Assembly: GCF_023702675.1 (NCBI RefSeq)
Contig: NZ_CP098478.1
Coordinates: 3,348,001-3,412,000 of the forward strand
Source of the DNA: Acinetobacter sp. C26M
GTDB taxonomy: Bacteria; Pseudomonadota; Gammaproteobacteria; Pseudomonadales; Moraxellaceae
Length of the DNA stretch: 64,000 bases
Direction of reading: 5' to 3'
Below are positions 1 through 64,000 of the stretch, piece after piece. The notes beneath the pieces were generated by a model that worked only from the letters and a program-made list of their open reading frames with translations, did no database searches and was not told where the DNA came from. A program made the translations under genes and the position numbers. Each line of letters starts with the position of its first letter. The stretch's first letter is position 1.

Positions 1-501
1 ACCCACCAAGTCCTGCTATTTCAGTATCACTATGTCAGTGAAATGCCGATCCTTCAGGATCAAAGCAGTGAAAAAAAAATCGTTAAAGAAATCCATAAAG
101 ATTTGTGGGGCGCATTTATTTTTCAAATGCCAGCCTTGGGTATTGCCGTAAGCAATCAACGTTCTCGTTTTTTTGAACCTTATACCAGTTCATGGCAAAG
201 CAGCGATATTTTGATTAACCAAGAATTGAATATTTTTGGCTTAGATCAACACCGACTCGCAAAAGAAGTGAGTCCTAGTTTGACCTTAAAGTTACATGAT
301 TTTTTTCAACATTTTACAGGTGATTTAATTTATCATCATGAAGAGCAAATCATGTGTTACGTCGGCGAACAAAATCTTTTCCAAACCGCCAGTAAACGTA
401 GTGAAATACAGGATATTCCAGCATTACGTGGACATTTAAGAACCATGACCATGCCGCAATATCAAAAGTTTCAACAGCTCATGCTGAATTTAATTAGCTA
501 G
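1..501 (+). CDS. C-terminal part of a probable DUF3137-type protein (5' end outside window)
   Basis: The reading frame is open from the first base, so the gene starts upstream of the window; the first internal ATG at 43 is not its start. The visible 166 residues contain a stretch around FFEPYTSS...DILINQELNIFGLDQ followed by a short helix and a basic C-terminus. This resembles the end of DUF3137 proteins, which often sit beside lemA. The lemA gene follows after 31 bases, so the two are probably one transcript. Function is unknown. The family assignment is by pattern only. Confidence 0.5.
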   Translation, partial: THQVLLFQYHYVSEMPILQDQSSEKKIVKEIHKDLWGAFIFQMPALGIAVSNQRSRFFEPYTSSWQSSDILINQELNIFGLDQHRLAKEVSPSLTLKLHDFFQHFTGDLIYHHEEQIMCYVGEQNLFQTASKRSEIQDIPALRGHLRTMTMPQYQKFQQLMLNLIS

Positions 502-532
502 TCATCTAGCGATAACAATAAGGGGAATAGCG

Positions 533-1102
533 ATGACAGGTTTACTAATCTTTTTGGGGATTTTTGTGGTACTGATCGTATGGGGCGTTTCTATCCGCAA
601 CAACATCGTACGATATTTTAATGCCACCAAACGTGCATGGTCAGAAGTAGCTAACTTCGAACGTCAGAAAGTAAAGACCTTAGAAGCTCTGGAAGCGACA
701 CTGGATCAATATACCCAGTTTGAAAAATCCACACTGGAAAAAGTCACTGAGTTACGTCAGCAGATTCTTAATCTCAATGTCAATGACACTGATATTTCTC
801 AGTTACAACAGATTGAGAAAATGAGTAAGGAACTGATTCGTAGCTTGAATGTGGTGGTCGAAAATTATCCTGAACTGAAAGCAGATGCGCTGTATAGCAA
901 GATGATGGATGATATTCAGGAACAAAACGAAAATGTCGGTGCGGCAATCACTATCTTTAACCGCAATGTAGAATTATTTAATAACCAAATCGAAGTGTTC
1001 CCAAATAATCTGATCAATACACTGACTTTATCTAAGAAAGCCATTCGCCCGTTTAAGGATAATCTGGCGACTGAAAATTTTGACTATAAGCCGAATTTTT
1101 AG
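533..1102 (+). CDS. lemA: LemA family protein
   Basis: A 189-residue protein with one N-terminal membrane segment (about residues 3-21) followed by a long, charged helical domain with the LemA feature NxxVRYFNATKRAWSEV and a VVENYPELKA motif near residues 103-112. LemA proteins are membrane-anchored with a periplasmic or extracytoplasmic helical bundle of unknown biochemical role, commonly linked to membrane or envelope stress genes. The length is normal. It follows the DUF3137-like gene closely, a pairing seen in other proteobacteria. Confidence 0.85.
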   Translation: MTGLLIFLGIFVVLIVWGVSIRNNIVRYFNATKRAWSEVANFERQKVKTLEALEATLDQYTQFEKSTLEKVTELRQQILNLNVNDTDISQLQQIEKMSKELIRSLNVVVENYPELKADALYSKMMDDIQEQNENVGAAITIFNRNVELFNNQIEVFPNNLINTLTLSKKAIRPFKDNLATENFDYKPNF

Positions 1103-1185
1103 TGCCTTAGCGGCGATCACTGTAGTCTATTTTATAAGCGGAAAATCATTCAGCTTGATGCTTTAGATTTACTATCTTACCTCGT

Positions 1186-1240
1186 AAATCCTCCTCCCTT
1201 GCGCTGCTACAACCGCAGCCCACCTTTTAAAAGGAGGGGG
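1186..1240. repeat. C/G-run inverted repeat, copy 1a
   Basis: A C-rich run near 1189 and the G-rich run at 1233-1239 flank a region that includes the perfect palindrome CCTTTTAAAAGG (1223-1234). It resembles the neighbouring copy 1b and the copies near pdxA and in the atu cluster. Confidence 0.6.
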
Positions 1241-1274
1241 AATTTGAGTTTATCTTCAGAAATATTGCCTTTTA

Positions 1275-1307
1275 TCCCCCTCTTTTTAAAGAGGGGTTAG
1301 GGGAGAT
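1275..1307. repeat. C/G-run inverted repeat, copy 1b
   Basis: Perfect 9-bp arms CCCCTCTTT (1277-1285) and AAAGAGGGG (1288-1296), followed by TTAGGGGAGATT. The same core and tail recur at 20120-20157 and in degenerate form at 35218-35276. It is a small dispersed repeat rather than a classical terminator, since no T-run follows the stem. Confidence 0.75.
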
Positions 1308-1357
1308 TATTATTTTTTGGTTATGGCTACATTTAGTAGTAGAACTACACGCCATAA

Positions 1358-2581
<1,224 letters not shown>

Positions 2582-2689
2582 GCTGAACGATTTGCATCAA
2601 GATTTGCGCCTGATCGCAAGACAAGGTACATTGCAAAACGAATTGGGATTTATTGTTAATTTTTTGCCTTTTAATTTTAGGAAATCGAA

Positions 2690-3019
2690 ATGAGTTTTTT
2701 CATCTCTACTGCTCATGCTGCTCCTGCTGCAGCACAAGGTCCAAGCCTCATGGCAAACATCTTGATGATTGCTGTCTTTATCGCAATCTTCTATTTCTTG
2801 ATCTGGAGACCTCAAGCAAAACGTGCTAAAGAACACCGTTCTTTAATCGAAAGCTTGGGTGTAGGCAGTGAAATCGTGTTTGCTGGTGGTTTAATGGGGA
2901 GAATTACCAAGCTTGAAGGTGACTTTGCAGTAGTTGAACTCACTCGCGGAGTTGAGGTAAAAATCCAACGTGCGAGTGTCATTTCAGTATTACCTGAAGG
3001 CACATTAAATAACCTTTAA
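2690..3019 (+). CDS. yajC: Preprotein translocase accessory subunit YajC
   Basis: A 109-residue single-pass inner-membrane protein associated with SecDF. The N-terminus is short and Ala-rich, then comes a membrane helix (about residues 23-43) ending in IWRPQAKRAKEH, the YajC signature, and a small soluble domain with GGLMGRITKLEGDFAVVEL. It lies between tgt and secD, and a Rho-independent terminator follows directly, so yajC may be partly uncoupled from secDF. Confidence 0.95.
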   Translation: MSFFISTAHAAPAAAQGPSLMANILMIAVFIAIFYFLIWRPQAKRAKEHRSLIESLGVGSEIVFAGGLMGRITKLEGDFAVVELTRGVEVKIQRASVISVLPEGTLNNL

Positions 3020-3029
3020 TCATAAAATA

Positions 3030-3052
3030 GTCGTGCCTCAGCACGACTTTTT
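3030..3052 (+). terminator. Intrinsic terminator or attenuator between yajC and secD
   Basis: Perfect stem GTCGTGC / GCACGAC with loop CTCA followed by TTTTT. It is 10 bases after the yajC stop and 18 bases before the secD start, so secDF expression would depend on read-through or on a promoter not seen here. Confidence 0.8.
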
Positions 3053-3070
3053 CATTTAAGAAGAAAGCGA

Positions 3071-4972
3071 ATGCGTTACCCTGCATGGAAATATTTACTG
3101 ATCCTTGTGGTACTTGTGATCAGTACGTTATATGCACTTCCAAGTCTGTATCCAGATGAACCTGCTGTCCAAATTTCTGGGGCAAAAGCAGGCACCAAAA
3201 TTGATCAGACTATCGTGCAAAAAGCTGAGCAGATTTTAAAAACTGCCAACATTAGCAGTCACGACAATAGCTTTGCCAACAACGCGGCCTTATTACGCTT
3301 AAACTCTTCTGAAGAACAGTTAAAAGCCAAAGAAGTGTTACGCCGTGATTTAGGTGATGACTATGTAGTTGCGCTCAACCTTGCACCGACCACGCCAGAG
3401 TGGCTGCAAAAGATTGGGGCAAAACCGATGAAACTCGGTTTGGACTTACGTGGCGGTGTACACTTCTTGCTCGAAGTCGACATGGATAAAGCAATTAGTC
3501 AGCGCATGGAAACATCTGCGACTGATTTACGTCGTCAATTCCGTGATAACAAAATCAAATTTAACAACCTTGCATTAAACAACAACACCATTACCATTCA
3601 GTTTGCAAGCAATGTAGACCGTGATGCAGCGGCAGATTTTTTACGTCGTAATGGTAATGAGTTTACTCAGCAAGCAGTTGCTACTTCATCTGGTGCAACT
3701 TTAAGACTGAATTATACCGACACTCGTCGTCAAGAAATTCAATCTTATGCAGTCAACCAAAACTTAACTACCTTACGTAACCGTATCAACGAACTCGGTG
3801 TGGCTGAAGCGCTGGTACAAACTCAGGGTAGCAACCGTATTGTAGTTGAATTACCAGGTGTACAAGATACAGCTGAAGCAAAGCGTGTCTTGGGTCGTAC
3901 AGCAAACTTAGAGTTCCGTTTAGTTGCGGATAGCAATGATCAATATATTGACTCATATACAGGAAAATATAATGGTCAGCCACTCCCTCCAGGTACTGAA
4001 GTCTTTGCTTATCAGTCTTTAGACAGTGGTCGTCAATTGCTGTTACAACGTAACCGTATTTTGACAGGTGAACGTGTTCAAAATGCAAGCTCTGGCTTTA
4101 GCCAAGACTCTGGTGGTGCAGAAGTAAACATCACTCTAGATTCTTCGGGCGGTAAGCTCATGGCAGATGCAACGCGTGGTGCTGTAGGCAAACGTATGGC
4201 TGTCTTGTTTATCGAGAATAAACAAAAAATCTCTTATGTTGCTGATCCAAATACAGGCGTTCAAACTGAAGTTCGTACCCCATATACAGAGTCTGTCGTA
4301 ATCAATGCTGCGACGATTCAAGCAGTACTCGGTTCACAGTTCCGTATTACTGGCCTAGATTCACCGCAAGAAGCGGCTGAACTTGCCTTGATGCTTCGTG
4401 CAGGTGCTTTGGCTGCGCCAATGTACTTCGTAGAAGAACGCGTTGTTGGTCCAAGTCTTGGTCAAGAGAACATTGATAAGGGCGTGTTATCAACCCAAAT
4501 CGGTTTCTTACTCGTTGCGATCTGGATGGTGGTGTTCTTCCGTTTATTCGGTTTAATTGCAAACTTTGCCTTGGTGTTCAACCTTGCCATGATCCTAACA
4601 GTCATGTCTTGGATTGGTGCCTCCCTCACCCTACCGGGTATTGCGGGTATCGTCATTACCATTGGTATGGCGGTCGATGCCAACGTATTGATCTGTGAGC
4701 GTATTCGAGAAGAAATGCTCTGGGGTGCCTCGCCCAAACAGGCGATTGTCGCAGGTTATGATCGAGCCTATAACACCATTCTTGACTCCAATTTAACCAC
4801 TTTCATTGTTGCGTTTATCTTATTCGCGATTGGTACTGGTCCGATCAAAGGCTTCGCAGTCACCTTGATGATTGGTATTGTTTGTTCGATGTTTACTGCA
4901 ATTACCGTAACACGTGCAATCGTACAGCTCATTTATGGCAAGCGCCGTAATTTGACCAAGTTGAGTATTTAA
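3071..4972 (+). CDS. secD: Protein translocase subunit SecD
   Basis: An inner-membrane RND-type subunit that, with SecF, uses the proton motive force to pull proteins through SecYEG. The 633 residues show an N-terminal membrane helix, a large periplasmic domain including the LGLDLRGGVHFLLEVD motif (about residue 117), and a C-terminal group of membrane helices with GMAVDANVLICERIREE, typical of the SecD/SecF fold. secF starts 10 bases later. Confidence 0.97.
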   Translation: MRYPAWKYLLILVVLVISTLYALPSLYPDEPAVQISGAKAGTKIDQTIVQKAEQILKTANISSHDNSFANNAALLRLNSSEEQLKAKEVLRRDLGDDYVVALNLAPTTPEWLQKIGAKPMKLGLDLRGGVHFLLEVDMDKAISQRMETSATDLRRQFRDNKIKFNNLALNNNTITIQFASNVDRDAAADFLRRNGNEFTQQAVATSSGATLRLNYTDTRRQEIQSYAVNQNLTTLRNRINELGVAEALVQTQGSNRIVVELPGVQDTAEAKRVLGRTANLEFRLVADSNDQYIDSYTGKYNGQPLPPGTEVFAYQSLDSGRQLLLQRNRILTGERVQNASSGFSQDSGGAEVNITLDSSGGKLMADATRGAVGKRMAVLFIENKQKISYVADPNTGVQTEVRTPYTESVVINAATIQAVLGSQFRITGLDSPQEAAELALMLRAGALAAPMYFVEERVVGPSLGQENIDKGVLSTQIGFLLVAIWMVVFFRLFGLIANFALVFNLAMILTVMSWIGASLTLPGIAGIVITIGMAVDANVLICERIREEMLWGASPKQAIVAGYDRAYNTILDSNLTTFIVAFILFAIGTGPIKGFAVTLMIGIVCSMFTAITVTRAIVQLIYGKRRNLTKLSI

Positions 4973-4982
4973 GGAGATTCAC

Positions 4983-5951
4983 ATGACTGATCTGACTCAA
5001 CAAGACTCAAAACAATACGGTCGCCCAGATGATCTAAAAATCATCCCGTTTATGAAGATTGCCACACCTGCGGCCATCTTCTCGATCCTGATAACCATTG
5101 CCAGTATCTTCTTTATTGTGACTAAAGGTCTAAATCTCGGTTTGGACTTTACTGGCGGTATTTCGGCTGAATTGAACTACAAGCAAGGTGTTCAACCTGC
5201 TCAAGTGGTTCAAGCACTCGATCGTGCAGGCTTTAAAGATGCTGTGGTACAAACATTAGGAAGCAGTACTGACCTTATCGTACGTATGCCAGTACAAGAA
5301 GACCTGAATGTTGAAGACCTGAGCAACAGCATCACGAAAGCAGTTCAATTACCAAATAACACAGTAGAAGTTCACAAAGTGGACTCTGTCGGTGGTGCAG
5401 TGGGTAATGAGCTCTATGTACGTTCTGCAGGTGCCGTTGCACTGGCACTGATCTTAATGTTGATCTACGTCACCGTTCGCTTTGAATTTAAAATGGCAGT
5501 CGGTGCTGTAATGTCATTATTCCATGACATTATCATCATTTTTGGTGCTTTTGCGCTGTTCCAGTGGCCATTCGACTTAACCGTACTTGCGGCTGTGCTT
5601 GCGGTGATTGGTTTCTCACTCAACGATAACATCGTTGTTTCGGACCGTATCCGTGAAAACTTCCGTAAAATTCGTGGTGCAAGTCCTCGTGAAATCGTAG
5701 ACATCGCACTCACAGAAACTTTACGTCGTACCATTCACACTTCGATGACCTTATTACTCGTGGTACTTGCCATGATGTTCTTAGGCGGTGATGGCTTACA
5801 CTGGTTCTCTATGGCAATGTTTGTTGGTATCTTTGTTGGTACTTACTCATCAATCTATATCGGTACAGCATTCGCATTATGGCGTGGTCTGAACCGTCAG
5901 GACTTTATTGTTCAAGTTAAACCTGAATTTGAAGAAGACCAGATTCCTTAA
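4983..5951 (+). CDS. secF: Protein translocase subunit SecF
   Basis: Partner of SecD in the inner membrane, 322 residues, normal length. The first membrane helix precedes the diagnostic LGLDFTGGISAELNY (about residue 51). Later helices contain GFSLNDNIVVSDRIRENFRK. It is followed by a strong bidirectional terminator shared with the convergent phosphopantetheinyl transferase gene. Confidence 0.97.
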   Translation: MTDLTQQDSKQYGRPDDLKIIPFMKIATPAAIFSILITIASIFFIVTKGLNLGLDFTGGISAELNYKQGVQPAQVVQALDRAGFKDAVVQTLGSSTDLIVRMPVQEDLNVEDLSNSITKAVQLPNNTVEVHKVDSVGGAVGNELYVRSAGAVALALILMLIYVTVRFEFKMAVGAVMSLFHDIIIIFGAFALFQWPFDLTVLAAVLAVIGFSLNDNIVVSDRIRENFRKIRGASPREIVDIALTETLRRTIHTSMTLLLVVLAMMFLGGDGLHWFSMAMFVGIFVGTYSSIYIGTAFALWRGLNRQDFIVQVKPEFEEDQIP

Positions 5952-5970
5952 ATCAGTTCTTCTTTAGATT

Positions 5971-6001
5971 AAAAAATGCCAGCAAAATGCTGGCATTTTT
6001 T
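5971..6001. terminator. Bidirectional terminator between secF and the PPTase gene
   Basis: Stem AAAAATGCCAGCA / TGCTGGCATTTTT with a three-base loop. A-run and T-run flanks let it work on both strands, fitting the convergent genes. Confidence 0.85.
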
Positions 6002-6015
6002 ATGTTGGTACAAGA

Positions 6016-6678
6016 TTATTTATACATATGCTGAATAATCTGAATCTGTGGAAACTGAAAACCACGACAAGATTGCTCAGCTCGCCACGCTACGGTCAGC
6101 ACAATATTTTGATTGAGAATAAAATTCTGATAAGCAAAACCTCCAATCAAAGGATGAGAACACATTCCCCCATAATTAGATGGATGGACTTGGGTATTTA
6201 AACTATTTAAATCAAGGCGGATTCCAAGTCCCGAAGCTTTAAGAATAGCCTCTTTAGTGGTCCAAACCCGTAACCAATATTCATTGTCTTGATCTTGGTG
6301 CTGCCAAGTTTGGTATTCCTCAGGATGAAATGCATGTTGTGCCAAGGCATCAAAGCGCACTTTCCGATCGAGTTCTTCGACATCAATCCCAAGATCTTTT
6401 ACCCGCTCACTCATGGCCAAGGCATAATATTGCTGGCTATGGGTATGATTAAAATGTAAGGCATGCGAACTTAAAAAAGGCTTGCCATGTTCATGTTTGG
6501 AAAAACTGAGTTCCTCAGCATTACATTGCAGCCGCTCAGCCAACAGATCATTACGATATTCCTTTATCTGCTGTTTTTTATAATGATTAAAAGCACTTAA
6601 ATCAGCAAAATCAGTTTTACTTTGTTCGAGGAGTTGAGCCAATACCTGAACATGGATTTCAATTTCACGTGTTGACAT
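6016..6678 (-). CDS. 4'-phosphopantetheinyl transferase superfamily protein
   Basis: Transfers phosphopantetheine from CoA to carrier proteins. The 220-residue size fits the Sfp/AcpT group. Motifs are the magnesium-binding GIDVEEL (about residues 113-119) and WTTKEAILKASGLG (about residue 149), both canonical. Such enzymes in Acinetobacter may activate carrier domains of acyl-carrier or siderophore systems. The target cannot be told from this locus, where it stands alone between secF and der. Confidence 0.88.
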   Translation of the reverse strand: MSTREIEIHVQVLAQLLEQSKTDFADLSAFNHYKKQQIKEYRNDLLAERLQCNAEELSFSKHEHGKPFLSSHALHFNHTHSQQYYALAMSERVKDLGIDVEELDRKVRFDALAQHAFHPEEYQTWQHQDQDNEYWLRVWTTKEAILKASGLGIRLDLNSLNTQVHPSNYGGMCSHPLIGGFAYQNFILNQNIVLTVAWRAEQSCRGFQFPQIQIIQHMYK

Positions 6679-6694
6679 TGGCTTTACTCCCTAT

Positions 6695-6724
6695 AAAAAA
6701 GCCCAAAGCAAAGTTTGGGCTTTT
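6695..6724 (-). terminator. Terminator downstream of der
   Basis: On the minus strand, stem GCCCAAA / TTTGGGC followed by a run of six T. It lies 16 bases beyond the der stop. Confidence 0.8.
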
Positions 6725-6739
6725 GGCATCAAGATCAGC

Positions 6740-8149
6740 TTAACGCTTGAATTTCTTTTCAGCTTTCTTAAACTTCTGTACATAACGACGTTTACGTGCT
6801 GCCACGCGTTCATCCACTTGCGACTTACGTCCTTCAAATGGGTTGTCCGATGTTTTAAAATCAACACGAACAGGTGTCCCTTCCAATTTATAAACTTTGC
6901 GGAACACATTCTCAAGATAACGGCGATAGTCCGCAGGTGTTTTATCTACTTTATTACCATGGATTACGATCGTTGGTGGGTTCTGTCCACCCATATGCGC
7001 ATAACGCATTTTAATACGTTTGCCACCAATCATTGGCGGTTGGTGCGCTTCAGTCGCATCATTTAAGATTTGAGTGAGTTTCGCAGGAGACACTTTTAAG
7101 TGTGATGAATCATAAGCACGATGGATAGTTGGGTACATTTCCCCTACGCCTGTGCCATGCAATGCTGAGATTAAATGTACTTTCGCCCAAGGAATAAAAT
7201 CAAAACGACGGTCAACATCCAACTTACATTGCTTGCGATCATACTCGGTCATGTTGTCCCATTTATTGATCGCAATCACCATGGCACGACCAGCCTCAAG
7301 TGCATAACCAATCAAATGTAGATCTTGTTCTACTACACCTTCTCGAGCATCCAGTACCACTACGATGACATGGGCATCTTTAATCGCTTGTAGTGTTTTC
7401 ACAATTGAGAATTTCTCAATCATTTCCTCTACTTTGCCTTTACGACGTACACCAGCTGTATCGATCAAAGTATATTGACGACCATCGCGCTCATAAGGAA
7501 TATAAATCGAGTCACGCGTTGTGCCAGGTTGGTCAAATGCAACTACACGGTCTTCACCCAATAGACGGTTAACCAAAGTTGATTTACCCACGTTAGGACG
7601 ACCAATAATGGCTAAACGTAAACCCGTTGCTTTGTCATGTTCTTCTGGATTTTCATCTTCTGGAACTTCAGCCAACACATCTTCAAGCATCTGCTGTACG
7701 CCACGTCCGTGACTTGCAGCAACCTGTAGTGGCTCACCCATACCAAGCTTATAGAATTCAACTAAAGCAGCTTCGGCATGTACACCGTCTACTTTATTGG
7801 CAACGAGATATACTTTCTTACCTAAAGTACGAAGCTCACGTGCAATTTGCTCATCCGATGCCAACAGACCAGCACGTGCATCCACAACAAAAACAATAAT
7901 GTCTGCTTCATGGATTGCAGTTTTCGACTGCTCTGCCATGTAAGAGTCGATACCACCTTCGTTCTCACCAATACCGCCCGTATCGACAACAATGAACGAT
8001 TTATTTTGATAAACCGCATCGCCGTATTTGCGGTCACGAGTTAAACCAGCGAAGTCAGCAACCAAAGCATCACGACTTTTGGTGATTTGGTTAAATAGCG
8101 TTGATTTTCCGACGTTTGGACGACCAATGAGCGCAATAACGGGTTTCAT
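6740..8149 (-). CDS. der: Ribosome biogenesis GTPase Der (EngA)
   Basis: Tandem-GTPase factor for 50S subunit assembly. The 469-residue protein has two G domains, each with the P-loop GRPNVGKST (about residues 8-16 and 181-189), G3 motifs DTGG and DTAG, and NKVD / NKWD. A C-terminal KH-like domain follows, ending in a basic tail with [11 protein letters not shown]. It is the last gene of the rlmN-to-der block but is separated from bamB by a terminator and 176 bases, so it probably has its own promoter. Confidence 0.97.
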
Positions 8150-8232
8150 AGATTAACCTTAATTCAGACGAGCCATCGTTGATGACATCGTATCAGAAAC
8201 AGTATGGAAGATTTTGGTGATCAAGTAATCAC

Positions 8233-8270
8233 AATAAAAATTCGGGGTTTTGTTTAGACAAATACCCCGA
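8233..8270 (-). terminator. Terminator downstream of bamB
   Basis: Minus-strand stem TCGGGGT / ACCCCGA (8264-8270 and 8242-8248) followed by AATTTTTATT. It separates bamB from der. Confidence 0.7.
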
Positions 8271-8325
8271 TCATTCTTTTATTAGCAATAGCTAATTGAG
8301 CATTTTACCACAAGCTAAGGCAAAA

Positions 8326-9468
8326 TTAACGATTCTGCCAAATGGTTAATGCACCTTTTCGTGTTGCAACATAAAGCTGATTGTCAATCACACGCAATGA
8401 ACGAACATCACCACTGGTTTTCGCACGGCCAATCAACTTACCCGAAGCAGGATTAATCAAATGGATCACACCATCTAAATCACCCACGACCAGATTTTGC
8501 CCTAACATCACAGGATTACTCAGCTTACGATTTAGCAACTCTTCATTTTGCCAAACCAACTCACCTGTTGCCAAGTTATACGCATTCAACTTACCGTCGG
8601 TAGTCGCAACAAAGACTTTATCTTCAGCAACTTCTGCGCTATTGGTACTGCTCGCATCTTCGCTCCACACCACACGTTGTGTCGCAAGATCAGTTACAGT
8701 CACTTGGCCTTGGAAGCTCGTCGTCACCAGATATTGACCTGAAACAACTGGGTCTCCAACCACATCGACCAAACGTTGAATGTCTGAACGACCTTCACTA
8801 ATTGCAACACGGCGTTGGAAACGTGGCACACCACTGATGATATCCAAAGCATAGATATAGGCATTTGCAGAACCAATCAACACGGTACGCTCATCTAAAC
8901 GAACAGGTGCAGGTTGACCACGCAAACTAAACTGAACATTCGGTAGCTTATACGCCCAAACCTGTTGTCCAGTCACTGCATCATGTGCAAATACAGTACC
9001 ATCATTGGCAATAGTAATCACACGACCAGACTGAATCAATGATGGAGACAAAATTGCACCGGACAATTTCGCAGTCCATTTTTGCTCACCTGTGGCTTGG
9101 TCTAAAGCAAATAGCTGTCCTTTACGATTACCACTCACCACAATCCCTTCACCTGCCTCTACACCAGCGGTAAGTTCTTGTTTGGTAATTTTACTTTTCC
9201 AAAGACGCTCTTTACCTTTGTAAGCAGACACTTGACCATCAGGATCAATAGCAAAAACTACACCATTGTCGGTATCCAACTGCAGGCGTAAAGCCTCAGC
9301 AGCATTGGTCGACGAAACACTTTGTGAAAACACAAGGTTTAAACTTTGTTCTTGCGTGATCTTTGGCAATGGATTTGGTTTTACTTCTTTTACTTTATTG
9401 CTTGAACAACCAACGAGTAAAGCTGAAGCAATTGCAATTGCCAAAGGTAGTTTTAGTTTATTCTGCAT
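8326..9468 (-). CDS. bamB: Outer membrane assembly lipoprotein BamB
   Basis: An eight-bladed beta-propeller lipoprotein of the BAM complex that supports outer-membrane protein folding. The 380-residue protein has a signal peptide with lipobox LVGC (Cys21) and repeated PQQ-like blade motifs such as GVVFAIDPDGQVSAYKG and GKLNAYNLATGELVWQ. Its ATG overlaps the yfgM stop codon (TAATG), showing translational coupling. Confidence 0.95.
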   Translation of the reverse strand: MQNKLKLPLAIAIASALLVGCSSNKVKEVKPNPLPKITQEQSLNLVFSQSVSSTNAAEALRLQLDTDNGVVFAIDPDGQVSAYKGKERLWKSKITKQELTAGVEAGEGIVVSGNRKGQLFALDQATGEQKWTAKLSGAILSPSLIQSGRVITIANDGTVFAHDAVTGQQVWAYKLPNVQFSLRGQPAPVRLDERTVLIGSANAYIYALDIISGVPRFQRRVAISEGRSDIQRLVDVVGDPVVSGQYLVTTSFQGQVTVTDLATQRVVWSEDASSTNSAEVAEDKVFVATTDGKLNAYNLATGELVWQNEELLNRKLSNPVMLGQNLVVGDLDGVIHLINPASGKLIGRAKTSGDVRSLRVIDNQLYVATRKGALTIWQNR

Positions 9469-10166
9469 TAAGACTCATCCACTTTGGTATCTAAGATCGG
9501 GCGCTCAAACTCAGGATCATCTACTAAAACGCCAACACTTTCGAGTTTAATTTGTAAAAGCTGACGCTCTTGTTTACGCTCGAGCAAATTATCCCATGCA
9601 CTTTGATACGCTTTACGAGCAGATTCATTGTCTTTTTTCGCAACAAAAATATCGCCACGAAGTTCATCAGCAGTCGCCTTGAACGCAGGATCTGTCACGC
9701 TAGTTAAGGTTTTTAAAGCTTCATCGTATTTGCTTTGCGCCAATTGCGCATCTGCTAAACGTAATTTAACAATTTGAACCAAACCCGCATCTTTAACTTT
9801 TGAAGTTTCAACTTTCTTCAACGCTTTTTCAGCAGCAGCATAATCTTGCTTGTCATACGCAAGTTTCGCCATGATAAATTGTGTTTGAATTGCTTGCGCA
9901 GAATCCGCATCATCTTTCACAATCTTATCTGCTGTTTCAGATAAGCTGGCAAAGGCATTTGGTTGACCTGATGCAGCTTTTGCCTCATCCATCAACTTTT
10001 GCACCTTCGCAGTTTGGTTCTGGGCTTCAGCAAGATTTTTCTTTTGCCAGTATTCCCATCCGAAAAAGGCAATCAAGGCAATGAGAATTCCGCTAATCAT
10101 TGCAGAACCATATTTTTTGGCAAACGACTTTAACTGGTCGAGTTGTTCATCATCACTTAAACTCAT
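9468..10166 (-). CDS. yfgM: YfgM-type tetratricopeptide protein, SecYEG-associated
   Basis: A 232-residue inner-membrane protein with a cytoplasmic N-tail, one membrane helix (about residues 20-39, GSAMISGILIALIAFFGW) and a periplasmic TPR-like domain rich in Ala, Lys and Gln. In E. coli YfgM with PpiD attaches to the Sec translocon and hands substrates to periplasmic chaperones. The neighbourhood hisS-yfgM-bamB is conserved and supports the assignment. Confidence 0.92.
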   Translation of the reverse strand: MSLSDDEQLDQLKSFAKKYGSAMISGILIALIAFFGWEYWQKKNLAEAQNQTAKVQKLMDEAKAASGQPNAFASLSETADKIVKDDADSAQAIQTQFIMAKLAYDKQDYAAAEKALKKVETSKVKDAGLVQIVKLRLADAQLAQSKYDEALKTLTSVTDPAFKATADELRGDIFVAKKDNESARKAYQSAWDNLLERKQERQLLQIKLESVGVLVDDPEFERPILDTKVDES

Positions 10167-10195
10167 GTGATTGTCCTTTTCCTAAATTGTGCAAT

Positions 10196-11488
10196 TTATT
10201 GTTTAAATTTTTCGATAAAAAATGGCGTCAGTTCAGTTAAAGCCACTTGTGCCTGTTCAGCCGTTGCAAGTTCCTTCACCAGTAACTGCTGAGATTCCCA
10301 CTCACGCTCACCCAAGATGACTGCATAGATCGCACCTGATTGATCCGCCTTTTTCATTTGGCTTTTCATGCTACCTTGAGATCCAGTCTTTAAGCGGATT
10401 GAACTGTTCGCAGCTTCCAACTGGTCACGGATTTGTTCAGCCAATACCAAAGCTTTAGCTTGATACGCAGGTTCAGCCAATAAAAACACTTCACAATCAC
10501 GTACGTCTTTGGCTTGCGCAACTTGCTCAACCAATAACAACAAGCGCTCCATACCCATGGCAAAACCAACCGCTGGTACAGACTGATCCGCTTTCCCTTT
10601 AAGCTGTCCAACCAGACCATCGTAGCGACCACCCGCACAAACAGTACCTTGCGAACCCAACATGGTTGTGGTCCATTCAAATACAGTCTTATTGTAGTAA
10701 TCCAAACCACGAACGAGCTTTTGGTTAATCACAAACTCAACACCAGCATCAGTTAAATATTGCTGTAATTGTTGAAAGTGATTGATTGAATCTTCTTTTA
10801 AGAAATCATGTAGCTTCGGTGCATTTTCCAAAATCTTTTGCGTTGATTCAATTTTAGAATCCAATATACGCAATGGATTCGTCGTTAAACGACGTTGCGA
10901 ATCTTCATCCAAAGCATCTTTATGCTGGTTTAAAAATTCAACCAAGGCTGCACGATATTCTGCACGTTCATCACTTTCACCTAAAGTATTTAACTCTAAG
11001 CGCACATTCGCTGCCACACCCATACGTTTCCATAAACGTGCGGTCATTAAAATGATTTCTGCGTCAATATCAGGTGTTGCTACACCAAAGGTTTCCACAC
11101 CAAATTGATGGAATTGGCGATAACGACCTTTTTGTGGTTTTTCATAGCGGAACATTGGTCCGAGATACCATACACGCGGTGTTGCACCACGTAGTAAGTT
11201 ATGCTCTAACATCGCACGTACACAACCCGCCGTTCCTTCAGGACGTAAAGTTAGTGATTCTGGCGGATTACCCTTGTCGAAAAAGGTATACATTTCTTTT
11301 TCAACAATATCAGTCGCATCGCCAATGGCACGCTTAAATAAACCAGTTTGCTCAACGATTGGCAAACGGATTTGTTGATAACCATAAGCATCCATCAAAG
11401 ATGCAAGTTGTTGTTCCAGACTTCTCCAAGCCGCAGTTTGCGTTGGAAGGGTGTCATTAAAACCTTTGATAGCGACAATTGAACTCAT
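10196..11488 (-). CDS. hisS: Histidine--tRNA ligase
   Basis: A class II aminoacyl-tRNA synthetase that charges tRNA-His. The 430 residues contain motif 2 ([13 protein letters not shown]...[26 protein letters not shown]), the histidine-specific [15 protein letters not shown] and [12 protein letters not shown], and motif 3 ([13 protein letters not shown]). A C-terminal anticodon-binding domain follows. Its ATG overlaps the ispG stop by four bases (ATGA). Confidence 0.98.
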
Positions 11489-12600
11489 GATGAACTACGA
11501 ATAATGACTTTAGATTTTGCTTCTTCAAGCTCTTGAACACGTTGACGAACCATTGTTTCAATTTCATCAACCAACTGATTTGTGTCGATCAAATGGCTCT
11601 TTTCACCATTTCGATAGACTAGTGAACGAGGTGATGCACCTACAATCCCGATATCTGCTTCTTTGGCTTCACCTGGACCATTCACCTTACACCCGATGAC
11701 AGATAAATCCATCGGGGTACGAATATCTTCTAATCGCTCTTCCAACGCCTGCATCACTTGAATTACATTGAATTCTTGACGTGAGCAGCTTGGACAAGCA
11801 ATAAAGTTAATCCCATTTGAGCGTAAGCCCAGCGATTTTAAAATATCAAAACCGATTTTAATTTCATCTTCTGGTTCAGCCGCAAGCGAGATACGCATGG
11901 TATCGCCAATGCCTTCCATCAACAGCCCGCCCAGAGCGATTGCTGACTTGACTGTACCAGTACGATAAATCCCTGCCTCAGTTACACCCAGATGCAGCGG
12001 ATTATCAATCTGTTGAGACAATAAGCGATAGGCATCCATGGTTAAGAACACATTTGATGCTTTTACGCTGACTTTAAACTCATGAAAATCTAAACGATCC
12101 AGAATGTCGATATGACGCATTGCCGATTCAAGCAAAGCCTGCCCTGTTGGCTCGCCATATTTCACCTGTAGGTCTTTTTCCAATGACCCTGCATTGACAC
12201 CAATACGAATCGAAATGCCGTGATGTTTTGCCGCAGCAACCACTTCACGCACTTTCTGATCCGAACCGATATTGCCCGGATTGATACGTAAACAGTCTGC
12301 GCCATAGTCAGCCACAGCTAAAGCAATACGATGATCAAAATGAATATCTGCCACCAGTGGCACAGAAACGCGTTTACGAATCGCGCCAAACGCTTCTGCT
12401 GCTTCCATCGATGGTACAGAAACACGCATGATATCCGCGCCTGCATCTGCACAGCGCTGAATTTGCGCCACAGTTGCATCCACATCACAGGTTTCAGTAT
12501 TGGTCATACTTTGAACACTGATCGGGGCATCACCACCGACATACACCGAACCGACACGGATTTTTCGTGTTGGGCGGCGCTTAATTGGATTCACAATCAT
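11485..12600 (-). CDS. ispG: 4-hydroxy-3-methylbut-2-en-1-yl diphosphate synthase IspG
   Basis: The iron-sulfur enzyme of the MEP isoprenoid pathway that makes HMBPP from MEcPP. The 371-residue length fits the proteobacterial form. An N-terminal TIM barrel begins with [19 protein letters not shown], and the [4Fe-4S] ligands are CPSC (about residues 269-272) and the Cys in [11 protein letters not shown]. It sits in the conserved rodZ-ispG-hisS order. Confidence 0.97.
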
Positions 12601-12622
12601 CGTATAGCTCTACTCTTTGGCA

Positions 12623-13417
12623 TTAACGAGACAAACGGAATTCTGCTTTTCCATTGACTGTATATGGAGACAAGGAAATTTGCTCTTGATTTAAAGTCAA
12701 CGCTACAGCTGTTGCATCATCTAAACGAATTTGAAATGGTGATTCACCACTTAAAGTCAAAGTTGATGCTTGACGACCTGTTGCCAACACTTTACCTGTT
12801 GCATCGACAATATGCACAGAAGTTGGTCGGTTAAAGTTCAATACCAACTGGTCACCAGATGTTGCTGTGGTGGCATTGCCCATTGGAAGAATCTGAACTT
12901 CAGAGTTCTTAATCTTTGGCACATCTTCATCATCTTTATGACTTGATGTCCAATTTTGTACTGCCATCACTGCGAACCAAGCCAAAATAGCCACTGCAGC
13001 CACGATCGCAATACGTTTTAACCAAATACGGTTACGTACACTTTTCGAACCTGATAATTTCCCCATGATTTTAATTGGAGAGTTATTCAAGGCATGACTG
13101 GCTTTCAGACCAGTATCATTCACATAAATTTCATCAAAGCGTTGAATGATTGCACTGGCATCTGCATTTAAAAATTTTGCATATGCACGGTAGTAACCTT
13201 TGATAAATGTCGCTTCTGGCAATGATTTATAATCATCTTGCTCTAATGCTGTCAAGGTTTTGACAGGCATATTCAATACGTTTGCAATCTCTTCAATTTC
13301 TTTCTTTTGTGCAATACGAATTTGACGCAAATACTCACCAGGTCGTTGAATATTTCCTAACGTTGACGATGGCGAGGTTGAGCCAGTTGGCTGATGTGAA
13401 TTTGGATTTATTTCCAT
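12623..13417 (-). CDS. rodZ: RodZ-like helix-turn-helix membrane protein
   Basis: A 264-residue protein with an N-terminal Xre-type HTH (GEYLRQIRIAQKKEIEEIANVLNMPVKTLTALEQDDYKSLP), one membrane helix (about residues 132-153) and a periplasmic DUF4115-type beta domain at the C-terminus. RodZ links MreB to the cell-wall elongation machinery. The start overlaps the pilF stop by ten bases, as expected for the conserved pilF-rodZ-ispG cluster. A dedicated role in rod shape is inferred from family and context. Confidence 0.9.
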   Translation of the reverse strand: MEINPNSHQPTGSTSPSSTLGNIQRPGEYLRQIRIAQKKEIEEIANVLNMPVKTLTALEQDDYKSLPEATFIKGYYRAYAKFLNADASAIIQRFDEIYVNDTGLKASHALNNSPIKIMGKLSGSKSVRNRIWLKRIAIVAAVAILAWFAVMAVQNWTSSHKDDEDVPKIKNSEVQILPMGNATTATSGDQLVLNFNRPTSVHIVDATGKVLATGRQASTLTLSGESPFQIRLDDATAVALTLNQEQISLSPYTVNGKAEFRLSR

Positions 13418-14214
13418 ACGGCCTCAGTACTGTACTGTAATTGCAAATAACGTTGATATTCTGGACTATCAGGAAATAGCGCACGTAGTTGGTTCACTAA
13501 CACTTGCATTCCTAATTGATCCGCATTCGCTCGAGCAATGCGTAGACCAATCCAAAGTGCTCTTGCCCCTTGGTTTTTCTGTCCTACATTACGAACATAT
13601 TGTTCGTATAGTTGCGATGCATCTCTATTATTTTGTTGCAAATAGAAAATTTCCGCCAACTCTAACATTGAAATAGTTGCGTTTCGATTCGCTTGTAGCG
13701 CTTGTTTGAACGATTTTTCAGCATTCGCAACATCGCCCAATCTCAAATAGATTCGCCCTAGGTTTTCCAACGATTGAAACCGCTGTTCATAACCTAAGGT
13801 TGCACCCGCACGGGTAAATTGCTCAATCGCTTCATTATAGCGTTGCTGTTGATACAAATATGTACCGTAATTATTACGCGCTTGCGCATTATCTGGTTCT
13901 GAGGAAATTGCACGCTTAAAATAAGCCTCTGCTTTTTCCATATTGCTGGCACTGCCTTCCTGTTGTAGCAAGATGCCCATCATCATATTGGCATTGGCAT
14001 CACGGGAATCAACTTTTAAGGCTTGATCCAGCGAGCGCTTGGCTGAATCTAAATCACGATTACGAATATATTCTGCTGCAAGTTGGGTACGGACCTGCAC
14101 TGCTTTTTCTGGATCTTTTTTTAATGTTGTAGATGTCGATTGACATGCTGTTAAGCCGAATAAAGTAAACCCAACAGCTATCGCCATAATCGTTTTTGGT
14201 CGAGTGGTATTCAA
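13408..14214 (-). CDS. pilF: Type IV pilus biogenesis/stability protein PilF (PilW)
   Basis: An outer-membrane TPR lipoprotein needed for PilQ secretin assembly. I place the start at a TTG (14214): it has an AAGG/GGGG ribosome site just upstream, follows the rlmN stop by 17 bases, and yields a compact signal peptide with lipobox LTAC (Cys24). The longer frame starting at an ATG at 14283 would overlap rlmN by 52 bases and bury the signal peptide. About six TPR units follow, including NAQARNNYGTYLYQQQRYNEA. Mature length about 245 residues. Confidence 0.9.
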   Translation of the reverse strand: MNTTRPKTIMAIAVGFTLFGLTACQSTSTTLKKDPEKAVQVRTQLAAEYIRNRDLDSAKRSLDQALKVDSRDANANMMMGILLQQEGSASNMEKAEAYFKRAISSEPDNAQARNNYGTYLYQQQRYNEAIEQFTRAGATLGYEQRFQSLENLGRIYLRLGDVANAEKSFKQALQANRNATISMLELAEIFYLQQNNRDASQLYEQYVRNVGQKNQGARALWIGLRIARANADQLGMQVLVNQLRALFPDSPEYQRYLQLQYSTEAVWK

Positions 14215-14231
14215 CGCCTTTTCCCCAAGTA

Positions 14232-15473
14232 TTATCCTTGTGTGCGCAAAATTTCTTGTTGTTGCGCCACTTTCTTTTTCCATTGTTCAGCACGACGGGT
14301 ACGGTCAGCAACCTGTCCTACCAACTGTCCACACGCAGCATCAATATCATCACCACGTGTCTGACGAATCGTACACACAAATCCGGCATCCGACAAAGTT
14401 TTTTGGAAAGCGATAATACGGTTACGACTCGAACGACCATACGGCGCATGCGGGAACGGGTTAAATGGAATAAGATTGATCTTACTCGGTAGATTTTTTA
14501 ACAGTTTTAATAACTGTTGCGCATGCTCAGGTTTGTCATTGACACCATCGAGCATCACGTATTCGATCGTAACATGTCGACGAGAACTTTCATTGCCATC
14601 TTTTGCGAGATAGCGCTGGCAAGCTGCAATCAATTGTTGTAATGGATATTTTTTATTAATCGGGACCAATTCATTACGGAGCTCATCATTTGGTGCGTGT
14701 AAAGAAATCGCCAAAGCGACATCAATATCTTGCGCCAATTGATCGATCTTAGGTACAACACCAGATGTTGATAAAGTTACACGGCGCTTCGACATGCCAT
14801 AAGCGAAGTCGTCCAACATTAACTGCATTGAACTCAGTACAGCATCATAGTTGAGTAAAGGCTCACCCATACCCATCATGACCACATTAGTCACAGTACG
14901 CTCACGTTCAGCGACAGGTACATCTTCCATATAGGAATAGTTTGCCATCCACAATTGACCAATAATTTCTGCTGGCGTTAAATCACGCTGGAAACCTTGT
15001 TTACCCGTCGAACAGAATGAACAATCCAATGCACAGCCCACTTGTGACGAAATACACAAGGTCTTACGTGCACCTGTTTTATCTTCCGCAGGAATTAAAA
15101 CAGTTTCAACCAATGAACCTTCACCATCTCCAACACGGAACACCCACTTACGGGTTCCATCTTTAGAGTAGTTGCGGTGCACCACATCAGGGGCTTTAAT
15201 TTCACAAATTTTTTCTAATTTTTCGCGTAACTTGCCGGAGATATTGCTCATCTCAGCAAAATCAGTCACAAAATATTGATGAATCCATTTCATGACCTGA
15301 CCTGCACGAAACTTTTTTTCACCCAAATCTTCGAAGAATTTTTCTAATTCAGCTCGAGACATGCCAAGTAAATTTACCTTTTTCTCGGCAGCATGAACGA
15401 CAGGCATAGAAACAGACTGTTGTTTTTCATCCAAATTTTCTGATGAAACGACCACTGCAGAACTCATGTACAT
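14232..15473 (-). CDS. rlmN: Dual-specificity 23S rRNA / tRNA adenine-C2 methyltransferase RlmN
   Basis: A radical-SAM enzyme that methylates A2503 of 23S rRNA and A37 of some tRNAs. The cluster motif is CALDCSFC (about residue 151), preceded by [11 protein letters not shown] resolving Cys lies in [13 protein letters not shown] near the C-terminus. The 413-residue length is normal, with a short N-terminal extension; ATGs at 15473 and 15467 are both possible, and the first is nearer to an AGG site. It begins the block that runs to bamB. Confidence 0.96.
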
Positions 15474-15533
15474 TTACCTAAACAATATCAGCGCTAAAAA
15501 CCGCTGTGCATAATTCGCACAACGCAATCTATA

Positions 15534-15573
15534 AAAAATAAAAAACCAGATAAGTAGTATACCACTTATCTGG
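15534..15573 (-). terminator. Terminator downstream of ndk
   Basis: Minus-strand stem CCAGATAAGT / ACTTATCTGG with an eight-base loop, followed by TTTTTTATTTTTTA. It separates ndk from rlmN. Confidence 0.85.
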
Positions 15574-15588
15574 CCTGAATACTTTGGA

Positions 15589-16020
15589 TTAACGAGTGCG
15601 TGGGCAAATCTCGTTATCAGCAAAGAAGTAAGCAATTTCACGCTCAGCAGAAGCAACTGAGTCAGAACCGTGAGCAGCATTTTCGTCGATGCTTACAGCG
15701 AAGTCAGCGCGGATTGTGCCAGGAGCAGCTTCTTTAGGGTTAGTCGCACCTAAGATTTCGCGGTGAGCAAGAACTGCGTTTTCGCCTTCAAGAACTGAAA
15801 CAACAACTGGACCAGAAGTCATGAATGCAACTAGGTCAGCAAAGAAACCACGTTCTTTGTGCTCAGCATAGAAACCTTCAGCATCAGCTTGAGAAAGGTG
15901 TTTCATTTTAGTTGCAACGATTTTCAAACCTGACTTTTCGAAACGAGCAAAGATGTCGCCGATGTGGTTTTTAGAAACTGCATCTGGTTTTACGATAGAT
16001 AAAGTACGTTCAATCGCCAT
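15589..16020 (-). CDS. ndk: Nucleoside-diphosphate kinase
   Basis: Balances nucleoside triphosphates by phosphotransfer through an active-site histidine, seen in NAAHGSDS (about residue 117). The 143-residue length and N-terminus [14 protein letters not shown] are canonical. It is upstream of rlmN but cut off from it by a terminator. Strong codon bias fits high expression. Confidence 0.98.
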
Positions 16021-16127
16021 GATTGACTCCTATTATGGTTTAAACTAAAAAATTTGCCGCATTATACCGATGTCATCGCTAATAATCAGCTTCAATATGC
16101 AAAACTTAAGCGTTTTCTGACGAATTT

Positions 16128-16328
16128 TTAACGAACTTCATCTAGCCATGCCATTTGAATGGCTTCGAGCAAACCTTCAGTTGACTTATTTGGGTCATCA
16201 CTAAAGTCAGGCAAAGCACAAACCCATGCATGTAAATCGGTAAAACGAATCCATTGTGGATCTACATCTGGGTGTGCTTCGGTGAGTTCAATCGCAATAT
16301 CAATCGTATCTGTCCAACGTAAGCCCAT
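16128..16328 (-). CDS. iscX: Fe-S cluster assembly protein IscX
   Basis: A 66-residue acidic protein matching IscX/YfhJ: MGLRWTDTIDIAIELTEAHPDVDP, RFTDLHAWV and DFSDDPNKS...AIQMAWLDE. IscX binds the cysteine desulfurase IscS and modulates Fe-S assembly. Here it is separated from the isc operon, lying between ndk and a PAP2 gene. Confidence 0.93.
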   Translation of the reverse strand: MGLRWTDTIDIAIELTEAHPDVDPQWIRFTDLHAWVCALPDFSDDPNKSTEGLLEAIQMAWLDEVR

Positions 16329-16424
16329 ATGACAACCTAAATAAATATGTGTAATTGAGCGTACTTTAACAAATCATGCAATTTAAGGGATAGTGCTCTA
16401 TTGCGAAATTCAGCATAAAACACA

Positions 16425-16976
16425 TTACAATGCGATATTAAAGCTGGGTGCCAACAAAATAATCGCACTGGCAACTGATGCACCAATCATCGCACCCACA
16501 ATCACATCACTCGGATAATGCAGACCTAAGACCATACGTGACAAGGCAACCAAAATGGTGAATGGCAACATTAACAGCAATAGTAGAGGTTGAATATAAC
16601 CCAAAGTGATGGTCACCATCACTGCATGTAAAGTATGACCTGATGGAAAACTAAAATGATCGAGTGCCCGTTCGCCCAAGACAATCACTTGATGCACCTG
16701 ATAAGGTCTTGGACGTGTGGTTTTATTTTTCAAAAATTTATAGATCAAGGTTCCGACGGAACCCGCAGCAATCACATACAAAATTTGCAGCCCGTATGCC
16801 AAACCTTGCATTGCCCAGACTGATAACAACATGACATACCAAAATGGTCCATCCCCCAAACGACTGATCGTTTTAAAAAATAAAGCGACTCGCTGCGAAT
16901 GGGAGAGATGATTAAGGTAGACACACCCTTTTAAATCTAAATCAAGTATTTTTATTTTTGCATTTTGAAGATTCAT
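16425..16976 (-). CDS. PAP2-family membrane phosphatase
   Basis: A 183-residue multi-pass protein with the three acid-phosphatase motifs: KNKTTRPRP (about residue 83), FPSGHT (about residue 112) and SRMVLGLHYPSD (about residue 144). Such enzymes dephosphorylate lipid phosphates such as undecaprenyl or phosphatidyl-glycerol phosphates at the membrane. It lies 37 bases after a GT4 glycosyltransferase gene, so the pair probably acts on a glycolipid or lipid carrier. The exact substrate is unknown. Confidence 0.9.
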   Translation of the reverse strand: MNLQNAKIKILDLDLKGCVYLNHLSHSQRVALFFKTISRLGDGPFWYVMLLSVWAMQGLAYGLQILYVIAAGSVGTLIYKFLKNKTTRPRPYQVHQVIVLGERALDHFSFPSGHTLHAVMVTITLGYIQPLLLLLMLPFTILVALSRMVLGLHYPSDVIVGAMIGASVASAIILLAPSFNIAL

Positions 16977-17013
16977 ACTTTTTCTCCTCTTATGAGAATA
17001 CTTTAAGTCGTGG

Positions 17014-18315
17014 TCATGGGAGACTCCTCACGACTTGATATAGTGCTTGTTCTAATTGTTGTACTGGAAACTGCCAGCTGCTTTGCTGCACACTTTCACT
17101 GGCTACTAAACCCATCTGTCTTAATTGTGGTAGTGCTGGTAGTTGGCAAATCGATTGAATGAAATGATCTGTTTGTCCCAGTGGACTCAGCCAGCCTGTC
17201 ACATTGGGTTGAACATGTTGGTGTGCGCAGACATAATCATAGGCCACTACTGCCAAACCACTGGCAATCGCTTCTAAAACCACATTACCGAAGGTGTCCG
17301 CTTGGCTGGCAAAGGTAAATACATCAGCACTGGCATAAGCAGCTGAGAGTTCTCGACCACTCAGACTACCCATAAAGATAATGTCATCCGTTTGTGCCAT
17401 TTTGCCTAGACGACCACGATCTGGGCCATCCCCAACAATCACAAACTTCACATTTTTGCCCTGCTGCGCCTGTAATGCATGAAAGCTCTTGATCAGCACA
17501 TCGACTTCTTTTTCTGGCGATAAGCGCCCCACATACAACATCACCCGAGTATTCGCATCGACACCCCATTGTTGGCGCAGTTGTTGTGAACGATGTTTGA
17601 CTGAGAATTTTTCAGTATCCACACCACGTCCGACCACCACCAATGGGCAAGTCACACCGAAACCACGCAAAGCTTGTTCGGTATATTGACTCGGTACACA
17701 GGTCACATCAGTACTATTATGAAACCAAGTCAAATAACGTTGAATCGGCTTGACTAAAAACGCCAAGTCAAAGAAGCGGCTAAAATCATGAAAGGCTGAA
17801 TGGAAACCACTGGATACTGCTATTTTTCTTGATTTTGCTGCTTGTAAGGCAGTTAAACCCAAAGGCCCTTCAGTAACGATATGCACCACATCTGGAGCAA
17901 ATTTTTCAAAGGCTTTGGATACTTTAATATATTGCGGCCAACCAAACTGAATACTTGGATATTTGGGAATCGGTTGTGACATCACCAGACATTCTTGTTC
18001 AGGATGAAATTCGGTACAGACTGCTTTTTGGGTTGGTCGTACCAATAAAATTTTATGCCCTAGTCGCTGCAAACCTTGGCACAATTGCATCATCGACAAG
18101 GCCACACCATTGATTTCTGGTGGCCATGTTTCAGTTACAATGGCAATTCGGAGACGAGGACGAACGAGATCACGAAGCTCAGTCAATTCATCTTGTTTAT
18201 TTTTGAGTTGTTTCCTTTTAAAGTAAAATTTAAAATTTTCAGGAAACTCTTGCTTGAATAGAGATGTCGCGTATGTACTCTGCATATCGCCATCCATTTG
18301 TGTCGTTATTTTCAT
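17014..18315 (-). CDS. GT4-family glycosyltransferase
   Basis: A 433-residue cytoplasmic or peripheral-membrane glycosyltransferase with a GT-B fold. After a 55-residue N-terminal extension comes RIAIVTETWPPEINGVALSM, typical of the MgtA/PimB-like group. The C-terminal donor domain shows VMLYVGRLSPEKEVDVLI and EAIASGLAVVAYD (E-x7-E region TFGNVVLEAIASG). It may glycosylate a membrane lipid such as diacylglycerol or a polyprenyl carrier, together with the PAP2 gene downstream. Sugar and acceptor are not known. Confidence 0.88.
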   Translation of the reverse strand: MKITTQMDGDMQSTYATSLFKQEFPENFKFYFKRKQLKNKQDELTELRDLVRPRLRIAIVTETWPPEINGVALSMMQLCQGLQRLGHKILLVRPTQKAVCTEFHPEQECLVMSQPIPKYPSIQFGWPQYIKVSKAFEKFAPDVVHIVTEGPLGLTALQAAKSRKIAVSSGFHSAFHDFSRFFDLAFLVKPIQRYLTWFHNSTDVTCVPSQYTEQALRGFGVTCPLVVVGRGVDTEKFSVKHRSQQLRQQWGVDANTRVMLYVGRLSPEKEVDVLIKSFHALQAQQGKNVKFVIVGDGPDRGRLGKMAQTDDIIFMGSLSGRELSAAYASADVFTFASQADTFGNVVLEAIASGLAVVAYDYVCAHQHVQPNVTGWLSPLGQTDHFIQSICQLPALPQLRQMGLVASESVQQSSWQFPVQQLEQALYQVVRSLP

Positions 18316-18385
18316 GCTTTCAGCTTAAAAACATTATTTGACACTTTAATGATCAGTAAATGACAGTTTTTTGACAGTCTTAAAA

Positions 18386-18424
18386 TAAAAAATGCCCGAT
18401 TTTAGTATGAAAATGGGCATTTAA
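18386..18424 (-). terminator. Terminator downstream of apaH
   Basis: Minus-strand stem AAATGCCC / GGGCATTT (18415-18422 with 18390-18397) followed by a TTTTTTATTTT tract. Confidence 0.75.
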
Positions 18425-18441
18425 AAAATATCACAGACTGT

Positions 18442-19281
18442 TCAAGCCAACGGATTATCTACCGCAAAAATCTGCTGATCTTCCAAACGGAATGCCATCA
18501 GTTGCTGCCCCCAAACACAGCCACCATCGACATTTTGAATTTGAGCACTAATGCTCTTACCCTGCAAAGCCGCCCAATGCCCAAAAATTAATTGATGGGT
18601 TTGTGCTGCCTGACTTTCAAACTCAAACCAAGGTTGGAAACCTGCTGGCATTGGTGCATCAAGCGCATCTTTAAAATCAAATTCCAAACGCCCTACTGCG
18701 TCAGTTAAACGCATTCGCGTGAGATAATTGGTAATACAGCGTAACCGTGCCATACCCGTCAGCTCATCAGACCATAGATCAGGTTGTGAACCATACATCT
18801 CGGCAAGAAAACTATCTAAAACCGAAAGATCCTCATGACCCACTACCTGCTGTACTTCTTGTGCCAATGCCACAGTTTGTTCGGCATTCCAGATACACGG
18901 CACACCTGCATGGGTAATCAAAGTCTGTGCATTTGGAGATAGGCTTAACGGCTGTTTACGCAGCCAATCAATCAGCTCATCGCCATCAATGGCATCAATC
19001 ACTTCTTGAGTATGATCTTTGTCTTTGGTCTTTTTAAAACCACGGGCGCAGGCAATCAAGGTCAAGTCATGATTACCTAATACCGTTGCGGCAGCACCAC
19101 GGTCAGCCAGCTTTTTAATAAAGCGTAAAGCACCCACCGAGTTTTCACCACGTGCAACCAGATCACCCGCAAACCATAAAAAGTCTTGATCAGGATCAAA
19201 GCGGACTTCTTTCAGCAACGCTTTCAGTGCTTCGAAACAACCTTGCACATCACCAATGACATAGTTATAGCGTTTAGACAT
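18442..19281 (-). CDS. apaH: Bis(5'-nucleosyl)-tetraphosphatase, symmetrical
   Basis: Hydrolyses Ap4A to two ADP and can remove Np4 caps from RNA. The 279-residue protein has the metallophosphoesterase motifs GDVQGC (about residue 9), GDLVARGENSVGALR (about residue 40) and GNHD (about residue 70). The stop-start overlap with rsmA (TAATG) shows coupling. apaH-rsmA-pdxA is a classic order. Confidence 0.97.
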   Translation of the reverse strand: MSKRYNYVIGDVQGCFEALKALLKEVRFDPDQDFLWFAGDLVARGENSVGALRFIKKLADRGAAATVLGNHDLTLIACARGFKKTKDKDHTQEVIDAIDGDELIDWLRKQPLSLSPNAQTLITHAGVPCIWNAEQTVALAQEVQQVVGHEDLSVLDSFLAEMYGSQPDLWSDELTGMARLRCITNYLTRMRLTDAVGRLEFDFKDALDAPMPAGFQPWFEFESQAAQTHQLIFGHWAALQGKSISAQIQNVDGGCVWGQQLMAFRLEDQQIFAVDNPLA

Positions 19282-20093
19282 TAAGACACCATCTGATCAG
19301 AAAGTGCGACAAAATCAGCCAAGCTCAATGTTTCTGGACGAGCCATCGGATCAACGCCTGCTTTTTCAAAGCCGTCTTCAGCCAACATGCCTTTTAAACT
19401 ATTACGTAAGGTTTTACGGCGCTGGGTAAAGACATGCCCAACCAAACGCGCCAAAGCTTTCTCATCCTTTGCCACGATTGGCTTGGTTTCATAAGGTTCT
19501 AAACGAAACACTGCCGATGTGACTTTCGGTGGTGGATTGAACGATCCGGGTGGTACTTCAAATAAGAAGGTTGGCTTGCAGTAATACTGAATCATCACCG
19601 ATAAACGACCATATTCTTTGGTATTTGGAGTCGCAGTAATACGATCCACGACTTCTTTTTGCAACATGAAATGCATGTCTTTAACTTTGTCACCAAACTC
19701 CAAGAGATGGAACAACAAAGGCGTAGAAATGTTATATGGCAAGTTTCCTACCACACGCAGCGGACGGCCGTCTTGAAACAGCTGAGTGAAATCATATTTC
19801 AAAGCATCGGCTTCAATAATCGTTAGGCGCTCAGGATGTGGTACACGTCCCGGTAGGCCTGCTGCCAAATCGCGATCCAGCTCAACCACAGTTAAGGCAT
19901 CACATTCACCAATCAATGGTGACGTTAATGCAGCCAAACCTGGCCCAATTTCAACAATATTCTCGCCTGTGCGTGGATTCACTGAGCGTACAATTTTGGC
20001 AATCACACGCTGATCATGTAAAAAGTTTTGACCAAAACGTTTTCGAGCCTGATGCCCTTCATCTTTAGGGTTTAGGGCATTAATTTGATACAT
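19281..20093 (-). CDS. rsmA: 16S rRNA dimethyladenosine transferase RsmA (KsgA)
   Basis: Dimethylates A1518 and A1519 of 16S rRNA late in 30S assembly. The 270 residues include KRFGQNFLHD at the N-terminus, the SAM motif VEIGPGLAALTSPL and the catalytic NLPYNIS (about residue 118). It lies between pdxA and apaH; the pdxA end is occupied by a repeat. Confidence 0.97.
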   Translation of the reverse strand: MYQINALNPKDEGHQARKRFGQNFLHDQRVIAKIVRSVNPRTGENIVEIGPGLAALTSPLIGECDALTVVELDRDLAAGLPGRVPHPERLTIIEADALKYDFTQLFQDGRPLRVVGNLPYNISTPLLFHLLEFGDKVKDMHFMLQKEVVDRITATPNTKEYGRLSVMIQYYCKPTFLFEVPPGSFNPPPKVTSAVFRLEPYETKPIVAKDEKALARLVGHVFTQRRKTLRNSLKGMLAEDGFEKAGVDPMARPETLSLADFVALSDQMVS

Positions 20094-20119
20094 ACATTTA
20101 TACTCAATATTTGAAACGT

Positions 20120-20157
20120 AATCCCCCCTCTTTTATAAAGAGGGGTTGGGGGAGATT
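20120..20157. repeat. C/G-run inverted repeat, copy 2, forming the 3' end of pdxA
   Basis: Arms CCCCTCTTT (20125-20133) and AAAGAGGGG (20137-20145) with a three-base spacer, followed by TTGGGGGAGATT. It is nearly identical to copy 1b at 1275-1307. The pdxA stop codon (20133-20135) and its last six or so codons lie inside the repeat. Confidence 0.8.
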
Positions 20158-21119
20158 CTTGCTAAATCAAGTGCTAAATCCACTGCAACATGCAAGCTCG
20201 ATGCTTTTGCTTGTCTAGTGCCTGCAAGAGAAAGTGCTGTACCATGATCGACAGAAGTTCGAATAAATGGTAAGCCTAATGTAATGTTTACTGCTTCACC
20301 AAAGCCTTGTGATTTTAACACAGGTAAGCCTTGATCGTGATACATCGCTAAAACAGCATCTGTATCCTTCAGATTTTCAGGGGTAAATAAGGTATCTGCT
20401 GGCAAACTTAGACTCATATCAACCCCCTGTGTTCGGTAGGTTTCCAACACTGGATTGATCACTTCAATTTCTTCTCGGCCTAAATAGCCATCTTCACCTG
20501 CGTGAGGATTCAAACCACACACCAAAATACGTGGAGCTGTGATTTTAAATTTTGTTTTTAAATCATGAATCAAAATATCAATGACTTGCTGCAAGCGCTC
20601 TTTAGTAATGGCATCAGGCACATCACGTAAAGGTAAATGGGTCGTTGCCAAGGCAACCCGTAATGTTTTCGTTGCCAGCATCATCACCACACGATCAATA
20701 GCTGCGAACTCTTGGTAATATTCAGTATGTCCGCTAAATGCGATTCCAGCCTCGTTGATAATCGACTTCTGCACTGGGGCAGTTGCTACACCAACACTCT
20801 GTCCAGAGATCGCATAATCAGCTGAACGACGTAATTGTTCTAATACATAAGCGGCATTAGCTGAATCCAATTGTCCCAACACAACAGACTTAGCTAAAGG
20901 CACATGTTCAACAAAAAGTTGCCCCTGCAAACTGGATTCAGTCTGCCCTTGATAAGCAATCAGCTCAACAGCTATACCTAAAAGATTTGCGCGCTGCTGC
21001 AACATCTGCATATCAGCTAAAATAACAATAGGTCGCTCATCTACACGCTCTGCCAAACTTAGACAGATGTCAGGGCCAATTCCTGCAGGTTCGCCTGAAG
21101 TGACATATAAAGGGAGCAT
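20133..21119 (-). CDS. pdxA: 4-hydroxythreonine-4-phosphate dehydrogenase
   Basis: NAD-dependent step in pyridoxal phosphate synthesis. The ATG at 21119 gives MLPLYVTSGEPAGIGPD and 328 residues, matching E. coli PdxA; an upstream TTG (21161) would add 14 atypical residues. Motifs include AGIAFSGHTEYYQEF, LATTHLPLRDVPDAI, VCGLNPHAGEDG and HDQGLPVLK, with the metal-binding histidines present. The last residues (SPNPSL) come from the dispersed repeat rather than from family sequence. Confidence 0.95.
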   Translation of the reverse strand: MLPLYVTSGEPAGIGPDICLSLAERVDERPIVILADMQMLQQRANLLGIAVELIAYQGQTESSLQGQLFVEHVPLAKSVVLGQLDSANAAYVLEQLRRSADYAISGQSVGVATAPVQKSIINEAGIAFSGHTEYYQEFAAIDRVVMMLATKTLRVALATTHLPLRDVPDAITKERLQQVIDILIHDLKTKFKITAPRILVCGLNPHAGEDGYLGREEIEVINPVLETYRTQGVDMSLSLPADTLFTPENLKDTDAVLAMYHDQGLPVLKSQGFGEAVNITLGLPFIRTSVDHGTALSLAGTRQAKASSLHVAVDLALDLARISPNPSL

Positions 21120-21197
21120 AGGTATCGCCAGTCTTTTTTGATTCCTATCTAGTGTAACCAAAATCTAAAACGAGCTATAGCCCTTCATTTTTATAAT

Positions 21198-21827
21198 TCA
21201 CTTTACTTCGGGATTTGTTGTCGCTTTCGGTAAATTCTGTGGAACTAGATTTGAAGGCACAAATTCAACCTTTCGTGTCCATGGATTAATCTTTGGCTGT
21301 ACTTTCTTCTCTGGCTGCACTACCGCCACTTCTTCTTTTTTCTCAATCACAGCAACAGTACTTGCCGCTTTTTCTGCTAATGGATTCACAGCAGCATCTT
21401 TCTTCTCAAGCACTTGAGCGACCTGAGACTCTTTTTTTTCTACAGCAGCTGTTGCAACTACAGCACTTGTAGGTCTCGTATAAGGAGCCGCGATTGAACC
21501 CTGTTTCACAACCGTTTGTGTCGCTGGTTGCTGAACAGGATGCGCCATTGAATTTGAACCTTGTCCTTGCAAATTCATTTGGTCGACAGGAATTTCAATC
21601 ACTTTCATCTCAGCCGTCACTGCCATCGCAGGGTCAACATGATCGTTGCCACGACTCTCCAGTACTTCAAGTTTACGACTAGTACCTTCTTTGGGCTGAA
21701 ATTCTGAATAATTGGTGACGCTGGTCTGATCTACCCATTTATAAAGTCGTCGTGCATTGGTTTGTGATGAACAAACGCCAATTAATAATGTGACTACAAC
21801 AATTTTTGTAGAAAACGACAACTTCAT
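21198..21827 (-). CDS. DUF4124 domain protein, exported
   Basis: The ATG at 21827 follows a GGGGA ribosome site and yields a 209-residue protein; an upstream TTG at 21839 is less likely. A signal peptide (MKLSFSTKIVVVTLLIGVCSS...NA) leads into RRLYKWVDQTSVTNYSEFQP, the small DUF4124 domain often seen at the N-terminus of periplasmic proteins. The rest is a low-complexity Ala/Val/Lys/Glu region with repeated VEKKE-like units, probably disordered. Function unknown. Confidence 0.8.
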   Translation of the reverse strand: MKLSFSTKIVVVTLLIGVCSSQTNARRLYKWVDQTSVTNYSEFQPKEGTSRKLEVLESRGNDHVDPAMAVTAEMKVIEIPVDQMNLQGQGSNSMAHPVQQPATQTVVKQGSIAAPYTRPTSAVVATAAVEKKESQVAQVLEKKDAAVNPLAEKAASTVAVIEKKEEVAVVQPEKKVQPKINPWTRKVEFVPSNLVPQNLPKATTNPEVK

Positions 21828-22002
21828 CAAATTCCCCAAGAGAAGAGGTAAATACTTCTATTTATTTCAAATATTTGCTATAAAAATAATAGGGCAAATC
21901 TAGTCCCCCCTCAAGATAAATAATAGATCATTCAGCTCAGCGCATATTAGTTCCCAAATCAGTCACATTGCAGCAATTTATGACGACTCAGGCGAATTTT
22001 TC

Positions 22003-22031
22003 TTGTGTACTTTTACGAACTCATGTAGAAT
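22003..22031 (+). promoter_or_regulatory. Promoter of rplM-rpsI
   Basis: TTGTGT (22003-22008) and TAGAAT (22026-22031) are separated by 17 bases, a good sigma-70 arrangement. The leader hairpin begins 14 bases after the -10 box, so transcription would start just before it. Confidence 0.65.
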
Positions 22032-22044
22032 TCGGTCTCCTTTT

Positions 22045-22070
22045 GTTTGGACAGATTTTACCGTCCAAAC
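22045..22070 (+). promoter_or_regulatory. Leader hairpin upstream of rplM
   Basis: Perfect 8-bp stem GTTTGGAC (22045-22052) / GTCCAAAC (22063-22070) with a ten-base loop, 24 bases before the rplM start and with no T-run after it. The position in a short 5' leader suggests a binding site for L13 autoregulation, known for rplM leaders in other bacteria. Here it is an inference. Confidence 0.55.
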
Positions 22071-22094
22071 CAACTATAATAGGTAGTGGTTTAA

Positions 22095-22523
22095 ATGAAA
22101 ACTCTCAGCGCTAAGCCAGCTGAAGTTCAACACGACTGGTATGTTGTTGATGCTTCTGGCAAAACTTTAGGTCGCCTTGCGACTGAAATCGCTCGTCGTT
22201 TACGCGGTAAGCACAAGACTTCTTATACTCCTCACGTTGACACTGGCGACTACATCGTTGTGATCAATGCTGAACACGTTCAAGTGACTGGTAACAAATC
22301 ACTTGATAAGAAATATTATCGCCATACTGGTTTCCCTGGTGGTATCCGTGAGACTAACTTCGAGAAGTTAATTGCTCACAAACCTGAAGCAGTTTTAGAA
22401 AAAGCTGTTAAAGGTATGTTACCAAAAGGTCCTCTTGGTTATGCAATGATCAAAAAAATGAAAGTGTACGCTGGTACTGAGCATCCTCATACTGCTCAAC
22501 AGCCACAAGTTTTGGACATCTAA
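22095..22523 (+). CDS. rplM: 50S ribosomal protein L13
   Basis: The 142-residue r-protein that binds 23S rRNA early in assembly. Characteristic stretches are [42 protein letters not shown] and [11 protein letters not shown]. It is co-transcribed with rpsI 12 bases downstream. Confidence 0.99.
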
Positions 22524-22535
22524 GGGATACAGCAC

Positions 22536-22922
22536 ATGGCTACTAATTATGGTACAGGTCGCCGTAAGACCGCAACTGCACGTGTTTTCTTATCAGCTGG
22601 TACAGGTAAACTCGTAATTAACAACCGTACACTTGAGCAATATTTCGGTCGTGAAACTGCTCGTATGGTTGTGCGTCAGCCTTTAGAACTTTTAGAAGTT
22701 ACTGAAAAATTTGACCTTTACATCACTGTTAAAGGTGGTGGTATTGGTGGTCAAGCAGGCGCTATCCGTCACGGTATTACTCGTGCATTGATCGCTTCTG
22801 ACGAAACTTTAAAACCTGCTCTTCGTCAAGCTGGTTTCGTTACTCGTGATGCTCGTGAAGTTGAACGTAAGAAACTTGGTTTACGTAAAGCTCGTAAACG
22901 TCCTCAATTCTCTAAACGTTAA
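22536..22922 (+). CDS. rpsI: 30S ribosomal protein S9
   Basis: A 128-residue protein with the conserved [19 protein letters not shown] start and the basic tail ending in [17 protein letters not shown], which reaches the P-site tRNA in the ribosome. It is the second gene of the rplM operon and is followed at once by a strong terminator. Confidence 0.99.
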
Positions 22923-22940
22923 TCGTTTTACGGATTGGAC

Positions 22941-22972
22941 AAAAAACCTCGGATTTTCCGAGGTTTTTTTAT
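22941..22972. terminator. Bidirectional terminator after rpsI
   Basis: Stem AACCTCGGA / TCCGAGGTT with a three-base loop, flanked by A-run and T-run. It serves rpsI and the convergent lipoprotein gene. Confidence 0.9.
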
Positions 22973-22985
22973 TTCTGAATTTCAG

Positions 22986-23393
22986 TTATTTGTTTTTGTT
23001 CTTTTTAGAACAGTCCATCACCGCATCAGCTAAACCATCGGCAGCAATTGATTCAGTAATGGTGCAGCCATTTTCTTGATAAGTTCTCGTAGTCTTGGAA
23101 AATTGATGATCTTTTGGAATCGGTGCATTGCACGGTTGGTCGGTTTTCTCATTGACCATCTGAACTGGCCCATCATTATAAATTGTCACCTTACAACCTT
23201 TGACCACGTACTGTTTTTTGATTCCGCCATATTGAGAATCATCCTGATCAGCACCAGCCGCAATAGCAGCATCTGTAGCCGCACCACCCTCATCTGCAGA
23301 TGCAATATCCACCTGATTCGAGATAGTTGGCGTGCTAGTACAACCACCGAGTAATAATGCTGCACAAACCGCAGCAAAGTAATATCGCTTCAT
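22986..23393 (-). CDS. Small lipoprotein of unknown function
   Basis: A 135-residue protein with a lipoprotein signal peptide (lipobox LLGGC, Cys18), an acidic Ala/Asp-rich linker and a C-terminal part with four regularly spaced Cys (KGCKVTIY, DQPCNAP, NGCTITE, MDCSKK), which could form two disulfides in the periplasm. It is inserted on the opposite strand between rpsI and sspA, genes that are adjacent in many gammaproteobacteria. No family was recognised. Confidence 0.8.
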   Translation of the reverse strand: MKRYYFAAVCAALLLGGCTSTPTISNQVDIASADEGGAATDAAIAAGADQDDSQYGGIKKQYVVKGCKVTIYNDGPVQMVNEKTDQPCNAPIPKDHQFSKTTRTYQENGCTITESIAADGLADAVMDCSKKNKNK

Positions 23394-23520
23394 ACTATTT
23401 TTCTCTCTTTGAACTTATTGAATCATAAATCTATTCTGTAACAATCATATTGTTCAGCTTTAAGTGATTTCCAACGTTAATTTTAGTATTCTAAACAGTC
23501 AACCATAATTTTTTGGACTT

Positions 23521-24180
23521 ATGTCTTTAGAAAATCCCCCAACCCCTGTTCAAGGCATTACGCTTTATAGTCATGCAGATGATTTCCGCTCACACTGGAT
23601 TCGTTTTTTACTTGCTGAAAAACAGATCAAATATCAACTGATTATCACAGACCATGAAGATGAGGATCTAGCAGATCTTAATCCTTATAATCAGCTTCCG
23701 ATGCTGATTGAGCAAAACCTAAAACTATTTTCAGCCAATGTCATTGCAGAATATTTGGATGATCGATATCGCCAAAATAAGCTCTATGCTGATGCACCAA
23801 TGGCACGTGCCGAGCAACGGCAATATATTTGGCGCTTTGAACAAGATTGGTTCAAACTTGCCGACCATATGTTGAGACATGCAGATACGGTAAACCCGCA
23901 ACAAAAGCAAAAAGCACAAAAAGAACTTCGGGATACCCTAATTTCGCTCACCCCCTTATTTCAGCATTTTCCATTTTTTATGTCAGAAACCTTTTCAATC
24001 TTAGATTGTATGCTCGCTCCAATCTTCTTACGTCTAAAAAGTATGGGAATTGAACTACCTGCACAACACTGTCGACCTATATTCTTGTATTGCCATCGTA
24101 TCTTTAGCCGACCATCTTTCATTAAATCGATGACAGCTCAAGAAAAAAACAGCTACAATGAATTGATTTCTACGATTTAA
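23521..24180 (+). CDS. sspA: Stringent starvation protein A (glutathione S-transferase fold)
   Basis: An RNA-polymerase-associated regulator used under stress. The 219-residue protein has an N-terminal thioredoxin-like domain (ITLYSHADDFRSHWIRFLLAEKQIKYQLI...NPYNQLPMLIEQNLKLFSANVIAEYLD) and an all-helical C-terminal domain. The catalytic Cys/Ser of true GSTs is not evident, as in SspA. The adjacent sspB and upstream rplM-rpsI support the name. Confidence 0.88.
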   Translation: MSLENPPTPVQGITLYSHADDFRSHWIRFLLAEKQIKYQLIITDHEDEDLADLNPYNQLPMLIEQNLKLFSANVIAEYLDDRYRQNKLYADAPMARAEQRQYIWRFEQDWFKLADHMLRHADTVNPQQKQKAQKELRDTLISLTPLFQHFPFFMSETFSILDCMLAPIFLRLKSMGIELPAQHCRPIFLYCHRIFSRPSFIKSMTAQEKNSYNELISTI

Positions 24181-24194
24181 TAAGTTTTTCAATT

Positions 24195-24620
24195 ATGTCT
24201 GAGCAAATAACTTTTACGCCTACACGCCCATATCTTGCTCGTGCCATTTATGAATGGATTTGCGATAACCAACTCACTCCTTATTTATTGGTTGATGCAA
24301 CGCAACCCCATACTGATGTTCCCCTACAATTTGTGAAGGATGGTCAGATTGTCTTGAATCTTGCCCCTCATGCAATTCATCAGCTGCATATGAGTAATGA
24401 GGCGATTACCTTCTCTGCTCGTTTCGGAGGCGTTGCAAAAGAAATTTATGTGCCGATTCGCGCTGTCTTAGGTATTTATGCAAGAGAAAATGGTCAAGGC
24501 CTGTTTTTCGATCCTTCTGAATACGCAGAAATTGAAGAGTCGACAGCTGCACCAATCAATGAAACAAAGCAAGAAACTGAACCAACGAAAAAGAAACCTT
24601 CACTAAGAATTTTAGATTAA
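24195..24620 (+). CDS. sspB: ClpXP adaptor SspB
   Basis: Delivers ssrA-tagged proteins to ClpXP. The 141 residues begin with the folded domain (TPTRPYLARAIYEWICDNQLTPYLLVDA, then GGVAKEIYVPIRAVLGIYARENGQGLFF). A charged flexible linker follows, then a C-terminal PSLRILD segment corresponding to the ClpX-binding tail. It is 14 bases after sspA. Confidence 0.95.
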   Translation: MSEQITFTPTRPYLARAIYEWICDNQLTPYLLVDATQPHTDVPLQFVKDGQIVLNLAPHAIHQLHMSNEAITFSARFGGVAKEIYVPIRAVLGIYARENGQGLFFDPSEYAEIEESTAAPINETKQETEPTKKKPSLRILD

Positions 24621-24635
24621 GCGAGGATCGTCACG

Positions 24636-25298
24636 ATGGCATTTGACTTAGTTCAATATTTTTCTGAACAAATTAAAATTCAAAAACCACAACTTTTTGG
24701 ACAATATTCTCCTAAAGAAAAACAAACATATATTGATGAAGTAAACGTGTTGGCTCTTGGACAACTCATTAGTCTGTGGAAACAAAATCCGCAGAAACTC
24801 TATCAAGAAGTTCATACAGCCGATCCACTGTATATTCAAGAGATTGCTCGCCATCTCACTACTTCAGCCCATAACCAATCGACCCTTAAAGCAACTGAAT
24901 TGGAAAAAAACCTCTCAGATGTTCTGGCCTTACAATTAACGGAATTGAAGCAGCTTGATCAGACTGGTAGTTTTGGGCAGACAGGACTCACAGAACTTTT
25001 ATTGGGTCAGATTGAACATTTATCTGGACAAGCAGAAGACTGGGTTTGGTCAACCAATCAACTCACCGAATTACTTGGCTCCAAGCCAGTTATTCAGCAA
25101 GAAGTATCGCTTGAAGCGACTATGCAAGAATTTAATCAAATGGTTCATCAGGCACAACCTCTTGCGCATGACCACGAGCCTGCTATTGAAGTGGAAACTC
25201 CAGAAATCCCAACATGGGCCTATATAGTTTCGCCTTTCGTAGCATTGGTCATTTTGATCTTTTTGTATTGCTCATATTGCCAACTCATTTCAGTTTAA
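24636..25298 (+). CDS. Tail-anchored protein of unknown function
   Basis: A 220-residue protein that begins 15 bases after sspB and so probably shares its transcript. Most of it is hydrophilic and helical, rich in Gln and Leu. A Glu-rich linker (EPAIEVETPEIP) precedes a single C-terminal membrane helix (about residues 195-216), leaving almost nothing after it. That suggests a cytoplasmic domain anchored at its C-terminus. No family recognised. Confidence 0.75.
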   Translation: MAFDLVQYFSEQIKIQKPQLFGQYSPKEKQTYIDEVNVLALGQLISLWKQNPQKLYQEVHTADPLYIQEIARHLTTSAHNQSTLKATELEKNLSDVLALQLTELKQLDQTGSFGQTGLTELLLGQIEHLSGQAEDWVWSTNQLTELLGSKPVIQQEVSLEATMQEFNQMVHQAQPLAHDHEPAIEVETPEIPTWAYIVSPFVALVILIFLYCSYCQLISV

Positions 25299-25512
25299 TC
25301 CTCCTCTAAAATGATAAGGAAAGTACGATTGCTTTCTTTATCATAGACTTAACATTAATTTAATTTTATTTAAAATATCAATTTACCCATATTAAAAAAA
25401 TTTATTTACATTTATTTACAATCAAAGAGTGCATTTAAATCCCTATATTAATGTGAATAAAATCACAATAAAAACCATTTATTATCCTCAATTAATATTT
25501 TTAATTGTTTAT

Positions 25513-25529
25513 TTGACAAAAATTGTCAA
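25513..25529. promoter_or_regulatory. Palindrome, possible regulator site
   Basis: Perfect inverted repeat TTGACAA-AAA-TTGTCAA, about 40 bases upstream of the -35 box of the module promoter. It also contains TTGACA, but no -10 box lies at the right distance. A protein-binding site is an inference. Confidence 0.4.
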
Positions 25530-25569
25530 TTATTAGCACTCCTGTGATTTCAATTATTTTAAAGCATGA

Positions 25570-25597
25570 TTGATTTAATAAAAGAGTTTCCTATAAT
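25570..25597 (+). promoter_or_regulatory. Promoter of the roadblock-GTPase module
   Basis: TTGATT (25570-25575) and a consensus TATAAT (25592-25597) are spaced by 16 bases. The predicted start leaves a leader of about 80 bases before the first roadblock gene. Confidence 0.7.
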
Positions 25598-25685
25598 GAG
25601 ATTAACTGCTTTTGAAAACTAATCATAAAACAGAAGTGGCGAATATAAATTCATAAACAAAGATGTAATTAGTAGAGATAAAATC

Positions 25686-26045
25686 ATGGCTAAAATTTCA
25701 TTAGAAAGCTTAACAAATATTGATGGATTCGTTGCGGCAGCGTTAGTAGACACTGAAAGTGGTTTAGCGCTAGCAACTCAAGGTGGGGGCGCAATCGACT
25801 TAGAACTAGCAGCAGCGGGTAACACCGAAGTTGTTCGAGCAAAACGCCGTGTTGCAAACTCACTTAAACTTAATGATGATATTGAAGATATCCTGATCAC
25901 ACTTGGTAAGGCATACCACTTAATTCGTCCACTTGAAAGCAATGGCAATTTATTCCTCTATCTCGTATTAGATCGTACTAAATCTAACCTCGCGATGGCT
26001 CGCCATGAATTAAAAACATTTGAAAAAGAATTAGACTTCGCTTAA
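25686..26045 (+). CDS. Roadblock/LC7-like protein 1
   Basis: A 119-residue cytoplasmic protein with the roadblock pattern: [24 protein letters not shown], a central helix ([19 protein letters not shown]), then strands [19 protein letters not shown] and [21 protein letters not shown]. Such proteins dimerise and act as GTPase-activating or scaffold partners of MglA-like GTPases. It has its own promoter and is followed by two hairpins before the next gene, suggesting it is made in excess of the others. The exact role is unknown. Confidence 0.75.
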
Positions 26046-26072
26046 TTCAAAATTTCAGTTTATGTAATATAT

Positions 26073-26138
26073 TAGACTTCTTGTGTATTCCTTATATTTT
26101 ATTTACTATAAAGTATAATAAAATATACAAGAGGTCTA
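26073..26138 (+). promoter_or_regulatory. Long intercistronic hairpin in the roadblock-GTPase module
   Basis: Arms 26074-26089 and 26122-26137 pair over 16 bases with two G-T pairs, around a 32-base AT-rich loop. No T-run follows. It could stabilise the upstream message or act as a processing site. Confidence 0.55.
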
Positions 26139-26140
26139 TT

Positions 26141-26168
26141 ATTAGTCTTTAGTATTAGACTAATTTTG
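26141..26168 (+). terminator. Possible attenuator after roadblock gene 1
   Basis: Perfect arms ATTAGTCT (26141-26148) / AGACTAAT (26157-26164) with an eight-base loop, followed by a short TTT. The stem is AT-rich and the T-run short, so termination would be partial. Confidence 0.45.
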
Positions 26169-26205
26169 TGCAGTCCAATATTTTACAAAATATTAAAGTG
26201 ATACT

Positions 26206-27174
26206 ATGAATGGACATTGCATTAATATCGCAATTTCAGGTATAAGTTTAAAAGTTTCAGATGAATTAAAAATAGAACTTAGAAAAACAATACCTCATGA
26301 ATTTGGCATTAACTGGATCAACATTGCCGATCCAAATATAGACTTATTATTAATAAATGAAAATTTTTTTGAAACTGAAGGCATTCAACGTATTTTAGAA
26401 CAAAAACAACTTCCCTGCTTAAAAGTTTCAAAAGGAGAAGGCTCACACCATATAGAAGAACACAATACACTTTATTTACCGTTCCAACATACGGATGCAT
26501 TAAAAGACTGGATTCATCTTCGCCTTTTAAGTTATCTCACTTATCAACAAGCACAACAACCCAAGACTGAAACCGTTTCTACGCACAATGCAATTAATGA
26601 AAAGTATTTAACCGATATGTTAAATCCTGATAATGCCCGTCTTCATTTATTTGATGATCACGGGACTTTGGCCATTATCGATACCCGTAGCCAAATTGCC
26701 TGGTTAGAGCCAACCCGTACACAAACACAAACCAATCATAGCTTTAAGTATGAGTTCGCTACGACTTCGAACTTCACGAAAGTCTCTCGAAAAGTTGAAT
26801 ATAACTTGCAAGATTGGTTATGGAACTTATTTTGGCATTCGCTGGAGTTCCAGCGCTTAGCCCCGAATGAAAATGAGTACTATAAAATTGAATATTGGCC
26901 TCAGCCAGCCCAAAGCACTGACCGTAAAACGGCCTTATTGCTTTCTGCTTGCTTCATACAAGGAGCTCAGCTGTATCAAGTTGCAACACAATTAAAACTC
27001 CCTATTCAAACGGTTCAACAATTTATCGCTGCCTGCATTATTTCGGACAACGGCGGCATTATCCCAGCTTCAGAAAGTCATTATTTACGAACAGAAAATT
27101 CTGAGCAAACCACTGAACAACAAGGCTTTTTAAATAAATTTTTCGGCAAGGTTAGACGCCGCTTTGGGCTTTAA
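26206..27174 (+). CDS. Unknown protein of the roadblock-GTPase module
   Basis: A 322-residue soluble protein. The first 110 residues look like a degenerate receiver-type alpha/beta domain (INIAISGISLKVSDELK, IADPNIDLLLINENFF, LPCLKVSKGEGS), without the phosphorylatable Asp context of true receivers. The C-terminal half ends in a possible winged-helix segment (AQLYQVATQLKLPIQTVQQFIAACIISDNGGII) and a basic tail. The gene is eight bases from the GTPase gene, so they are surely co-translated. It may be an effector or scaffold; no family was recognised. Confidence 0.7.
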   Translation: MNGHCINIAISGISLKVSDELKIELRKTIPHEFGINWINIADPNIDLLLINENFFETEGIQRILEQKQLPCLKVSKGEGSHHIEEHNTLYLPFQHTDALKDWIHLRLLSYLTYQQAQQPKTETVSTHNAINEKYLTDMLNPDNARLHLFDDHGTLAIIDTRSQIAWLEPTRTQTQTNHSFKYEFATTSNFTKVSRKVEYNLQDWLWNLFWHSLEFQRLAPNENEYYKIEYWPQPAQSTDRKTALLLSACFIQGAQLYQVATQLKLPIQTVQQFIAACIISDNGGIIPASESHYLRTENSEQTTEQQGFLNKFFGKVRRRFGL

Positions 27175-27182
27175 GGATTGAT

Positions 27183-27725
27183 ATGATTCTCCAACAATAT
27201 AAAATTGTTTTTGCAGGAAGCATGGGCGCAGGAAAAACGGAAGCAATTAAATCGCTTTCAGAAATCCCTGTCCTCGCAACCGAAGCATTCAATACAGATA
27301 GTCAGGCCCATAATAAAATGCAAACTACCGTTGGCATTGATTATGGCGAGATTACATTAGATGACGGTGTAAAAATTGGCTTATATGGCACACCTGGACA
27401 ATCCCGCTTTGATTTTATCTGGCCTGTGATTTGCCAAGGTGCTTTGGGGGTAATTTTACTGGTGGATCACAACAGTAAGGTACCAATCGAAGAACTTGAA
27501 GGGTACTTGGATACCTTCAAAGACTATACTAAAAATATTTCCATTGGCATTACCCATGTCGATGAACATAAAGGACAACCGACCACTATTTATCGTGAAT
27601 GGTTAATCCAAAACGACTATCAATATCCTTTATTTTTCATTGATGCACGTAAACAAGAACATATCTTGCTGATGATTGAATCGCTCATTGCAGCATTAGA
27701 AGTCAATTTAAAAGCAACAAATTAA
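27183..27725 (+). CDS. Small Ras-like GTPase
   Basis: A 180-residue single-domain GTPase of the COG2229/SRPRB-like group. P-loop GSMGAGKT (residues 12-19), switch I Thr in MQTTVGIDYG (about residue 49), G3 motif YGTPGQSRF (residues 68-76) and G4 as THVD (residues 124-127) instead of NKxD. No membrane anchor or lipidation motif is visible. The relatives include MglA and CvnD, which work with roadblock proteins, and here roadblock genes lie on both sides. Confidence 0.85.
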   Translation: MILQQYKIVFAGSMGAGKTEAIKSLSEIPVLATEAFNTDSQAHNKMQTTVGIDYGEITLDDGVKIGLYGTPGQSRFDFIWPVICQGALGVILLVDHNSKVPIEELEGYLDTFKDYTKNISIGITHVDEHKGQPTTIYREWLIQNDYQYPLFFIDARKQEHILLMIESLIAALEVNLKATN

Positions 27726-27747
27726 TTACTTTATAAAGAGAAGAATT

Positions 27748-28167
27748 ATGTTCAGTATTCCCAGTCAGCAACGTACTGCTCCCAAAGAGCTAATTCAATT
27801 TGCTAAAGCGCAGGCCAATGATGTTTTAACCAACATCCGAGGGGTGGATTATATTATGCTCTGCTCTACCGATGGATTCGAGTTGGCCTCGATTTACAAG
27901 AAGAACCCATATAACAGCACTAAACTTGCGGCTGTGAGTAGTTCAATCTTGGCCATGGTCACCGCTTTCCTTAATGAAATCCAGCTGACGGGATGTCAAA
28001 GTATTACTTTGGATGCTGAAAATGGCAAAGCGATTTTGACCTCTATTCCAGCCCCACATCACCCGATGGTGATGGTAACGCTAAGCAATAAAGATGTCTT
28101 GTTAGGACAGCTTTTATATAGCTTAAAACAAGCCAGCAGTGCAATCGTCGACGCAGACCAAGCTTAA
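27748..28167 (+). CDS. Roadblock/LC7-like protein 2
   Basis: A 139-residue protein 22 bases after the GTPase gene. It shows the pattern GVDYIMLCSTDGFELASIYKKN, a helix with STKLAAVSSSILAMVTAFLNEIQL, then CQSITLDAENGKAILTSIPAP and MVMVTLSNKDVLLGQLLYSLKQA. It is closer to the classic MglB/CvnB form than roadblock protein 1 and is a good candidate for the GTPase-activating partner. A terminator follows directly. Confidence 0.8.
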   Translation: MFSIPSQQRTAPKELIQFAKAQANDVLTNIRGVDYIMLCSTDGFELASIYKKNPYNSTKLAAVSSSILAMVTAFLNEIQLTGCQSITLDAENGKAILTSIPAPHHPMVMVTLSNKDVLLGQLLYSLKQASSAIVDADQA

Positions 28168-28182
28168 TCTTTTTCTCATCAA

Positions 28183-28217
28183 AAATCTGACAGACCTAGC
28201 AAGTCTGTCAGATTTTG
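28183..28217 (+). terminator. Terminator after the roadblock-GTPase module
   Basis: Perfect 13-bp stem AAATCTGACAGAC / GTCTGTCAGATTT with a seven-base loop and a T-rich end. Confidence 0.85.
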
Positions 28218-28524
28218 TCATTTATAACGTCTATAATAATACTGTACTTTTCAATTTTCATTTCTGAATCACTCTCATTTCTAAATTTCACTAATTAACT
28301 GCATCTATTTGTTAAAAATCTCCTAAATAAGTCAAAAATTTAGAATAAAATATTGTTTTTAAAAACATCAGATGAATGGTCATTAATTTAAATGATTTAG
28401 CAATATTTTTTCATTATTATAATTTTCGAACAAATAATCATCATAAAATTTTCACAAATGAATAATTTTAATAATGAGCGGTTGTATTTGTTCAAACATT
28501 ATTAAGCACTATGGAGAGATAAAG
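28218..28524. other. AT-rich intergenic region upstream of the phosphodiesterase gene
   Basis: About 300 bases with no gene; long A/T tracts only. I see no clear promoter pair or operator, although the region must carry the promoter of the secreted phosphodiesterase. Confidence 0.5.
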
Positions 28525-37387: not shown

Positions 37388-39001
37388 TTAAAATCTCGAC
37401 ACACCAAATCGTGTTGGATTTAACTCACGTTGCTGTGCTTCATAAATGGTTTGTAATAAAAATATCAATACCTTACGGGTATCTCTTGGATCGATGATGC
37501 CATCATCATGCAGCATTGCGGTATTGAATAAAGCCGTCGACTGCTGTTCCAATTTCATTGCCGTACTTTGTTCCAAGAAATCCAACATCTGTGGATTCGG
37601 CTCCATCCCCGAGGCTTTTTGTTTACCCTCAGCTACAATACGCAAGACTTTGCCTGCTTGCGCAGCACCCATCACTGCTACATGTGAGTTTGGCCATGCA
37701 AAGATAAATTGTGGGGACAAACTGCGACCACACATTGCATAGTTACCTGCACCATAAGAGCCTGCCACCACAATCGAAATCTTGGGCACAGTTGCATTGG
37801 CAACTGCTTGGATCAGCTTGGAACCATGTTTAATAATCCCGTTCTGCTCTGCATCGGTTCCGACCATAAAACCTGTGGTGTTATGCAGAAATAACAGCGG
37901 TCGTTGGGTCTGCTCACACAGATGAATAAACTGCGCTGCTTTCACTGCCCCTTGAGGTGTAATCGGCCCATTATTAGTAATGATGCCAATATGTAAACCA
38001 CCCATTTTCGCCCAGCCACATACGGTTAAAGCATCATATTCCTGTTTAAATTCTAGAAAATCTGAATCATCAATAATCCGGGCAATGATATCTTTCATAT
38101 CAAAAGGTTGTTTTGGATCTTGCGGGATAATGCCCAACAACTCCTCCGCTGAATAACGCGGTTCTTTATAATCATGATTCGAATGAGTGGTCTGTTCTTT
38201 CCAATTCAGATGCTCGAAAATCTCACGCGCTAAGCGAATACCATCTGCATCATTTTCAGCTAAATATTCCGCCACACCTGAAACTTGAGTATGCATTTCT
38301 GCACCACCTAGTTCTTCCGCAGTCGCCACTTCCCCTGTTGCTGCCAATAATAACGGTGGGCCAGCCAACAACATTTCAGTTTGTTTGCGTACTGCAATCA
38401 CATAGTCAGACAAACCCGGTTGATAAGCACCGCCAGCAGTTGCATTACCATGTACTACTGCAACTTGCGGAATCCCTGCCGCAGATAAGCGCGCCTGATT
38501 GGCAAAAGTCATACCACCATAGGTAAATACCTCCGCCGCATAGTTCAGGTTTGCACCGCCACTTTCAGTTAAGGTCACCATCGGCAACTTTTGTTCTAAG
38601 GCGATCTTTTGCAGACGTAGCGTTTTATGTACGCCCATTGGGGACATGGTGCCACCTTTGATGGCGCTGTTACTGGCAGAAACCAGTGCACGTACACCAT
38701 TAACAAAACCAATGCCAGCAATAATGCCACCACCTGCTTCGGAACCATCTTTATCATCATGCATGTTGTAGCCAACTAAGCCGCACAGCTCGATAAAAGG
38801 TGAATCCGCATCTAACAGTAAACGAATACGTTCATGTGGCAAGATTTTGCCTTTCTTATCGAACTTAGGTTTTGCTGCATAGGACTTATCAATACTTTTT
38901 TGCTGCACCGCCCGAACTTCAGCCAACTGGGTTAATAACGCCTCTCGATTTTGCTCATATTGTTCACTACCCACTGCAATTTCAGATTGAAGAATACTCA
39001 T
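37388..39001 (-). CDS. atuC: Geranyl-CoA carboxylase carboxyltransferase beta subunit
   Basis: A 537-residue carboxyltransferase, the partner of AtuF. Features are a crotonase-like double domain with GGGIIAGIGFVNG, LTESGGANLNYAAEVF, the glycine-rich NATAGGAYQPGLSDYVI and the C-terminal half ITNNGPITPQGAVKAAQFIHLCEQ. It differs from acetyl-CoA carboxylase AccD by length and lack of a zinc finger. LiuB is the close alternative. It lies two bases after atuB. Confidence 0.86.
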   Translation of the reverse strand: MSILQSEIAVGSEQYEQNREALLTQLAEVRAVQQKSIDKSYAAKPKFDKKGKILPHERIRLLLDADSPFIELCGLVGYNMHDDKDGSEAGGGIIAGIGFVNGVRALVSASNSAIKGGTMSPMGVHKTLRLQKIALEQKLPMVTLTESGGANLNYAAEVFTYGGMTFANQARLSAAGIPQVAVVHGNATAGGAYQPGLSDYVIAVRKQTEMLLAGPPLLLAATGEVATAEELGGAEMHTQVSGVAEYLAENDADGIRLAREIFEHLNWKEQTTHSNHDYKEPRYSAEELLGIIPQDPKQPFDMKDIIARIIDDSDFLEFKQEYDALTVCGWAKMGGLHIGIITNNGPITPQGAVKAAQFIHLCEQTQRPLLFLHNTTGFMVGTDAEQNGIIKHGSKLIQAVANATVPKISIVVAGSYGAGNYAMCGRSLSPQFIFAWPNSHVAVMGAAQAGKVLRIVAEGKQKASGMEPNPQMLDFLEQSTAMKLEQQSTALFNTAMLHDDGIIDPRDTRKVLIFLLQTIYEAQQRELNPTRFGVSRF

Positions 39002-39003
39002 GT

Positions 39004-39885
39004 TTATTCTCCATCACCGTTATTTTTAAAAATATCAGGGATAAAAGCACGATGGAAACCATTAAAAGCATCATTGTTGGTTGCATCAGCTAGCGGATAC
39101 ATACGCGTCCCTTGGGATGCCGCCCCATCAATACGTAACGTTACACCTGAAACAAAAGCCGCTGCATCCGAAAGTAAATAGCAGATGGCTGAGGAAATTT
39201 CTGACTCGGTACCCATTCGTTTTAATGGCACATTACTCGCTAAACTTGGAATGATTACTTTGGCAAAATCACCACTATAGTTATCCATGCCCGAAGAAAT
39301 AATCCAGCCCGGTGCAACTGCATTAACGCGTACCCCAGATTTACCCCATTCTACTGAAGCAGTTTTGGTCAGGTTATCAACACCCGAACGTGCTGCACCT
39401 GAATGGCCCATGCCCGGCATACCACCCCACATATCGGCAGTCATATTAACAATGCTACCACCATGCTTTGCCATCCACTGGTTAAAGGCTTCACGCATCA
39501 AATAAAAGGTTGAATGTAGGTTATTACGGACCACGGCATCAAAACCATTGGCAGAAATATTCTCTAATGCAGAAGGAAATTGTCCACCTGCGTTATTGAC
39601 TAAACCATCGAGCTTGCCAAATTTTTCAAGCACTTCCGCAATCATGCTTTTGACTTGTTCTTCATCACGGTTATCACAAACAATGAAATGGACGTTGCCA
39701 CCATCTTCCAAAATTTCTTGGCTAACCTTTTCCAATTTTTCTACTTTTCGTCCCGTGATTACCACTTGCGCACCTAAAGAAGCAAGCTCATGTGCAGTAC
39801 AACGGCCAATACCAGAACCCCCACCTGTGACGATAATGACTTTGTCAGCAAATGCATCTGCCCTGAAAATTGATTGATAACCCAT
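39004..39885 (-). CDS. atuB: Short-chain dehydrogenase/reductase AtuB
   Basis: A 293-residue SDR with the Rossmann motif VTGGGSGIGRCTAHELASLGAQ (about residue 18) and NNAGG. The catalytic region reads HSGAARSGVDNLTK: the usual YxxxK pair is not present (Ser and Arg in those positions), resembling 2,4-dienoyl-CoA reductase-type SDRs. In Pseudomonas the gene is part of the atu operon, with an uncertain step. The start is 10 bases after the atuA stop. Confidence 0.83.
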   Translation of the reverse strand: MGYQSIFRADAFADKVIIVTGGGSGIGRCTAHELASLGAQVVITGRKVEKLEKVSQEILEDGGNVHFIVCDNRDEEQVKSMIAEVLEKFGKLDGLVNNAGGQFPSALENISANGFDAVVRNNLHSTFYLMREAFNQWMAKHGGSIVNMTADMWGGMPGMGHSGAARSGVDNLTKTASVEWGKSGVRVNAVAPGWIISSGMDNYSGDFAKVIIPSLASNVPLKRMGTESEISSAICYLLSDAAAFVSGVTLRIDGAASQGTRMYPLADATNNDAFNGFHRAFIPDIFKNNGDGE

Positions 39886-39895
39886 GTTTATATCC

Positions 39896-41704
39896 TTAAT
39901 ATTTTTCTAACAGTTGTGCTGGTACTTTCACTGGCATATCCAATAATTGCTGTGCAAAAGCCTTACCTTGTGGATCAATTCGCAAGCTGGCAATACCACC
40001 ACCACCTAATGCATTTTCCAACATAAAATTCAGTGCATGCATCTCAGGCAATTCATAACGAATGACTTTGGATTTCTCAGGATCAAGAACATGCTGCATA
40101 TATGCTGCAACATTGGCTTCGGTTAATGAGGCACGAATCCACGGTAAATATTCAGCTTTACGTGCAATCACCCCGATATTGCTATGATTTCCCTTATCGC
40201 CACTGCGTGCATGTGCTACGTCTATCAAAGAGACTTCAACCTCATCGCCTTGATACGCGGCTACTTCACCAACGGGATGCTGCACATAATCCTGTGAAGC
40301 TTGTTCGAAGGGGATCTGAACGGGATAACGCTGTCCTGCAAAGTCGACTTCTAGCTTTAATTGATCTTTATCAATCAAGAATGAAAATAATTTCACCACA
40401 GCCGATGCTTTAGGACGCCCTCCGACAATTCCTGCCAATGCAGGTGCCATGCCTGTTGAAGCTTGGGCAATCTCAGAAGCAAAGAAGATACAGGCTTCTT
40501 TAAACAGATGCTTTACCGCGATCTTAACCACCACTTCACGGCTATCTTTCACTTTCGCATGTGCACCATAAGTACTTTCAATACCTAGAATCTCAACCGA
40601 TTTTTCACTAAACGGAGGAACGGAACGTAGCGCCAATACACGTTCACATTTATTGATAATGGCATCAGCAATCACTTGGGCTTTTTCTGGCGCTTCACGA
40701 CCTGCAATCAAGAAACTAACCAAAACACGATAACCATCCGCATAAGTCGCACTGACTTTATATTGCTGAGTTGGCGCACGGCCTGTGGCACCAGTCACTT
40801 TGACTCGATGCTCTCCTACCTGTTCTAAATGCACTTGACTAAAATCAGCGCTCACATCAGCTAAAAGATAGGCTTGTGGATTGCCAATCTCATAAACAAT
40901 CTGCTCTGCTACAGTCGCAGTTGAAACAAGGCCACCTGTCCCTTGAGGCTTGGTCACAATAAATGAAGCATCAGCGCTGACTTCTACGATTGGAAAGCCC
41001 ATATTGTCAAAGCCTTGAACCAAGCGCCAATCAGTAAAGTTTCCACCTGTACACTGTGCACCGCATTCAATCACATGCCCTGCCAAAGAACCTTGTGCCA
41101 ACTTGTCATAATCATCGAGTGACCATTTGTATTCATGCAATAATGGGGCAAGCACAACCGCTGAATCGACCACACGGCCTGTAATCACAATATCTGCACC
41201 CAAATCTAAAGCATCACGAATTGCAACAGCACCGAGATAGGCATTACTACTTGCCACATGTGCAGGCAAGGCATCGCCATTAAACATTTCCTGAACATTT
41301 TGGGTGAGTAATTCAGGATGCTTAGGCAATACATCATCACCTAACACCACTGCAACTTTTAAATTTAAGCCCTTTTCATCAATGATTTTCTGTAGGGCAT
41401 CACGACAAGCCAGTGGATTCACCCCACCTGCATTACTAATCACTTTTATTTTTTTCTCAGCAATTTTATTGATCAGGGGGGACATCACCCGACTGACAAA
41501 ATCCAGCGCATAACCATGACTTGGATCCATCATCATCGCCTTCGCCATAATCGACATGGTAATTTCTGACAGATAATCAAAGACCAAATAATCAATATCA
41601 CTCAGATGCACCAACTGAAATGCAGCGGTGTTGGTATCGCCCCAGAATCCTGATGCACACCCAATTTTGACTACCCTCTGGTCATCCTGTTTGACAGTTG
41701 TCAT
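39896..41704 (-). CDS. atuA: Acyclic terpene utilisation protein AtuA (DUF1446)
   Basis: The ATG at 41704 gives 602 residues (MTTVKQDDQRVVKIGCASGF); an ATG four codons upstream (41716) is also possible. DUF1446 features: CASGFWGDTNTAAFQLV, DYLVFDYLSEITMSIMA, VISNAGGVNPLACRDAL, DIVITGRVVDSAV and a C-terminal ferredoxin-like domain with AHARSGDKGNHSNIG. AtuA is needed for citronellol and geraniol growth in Pseudomonas but its reaction is unknown. It leads the operon and is divergent from atuR. Confidence 0.88.
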   Translation of the reverse strand: MTTVKQDDQRVVKIGCASGFWGDTNTAAFQLVHLSDIDYLVFDYLSEITMSIMAKAMMMDPSHGYALDFVSRVMSPLINKIAEKKIKVISNAGGVNPLACRDALQKIIDEKGLNLKVAVVLGDDVLPKHPELLTQNVQEMFNGDALPAHVASSNAYLGAVAIRDALDLGADIVITGRVVDSAVVLAPLLHEYKWSLDDYDKLAQGSLAGHVIECGAQCTGGNFTDWRLVQGFDNMGFPIVEVSADASFIVTKPQGTGGLVSTATVAEQIVYEIGNPQAYLLADVSADFSQVHLEQVGEHRVKVTGATGRAPTQQYKVSATYADGYRVLVSFLIAGREAPEKAQVIADAIINKCERVLALRSVPPFSEKSVEILGIESTYGAHAKVKDSREVVVKIAVKHLFKEACIFFASEIAQASTGMAPALAGIVGGRPKASAVVKLFSFLIDKDQLKLEVDFAGQRYPVQIPFEQASQDYVQHPVGEVAAYQGDEVEVSLIDVAHARSGDKGNHSNIGVIARKAEYLPWIRASLTEANVAAYMQHVLDPEKSKVIRYELPEMHALNFMLENALGGGGIASLRIDPQGKAFAQQLLDMPVKVPAQLLEKY

Positions 41705-41744
41705 GCGCTTTCTCATTGTTATTGCTAAAAACGCCTTAACATTA

Positions 41745-41760
41745 CCAAGCAAGTGCTTGG
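41745..41760. promoter_or_regulatory. AtuR operator O1 (predicted)
   Basis: Inverted repeat CCAAGC-AAGT-GCTTGG between the atuA start and its predicted -10 box. It shares arms with O2 and O3. In P. aeruginosa AtuR is reported to bind two inverted repeats between atuA and atuR, the arrangement seen here. Confidence 0.75.
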
Positions 41761-41775
41761 TTTGTAAAGTGCATA

Positions 41776-41805
41776 ATGCTATGCTGTATTGGCAAAAATA
41801 GTCAA
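41776..41805 (-). promoter_or_regulatory. Possible promoter of the atuA operon
   Basis: Minus-strand TTGACT (41800-41805) and TAGCAT (41776-41781) spaced by 18 bases. O2 lies just upstream of the -35 box and O1 just downstream of the -10 box, a good arrangement for repression. Confidence 0.45.
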
Positions 41806-41808
41806 ACT

Positions 41809-41822
41809 CAAGCAAATGCTTG
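41809..41822. promoter_or_regulatory. AtuR operator O2 (predicted)
   Basis: Inverted repeat CAAGC-AAAT-GCTTG, with arms one base shorter than O1. Its centre is 63 bases from that of O1, about six helical turns, so bound repressors would face the same side of the DNA. Confidence 0.7.
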
Positions 41823-41836
41823 TTATAAAAAGATAA

Positions 41837-41866
41837 GACAATGCATCAAATGATTTTTGTTACAAT
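41837..41866 (+). promoter_or_regulatory. Possible promoter of atuR
   Basis: GACAAT (41837-41842) and TACAAT (41861-41866) spaced by 18 bases. The good -10 box lies 34 bases before the atuR start, and O2 is just upstream, which would allow autoregulation. Confidence 0.45.
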
Positions 41867-41899
41867 AGACTTTAGATTAAACGGGATAGATGAATAGGC

Positions 41900-42499
41900 A
41901 TGATCGCAACCTCAATTGAGCAAATACCCAAGATTGTTTGTTTTGATGACAGTCCACGTGGACGTTTACTGCAAGGTGCTGCCTATCTGTTTTATAAGCA
42001 AGGTTATGACAAAACCACGGTTCGTCAACTCGGTGAATTTATTGGCATTCAATCGGGTAGTCTGTTTCATCACTTTAAAAGTAAAGATGAAATTCTGGCG
42101 ACAGTGATGGAACAAACTATTATCTATAACTTTGCCCGTTTAAAAGAAGCTGCTGAACGTTCAACTGATCCTGAACAACAATTACGCCATCTCATCAAAG
42201 CTGAATTACTTTCCATTGCTGGTGATACAGGTGCAGCTATGGCGGTACTGGTGCATGAATGGTTTGCCCTTTCTAAAGAAAAACAAGATTACCTTCTGAA
42301 AATGCGTAATGAATATGAGCAAGTCTGGTTGGATGTGATTGAAAAATTGCGTGCTCAAGGCAAAGTGAAACATGATGCTTTTATTTGGCGTCGCTTGCTC
42401 GGTGGCTCGATTTCTTGGACGGTGACGTGGTATAGACCAGAAGGCAAAGTCAAAATTGATGAATTGACTGAAATGGTTTGGGAAATGGCTGTTAAATGA
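41900..42499 (+). CDS. atuR: TetR-family repressor AtuR
   Basis: A 199-residue regulator with the HTH at about residues 23-67 (RLLQGAAYLFYKQGYDKTTVRQLGEFIGIQSGSLFHHFKSKDEIL) and a helical ligand domain. It is divergent from atuA, as AtuR is in Pseudomonas, where it represses the atu operon until a terpenoid inducer appears. The stop overlaps the next gene's start by four bases (ATGA). Confidence 0.82.
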   Translation: MIATSIEQIPKIVCFDDSPRGRLLQGAAYLFYKQGYDKTTVRQLGEFIGIQSGSLFHHFKSKDEILATVMEQTIIYNFARLKEAAERSTDPEQQLRHLIKAELLSIAGDTGAAMAVLVHEWFALSKEKQDYLLKMRNEYEQVWLDVIEKLRAQGKVKHDAFIWRRLLGGSISWTVTWYRPEGKVKIDELTEMVWEMAVK

Positions 42500-43005
42500 G
42501 TGCGATCTATTTGCGTAAGCCTCAAATCAGCGATTTAGCTGAAATCAAACTTGCCTACCAAAATAGTATTCAACTACATCAACCGTGGACCTATCTACCA
42601 ACAGATTTTGAACAATATCTCATACAAGAACATCGTTATTTCGTCTGCTTGAAAGAAAATCATGCCATTGTCGGCACTTTTAATATCTCCAATATCGTTC
42701 GAGGTCACTTTCATTCTGCCTATTTAGGTTATGAAGCGTTTTATCCTTATGCAGGACATGGTTATATGCGACAAGGGCTACAACAGGTTTTACACGAAGC
42801 ATTTCAAACTCTGAACCTACATCGACTAGAAGCCAATATCCAACCAGACAATCTACCCTCTATTCGCCTTGTCGCAAATGCAGGTTTTATAAAAGAAGGC
42901 TTCTCCCGCCAGTACCTACGCGTCGGAGGAAAAGAATGGAAAGACCATGAGCGATGGGCAATTTTAAATTCGGATTGGACAGATAAGAAATATCAAGCAT
43001 TTTAA
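42496..43005 (+). CDS. GNAT-family N-acetyltransferase
   Basis: A 169-residue protein of the RimJ/RimL type: YLRKPQISDLAEIKLAYQNS, AYLGYEAFYPYAGHGYMRQGLQQVL (acetyl-CoA loop) and LHRLEANIQPDNLPSIRLVANAGFIKEGFSRQYLRVGG. It probably acetylates an amine or protein N-terminus. Its start overlaps atuR, so it is translated with the repressor. A link to terpene breakdown is only implied by that coupling. Confidence 0.88.
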   Translation: MSAIYLRKPQISDLAEIKLAYQNSIQLHQPWTYLPTDFEQYLIQEHRYFVCLKENHAIVGTFNISNIVRGHFHSAYLGYEAFYPYAGHGYMRQGLQQVLHEAFQTLNLHRLEANIQPDNLPSIRLVANAGFIKEGFSRQYLRVGGKEWKDHERWAILNSDWTDKKYQAF

Positions 43006-43068
43006 TTATTGCGATATCTGACACATTAAGATAAAAATAAACTGATGCCAATTTTTTAGGCGAAAGAT

Positions 43069-43473
43069 ATGCAACGCATAATCTTGATTTTACTTTTCAG
43101 CCTAATTCTCGGCTGTACCGATGATAAGGTGACAACCAAGTTTACAGATTTGCAGCATGCTAAAGTTGAACATGCGTTTGAACGCGGTTGGTTACCTCCA
43201 ATTTTGCCACCCAGTACAAAAAATATTATTGAAATAAATGACCTAGATCTAAGTAGAGGTCATGGCTCTTTTACTTTTTCACCAACAGACCTAAACTATT
43301 TCAGCGGTCATGGTGCCATCCCAATTAAAATGAATAATGTGACTCAAAGTAAAAAGAAAGAAATGCAGGATCAGGGATTCCAGTTTTTGGTCTATGCTCA
43401 GAATTCATCAATTTGGTATATCGCAGTTCATCCTGAGGGAAAAGGAGCTTATTGGGTTGAACCCAAACGGTAA
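43069..43473 (+). CDS. Small lipoprotein of unknown function
   Basis: A 134-residue protein with a lipoprotein signal (lipobox LILGC, Cys16) and a soluble part containing FERGWLPPILPPSTKNIIEINDLDLSRGHGSFTF and a terminal VHPEGKGAYWVEPKR. No family recognised; the pattern resembles small exported proteins found scattered in Acinetobacter. It is convergent with the acyl-CoA dehydrogenase and has no obvious terminator between. Confidence 0.75.
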   Translation: MQRIILILLFSLILGCTDDKVTTKFTDLQHAKVEHAFERGWLPPILPPSTKNIIEINDLDLSRGHGSFTFSPTDLNYFSGHGAIPIKMNNVTQSKKKEMQDQGFQFLVYAQNSSIWYIAVHPEGKGAYWVEPKR

Positions 43474-43489
43474 GCTCCTAGCGATCAGT

Positions 43490-44653
43490 TTAATAGCCCA
43501 ACTGCTTACTAATTAAATCCTTCATAATTTCTTCTGCACCACCACCAATCATATTCACCTTCACTTCACGATAGATTCGTTCAGACTTAGTGCCACGCAT
43601 AAAACCCATACCCCCGAGTGTCTGCACCGCAGCATCGGCACAGAATTGCATGGTTTGAGTAGCAACATTCTTCAACATACAGATCTGGGCAATCAGTTCA
43701 CTACCCTGCAATTCAGGCTTACCTAGGCGATAAGCGGTATCTTCGAGTAAAGCACGGGTTGCCGTTAGTCGCGTGGCCATATCCACTAATTTATGACGCA
43801 TGACCTGATGATCAACCAGACGCTTACCAAAGGTTTGGCGTTGCTGTGCCCAATCCAATGCTTCCTCATAACACGTCAGGGCAAAGCCATAACTACTGGC
43901 AGCAAGGAAAAAACGCTCCATATTGAAGTTATTCATAATCACCAGAAAGCCCATATTCTCAGGGCCCAATAAATGGTTAGCAGGCACTTTGACATTATCA
44001 AAATGCAGATGTGCCGTATCTGATGCCCACCATCCCATCTTATCCAGTTTGGTTTTACTGATTCCTGCACTATGCGCATCGATGAGCAGCATTGAAATAC
44101 CATTTGCTCCTTTGGCATTTGGATCAGTACGTACTGCCACTGAATAATAATCAGCTCGCATCCCCGAAGTGATAAAGGTCTTTTCACCACTCACCAGAAA
44201 ATAATCACCGTCACGTACAGCTTTAGTTTTAAGCGAAGCCACATCTGAACCACCGCTTGGCTCAGTAATTGCCAATGCCGAGATCTTTTCACCCGATAAA
44301 ATCTGAGGGAGTACTTGAGCTTTTACCTCTTCGTTGGCAAAGTGCTGAATTGGTGGCGCACCAATGGTATGCGACAGTAAAGAGGCTGCTAAGCCACCTG
44401 AAGCACATTTTGCGAGCTCAATCGAAGATAACAATGTATAAAATGCATCAGTTCCCGCAATCCCCCCATACTGCTCTTCAAAACCGAGTCCCAATAAACC
44501 TATATCTGCTGCTTTTTTATAAAGTTCTCGCGGAAAAGTTTCACTCTCATCCCATTCATTGATAAAAGGAGAAATTTCTTTTTCAACAAAGCGTCGAATA
44601 CTCTTGGCAAATTCAAGATGCTGCTCGCTGTAGTACAAAGGATTGAGGTGCAT
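43490..44653 (-). CDS. Second acyl-CoA dehydrogenase, probable AtuR regulon member
   Basis: A 387-residue FAD enzyme: LAITEPSGGSDVASLKT, KTFITSGMRADYYSVAVRTDP and TLGGMGFMRGTKSERIYREVKVNMIGGGAEEIMKDL. Like AtuD, the C-terminal YEGT Glu is replaced (IGGG), as in long-chain or isovaleryl enzymes. It is separated from the atu operon by three genes, but an O1-type inverted repeat overlaps its likely promoter. Possible roles are citronellyl-CoA or a downstream branched acyl-CoA oxidation. Confidence 0.85.
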   Translation of the reverse strand: MHLNPLYYSEQHLEFAKSIRRFVEKEISPFINEWDESETFPRELYKKAADIGLLGLGFEEQYGGIAGTDAFYTLLSSIELAKCASGGLAASLLSHTIGAPPIQHFANEEVKAQVLPQILSGEKISALAITEPSGGSDVASLKTKAVRDGDYFLVSGEKTFITSGMRADYYSVAVRTDPNAKGANGISMLLIDAHSAGISKTKLDKMGWWASDTAHLHFDNVKVPANHLLGPENMGFLVIMNNFNMERFFLAASSYGFALTCYEEALDWAQQRQTFGKRLVDHQVMRHKLVDMATRLTATRALLEDTAYRLGKPELQGSELIAQICMLKNVATQTMQFCADAAVQTLGGMGFMRGTKSERIYREVKVNMIGGGAEEIMKDLISKQLGY

Positions 44654-44700
44654 ATTCTGCTTCCTAGCAATTATTGATCATTGTTTATTGAATGAGCACT

Positions 44701-44729
44701 AAAGTAGCAAAACCAGAAAAACCAAGCAA
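44701..44729 (-). promoter_or_regulatory. Possible promoter of the second acyl-CoA dehydrogenase
   Basis: Minus-strand TTGCTT (44724-44729) and TACTTT (44701-44706) spaced by 17 bases. The -35 box lies inside operator O3. Confidence 0.4.
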
Positions 44730-44737
44730 GCGCTTGG
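44722..44737. promoter_or_regulatory. AtuR-type operator O3 (predicted)
   Basis: CCAAGC-AAGC-GCTTGG, identical to O1 in both six-base arms and differing by one base in the spacer. It is 69 bases upstream of the dehydrogenase start, far from the atu operon, and would allow AtuR to block the promoter. Confidence 0.7.
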
Positions 44738-44787
44738 CAAAATTAAAAAGTAAAAAACATGTCTAAAAATGCAATAGAATAGCTGAG

Positions 44788-45351
44788 CTATATTTTTAAG
44801 CGTCCACGAAATCCACGGGTCGCATAATAAGATTGAGCGCCATTATGATAGGTAAAAACACGGCCATAACGGCTATCACAAAAAATTGCACCCCCCAATT
44901 TACGCACATCCTCTGGGGTTTTTACCCAACTTGAGGTTTTTAAATCAAAATATTCAACCGACTGTAACTGCCTATATTGTTCTTCTGTGAGCAATTCAAT
45001 ACCAATCTCCTCTGCAACCCCAACCGCATTATTTTCGGGTTTATGTTCTTTACGTGCATCCAAAGCAGCACGATCATAACAAAGGCTTCTACGACCTTTT
45101 GGCGTTTCTACCGCACAATCATAAAAGACAATTTCCGATGGTGTGAAATCAAATGATACGATATCTGGCTCTCCACCAGTCTCTTCCATTTGATTGAGTG
45201 ACCATAGCTTTTCAGGTTTTTGTTTTAACTGATCTTCGATATCAACCCAATTCAAACCGTGATGCCGATGCATATTTGCTTCAAAACGCTTTTTTAGGAT
45301 CTCGAACAACATGATCGTCTGTTCAGCATCTAACTGTTTTTTCTTGGTCAT
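44788..45351 (-). CDS. DUF4256 domain protein
   Basis: A 187-residue soluble protein matching DUF4256 by its stretches LFEILKKRFEANMHRHHGLNWVDIE, EETGGEPDIVSFD, DCAVETPKGRRSLCYDRAALDARKEHKPEN and GAIFCDSRYGRVFTYHNGAQSYYATRGFRG. Function is unknown. It starts 22 bases after the GFA-family gene ends, so the two are probably one transcript. Confidence 0.85.
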   Translation of the reverse strand: MTKKKQLDAEQTIMLFEILKKRFEANMHRHHGLNWVDIEDQLKQKPEKLWSLNQMEETGGEPDIVSFDFTPSEIVFYDCAVETPKGRRSLCYDRAALDARKEHKPENNAVGVAEEIGIELLTEEQYRQLQSVEYFDLKTSSWVKTPEDVRKLGGAIFCDSRYGRVFTYHNGAQSYYATRGFRGRLKI

Positions 45352-45373
45352 TTTTATTCTCTAAATTTGAGTG

Positions 45374-45721
45374 TTAAACCGAACGGCCATCAAAATGATT
45401 AATTTTAATGTTTTCCAAATCTAAATCTTCGATACATCTGATATTAATGGCGTACATCTTATTCCCTTTCGGATCAATACCTGTTGCATAAGGATGAATA
45501 CCACAGATCTTACAAAAATGATGATCAATCACATGCTTATTAAATTGGTAACTAGCTAAAGCATCTTCCTGAACTGTAATATCAACTTTATCTGTAGGCA
45601 AGAACCACAACAAAGAACCTTTTCTCTGACAAATCGAGCAATTACATGACAATGCTTCAGTCAAATTACCTTGTGCAACAAAGATGATTTTTCCACAATG
45701 ACAGCTTCCTTTATATTCCAT
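45374..45721 (-). CDS. GFA-family zinc-binding protein
   Basis: The ATG at 45721 has an AAAGGA site and gives 115 residues; a longer frame to 45760 is less likely. Zinc ligands are in YKGSCHCGKI, SCNCSICQRKG and CKICGIHPYA, the pattern of the glutathione-dependent formaldehyde-activating family. Most members have no proven activity, so a role in glutathione adduct handling is only a family guess. Confidence 0.88.
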   Translation of the reverse strand: MEYKGSCHCGKIIFVAQGNLTEALSCNCSICQRKGSLLWFLPTDKVDITVQEDALASYQFNKHVIDHHFCKICGIHPYATGIDPKGNKMYAINIRCIEDLDLENIKINHFDGRSV

Positions 45722-45786
45722 CTTATTGTCCTTTTTATAATGTTCTACCGTATTAAACAAAGCTGGTTAAATGATGTCCACTTAAT

Positions 45787-46182
45787 TTAGTTATTTCTTG
45801 GGTGATATGAAAATGCAAGTTGATGCCGCCATTGATATTCCAATCGAGCCAAAGCACCAACAAAGACCGCCTCCCCAGCAATATGGATCACGGCAAAGAT
45901 TGTCATTTCCTGCTCGAATCGCCAAAGCATAACCAGACAAACCAAGACCCATATGCTATTTGCAACCACTAAGATATTAATGAGGAACATTGAGCGTTTT
46001 TTATAATTGGCTAACGTAAATGAATAAATTGCGTATAAGAGATTCACGCAACCCACGAAAACAATAATCCCCTTGGGTAAATGATAGAGTTGACTTAACC
46101 ATTGTGCAGTCAACAATACAATCAGTCCAGCAAATGCAGCCGCAGTACAATCTACCCATAAAATATTTTTCTGAATATTCAT
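45787..46182 (-). CDS. Small multi-pass membrane protein of unknown function
   Basis: A 131-residue protein with four predicted membrane helices (about residues 10-28, 39-57, 66-85 and 93-112). No family motif was recognised. It is in the same direction as the GFA and DUF4256 genes and may share a transcript with them. Confidence 0.75.
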   Translation of the reverse strand: MNIQKNILWVDCTAAAFAGLIVLLTAQWLSQLYHLPKGIIVFVGCVNLLYAIYSFTLANYKKRSMFLINILVVANSIWVLVCLVMLWRFEQEMTIFAVIHIAGEAVFVGALARLEYQWRHQLAFSYHPRNN

Positions 46183-46265
46183 AACTTCAACGCTCTTTTT
46201 ATTTTAGTTTGAGCATATACAGATCATTCATGATTTAAAAAATCTTGTTGATTTGCTATACGACA

Positions 46266-46658
46266 TTAACTCCAAAAATGTTGGCAGTGCCGACACTTCA
46301 TTCCATTTTTATAAGAAAATAATGGAAAACCCAGCAATAGAAAAACCACATAAGCGGGGCGTTTACCTTCTGTATAAGGTTGTATATCTGTACTACCACA
46401 CTTAGGACAGCTTTCATTTACACCAAACTGTTGTTCTAATTCTTGGCTAAAATCTTGAGCAAGTAATGCTTTAGCTTCTTCTGCATAGCTTTCAGGAACT
46501 AACAGTCGCACACCACCTAAAGCATTGGAGTAAAGCCAATCCATATTAATGGTATGTTCATTTTCAATTCGTGCTGGAATCTCAGCTGCTTCCAATTGTG
46601 TTTTGGCAATTTGAGCTTCATACGGAAATGAAAAGCTTTGTACTACGATCCAAGTCAT
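46266..46658 (-). CDS. DUF2007 domain protein with zinc-ribbon-like motif
   Basis: A 130-residue protein. The first 75 residues are a DUF2007 domain (SFSFPYEAQIAKTQLEAAEIPARIENEHT...GGVRLLVPESYAEEAKALL), a ferredoxin-like fold. A CPKCGSTD...CRHCQHFW pair with a hydrophobic segment between them forms a likely zinc ribbon and membrane contact. Function is unknown. It lies just after the rRNA operon terminator. Confidence 0.85.
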   Translation of the reverse strand: MTWIVVQSFSFPYEAQIAKTQLEAAEIPARIENEHTINMDWLYSNALGGVRLLVPESYAEEAKALLAQDFSQELEQQFGVNESCPKCGSTDIQPYTEGKRPAYVVFLLLGFPLFSYKNGMKCRHCQHFWS

Positions 46659-46704
46659 ATTAGAAAGCCCTTAAAATAACCAGTATATAAAATTCCGTAC
46701 AATA

Positions 46705-46741
46705 AAAAACACCCCAACCTCTCTCGAGATTGGGGTGTTTA
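46705..46741 (-). terminator. rRNA operon terminator
   Basis: Minus-strand stem AACACCCCAA / TTGGGGTGTT with a 12-base inner region, followed by TTTTTATTG. It lies about ten bases after the 5S gene. Confidence 0.85.
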
Positions 46742-46749
46742 GATTTAAA

Positions 46750-46864
46750 AGCTGGCGATGACTTACTCTCACATGGCAAGTGCCACACTACCATCAGCGC
46801 TAAGAGGTTTCACTTCTGAGTTCGGGAAGGGATCAGGTGGTTCACTCTTGCTATTGTCGCCAGC
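46750..46864 (-). rRNA. rrf: 5S ribosomal RNA
   Basis: About 115 bases. Its ends GCTGGCGAC and GTCATCGCCAGC pair to form helix I. The internal segment CCCTTCCCGAACTCAGAAGTG is the conserved 5S core. It is the last gene of the operon. Ends may be off by a few bases. Confidence 0.93.
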
Positions 46865-47023
46865 AAACTGTTTTGGTTTTGGGTGGTCTTACGTTTTTTG
46901 CCACTTAGTACCGAAAGAGTTATTAACGGATTAGTTAATTGAGTCGGTATTGTAACTAGATTTCACACTAAATCAAGTTATGTATTGAATTTATCTTGAA
47001 TACAACAACTGTTTGGGTGTTGT

Positions 47024-49914
<2,891 letters not shown>

Positions 49915-50278
49915 ATACAACCCCAAACAGTCGTTAACACATACAAGTGAGTGTTATCGTTGCAAACTTAATTGCTACTGGTTTGTTGTCTGTGAACTTA
50001 ATCACCATACAGCTTCAATCTAAATTCATATACCAAAACGCTTGATTCAGTGTTTTTGCTAGTTCTCAATTTCATTCTTTCGAATGAATTGAGTGAACAA
50101 TTTATTTCAGACTCAATTTTCTAATCTGTTAATGATTAACTACCACCTCGTCGGTGAGTAGTAAACTGTGATAAATCACAGAAGTTAATAAACTAAGATC
50201 TTTCGATCTTCTTATTTATTAATTTCTATAAGCTATCTTGGAATTTAACTTTCGTTTTCTACATTACTTCGTAATGTA
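49915..50278. other. Spacer between tRNA-Ala and 23S rRNA
   Basis: A 364-base AT-rich spacer transcribed as part of the rRNA precursor. It holds the 5' side of the 23S processing stem. Nothing else was identified. Confidence 0.7.
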
Positions 50279-50354
50279 TGGTGGAGACTAGGAGAGTCGA
50301 ACTCCTGACCTCCTGCGTGCAAAGCAGGCGCTCTACCAACTAAGCTAAGTCCCC
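50279..50354 (-). tRNA. tRNA-Ala (TGC)
   Basis: A 76-base cloverleaf with acceptor GGGGACT / AGTCTCC, anticodon TGC in CTTTGCACG, T-loop GTTCGACTC and encoded CCA. It is in the 16S-23S spacer, as usual. Confidence 0.97.
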
Positions 50355-50409
50355 AGCTTATCATTTAATGAACGACATATCTTTCAATCTAAGCTACTGC
50401 AATCAGATT

Positions 50410-50486
<77 letters not shown>

Positions 50487-50545
50487 TCAGATACATCTTC
50501 GAAGAACAACTTGTTGTGGATTCTTACCGATCGTCAATCTTTCGT

Positions 50546-52083
<1,538 letters not shown>

Positions 52084-52493
52084 AAAATCATTAGTAGCTT
52101 ATGGCTACAAATCTTGGCTCATCAATTTTCTGACTAAAAATTCGCTCAAATAAACTTCGAGAAATTTCTACCATTCAATCAATGAAATATTTTCGATCGA
52201 TCAATCAGTAAAAATCCACACAAGTTGTTCTTCTATTCTCTTAATGATCTTCTCGATGATTCGTCATCATCAAGCTAGGTCGGCTATATTACTCTAAATT
52301 TCTTCAAAGTCAACAGGTAATTTAGATATTTAGCAAACTTATCAATCAAACCAAGAATCTAACCTTTCTAGCCAAATCCTTGTTTCTCAACAAGTTTTTA
52401 TCTGCATCACCGCCGATGGATGTGCATTCTACAGCATTTCAGGGCAGGTGCAAGCGCTTTATTCAAATTTATTTAAATTATTAAATCGAGTGC
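52084..52493. other. Leader and promoter region of the rRNA operon
   Basis: A 410-base gap. The half near 16S is the rRNA leader and carries the promoter at 52286-52313. The half next to the 353-residue gene is AT-rich, with no feature that I can support. Confidence 0.7.
52286..52313 (-). promoter_or_regulatory. rRNA operon promoter
   Basis: Minus-strand TTGACT (52308-52313) and TAATAT (52286-52291), 16 bases apart, followed by the GC-rich discriminator GCCGACC. Such a discriminator is typical of promoters under stringent (ppGpp) control. Transcription would start about 200 bases before 16S. Confidence 0.7.
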
Positions 52494-53555
52494 CTATTTT
52501 TTACACAAATAAGACTGAAAATGTGCGATTTGGTCGATTAATTGTTCAGTTTTATTTTTTTCTTGCCAGTGTAAAGGTCGGCAATCAATATATTCACAAT
52601 ACCCAGACCCCTCATAACTCTGGTTATTCCATAATAATTGATAATTAAAACTCCCGACATAACCCGCAGCTAAGCCAAATTTATAATCGCCTCGACTTTG
52701 TGCTTGTAGTTGAAATATGACTTTATCTTTTTCTGAATATTGCCAAATAAATTCTCGAGGCAAATACATTTCACGCCCATTCGGTGTCTGAACTTTTGGA
52801 TAAACACGAGTGACGTCAAAAATCACTTGATGATCATAAAGTATGGAATCTTGTTCATTCGACTGAATTTCAATTCTGGAAAAAATAATGTTATTCCACT
52901 GATTTCTTAACTCAGACAGAATGATCTGCAAATCTGCATTGATCTGAATAATTTGATAAGTAAAAAAATGAAAAGCGATAAAAGGTAAATAGATCGCTCT
53001 GGCATGTTTTAGAATTCCTTGCGCCTCGATTTGATATTTTTGTTTTTTATAAATGATTTCACCTTCGCACTGACAGCGAACATACCAATAATCGCCAACC
53101 CCCCATTGCAAGGCTGAATGGTTTTCTATTTCAGTGCCAATAATCACTTTAAGCTGGCAACTGAGTTCGTCATCATCACGTTTAAAATAATAATTTGGGA
53201 AATCAACTTGGATGTGATCCACATCTAAAAACTGATAACGGTCTTGCTCTAATTGACACTGCTCTTTAGCACTATAACTTTTGAGATGCCCGACAGTTGA
53301 TGCACTACTACTCACCAAAACAGTCGCGGTATCAATTGCTGTCGTAGCAATTGCACTCGCGTTATAACAAATCGGAATACGGGGTTGTCCAATCAGGCTA
53401 ATGAAATTTAAATAATGAAAAGGTTCAGGCAAATTAGGCAGGATCAACGCCTGATAGACAATTTTAAAAAGACCTTTGGGCGGATGAAAAGTTAAAGCAT
53501 CTGACTTATTGAGGTTCAGCTGCTTTAATTGATTGTTATTCATCAATATTGGCAT
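52494..53555 (-). CDS. Unknown 353-residue protein, possibly lipocalin-like (DUF6670-type)
   Basis: It has a GGAGG site before its ATG. The body is rich in beta-type sequence with many Tyr, Trp and Gln, including LQWGVGDYWYVRCQCEGEIIYKKQKYQIEAQGILKHARAIYLP and GYCEYIDCRPLHWQEK. This recalls AttH/CrtC-like lipocalin pairs, and a DUF6670-like family of Acinetobacter, but I am not certain. No signal peptide. It follows pssA by 16 bases, so a lipid-related job is possible. Confidence 0.6.
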   Translation of the reverse strand: MPILMNNNQLKQLNLNKSDALTFHPPKGLFKIVYQALILPNLPEPFHYLNFISLIGQPRIPICYNASAIATTAIDTATVLVSSSASTVGHLKSYSAKEQCQLEQDRYQFLDVDHIQVDFPNYYFKRDDDELSCQLKVIIGTEIENHSALQWGVGDYWYVRCQCEGEIIYKKQKYQIEAQGILKHARAIYLPFIAFHFFTYQIIQINADLQIILSELRNQWNNIIFSRIEIQSNEQDSILYDHQVIFDVTRVYPKVQTPNGREMYLPREFIWQYSEKDKVIFQLQAQSRGDYKFGLAAGYVGSFNYQLLWNNQSYEGSGYCEYIDCRPLHWQEKNKTEQLIDQIAHFQSYLCKK

Positions 53556-53571
53556 ACTGAACCTCCGTATT

Positions 53572-54405
53572 TTAAGTTGTTATTTTTGCATCATTCTTTT
53601 TGGCAAACAACGTCGTTACAAATCCTGAAAGTACATAAAGGATACAGACAATCAGTATCCCTACAGGAATGTTGTACGTGATTGCAGCAAAAATCAAGAC
53701 CACTGGCAACATCACGACAAAAGGTACACGCTTACGATCCATTTGTTTAAATGAATAGTATTTGATGTTTGAAATCATCAGCAAGCCAACTGCAACCATG
53801 ACAACCGAGTTAATGACTTGAATGACAATATCTTTTAAATCAAAGATAAATGGATAATCACGACCGACCCATACCAATGAAATAACAGTCACTGCCGCAA
53901 GTGGGCTGGCGATACCAATAAAGTAGCGCTTATCCACCACACCAATTTGTACATTGAAACGCGCTAGGCGGAAAGCAGCACAAGCGGTATAAATAAAGCA
54001 ACATGCTAAACCGATACGTCCAAGATCATGCAAACTCCAGCTATACATCAAAATGGCTGGCGCGACACCAAAAGCCAACAAGTCAGAAAGTGAATCGTAT
54101 TGCTCACCAAATGCACTTTGTGCACCAATAGCACGTGCTACTCGACCATCCAAGCCATCAAGCAATGCCGCCAAGAAGATGGCATAGATCGCTTGATTAA
54201 AATTTCCATTCATACTGGCAATAATTGAATAAAAACCAGAAAGAAGTGCGGCTGTTGTAATTAAATTTGGCCACAAATAAATACCACGGCGTTTCACTTT
54301 TTGTCCTTCGTGCGTATGTTCTTCTTCTTCTACTTCAAAAGTGATTCCGTCAAAAGAATGATCTTCTTTGTTCAGATCAGAATCAGGTTTAAGAGAATTT
54401 GTCAT
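53572..54405 (-). CDS. pssA: CDP-diacylglycerol--serine O-phosphatidyltransferase
   Basis: An inner-membrane enzyme that makes phosphatidylserine, the precursor of phosphatidylethanolamine. The CDP-alcohol phosphotransferase motif is DGLDGRVARAIGAQSAFGEQYDSLSD (D-G-x2-A-R-x8-G-x3-D-x3-D form) near residue 82. Several membrane helices follow. The ATG at 54405 is preferred over a TTG at 54414. This is the type II (Bacillus-like) form, unlike the peripheral PssA of E. coli. Confidence 0.95.
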   Translation of the reverse strand: MTNSLKPDSDLNKEDHSFDGITFEVEEEEHTHEGQKVKRRGIYLWPNLITTAALLSGFYSIIASMNGNFNQAIYAIFLAALLDGLDGRVARAIGAQSAFGEQYDSLSDLLAFGVAPAILMYSWSLHDLGRIGLACCFIYTACAAFRLARFNVQIGVVDKRYFIGIASPLAAVTVISLVWVGRDYPFIFDLKDIVIQVINSVVMVAVGLLMISNIKYYSFKQMDRKRVPFVVMLPVVLIFAAITYNIPVGILIVCILYVLSGFVTTLFAKKNDAKITT

Positions 54406-54443
54406 TATTTTCAATTCCTCGAGAATATTTTGACATTGATGGG

Positions 54444-55301
54444 TTATTCACCCACCAACCAACGCACAGCTGCATGTCCACCATTCTCACTCATGCGCAA
54501 ATGTGGAAATAACCATTGTAATGCTTGATCCGCATCTTCGGAGAACTTCCAAGGTGGATTAATTACTAGAAGACCACAACCATTCAATCCGACTGGGGTG
54601 TCATCTGGCCATACACAAATTTCACAAATGAGCTGACGGCGAATACCCGTTTTCATCATTTTCTTTTCAAAACGTTCAATCATGGCGCGATCTTTGATTG
54701 GATACCAAACTGCGAACACACCTGTTGGCCATTTTTTATGTGCAGCTTGAAGTATTTCAACCAATTGAGGGAAATCTTTACGCTCAATTTCGTAAGGTGG
54801 GTCAATCATGACCAATCCACGCTTTTCTTTAGGCGGAATTACACCCATCAAGCCTTCATAAAAATCACGTTCATGCAGACCCGCACGTTTATCACGAATA
54901 TTAAAATACAATTGCTGAAACACATCACGCTGCATTTCAAATATAGTTGCTTTATCAGTATCACGCATGCCTTCAAGGGCAAACCAAGGAGAACCTGGAT
55001 AAGCGCCCTTACCCGAACCTGCACGCATATCTTCAACAATTTTAAGATATTGTTTTACGCCTTCAGGCGCATTACGCTTAATCGAATCGTCTAGCTTGAC
55101 CAAACGATGGATACCCGTTAAGAATTCACCTGATTTTTGTGCTTCAGACGTAGATAAATCATATTTACCTGCACCACCATGGGTATCGATATATCGATAA
55201 GGTTTATCTTTAGCATTTAAACGAGCGAGCAGTTGAAGCAAAAGTACATGCTTCATAACATCGGCAAAGTTACCCGCATGGAAATGGTGACGGTAATTCA
55301 T
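54444..55301 (-). CDS. rlmJ: 23S rRNA (adenine-2030-N6)-methyltransferase RlmJ
   Basis: A 285-residue SAM enzyme. The diagnostic N-terminus MNYRHHFHAGNFADVMKH is present, as are TGIHRLV, AYPGSPWFAL and the catalytic MIDPPYE (DPPY motif). It methylates A2030 in 23S rRNA. It lies upstream of pssA in the same direction. Confidence 0.96.
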   Translation of the reverse strand: MNYRHHFHAGNFADVMKHVLLLQLLARLNAKDKPYRYIDTHGGAGKYDLSTSEAQKSGEFLTGIHRLVKLDDSIKRNAPEGVKQYLKIVEDMRAGSGKGAYPGSPWFALEGMRDTDKATIFEMQRDVFQQLYFNIRDKRAGLHERDFYEGLMGVIPPKEKRGLVMIDPPYEIERKDFPQLVEILQAAHKKWPTGVFAVWYPIKDRAMIERFEKKMMKTGIRRQLICEICVWPDDTPVGLNGCGLLVINPPWKFSEDADQALQWLFPHLRMSENGGHAAVRWLVGE

Positions 55302-55418
55302 GTTGACAATTATTCCTCAATTCAGCAGGTAGTTTAACATGAAAGAAAAAAGTATTCTTTAGCGTTGATGTGATCGTCTAAAATTGCCTTGTAATCGAAC
55401 CTAAGTCACTGGAGTGCT

Positions 55419-56042
55419 ATGCAAGCAACAACTCTCCCACCTGCATTAAATCTTCAGTCTTGGAATTTAGATCAAGTACTGGATGATCTAAATGAATTTG
55501 GCTTTGCCTTTATTGATGATGTTTACTCACTTGACTATGTACAGGCATTGGTACATGAATGCACATCGCATCTTGCCGAATTTAGAGCAGCTGGCATACA
55601 AAATGGTGTGGTCAGCCATATCCGTAGTGATCATATCTTATGGATTGATGGGCAACTACCGATTGCACAACAGCATTTACAGACCTTAGAACATCTATCT
55701 CAAGCGTTGAATCAGGCTTTCTATTTAGGCATTAAAGAAGTCGAAGCACATTTTGCCTGTTATAACGCAGGTGAGTTTTATGCTTTGCATCGAGATAATC
55801 CACAGCAAAAAAATGACCGCATGATTTCAACCGTGTTCTATTTGCATGAAAGTTGGCAAGAGGATTGGGGTGGTCAATTACGACTACAGGATAAACATGG
55901 TCAATGGCATATCATCCAACCACAACCAAATCGTCTGGCGATTTTTCAAAGTGATGTCTTGCACGAAGTATTACTTTCTAAACAGCAGCGTTTATCCATT
56001 ACTGCATGGTTACGTAGTGGTGGTTCAATTTGGAATGGTTAG
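55419..56042 (+). CDS. 2OG-Fe(II) oxygenase family protein
   Basis: A 207-residue prolyl-hydroxylase-like enzyme. Iron ligands are the His and Asp in FYALHRDNP and the His in QSDVLHEV; the Arg of LSITAWLRSG would hold 2-oxoglutarate. A strand VFYLHESWQEDWGGQLRL precedes them. The substrate could be a translation protein or a small molecule. A GGAG site precedes the ATG. Confidence 0.88.
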   Translation: MQATTLPPALNLQSWNLDQVLDDLNEFGFAFIDDVYSLDYVQALVHECTSHLAEFRAAGIQNGVVSHIRSDHILWIDGQLPIAQQHLQTLEHLSQALNQAFYLGIKEVEAHFACYNAGEFYALHRDNPQQKNDRMISTVFYLHESWQEDWGGQLRLQDKHGQWHIIQPQPNRLAIFQSDVLHEVLLSKQQRLSITAWLRSGGSIWNG

Positions 56043-56129
56043 GGTCTTGAAATATCAACAGCCCTTATACCTTTAAATTTCGAAAAACAACCTTATATAT
56101 CACGCATAACAGACGATTTTGGATCAATG

Positions 56130-56657
56130 ATGTCGAATGAAACTCAACAAGTGATTGCTCGAATTGGTGAAACGGACCAACTCTATTTAGAAAGCAATAC
56201 TCCCGAACTTGCTTTAGAGCGTGCTGACCTACGTTTGCAATTGGTGGTATTGAGCCATATTCGTCAGGAACAATTGCATTTCTTGCAAGAAGCAATCGTG
56301 CTCATTGAACAGGCACGTATTGAATACGATGAAATGCCACTCAGTTTATATTTAAATTTGTCCTTGCATCTAGCCAAAGCCTATATGATTTACTTTGAGT
56401 TAACCAAAGAAAAACGCTTTGCCTTAATCACCCAACAAATTTTAAAACCTTTAGCACATCACGATCATTTAGATGTTTATTTCTTTTTGGCCTATGCATC
56501 AGCAGCTAAACAAGAACAAGCTTTAACACAACACTGGTTAAAGAAATATGTGTCATGTTTAGAGCATGATTTAGAATTATTACAACTCCATCCTGCATTT
56601 AACGCCATACGCCAAGAAGATTGGTTTAAAACATTGATTCAAAAAAAAGCTCACTAA
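56130..56657 (+). CDS. Unknown helical protein
   Basis: A protein of about 175 residues starting at MSNETQQVIAR; an ATG one codon upstream is equally possible. It appears all-helical, with a TPR-like feel in QQEQLHFLQEAIVLIEQARIEYDEM and LYLNLSLHLAKAYMIYF, but no repeat consensus is certain. It follows the oxygenase gene by 87 bases. The stop codon is part of the terminator stem-loop. Confidence 0.65.
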   Translation: MSNETQQVIARIGETDQLYLESNTPELALERADLRLQLVVLSHIRQEQLHFLQEAIVLIEQARIEYDEMPLSLYLNLSLHLAKAYMIYFELTKEKRFALITQQILKPLAHHDHLDVYFFLAYASAAKQEQALTQHWLKKYVSCLEHDLELLQLHPAFNAIRQEDWFKTLIQKKAH

Positions 56658-56669
56658 TGTGAGCTTTTT
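56644..56669. terminator. Bidirectional terminator between the unknown gene and the DUF2789 gene
   Basis: Stem AAAAAGCTCAC / GTGAGCTTTTT with loop TAAT. It contains the stop codon of the plus-strand gene. Confidence 0.85.
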
Positions 56670-56677
56670 ATATTTGA

Positions 56678-56920
56678 TTATCTTGTACTATCGACATGCA
56701 ACTGTTGATTTAACTCATCAATCACGATCGCCCACTCATCGTCTTTATCCCAATGACTTTTTAGAAAATCACGCTGTCCTGCACTCCAAAATTCCGCTTC
56801 ATGTAATTTTTGATCGGCGGGTAACTGATGCGCTTTCACAAAATTTTCAATTGCAGCATCATCAGCCCCAAGCCCGAGTTGCTCAAATAAAAGTTCCAGT
56901 GTCGGTTGCTGTTCAAACAT
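56678..56920 (-). CDS. DUF2789 domain protein
   Basis: The ATG at 56920 follows a GGAG site and gives an 80-residue protein; the frame to 56938 adds six atypical residues. The DUF2789 pattern is clear: LELLFEQLGLGADDAAIENFVKAHQL, EAEFWSAGQRDFLKSHWDKDDEWAIVIDELNQQL. Function unknown; small, acidic and cytoplasmic. Confidence 0.9.
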   Translation of the reverse strand: MFEQQPTLELLFEQLGLGADDAAIENFVKAHQLPADQKLHEAEFWSAGQRDFLKSHWDKDDEWAIVIDELNQQLHVDSTR

Positions 56921-57027
56921 TGTTATTCTCCAAATCATGTCTCTTATAAAAATAATTTAACAGTAAATGCCATTATCATGCAGATGTATGTCTATATTTT
57001 CTTGTTGTTTTTTGTTCTTTATCCCAT

Positions 57028-57057
57028 AAAAAAAGCACTCTCAAGGAGAGTGCTTTC
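57028..57057 (-). terminator. Terminator downstream of mdh
   Basis: Minus-strand stem AAAGCACTCTC / GAGAGTGCTTT with a three-base loop, followed by a T-run. Confidence 0.85.
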
Positions 57058-57076
57058 AATTTATCAAAAAGATAAA

Positions 57077-58063
57077 TTATTTTACCATGTCAGCAATTGC
57101 TGCACGTTCTTCTTCAAGCTCGTTAAGCGTGAAGTTGATACGTTCACGGCTGAACTCATCAATTTCTAAACCTTGAACGATTTTGTATTCACCGTTTTCA
57201 GTGGTTACAGGGAAACCGAACATTACGCCTTCCGGAATACCATAAGAACCGTCAGATGGAATACCCATAGTTACCCATTTGCCGTTTGTGCCTAACGCCC
57301 AGTCACGCATATGGTCGATTGCAGCGTTTGCAGCTGAAGCAGCTGAAGACAAACCACGTGCTTCGATAATCGCAGCACCACGTTTACCAACAGTAGGAAG
57401 GAACACATCTTTGTTCCATGCTGCATCGTTGATTTTGTCTTTTAAGCTTACGCCATTTGCAGTTGCAAAACGGTAGTCAGCATACATTGTTGGAGAGTGG
57501 TTACCCCAAACAGTCATGTCTTCGATGTCAGAAACTGCAACACCTGCTTTTTGAGCAAGTTGAGTTAATGCACGGTTGTGGTCAAGACGTAACATTGCTG
57601 TAAAGTTTTTCGCTGGAAGATCTGGAGCAGATTTCATTGCGATATAAGCATTGGTGTTTGCTGGGTTACCAACAACCAATACTTTAACGTCACGGCTAGC
57701 AACTTCGTTGAGTGCTTGGCCTTGACCAATAAAGATTTCGCCATTTACTTTCAACAAGTCAGCACGTTCCATACCAGGACCACGTGGGCGAGAACCAACT
57801 AATAACGCATAGTCAGCATCTTTGAATGCAACTTTAGGATCATCAGTCCCGATCATGCCTGCCAATAATGGGAAAGCACAGTCATCAAGTTCCATCATCA
57901 CGCCTTTAAGCGCTTGTTGAGCTTTCTCAAAAGGAACTTCAAGCAATTGTAAAATTACTGGTTGATCTTTACCTAACATTTCTCCGCTTGCAATACGGAA
58001 TAATAAGCTATAACCAATTTGACCAGCAGCGCCTGTAACGGCAACACGAACGGGTTGCTTCAT
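57077..58063 (-). CDS. mdh: Malate dehydrogenase (NAD-dependent)
   Basis: Oxidises malate to oxaloacetate in the TCA cycle. The ATG at 58063 follows a GGAG site and gives 328 residues, starting [27 protein letters not shown]. Active-site stretches are [29 protein letters not shown] and [13 protein letters not shown] with the catalytic His. This is the cytosolic-type Mdh found in many beta- and gammaproteobacteria. Confidence 0.97.
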
Positions 58064-58230
58064 GTGATATTCTCCAATGAGATGCGTTTGCACGATTGAA
58101 CGCTATTATTATTCAATCGAATTATCATAAACGGCAAAGATTGTACTCTAAAGCGAATACAGATGCATGTAAAAGAGAATGAATTTCAACGAAAGTCTAA
58201 TAGAAAATACAAATCAAACTAGGTAAATAC

Positions 58231-58866
58231 CTAATAACTTCCTTTAATCGTAAATTCGCTTGGGCAGCCTGTCACTATATGGCTTGCGCATTGTTTATAT
58301 TGACCATTTTTCTGATAGCAGACGCGTATTTCAGTCAAGACCGAATCAAATCTCGATGACTGGCAAGTAAAGCGAATTCCATTCGGTGGTAATGAAGGAT
58401 TGAGCTTGGTAAATTGCTGTCTTAAATTTTCTTTTTGTACTTCAATCGTATTTGGGCTGGTCAAATCAGCTGGTATTTTCAAACGTTCAGCAAAATTAAT
58501 AACCGTTCTAAAATATTGACTGGCATTCATTGGCATACATCCACCAACATCCTGCCACAGCTGTACACGTGCATTTTCATCAGGCATAACACGCGCAACG
58601 ACTTTGGCTTGTAATGGTGATAATTTTGCAGACGTTTTAGTTGAGCAATCTCGATTTAAAGGCACTTCAGGCAATAAGCTTGCAATCGTGAGCGAATAAC
58701 CTTCCAGACATTTACGTTGTTTTTGTCTTGATGAATCAAAAGAGCACGCAGCAGGTGTCATTTGCACATGCATAACATAGCCTGCAACTTCTGTATTACT
58801 CGCAGCATATAATGGCGCACTAAAAGAGAAGACCAAATAACAAGCCACTGCCTGTAGCGATCTCAT
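58231..58866 (-). CDS. RNase T2-like protein lacking catalytic motifs
   Basis: The ATG at 58866 has an AAAGGG site and gives 211 residues with a clean signal peptide (RSLQAVACYLVFSFSAPLYA). Later sequence follows the RNase T2 layout: VMHVQMTPAACSF, then LWQDVGGCMPMNASQYFRTVINFAERLKIPADL, then NGIRFTCQ...LTEIRVCYQKNGQYKQC. The catalytic motifs, normally FxxHGLWP and HEWxKHGTC, read GYSLTIASLLPE and QLWQDVGGC, so the two histidines are missing. ATGs at 58917 and 58956 are possible. The fold is inferred. Confidence 0.6.
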   Translation of the reverse strand: MRSLQAVACYLVFSFSAPLYAASNTEVAGYVMHVQMTPAACSFDSSRQKQRKCLEGYSLTIASLLPEVPLNRDCSTKTSAKLSPLQAKVVARVMPDENARVQLWQDVGGCMPMNASQYFRTVINFAERLKIPADLTSPNTIEVQKENLRQQFTKLNPSLPPNGIRFTCQSSRFDSVLTEIRVCYQKNGQYKQCASHIVTGCPSEFTIKGSY

Positions 58867-58945
58867 CAACTGCCCTTTGAGTAATTCGATTGGTTTCATC
58901 AAATGCAAAAACTTCATTGTTTCACTTAAACATCTTGGTGTGTCT

Positions 58946-60940
58946 TTAAGGCCCACTACGTACAGGAATCGTGCTCATCCGTTTTTCTAACGATTGCGAT
59001 CCCTGCCCTAACACCACACCGTAATGCGTGGCATTGGTCATGACATGTTTTACATAGTCACGTGTTTCCAATAATGGAATGGTTTCCGTGTACTGATCTG
59101 CAGCCATAATCTGAACATCAGGCTGCCAACGACGCGCACGATTTGGACCAGCGTTATAGCCTGCGGTTGCCAACACCGCATTACCACTCAACTGACTTTG
59201 AATCATTGAAAGATAATAAGTACCGTAACGGATGTTGGTGTTCATTTCACTTAAGGCTGCTGGGTTGTAAGTTTCACCCATTTGTCTTGCAATCAATTTT
59301 GCAGTGTTCGGCATGATCTGCATCAAACCACCTGCGCCAACATGAGAACGTGCAGAAGTCACAAAACGACTTTCTTGGCGCATTAAACCATATGCCCACG
59401 CAGGATCAATACCTGCATTGTAACTATGACTGGTCACATTACTACGATGTGGTGTCGCGTAGCGATAAGTATCGTTATGACGAGAAGTAGTACGGTCTGC
59501 TGCATAGATTGCACGATCATACCAGCCCATATCATGCGCACGTTTCGCCGCTGCTAAAAGTAGACCATCGTCGTGCTGTAAATAAGCTTGGCGAACTGCC
59601 CAATTCCACTCACGATTGGTATAGTTTGCTGGTGCATTCACATCTCTTAATGCAAACGCACGTCTAAAATGAATATTTTGATTCAGACGCTGTGTATCTT
59701 GAGCACTCGGTTGTTCATTATAAGGCTGATGGTTATAACGTTCACCTAGGCGATCTTTTGCCAACAAATTATGATAATCATCACCAGATTGCGCCAGTTT
59801 ACGATAGATTTGTTGTGCCGCTTGTTTTGAGCCCCCATCGGAACGCTGTTCTGAAGCACGTGCCAACCAATATTGCCAACGATCTTCCTGCTTTTGTGTC
59901 ACCGACATCGCATCAATCGCACGAATCAAACTTTCCCAAGCACCAAAGCGAATCGCCTGACGGGCATAAATCTCAGCTTCTTCAGGGCTGAATGGATAGC
60001 CATAACTTTGATCATAGGCATTTAATACTTCACGATTAAAGCCATTCTTCATCACGGTGGTACCACCGACATAACCAATGGTGCGATACAAATATTGTTG
60101 TACAGGTTGTGGCACATCTTGAACAGCACGCTGTACATTGCCCAAGGCATTAGTCAAATCACTATCGGCAACGCGTCCCAAGGCAAAGATTAAATAGGCG
60201 TAATCCGCATCATTCGATTTAGGCGCACTCCACAGATAGCCCAATGGATTGGCTTGGATTTGATTGAACTGTGCTAAAGAAAGGTTCAAGCCCATCGTTT
60301 GCGCTGTGGCAATGGCTGGACCAGACTGGCCTGCGCGTAATTGTCCCCATAAACGTTGTTGACGGTCTTGCGCAGTCATCAGCGGGCTAGACAACATCAA
60401 CCGACCTAGACCATTACATGATTCAGGTTGAGAGTTAGTCGCTAACCAAATGTCTTTATATTCTGCAAAAACCAAACTATCACCTGTTTTTGCACGCACT
60501 TGTGCAACGGCACAGCTTTCTTCTTGATCTGGATTGGTCACATAACTCAAAACTGGCTTGGCATCAGCAAAGCTCCCGAGTTTGACTTTTTCTTCCACGT
60601 AATCGGCAGAAAGTTTTTCTGCCATTGCTGATTGTGGATAGCGTTGTGCAAAGCTAATAATTGAAGATGCAGGCTGAAAACCCAAATTGGTGTTCAGTTT
60701 CCAATATTCAGGATAATAACCGAGCGCATCATTTTGCATGTCATATTGGTATTGATCGAGCAAGGCAATATTGCTGGCATTGGCAGCGCGCAAGGCATCA
60801 TTAAACTGTTCATCCAAAGCATAGACGGACGAGCATGCGATCATCCCTCCCACTGCGATAAAACAACGGAAGCTCTTCTTGTTATTCAATTTATGACTTA
60901 CGGTTGTTCTAAAATCACGCTGCTTTTTCATCTTCATCAA
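58946..60940 (-). CDS. slt: Soluble lytic murein transglycosylase
   Basis: A 664-residue periplasmic enzyme that cleaves peptidoglycan to anhydromuropeptides. The N-terminal signal region is FRCFIAVGGMIACSSVYA. A long helical superhelix leads to the C-terminal catalytic domain with AYGLMRQESRFVTSARSHVGAGGLMQIMPNTA (catalytic Glu in QESRF) and NIRYGTYYLSMI...ATAGYNAGPNRARRW. The T2-like gene begins 79 bases after the slt stop. Confidence 0.95.
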   Translation of the reverse strand: MMKMKKQRDFRTTVSHKLNNKKSFRCFIAVGGMIACSSVYALDEQFNDALRAANASNIALLDQYQYDMQNDALGYYPEYWKLNTNLGFQPASSIISFAQRYPQSAMAEKLSADYVEEKVKLGSFADAKPVLSYVTNPDQEESCAVAQVRAKTGDSLVFAEYKDIWLATNSQPESCNGLGRLMLSSPLMTAQDRQQRLWGQLRAGQSGPAIATAQTMGLNLSLAQFNQIQANPLGYLWSAPKSNDADYAYLIFALGRVADSDLTNALGNVQRAVQDVPQPVQQYLYRTIGYVGGTTVMKNGFNREVLNAYDQSYGYPFSPEEAEIYARQAIRFGAWESLIRAIDAMSVTQKQEDRWQYWLARASEQRSDGGSKQAAQQIYRKLAQSGDDYHNLLAKDRLGERYNHQPYNEQPSAQDTQRLNQNIHFRRAFALRDVNAPANYTNREWNWAVRQAYLQHDDGLLLAAAKRAHDMGWYDRAIYAADRTTSRHNDTYRYATPHRSNVTSHSYNAGIDPAWAYGLMRQESRFVTSARSHVGAGGLMQIMPNTAKLIARQMGETYNPAALSEMNTNIRYGTYYLSMIQSQLSGNAVLATAGYNAGPNRARRWQPDVQIMAADQYTETIPLLETRDYVKHVMTNATHYGVVLGQGSQSLEKRMSTIPVRSGP

Positions 60941-61106
60941 TATCTATGCCCAATTTTGCCCTGCTATTATAGTGTAATAAGTCTCGCCTTCTACTATTGT
61001 TGTGTTATGTAAATTACTGATTCATATTCATTAAAATTCACACAATTTTATTCACAAACTGTCCATTTTTGTCAGTTTTTTATTCTCTGCGTTCCGTTTA
61101 AAATAC

Positions 61107-61115
61107 TGCTATAAT
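61107..61115 (+). promoter_or_regulatory. Promoter of miaB-phoH-ybeY
   Basis: An extended -10 box, TGC-TATAAT (TATAAT at 61110-61115), 38 bases before the miaB start. No good -35 box lies upstream, as is common when TGn is present. Confidence 0.55.
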
Positions 61116-61153
61116 CCGCCGTTTATTTAAATCCACCTTGTTTAGGAGCCTGC

Positions 61154-62605
61154 ATGACGGTTCAAACATTCATTCCCAGTGCTGTAAAAGCTGCTTCAGA
61201 AAACACTGTTACCCAGCCAATGCACACCGCTGATGTTTCAATCAAGAAATTGTTTATTGAAACTCAAGGGTGTCAGATGAATGAGTATGACAGTCATCGT
61301 ATGGCAGATTTGTTAGGTGATTCACATGGCTATGTGCTCACTGACAACCCGAATGAAGCAGACATCCTGCTCATGAATACCTGTTCGATTCGTGAAAAAG
61401 CACAAGAGAAGGTATTTAGTGGTTTAGGTCGCTGGCGTAAACTTAAAGAACAAAACCCTGATCTCATTATTGGTGTGGGTGGGTGTGTTGCATCGCAAGA
61501 AGGCGACAATATCCAAAAACGTGCACCTTATGTGGATATGATCTTTGGTCCACAAACACTGCACCGTTTGCCACAAATGCTAGATCAGCATCACGCTCAA
61601 ATTGAAAAACCAAAGAAAGAAAAAATTAAATTGGTTGATATTTCTTTCCCTGATATTGAAAAGTTCGACTTTTTGCCTGAACCCCGTGTCGAAGGCTTTA
61701 AAGCATTCGTTTCAATTATGGAAGGTTGCTCGAAGTACTGTTCATTCTGTGTAGTCCCTTATACCCGTGGCGAAGAAGTGTCTCGTCCCTTAGATGATGT
61801 ATTGGCTGAAATTGCTGGGTTGGCTGAAAAAGGTGTACGTGAAATTAGCCTACTCGGTCAAAACGTAAATGGCTATCGTGGTGAAACCTTCGAAGGCGAA
61901 ATTTGTACTTTCCCTGAGTTACTCCGTTTAGTTGCAGAAATTCCGGGCATTGGCCGCTTGCGTTACACGACCTCTCACCCGCTTGAATTCTCTGAAGATC
62001 TAATTCAATGCTACCGTGATCTACCACAAATGGTTTCGCATTTGCACTTGCCAGTACAAAGCGGTTCAAATGATGTACTACAAGCCATGAAACGTAATCA
62101 TACGATTGATGTCTACATCGATAAAATTGCCAAGTTACGTAAAGTCCGTCCAGATATGCATTTATCTAGCGATTTCATCATCGGCTTCCCAGGGGAAACA
62201 GATGAACACTTTGCTGAAACCTTACAATTCATTAAAGACCTAGATTTCGATCACTCTTATAGTTTTGTCTATTCTAAACGCCCTGGTACACCTGCATCTG
62301 ACTTACCAGACAATACCCCTGAGCAGGTGAAAAAAGATCGTTTGGCTCAAGTACAAGAAGTGATTAAACGTTCTAGTATTGATAAGACTGATGCAATGCT
62401 CGGTAAAATTGAGCGTGTCTTGATTGAGAAGGTTTCGGATAAAGATCCGAATGTTTTAATCGGTACAGCAGACAATACACGTTTAGTGACATTTATCGGT
62501 GATGCCACGTGGATTGGACGTTTCGCAGAGATTGAGATCACTGAAATTAAAACTTTAAATTTAGTTTACGGAGAACTCTTGAATCTTGAACCTGACGTGG
62601 CGTAA
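61154..62605 (+). CDS. miaB: tRNA-2-methylthio-N6-dimethylallyladenosine synthase MiaB
   Basis: A radical-SAM methylthiotransferase acting on i6A37 of tRNA. The 483 residues show the N-terminal auxiliary cluster region ([34 protein letters not shown]), the radical-SAM motif [16 protein letters not shown] (about residue 190) and a C-terminal TRAM domain. It has an N-terminal extension of about 30 residues before [10 protein letters not shown]. It heads miaB-phoH-ybeY. Confidence 0.97.
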
Positions 62606-62644
62606 TGTAAGGGTATTCCTACAGAGCAACAAAAAGGGTTTATC

Positions 62645-63721
62645 TTGACTGCAGCGATTCGACGTACAGTAACGTTCCCTGAGATTCAATTGGAACGTTT
62701 GAAAAGCATGCTCGGTGCGTATAACGGGCATTTAAAACAAATCGAACAACGTTTAGATGTCAAAATTACTCACCGTGGCGATGCCTTTTATCTCGATGGT
62801 GATATAGAAGCGGTCGAAAGAGCCGAAGCACTACTGCAACGGCTCTATCAAGAATCAGAAATTTCCTCACAAATTAGTGCCGATGTCATTCATTTGATGA
62901 TCCAAGGTTCACAGACAGATCGTGAACTGATGGATGATTCAGATCAAGAGCATACAGGTTTAGATAGCGTTTGGTTACAGACCCGCAAAGGGCGAATCAA
63001 TCCACGTGGTGCCAATCAAAAACGCTATGTACAACGTATTTTACAAAGTGATATCTCCTTCGGTATTGGCCCAGCAGGGACAGGTAAAACTTATCTGGCG
63101 GTTGCTGCTGCAGTTGATATGCTGGAACGTAACGAAATTCAACGTATCTTGCTGGTTCGTCCAGCAGTTGAAGCCGGTGAAAAGCTCGGTTTCTTACCCG
63201 GTGATCTCACCCAAAAAATCGATCCCTACTTGCGTCCGCTTTACGATGCCCTCTATGAAATGCTGGGCTTTGAAAAAGTAGCCAAACTGATTGAACGCCA
63301 AGTGATTGAGGTTGCGCCGCTTGCTTATATGCGTGGACGTACGCTAAACCACTCTTTCGTGATTTTAGATGAAGCACAAAACACTACTCCTGAACAGATG
63401 AAGATGTTCCTCACCCGTTTAGGTTTTGGTTCACGTGCCGTGATTACTGGTGATGTCACACAGGTTGACTTGCCGCGTGGGCAGCAATCTGGGTTAGCAC
63501 AAGCATTACGTGTACTTGAAAACGTCCATGAAATTCATATCACCCGTTTCCATTCGCGTGATGTGGTCCGACATCAATTGGTACAAAAAATTGTTGAAGC
63601 TTACGAAGGTTGGGACAGTGAACAGCAACGCCTGTCTGCTGAAGCCCGTGCCGAACGCAAAGCTAAACAAGAAGCGCTGATTGCAGAAAATGATTCTGCT
63701 GCAGATGCGCAACACATTTAG
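62645..63721 (+). CDS. ybeZ: PhoH-family ATPase (YbeZ)
   Basis: A 358-residue ATP-binding protein linked to RNA and ribosome maturation. Walker A is GPAGTGKT (about residue 140) and Walker B is FVILDEAQNTT (about residue 240). The start is a TTG with an AAGGG site upstream; the next Met is about 20 residues in, so the TTG is needed to give the normal N-terminus. It lies 39 bases after miaB and precedes ybeY. Confidence 0.95.
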   Translation: MTAAIRRTVTFPEIQLERLKSMLGAYNGHLKQIEQRLDVKITHRGDAFYLDGDIEAVERAEALLQRLYQESEISSQISADVIHLMIQGSQTDRELMDDSDQEHTGLDSVWLQTRKGRINPRGANQKRYVQRILQSDISFGIGPAGTGKTYLAVAAAVDMLERNEIQRILLVRPAVEAGEKLGFLPGDLTQKIDPYLRPLYDALYEMLGFEKVAKLIERQVIEVAPLAYMRGRTLNHSFVILDEAQNTTPEQMKMFLTRLGFGSRAVITGDVTQVDLPRGQQSGLAQALRVLENVHEIHITRFHSRDVVRHQLVQKIVEAYEGWDSEQQRLSAEARAERKAKQEALIAENDSAADAQHI

Positions 63722-63782
63722 AAAAATCCCCCTCACTCCCCCTTTCGTTGTGACGCTTTAGTCGCATCTCAGGGGGACGATT
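63722..63782. repeat. C/G-run repeat between phoH and ybeY
   Basis: Contains TCCCCCT (63727-63733) and AGGGGGA (63771-63777) as complementary ends, with a second C-run after the first. It resembles the other C/G-run repeats in the window but has a different core. It fills most of the gap. Confidence 0.55.
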
Positions 63783-63795
63783 TTAAGGATCTACT

Positions 63796-64000
63796 TTGAA
63801 AATCAATTTAAGTCTTCAACAAGACTTTCAAGCTGTGGAATTGCCACTTAAACGTGGTCAAATCAAAAAAAATATCGAAACTGCACTGCGTCATGTCGGT
63901 TTTGATGTCAATTGTGAAATTGGAATTGCCTGTGTTGATCTAGCTGAAAGCCATGAGCTCAATCTGCAATACCGCGAAAAAGACAAACCAACCAATGTGC
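63796..64000 (+). CDS. ybeY: Endoribonuclease YbeY (3' end outside window)
   Basis: The frame begins at a TTG (63796) seven bases after an AAGGA ribosome site and runs to the end of the window, giving 68 residues. The last visible part, [16 protein letters not shown], is the YbeY hallmark that comes before its zinc-binding motif. YbeY processes 16S rRNA and helps ribosome quality control. The order miaB-phoH-ybeY is conserved. Confidence 0.92.

Follow-up and report, generated by a model that had tools for sequence, protein, structure and literature searches.

A four-gene Group 3 MglA-type module in Acinetobacter: a Ras-like GTPase, two roadblock proteins and a putative input protein

Introduction

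What kind of switch is encoded in Acinetobacter by a compact set of two roadblock-like genes, a small GTPase gene and a gene for a further protein, here called X, and what would act as its input and its output? The set lies in the window, the whole stretch of 64,000 nt analysed here (Acinetobacter sp. C26M, GCF_023702675.1, NZ_CP098478.1, 3,348,001 to 3,412,000, forward strand). The Group 3 MglA systems, described as a class in a sequence survey of 2014, combine a Ras-like GTPase that carries GTPGQ, an altered G4 and DAR with an unknown protein and one or two roadblock proteins. They have beta- and gamma-proteobacteria as hosts, and were guessed to regulate transcription (Wuichet and Sogaard-Andersen, 2014; PMC4316618).

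The explanation that we put first, at a little under even confidence, is a Group 3 GTPase system in which X would anchor the GTPase to the inner membrane by a conserved, predicted basic amphipathic tail and pass on a signal from its own N-terminal domain. RB2 would likely be the off-switch of the GTPase and RB1 a second adaptor; the HTH-like part of X would probably bind protein, not DNA, and the output would likely be surface movement by type IV pili.

Results

The four open reading frames, all on the + strand and at the coordinates first assigned to them, follow in the order RB1, X, GTPase, RB2 (Table 1). This copy of the module, the ssp locus, lies after genes that we take to be rplM-rpsI-sspA-sspB. 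The earlier note had credited the region with its own promoter and terminator, and both were found: the promoter boxes (TTGATT at 25570 and TATAAT at 25592) are invariant across 15 aligned loci, and an intrinsic terminator closes the unit. The palindrome TTGACAAAAATTGTCAA is likely to be an operator of the module, a putative assignment made from sequence; it has one perfect copy in the genome and four further sites with two mismatches, no commoner than the four matches of the control, and no regulon for it was found genome-wide. RB1 and X are separated by 160 bases that hold conserved hairpins and fold 6.2 sd below shuffles. In these hairpins 5 of 28 consensus pairs have both bases changed, with the pairing preserved, in one or more of 17 sequences; the covariation term is small (-0.94 kcal/mol), and an Rfam search of 25200-28500 gave no match above threshold. 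Because of this gap and its hairpins, the four genes may be expressed at unequal levels.

Table 1. Features of the module and its flanks, in window coordinates
Feature	Position	Strand	Size or basis
Perfect palindrome TTGACAAAAATTGTCAA, putative operator	25513..25529		core mostly conserved, 15 aligned loci
Promoter, sigma-70-type, TTGATT-16-TATAAT	25570..25597	+	10/12 consensus bases
RB1, non-canonical roadblock protein	25686..26045	+	119 aa
Two hairpins, conserved RNA element in RB1-X gap	26073..26164 (approximate limits)	+	folding and consensus pairs
X, Group 3 MglA partner protein	26206..27174	+	322 aa
X residues 1-112, degenerate receiver-like domain (predicted)	26206..26541	+	Group 3 profile matches
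X residues 201-285, WP motif and HTH-like region	26806..27060	+	weak Pfam HTH matches
X residues 307-322, basic amphipathic tail, predicted membrane-binding	27124..27171	+	charge, conservation, score
Ras-like small GTPase, MglA Group 3 type	27183..27725	+	180 aa
RB2, MglB/CvnB-type roadblock protein	27748..28167	+	139 aa
Intrinsic terminator	28182..28216	+	14-pair stem

Whether the four genes travel together had been posed as a check. They do: all four found matches in 90 of the 149 Acinetobacter genomes (a few are broken), with some variation in order (among the matches listed, 75 clusters read RB1-X-GTP-RB2 and 21 GTP-RB2-X-RB1, and 29 RB1 copies are solitary). The distances of the GTPase and of X correlate over 59 loci (r 0.97), and RB1 is the slowest-evolving member, with a mean pairwise identity of 0.85 across 59 loci. 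RB1 is kept without the GTPase in 5 of the 149 genomes and so may do something besides its role in the module.

By its sequence, the module belongs to the Group 3 MglA class. The GTPase in the window carries GSMGAGKT, TTVGIDYG, GTPGQ, THVD and DAR. Among the 79 GTPases with a length of 165 aa or more, the G3 motif GTPGQ is present in 76, the G2 motif TTVGIDYG, with Thr in place of Arg, in 75, IDAR or VDAR in 74, and a G4 of the form THxD in at least 74. The changed G4 remarked on in the earlier note is thus real, in that THVD is present and the usual Lys absent, and is typical of the family, not a peculiarity of this protein (the 79-GTPase motif count; PMC4316618); being typical, it places the module within the catalogued class. 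A broken G4 was rejected on the same ground. A Group 1 MglA system was rejected too, the motifs being TTVGIDYG and GTPGQ and not an Arg finger in G2 with TVPGQ, as was an actinobacterial (Group 2) conservon, since the G4 is THVD and not NxFD and the sensor kinase and DUF742 genes, whose absence had been pointed out from the start, are indeed missing from the eight proteins scanned (24195 to 30807, the module's own four included). In Pfam searches the GTPase scored above the cut-offs of ATP_bind_1 and, barely, of Ras; against TIGR00231 (E 3.5e-7) it fell under the cut-off. When 274 genomes sampled from the class were searched with a profile of the GTPase, 47 gave matches at E 1e-15 or better, and the system is therefore widespread.

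The claim that roadblock/LC7-like genes flank the unit proved sound, with unequal evidence for the two. RB2 scored above the Pfam Robl_LC7 cut-off (E 3.4e-6), and its profile search of the PDB retrieved CvnB5 (5.7e-12) and MglB (about 3e-4). RB1 fell below the cut-off (E 9.5e-4); Robl_LC7 was matched by 12 of 27 RB1-type proteins at E <=1 (best 1.8e-4), and the PDB search with RB1 gave one roadblock/LC7 protein, 7yh1 (E 0.0051). The RB1 and RB2 profiles did not match each other (3.2%). Thus, of the one or two coupled MglB-type proteins of a Group 3 system, RB2 is clearly one, and RB1 is one on weaker profile evidence. For RB2, an Asp-Gly pair is present in 11 of 12 aligned sequences; it is absent from RB1 at the position where we place it. 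Because RB2 has this pair, which MglB partners of Groups 2-5 have, it is a better candidate than RB1 for activation of the GTPase, and is likely to be the GTPase-activating partner.

X itself matched a profile of 33 Group 3 X proteins over 307 columns (probability 98.2, E 4.9e-14; three unrelated control profiles, 0.1-0.3%), these 33 being called Group 3 from adjoining Group 3-type GTPases, not from the list of PMC4316618 itself, and leaving out L242, which was found with the Acinetobacter profile. The C-terminal region of X matched Group 3 X at 97.6%; no convincing hit to the PDB came from a profile of X (best E 0.53), and a family search with A3 brought in only four proteins. A receiver-like N-terminus and a winged-helix-like C-terminus had been proposed for X. 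For the class this description is supported, weakly as to the HTH: the N-terminal regions of the 33 proteins matched PilG/PilH receivers at 95.4%, and of 75 X proteins searched at E <=1, HTH_40 was weakly matched by 30 (best 1.4e-4) and HTH_23 by 20. The N-terminus of the Acinetobacter X family taken alone does not support it, as it found no match to PilG/PilH receivers (0.9%) and reached 24% against Group 3 X proteins. As we place them, the acidic pair of the receiver is Gly plus a hydrophobic residue in 75 of 75 X proteins, and the Lys is missing in at least 73. Column 51, the acceptor by pattern, holds Asn in 44, His in 25 and Asp in 3 of the 75, and the next column Glu in 53 and Asp in 16. 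X thus does not fit a phosphorylated response regulator, which would carry an acidic pair, an acceptor Asp and Lys-Pro.

A transcription switch, in which X would be a DNA-binding output with its HTH under GTPase control, as in the 2014 proposal, would fit the HTH_40 matches and the reading of X as receiver plus winged HTH (PMC4316618). However, the putative recognition helix (265-281) contains on average 0.95 Lys+Arg, with two or more in 23% of the 75 X proteins, and an amphipathic basic tail follows the HTH in 30 of 32 distant X proteins. We consider such a switch unlikely, and read X as a membrane-tethered input protein in preference to a transcription factor.

For the input side, the telling observation is that in some bacteria the receiver-like N-terminal domain of X is replaced by a BLUF domain while the C-terminal half is kept; at L261 and L267 the gene order is kept as well (RB1-BLUF/X-GTP-RB2). 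The C-terminal half is homologous at 91.5%. Set directly against X of Acinetobacter, BLUF-type X gives a weak match (13% and 4.9%), the link running via other Group 3 proteins. It had been suggested that X takes the place of the kinase and DUF742 proteins as input or output; the BLUF exchange supports X standing in for the kinase as input, whereas a DNA-binding output is not favoured.

On the output side, the module at L245 is followed by a protoglobin and then by T2SSE/MshEN and T2SSF proteins, of the pilB and pilC type. These neighbours were noted by eye at one of 33 class-wide loci, and the Pfam searches covered ten proteins from six loci. These Pfam families also take in type II secretion. 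At L161, L169 and L173, an orphan RB1 precedes a FimL-like gene and pilG-pilH-pilI-pilJ-like genes; these are 3 of 20 orphan RB1 loci and look like one clade. At 10 of the 20 the neighbour is a metabolic gene, presumably pncB. One or two pilus neighbours in 40 loci could, by our own estimate, arise by chance. In Snodgrassella, a Group 3 bacterium, an orphan mglB allele is described as giving motile flares on soft agar (PMC11112851). The pilus output rests on these few gene neighbours and this one published allele; we regard it as likely, and as the least certain part of our explanation, and a role in polarity or surface motility, which had been suggested at the outset, as inferred only. The same four-protein chemistry might instead serve a switch with another output, for example envelope or stress control. 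Such an output would suit the window's module, near which (ssp locus) no pilus gene was noticed, the half of the orphan RB1 loci that adjoin a metabolic gene, and the non-motility outputs of the related Group 2 conservons (PMC4316618); the Snodgrassella phenotype and the pilus neighbours at the four loci named above argue against it, and we hold it to be rather improbable.

The tail on which membrane tethering by X would depend is basic and conserved: in 86 of the 87 X proteins the net charge of the last 18 residues is +3 or more, bulky hydrophobic residues and Lys/Arg take turns along the tail, and conservation is 0.65, against 0.40 in the linker before the tail. A tail score of at least 0.3 was reached by 30 of 32 distant X proteins and by 52 of 203 background neighbouring reading frames; at the stricter score of 0.5 the counts are 17 of 32 and 21 of 203, which weighs against our explanation. 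Averaged over all 87 X proteins, of which some 80 are from Acinetobacter, the hydrophobic moment is 1.1 sd above shuffles; in the seven from outside that genus it lies 1.9-2.8 sd above. A basic tail on X could also bind nucleic acid or an acidic protein, and a low charge of the recognition helix and a basic tail are both compatible with DNA binding. That the tail is instead a binding site for RNA, DNA or some acidic partner, with X a soluble scaffold, seems to us very unlikely, for although basic tails are not lipid-specific and the overall moment is only 1.1 sd above shuffles, the seven higher moments and the alternating hydrophobics argue against it. Neither the tail nor the BLUF exchange is mentioned in the part of the 2014 survey available to us (PMC4316618).

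Discussion

Part of the tethered-input explanation that we prefer is seen at the level of sequence: that the module is of Group 3, that its four genes recur together, that X has the tail, and that in relatives a BLUF domain replaces the N-terminal domain with the rest of X kept. RomR of Myxococcus is a receiver protein and part of a nucleotide-exchange complex, and by analogy X would be input and membrane anchor. Possible, though doubtful, is the wider idea that Group 3 modules are a plug-in platform, in which a membrane-tethered X would link a Ras-like GTPase and its pair of dissimilar roadblock regulators to an exchangeable N-terminal sensor (a degenerate receiver here, a photoactive BLUF domain in L261 and L267); type IV pili would then be steered by light, oxygen or some other cue by way of a bacterial small G protein. 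The conserved membrane-type tail and exchangeable sensor point to a mechanism other than the transcription once guessed at, one by which bacterial small G proteins would join the inputs that bring sensory cues directly to pili.

With the Streptomyces conservon (CvnA-D, Group 2) the module shares a roadblock protein, a GTPase with altered G4 and DAR, and a four-gene unit; it differs in having no histidine-kinase-like CvnA and no CvnC (a DUF742 protein), and THxD where the conservon has NxFD. The Myxococcus system of MglA, MglB, MglC and RomR likewise has a Ras-like GTPase, more than one roadblock protein and a receiver-domain partner, but its Group 1 motifs (Arg in G2, TVPGQ) are absent here, and its partner genes, such as romR, lie elsewhere. 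The Group 3 systems have the same make-up, with an unknown protein read as receiver/HTH, a GTPase with GTPGQ, altered G4 and DAR, and one or two roadblocks; here, in contrast, RB1 comes first and is far from canonical MglB, and the receiver signature residues are lost (PMC4316618). The Group 3 mgl genes of Snodgrassella, which belongs to a different family, comprise mglA, two coupled mglB and one orphan mglB, and share with Acinetobacter the occurrence of orphan copies; the Snodgrassella orphan is closer to the coupled mglB-2, whereas the orphans here are copies of RB1 (PMC11112851).

Membership of the module in the Group 3 MglA class

The module lies in a closed Acinetobacter chromosome of 3,933,697 bases and encodes, in this order, RB1, X, a Ras-like GTPase and RB2, which are 119, 322, 180 and 139 residues long; the closest named relative of the GTPase, at 99%, is from A. 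gyllenbergii. Group 3 of the MglA-type GTPases, as described in the available part of the catalogue, is nearly confined to beta- and gamma-proteobacteria and combines an unknown protein, a GTPase and one or two MglB proteins; the unknown protein has a receiver-like N-terminus, a variable linker and a winged-HTH-like C-terminus, and the GTPases carry GTPGQ, DAR and a G4 motif departing from [NT]KxD (PMC4316618). Among 79 GTPases related to that of the window, we found GTPGQ in 76, TTVGIDYG in 75, IDAR or VDAR in 74 and THxD in at least 74. Moreover, a profile of 75 X sequences matched 33 X proteins of other families at 98.2% (E 4.9e-14, 307 columns), though the 33 were retrieved by a profile search seeded with five X proteins that adjoin such GTPases and so are not independent of that seed; the control profiles of GTPase, RB1 and RB2 gave only 0.1-0.3%. 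The match is mainly C-terminal (97.6% for this part alone, 24% for the N-terminus alone). The module is a real, conserved member of the catalogued class.

Among 274 genomes of the taxonomic class, the GTPase profile matched in 47 at E 1e-15 or better. Forty of these loci were examined and a GTPase reading frame was called in 33, with an X-type protein immediately 5' in 27, a roadblock-profile match nearby in 25 and the exact gene order of the window in three (L242, L261 and L267). L251 and L255 show a further variant of the module: next after X and the GTPase stands a protein that fuses an ABC-ATPase to a tyrosine phosphatase (assigned by Pfam in L251 alone), and a roadblock-like gene comes after it. 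The genes that follow the module in L243 (see the table) have counterparts, by size and N-terminus, in L244, L246, L247 and L250, and could form an extended sensory operon.

Conservation within Acinetobacter

In 149 Acinetobacter genomes, RB1 was matched in 95, X in 93, the GTPase in 94 and RB2 in 92, and all four in 90 (88 from individual matches, plus G001 and G110, for which X comes from per-genome totals), some copies having internal stops. At least one of the genes was matched in 100 genomes. Ten of these lack the full set: five have RB1 only (G026, G119, G123, G150 and G169), three X and the GTPase without RB1 (G022, G129 and G131) and two fragments only (G002 and G018). The motif loss in the GTPase of G022 reads as if the cycle required roadblock partners, and the RB2 remnant of G002 suggests secondary loss of the module. 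Among the matches listed, on which the cluster counts rest (at least 150 for RB1, at least 147 for X, at least 150 for the GTPase and 128 for RB2), RB1-X-GTPase-RB2 forms 75 clusters, X-GTPase 34, RB1 alone 29, GTPase-RB2-X-RB1 21, RB2-RB1 13, X-GTPase-RB2 9 and GTPase-X-RB1 4, besides rarer arrangements. Over 59 four-gene loci the distances of GTPase and X are the best correlated (r 0.974, a figure that contains shared species history), and mean identity is 0.85 for RB1, 0.70 for the GTPase, 0.65 for RB2 and 0.45 for X.

Features located by coordinates
Location	Feature	Observation
Window 26046-26205	RB1-X gap	Conserved hairpins, then a nearly invariant leader of ~40 bases 5' of X
Window 28474-29868	Sphingomyelinase-like protein	TIGR03395, E 1e-43, under that family's cut-off
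Window 29881-30810	Lipase-chaperone-like protein	Directly after the sphingomyelinase-like gene
G000 (genome of the window), C1:864770-866259	Second X-GTPase pair	No roadblock gene adjoining
L159 8038-8508 (G000:C1:1934049-1934387)	Third RB1-like gene of this genome	35% identical; its neighbours include a response regulator and what looks like the kinase of that regulator, a membrane protein
L092 7082-7609 (G022)	GTPase without G2 and G3 motifs	X kept; no RB1 or RB2 match in the genome
G002:C23:466467-466553	RB2 remnant, 29 residues	Genome without the module
L243 6849-8081	PAS protein and phosphonate-type binding protein	After a Group 3 module (Pfam)

An exchangeable N-terminal domain and a basic tail in X

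PilG/PilH receivers matched the N-terminal regions of the 33 Group 3 X proteins at 95.4%, whereas against the Acinetobacter X N-terminus alone they gave no match (0.9%). In the 33, the acceptor Asp is kept in 20, the Lys in 23 and the Pro in 31, and Gly replaces the first acidic residue in 25. In 75 Acinetobacter X proteins the Lys is absent from at least 73, column 51, the acceptor by pattern, holds Asn (44), His (25) or Asp (3), and the next column Glu (53) or Asp (16). Judged by these residues, the receiver signature is decaying among X proteins.

In L261 (G429) and L267 (G317), both with the gene order of the window, the N-terminus of X is a BLUF domain by Pfam (1.5e-23 and 3.8e-21); weaker matches (8e-11, 2e-10 and 2e-6) occur in L093, L196 and L197, ordered X-GTPase-RB2-RB1. 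The positions that we take to be required for flavin, Tyr, Asn and Gln, are present in L261 and L267, and the Tyr is lost in the other three. Between the C-terminal half of BLUF-type X and the remaining Group 3 X proteins the match is 91.5% (98 columns, tail included); compared directly with Acinetobacter X, the values are 13% and 4.9%. Since BLUF occupies the N-terminus while the C-terminal half is retained, the N-terminal slot of X is exchangeable, the behaviour expected of an input domain. A literature search, judged by titles and abstract openings, found no BLUF-bearing MglA module; the BLUF/MglA literature so surveyed includes pilus-driven phototaxis in a cyanobacterium.

The X protein of the window ends in GFLNKFFGKVRRRFGL. 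The last 18 residues carry a net charge of at least +3 in 86 of the 87 X proteins compared, of which about 80 are from Acinetobacter, against 0/99 for the GTPase, 1/94 for RB1 and 1/70 for RB2. Over the last 30 residues, 30 of 32 X proteins of other families reach an amphipathic-basic score of 0.3 and 17 a score of 0.5, against 52 and 21 of 203 background frames (unlabelled neighbours of at least 200 aa, a set that may include non-genic frames). The tail is well kept (conservation 0.65), the preceding linker poorly (0.40). We read the tail as a predicted membrane anchor. The new point is the argument for an X design that combines membrane anchoring with an exchangeable sensor; neither tail nor BLUF exchange is mentioned in the available part of the class catalogue (PMC4316618), and no study of the Acinetobacter locus was among the literature matches listed for roadblock, MglA and small GTPase.

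Possible roles of the roadblock proteins and X

RB2 matches CvnB5 and MglB in profile searches, and 11 of 12 RB2-type proteins have the Asp-Gly pair of the MglB partners of Groups 2-5; because of these two features RB2 is taken as the putative GTPase-activating partner. The pair is absent from RB1 at the position where we place it; the profiles of RB1 and RB2 cannot be aligned confidently with each other (3.2%). RB1, the slowest-changing member, is taken as a probable adaptor, by comparison with MglC. In Myxococcus, according to the parts of the papers available, the activator is MglB and the exchange factor the RomR/RomX complex (PMC9481161), and RomR carries a receiver domain (PMC6785124); X may, by analogy, play the role of RomR.

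Expression signals and surroundings of the module

X and the GTPase are separated by 8 bases, the GTPase and RB2 by 22 and RB1 and X by 160, and a 14-pair intrinsic terminator closes the module 3' of RB2. The promoter 5' of RB1, TTGATT-16-TATAAT, shows no variation across 15 aligned loci. The palindrome TTGACAAAAATTGTCAA lies 40 bases upstream of it, without a second perfect copy in the whole genome, and the pattern TTGACA-5-TGTCAA was found in 16 of 24 ssp-locus relatives (L031-L054). The RB1-X gap forms two hairpins, one of them long, and folds 6.2 sd below shuffles; of 28 consensus pairs, 5 have both partners replaced in one or more of 17 sequences. Such a structure would permit a separate level of RB1 production. 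RB1 is preceded by a gene for a 220-residue protein, that gene by sspB (by Pfam), and sspB by genes that we take to be rplM, rpsI and sspA. Of the 24 relatives, 21 have the sphingomyelinase-like/chaperone-like pair immediately 3' of the module; in L044 the sphingomyelinase-like gene comes only after two other frames.

Possible output: links to pilus genes

In L245 the order X-GTPase-(divergent protein)-RB2-protoglobin is followed, ~240 bases on, by an ATPase of the T2SSE/MshEN type and then a T2SSF protein (Pfam). These are presumably pilB and pilC, though the Pfam families concerned take in type II secretion too. In L161, L169 and L173 an orphan RB1, standing apart from other module genes, precedes a gene of 546 residues, two receivers, one CheW and one MCP protein (assigned by Pfam in L173 and by similarity in the other two loci), with a CheA-like protein behind in L161; no GTPase match was found in these three genomes. 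FimL resembles the N-terminus of ChpA, and the 546-residue protein is also similar to frames of 2,289 and 2,772 residues, so FimL fits. At one per few dozen loci, the pilus genes could be there by chance. In the Group 3 bacterium Snodgrassella, an orphan mglB allele altered soft-agar spreading, according to the available part of that study (PMC11112851).

The 20 orphan RB1 loci read comprise these three of FimL/receiver type, ten beside a gene presumed to be pncB, two beside presumed gatCAB and five elsewhere. In L174, L176 and L177 the orphan RB1 lies within what look like mobile-element gene clusters.
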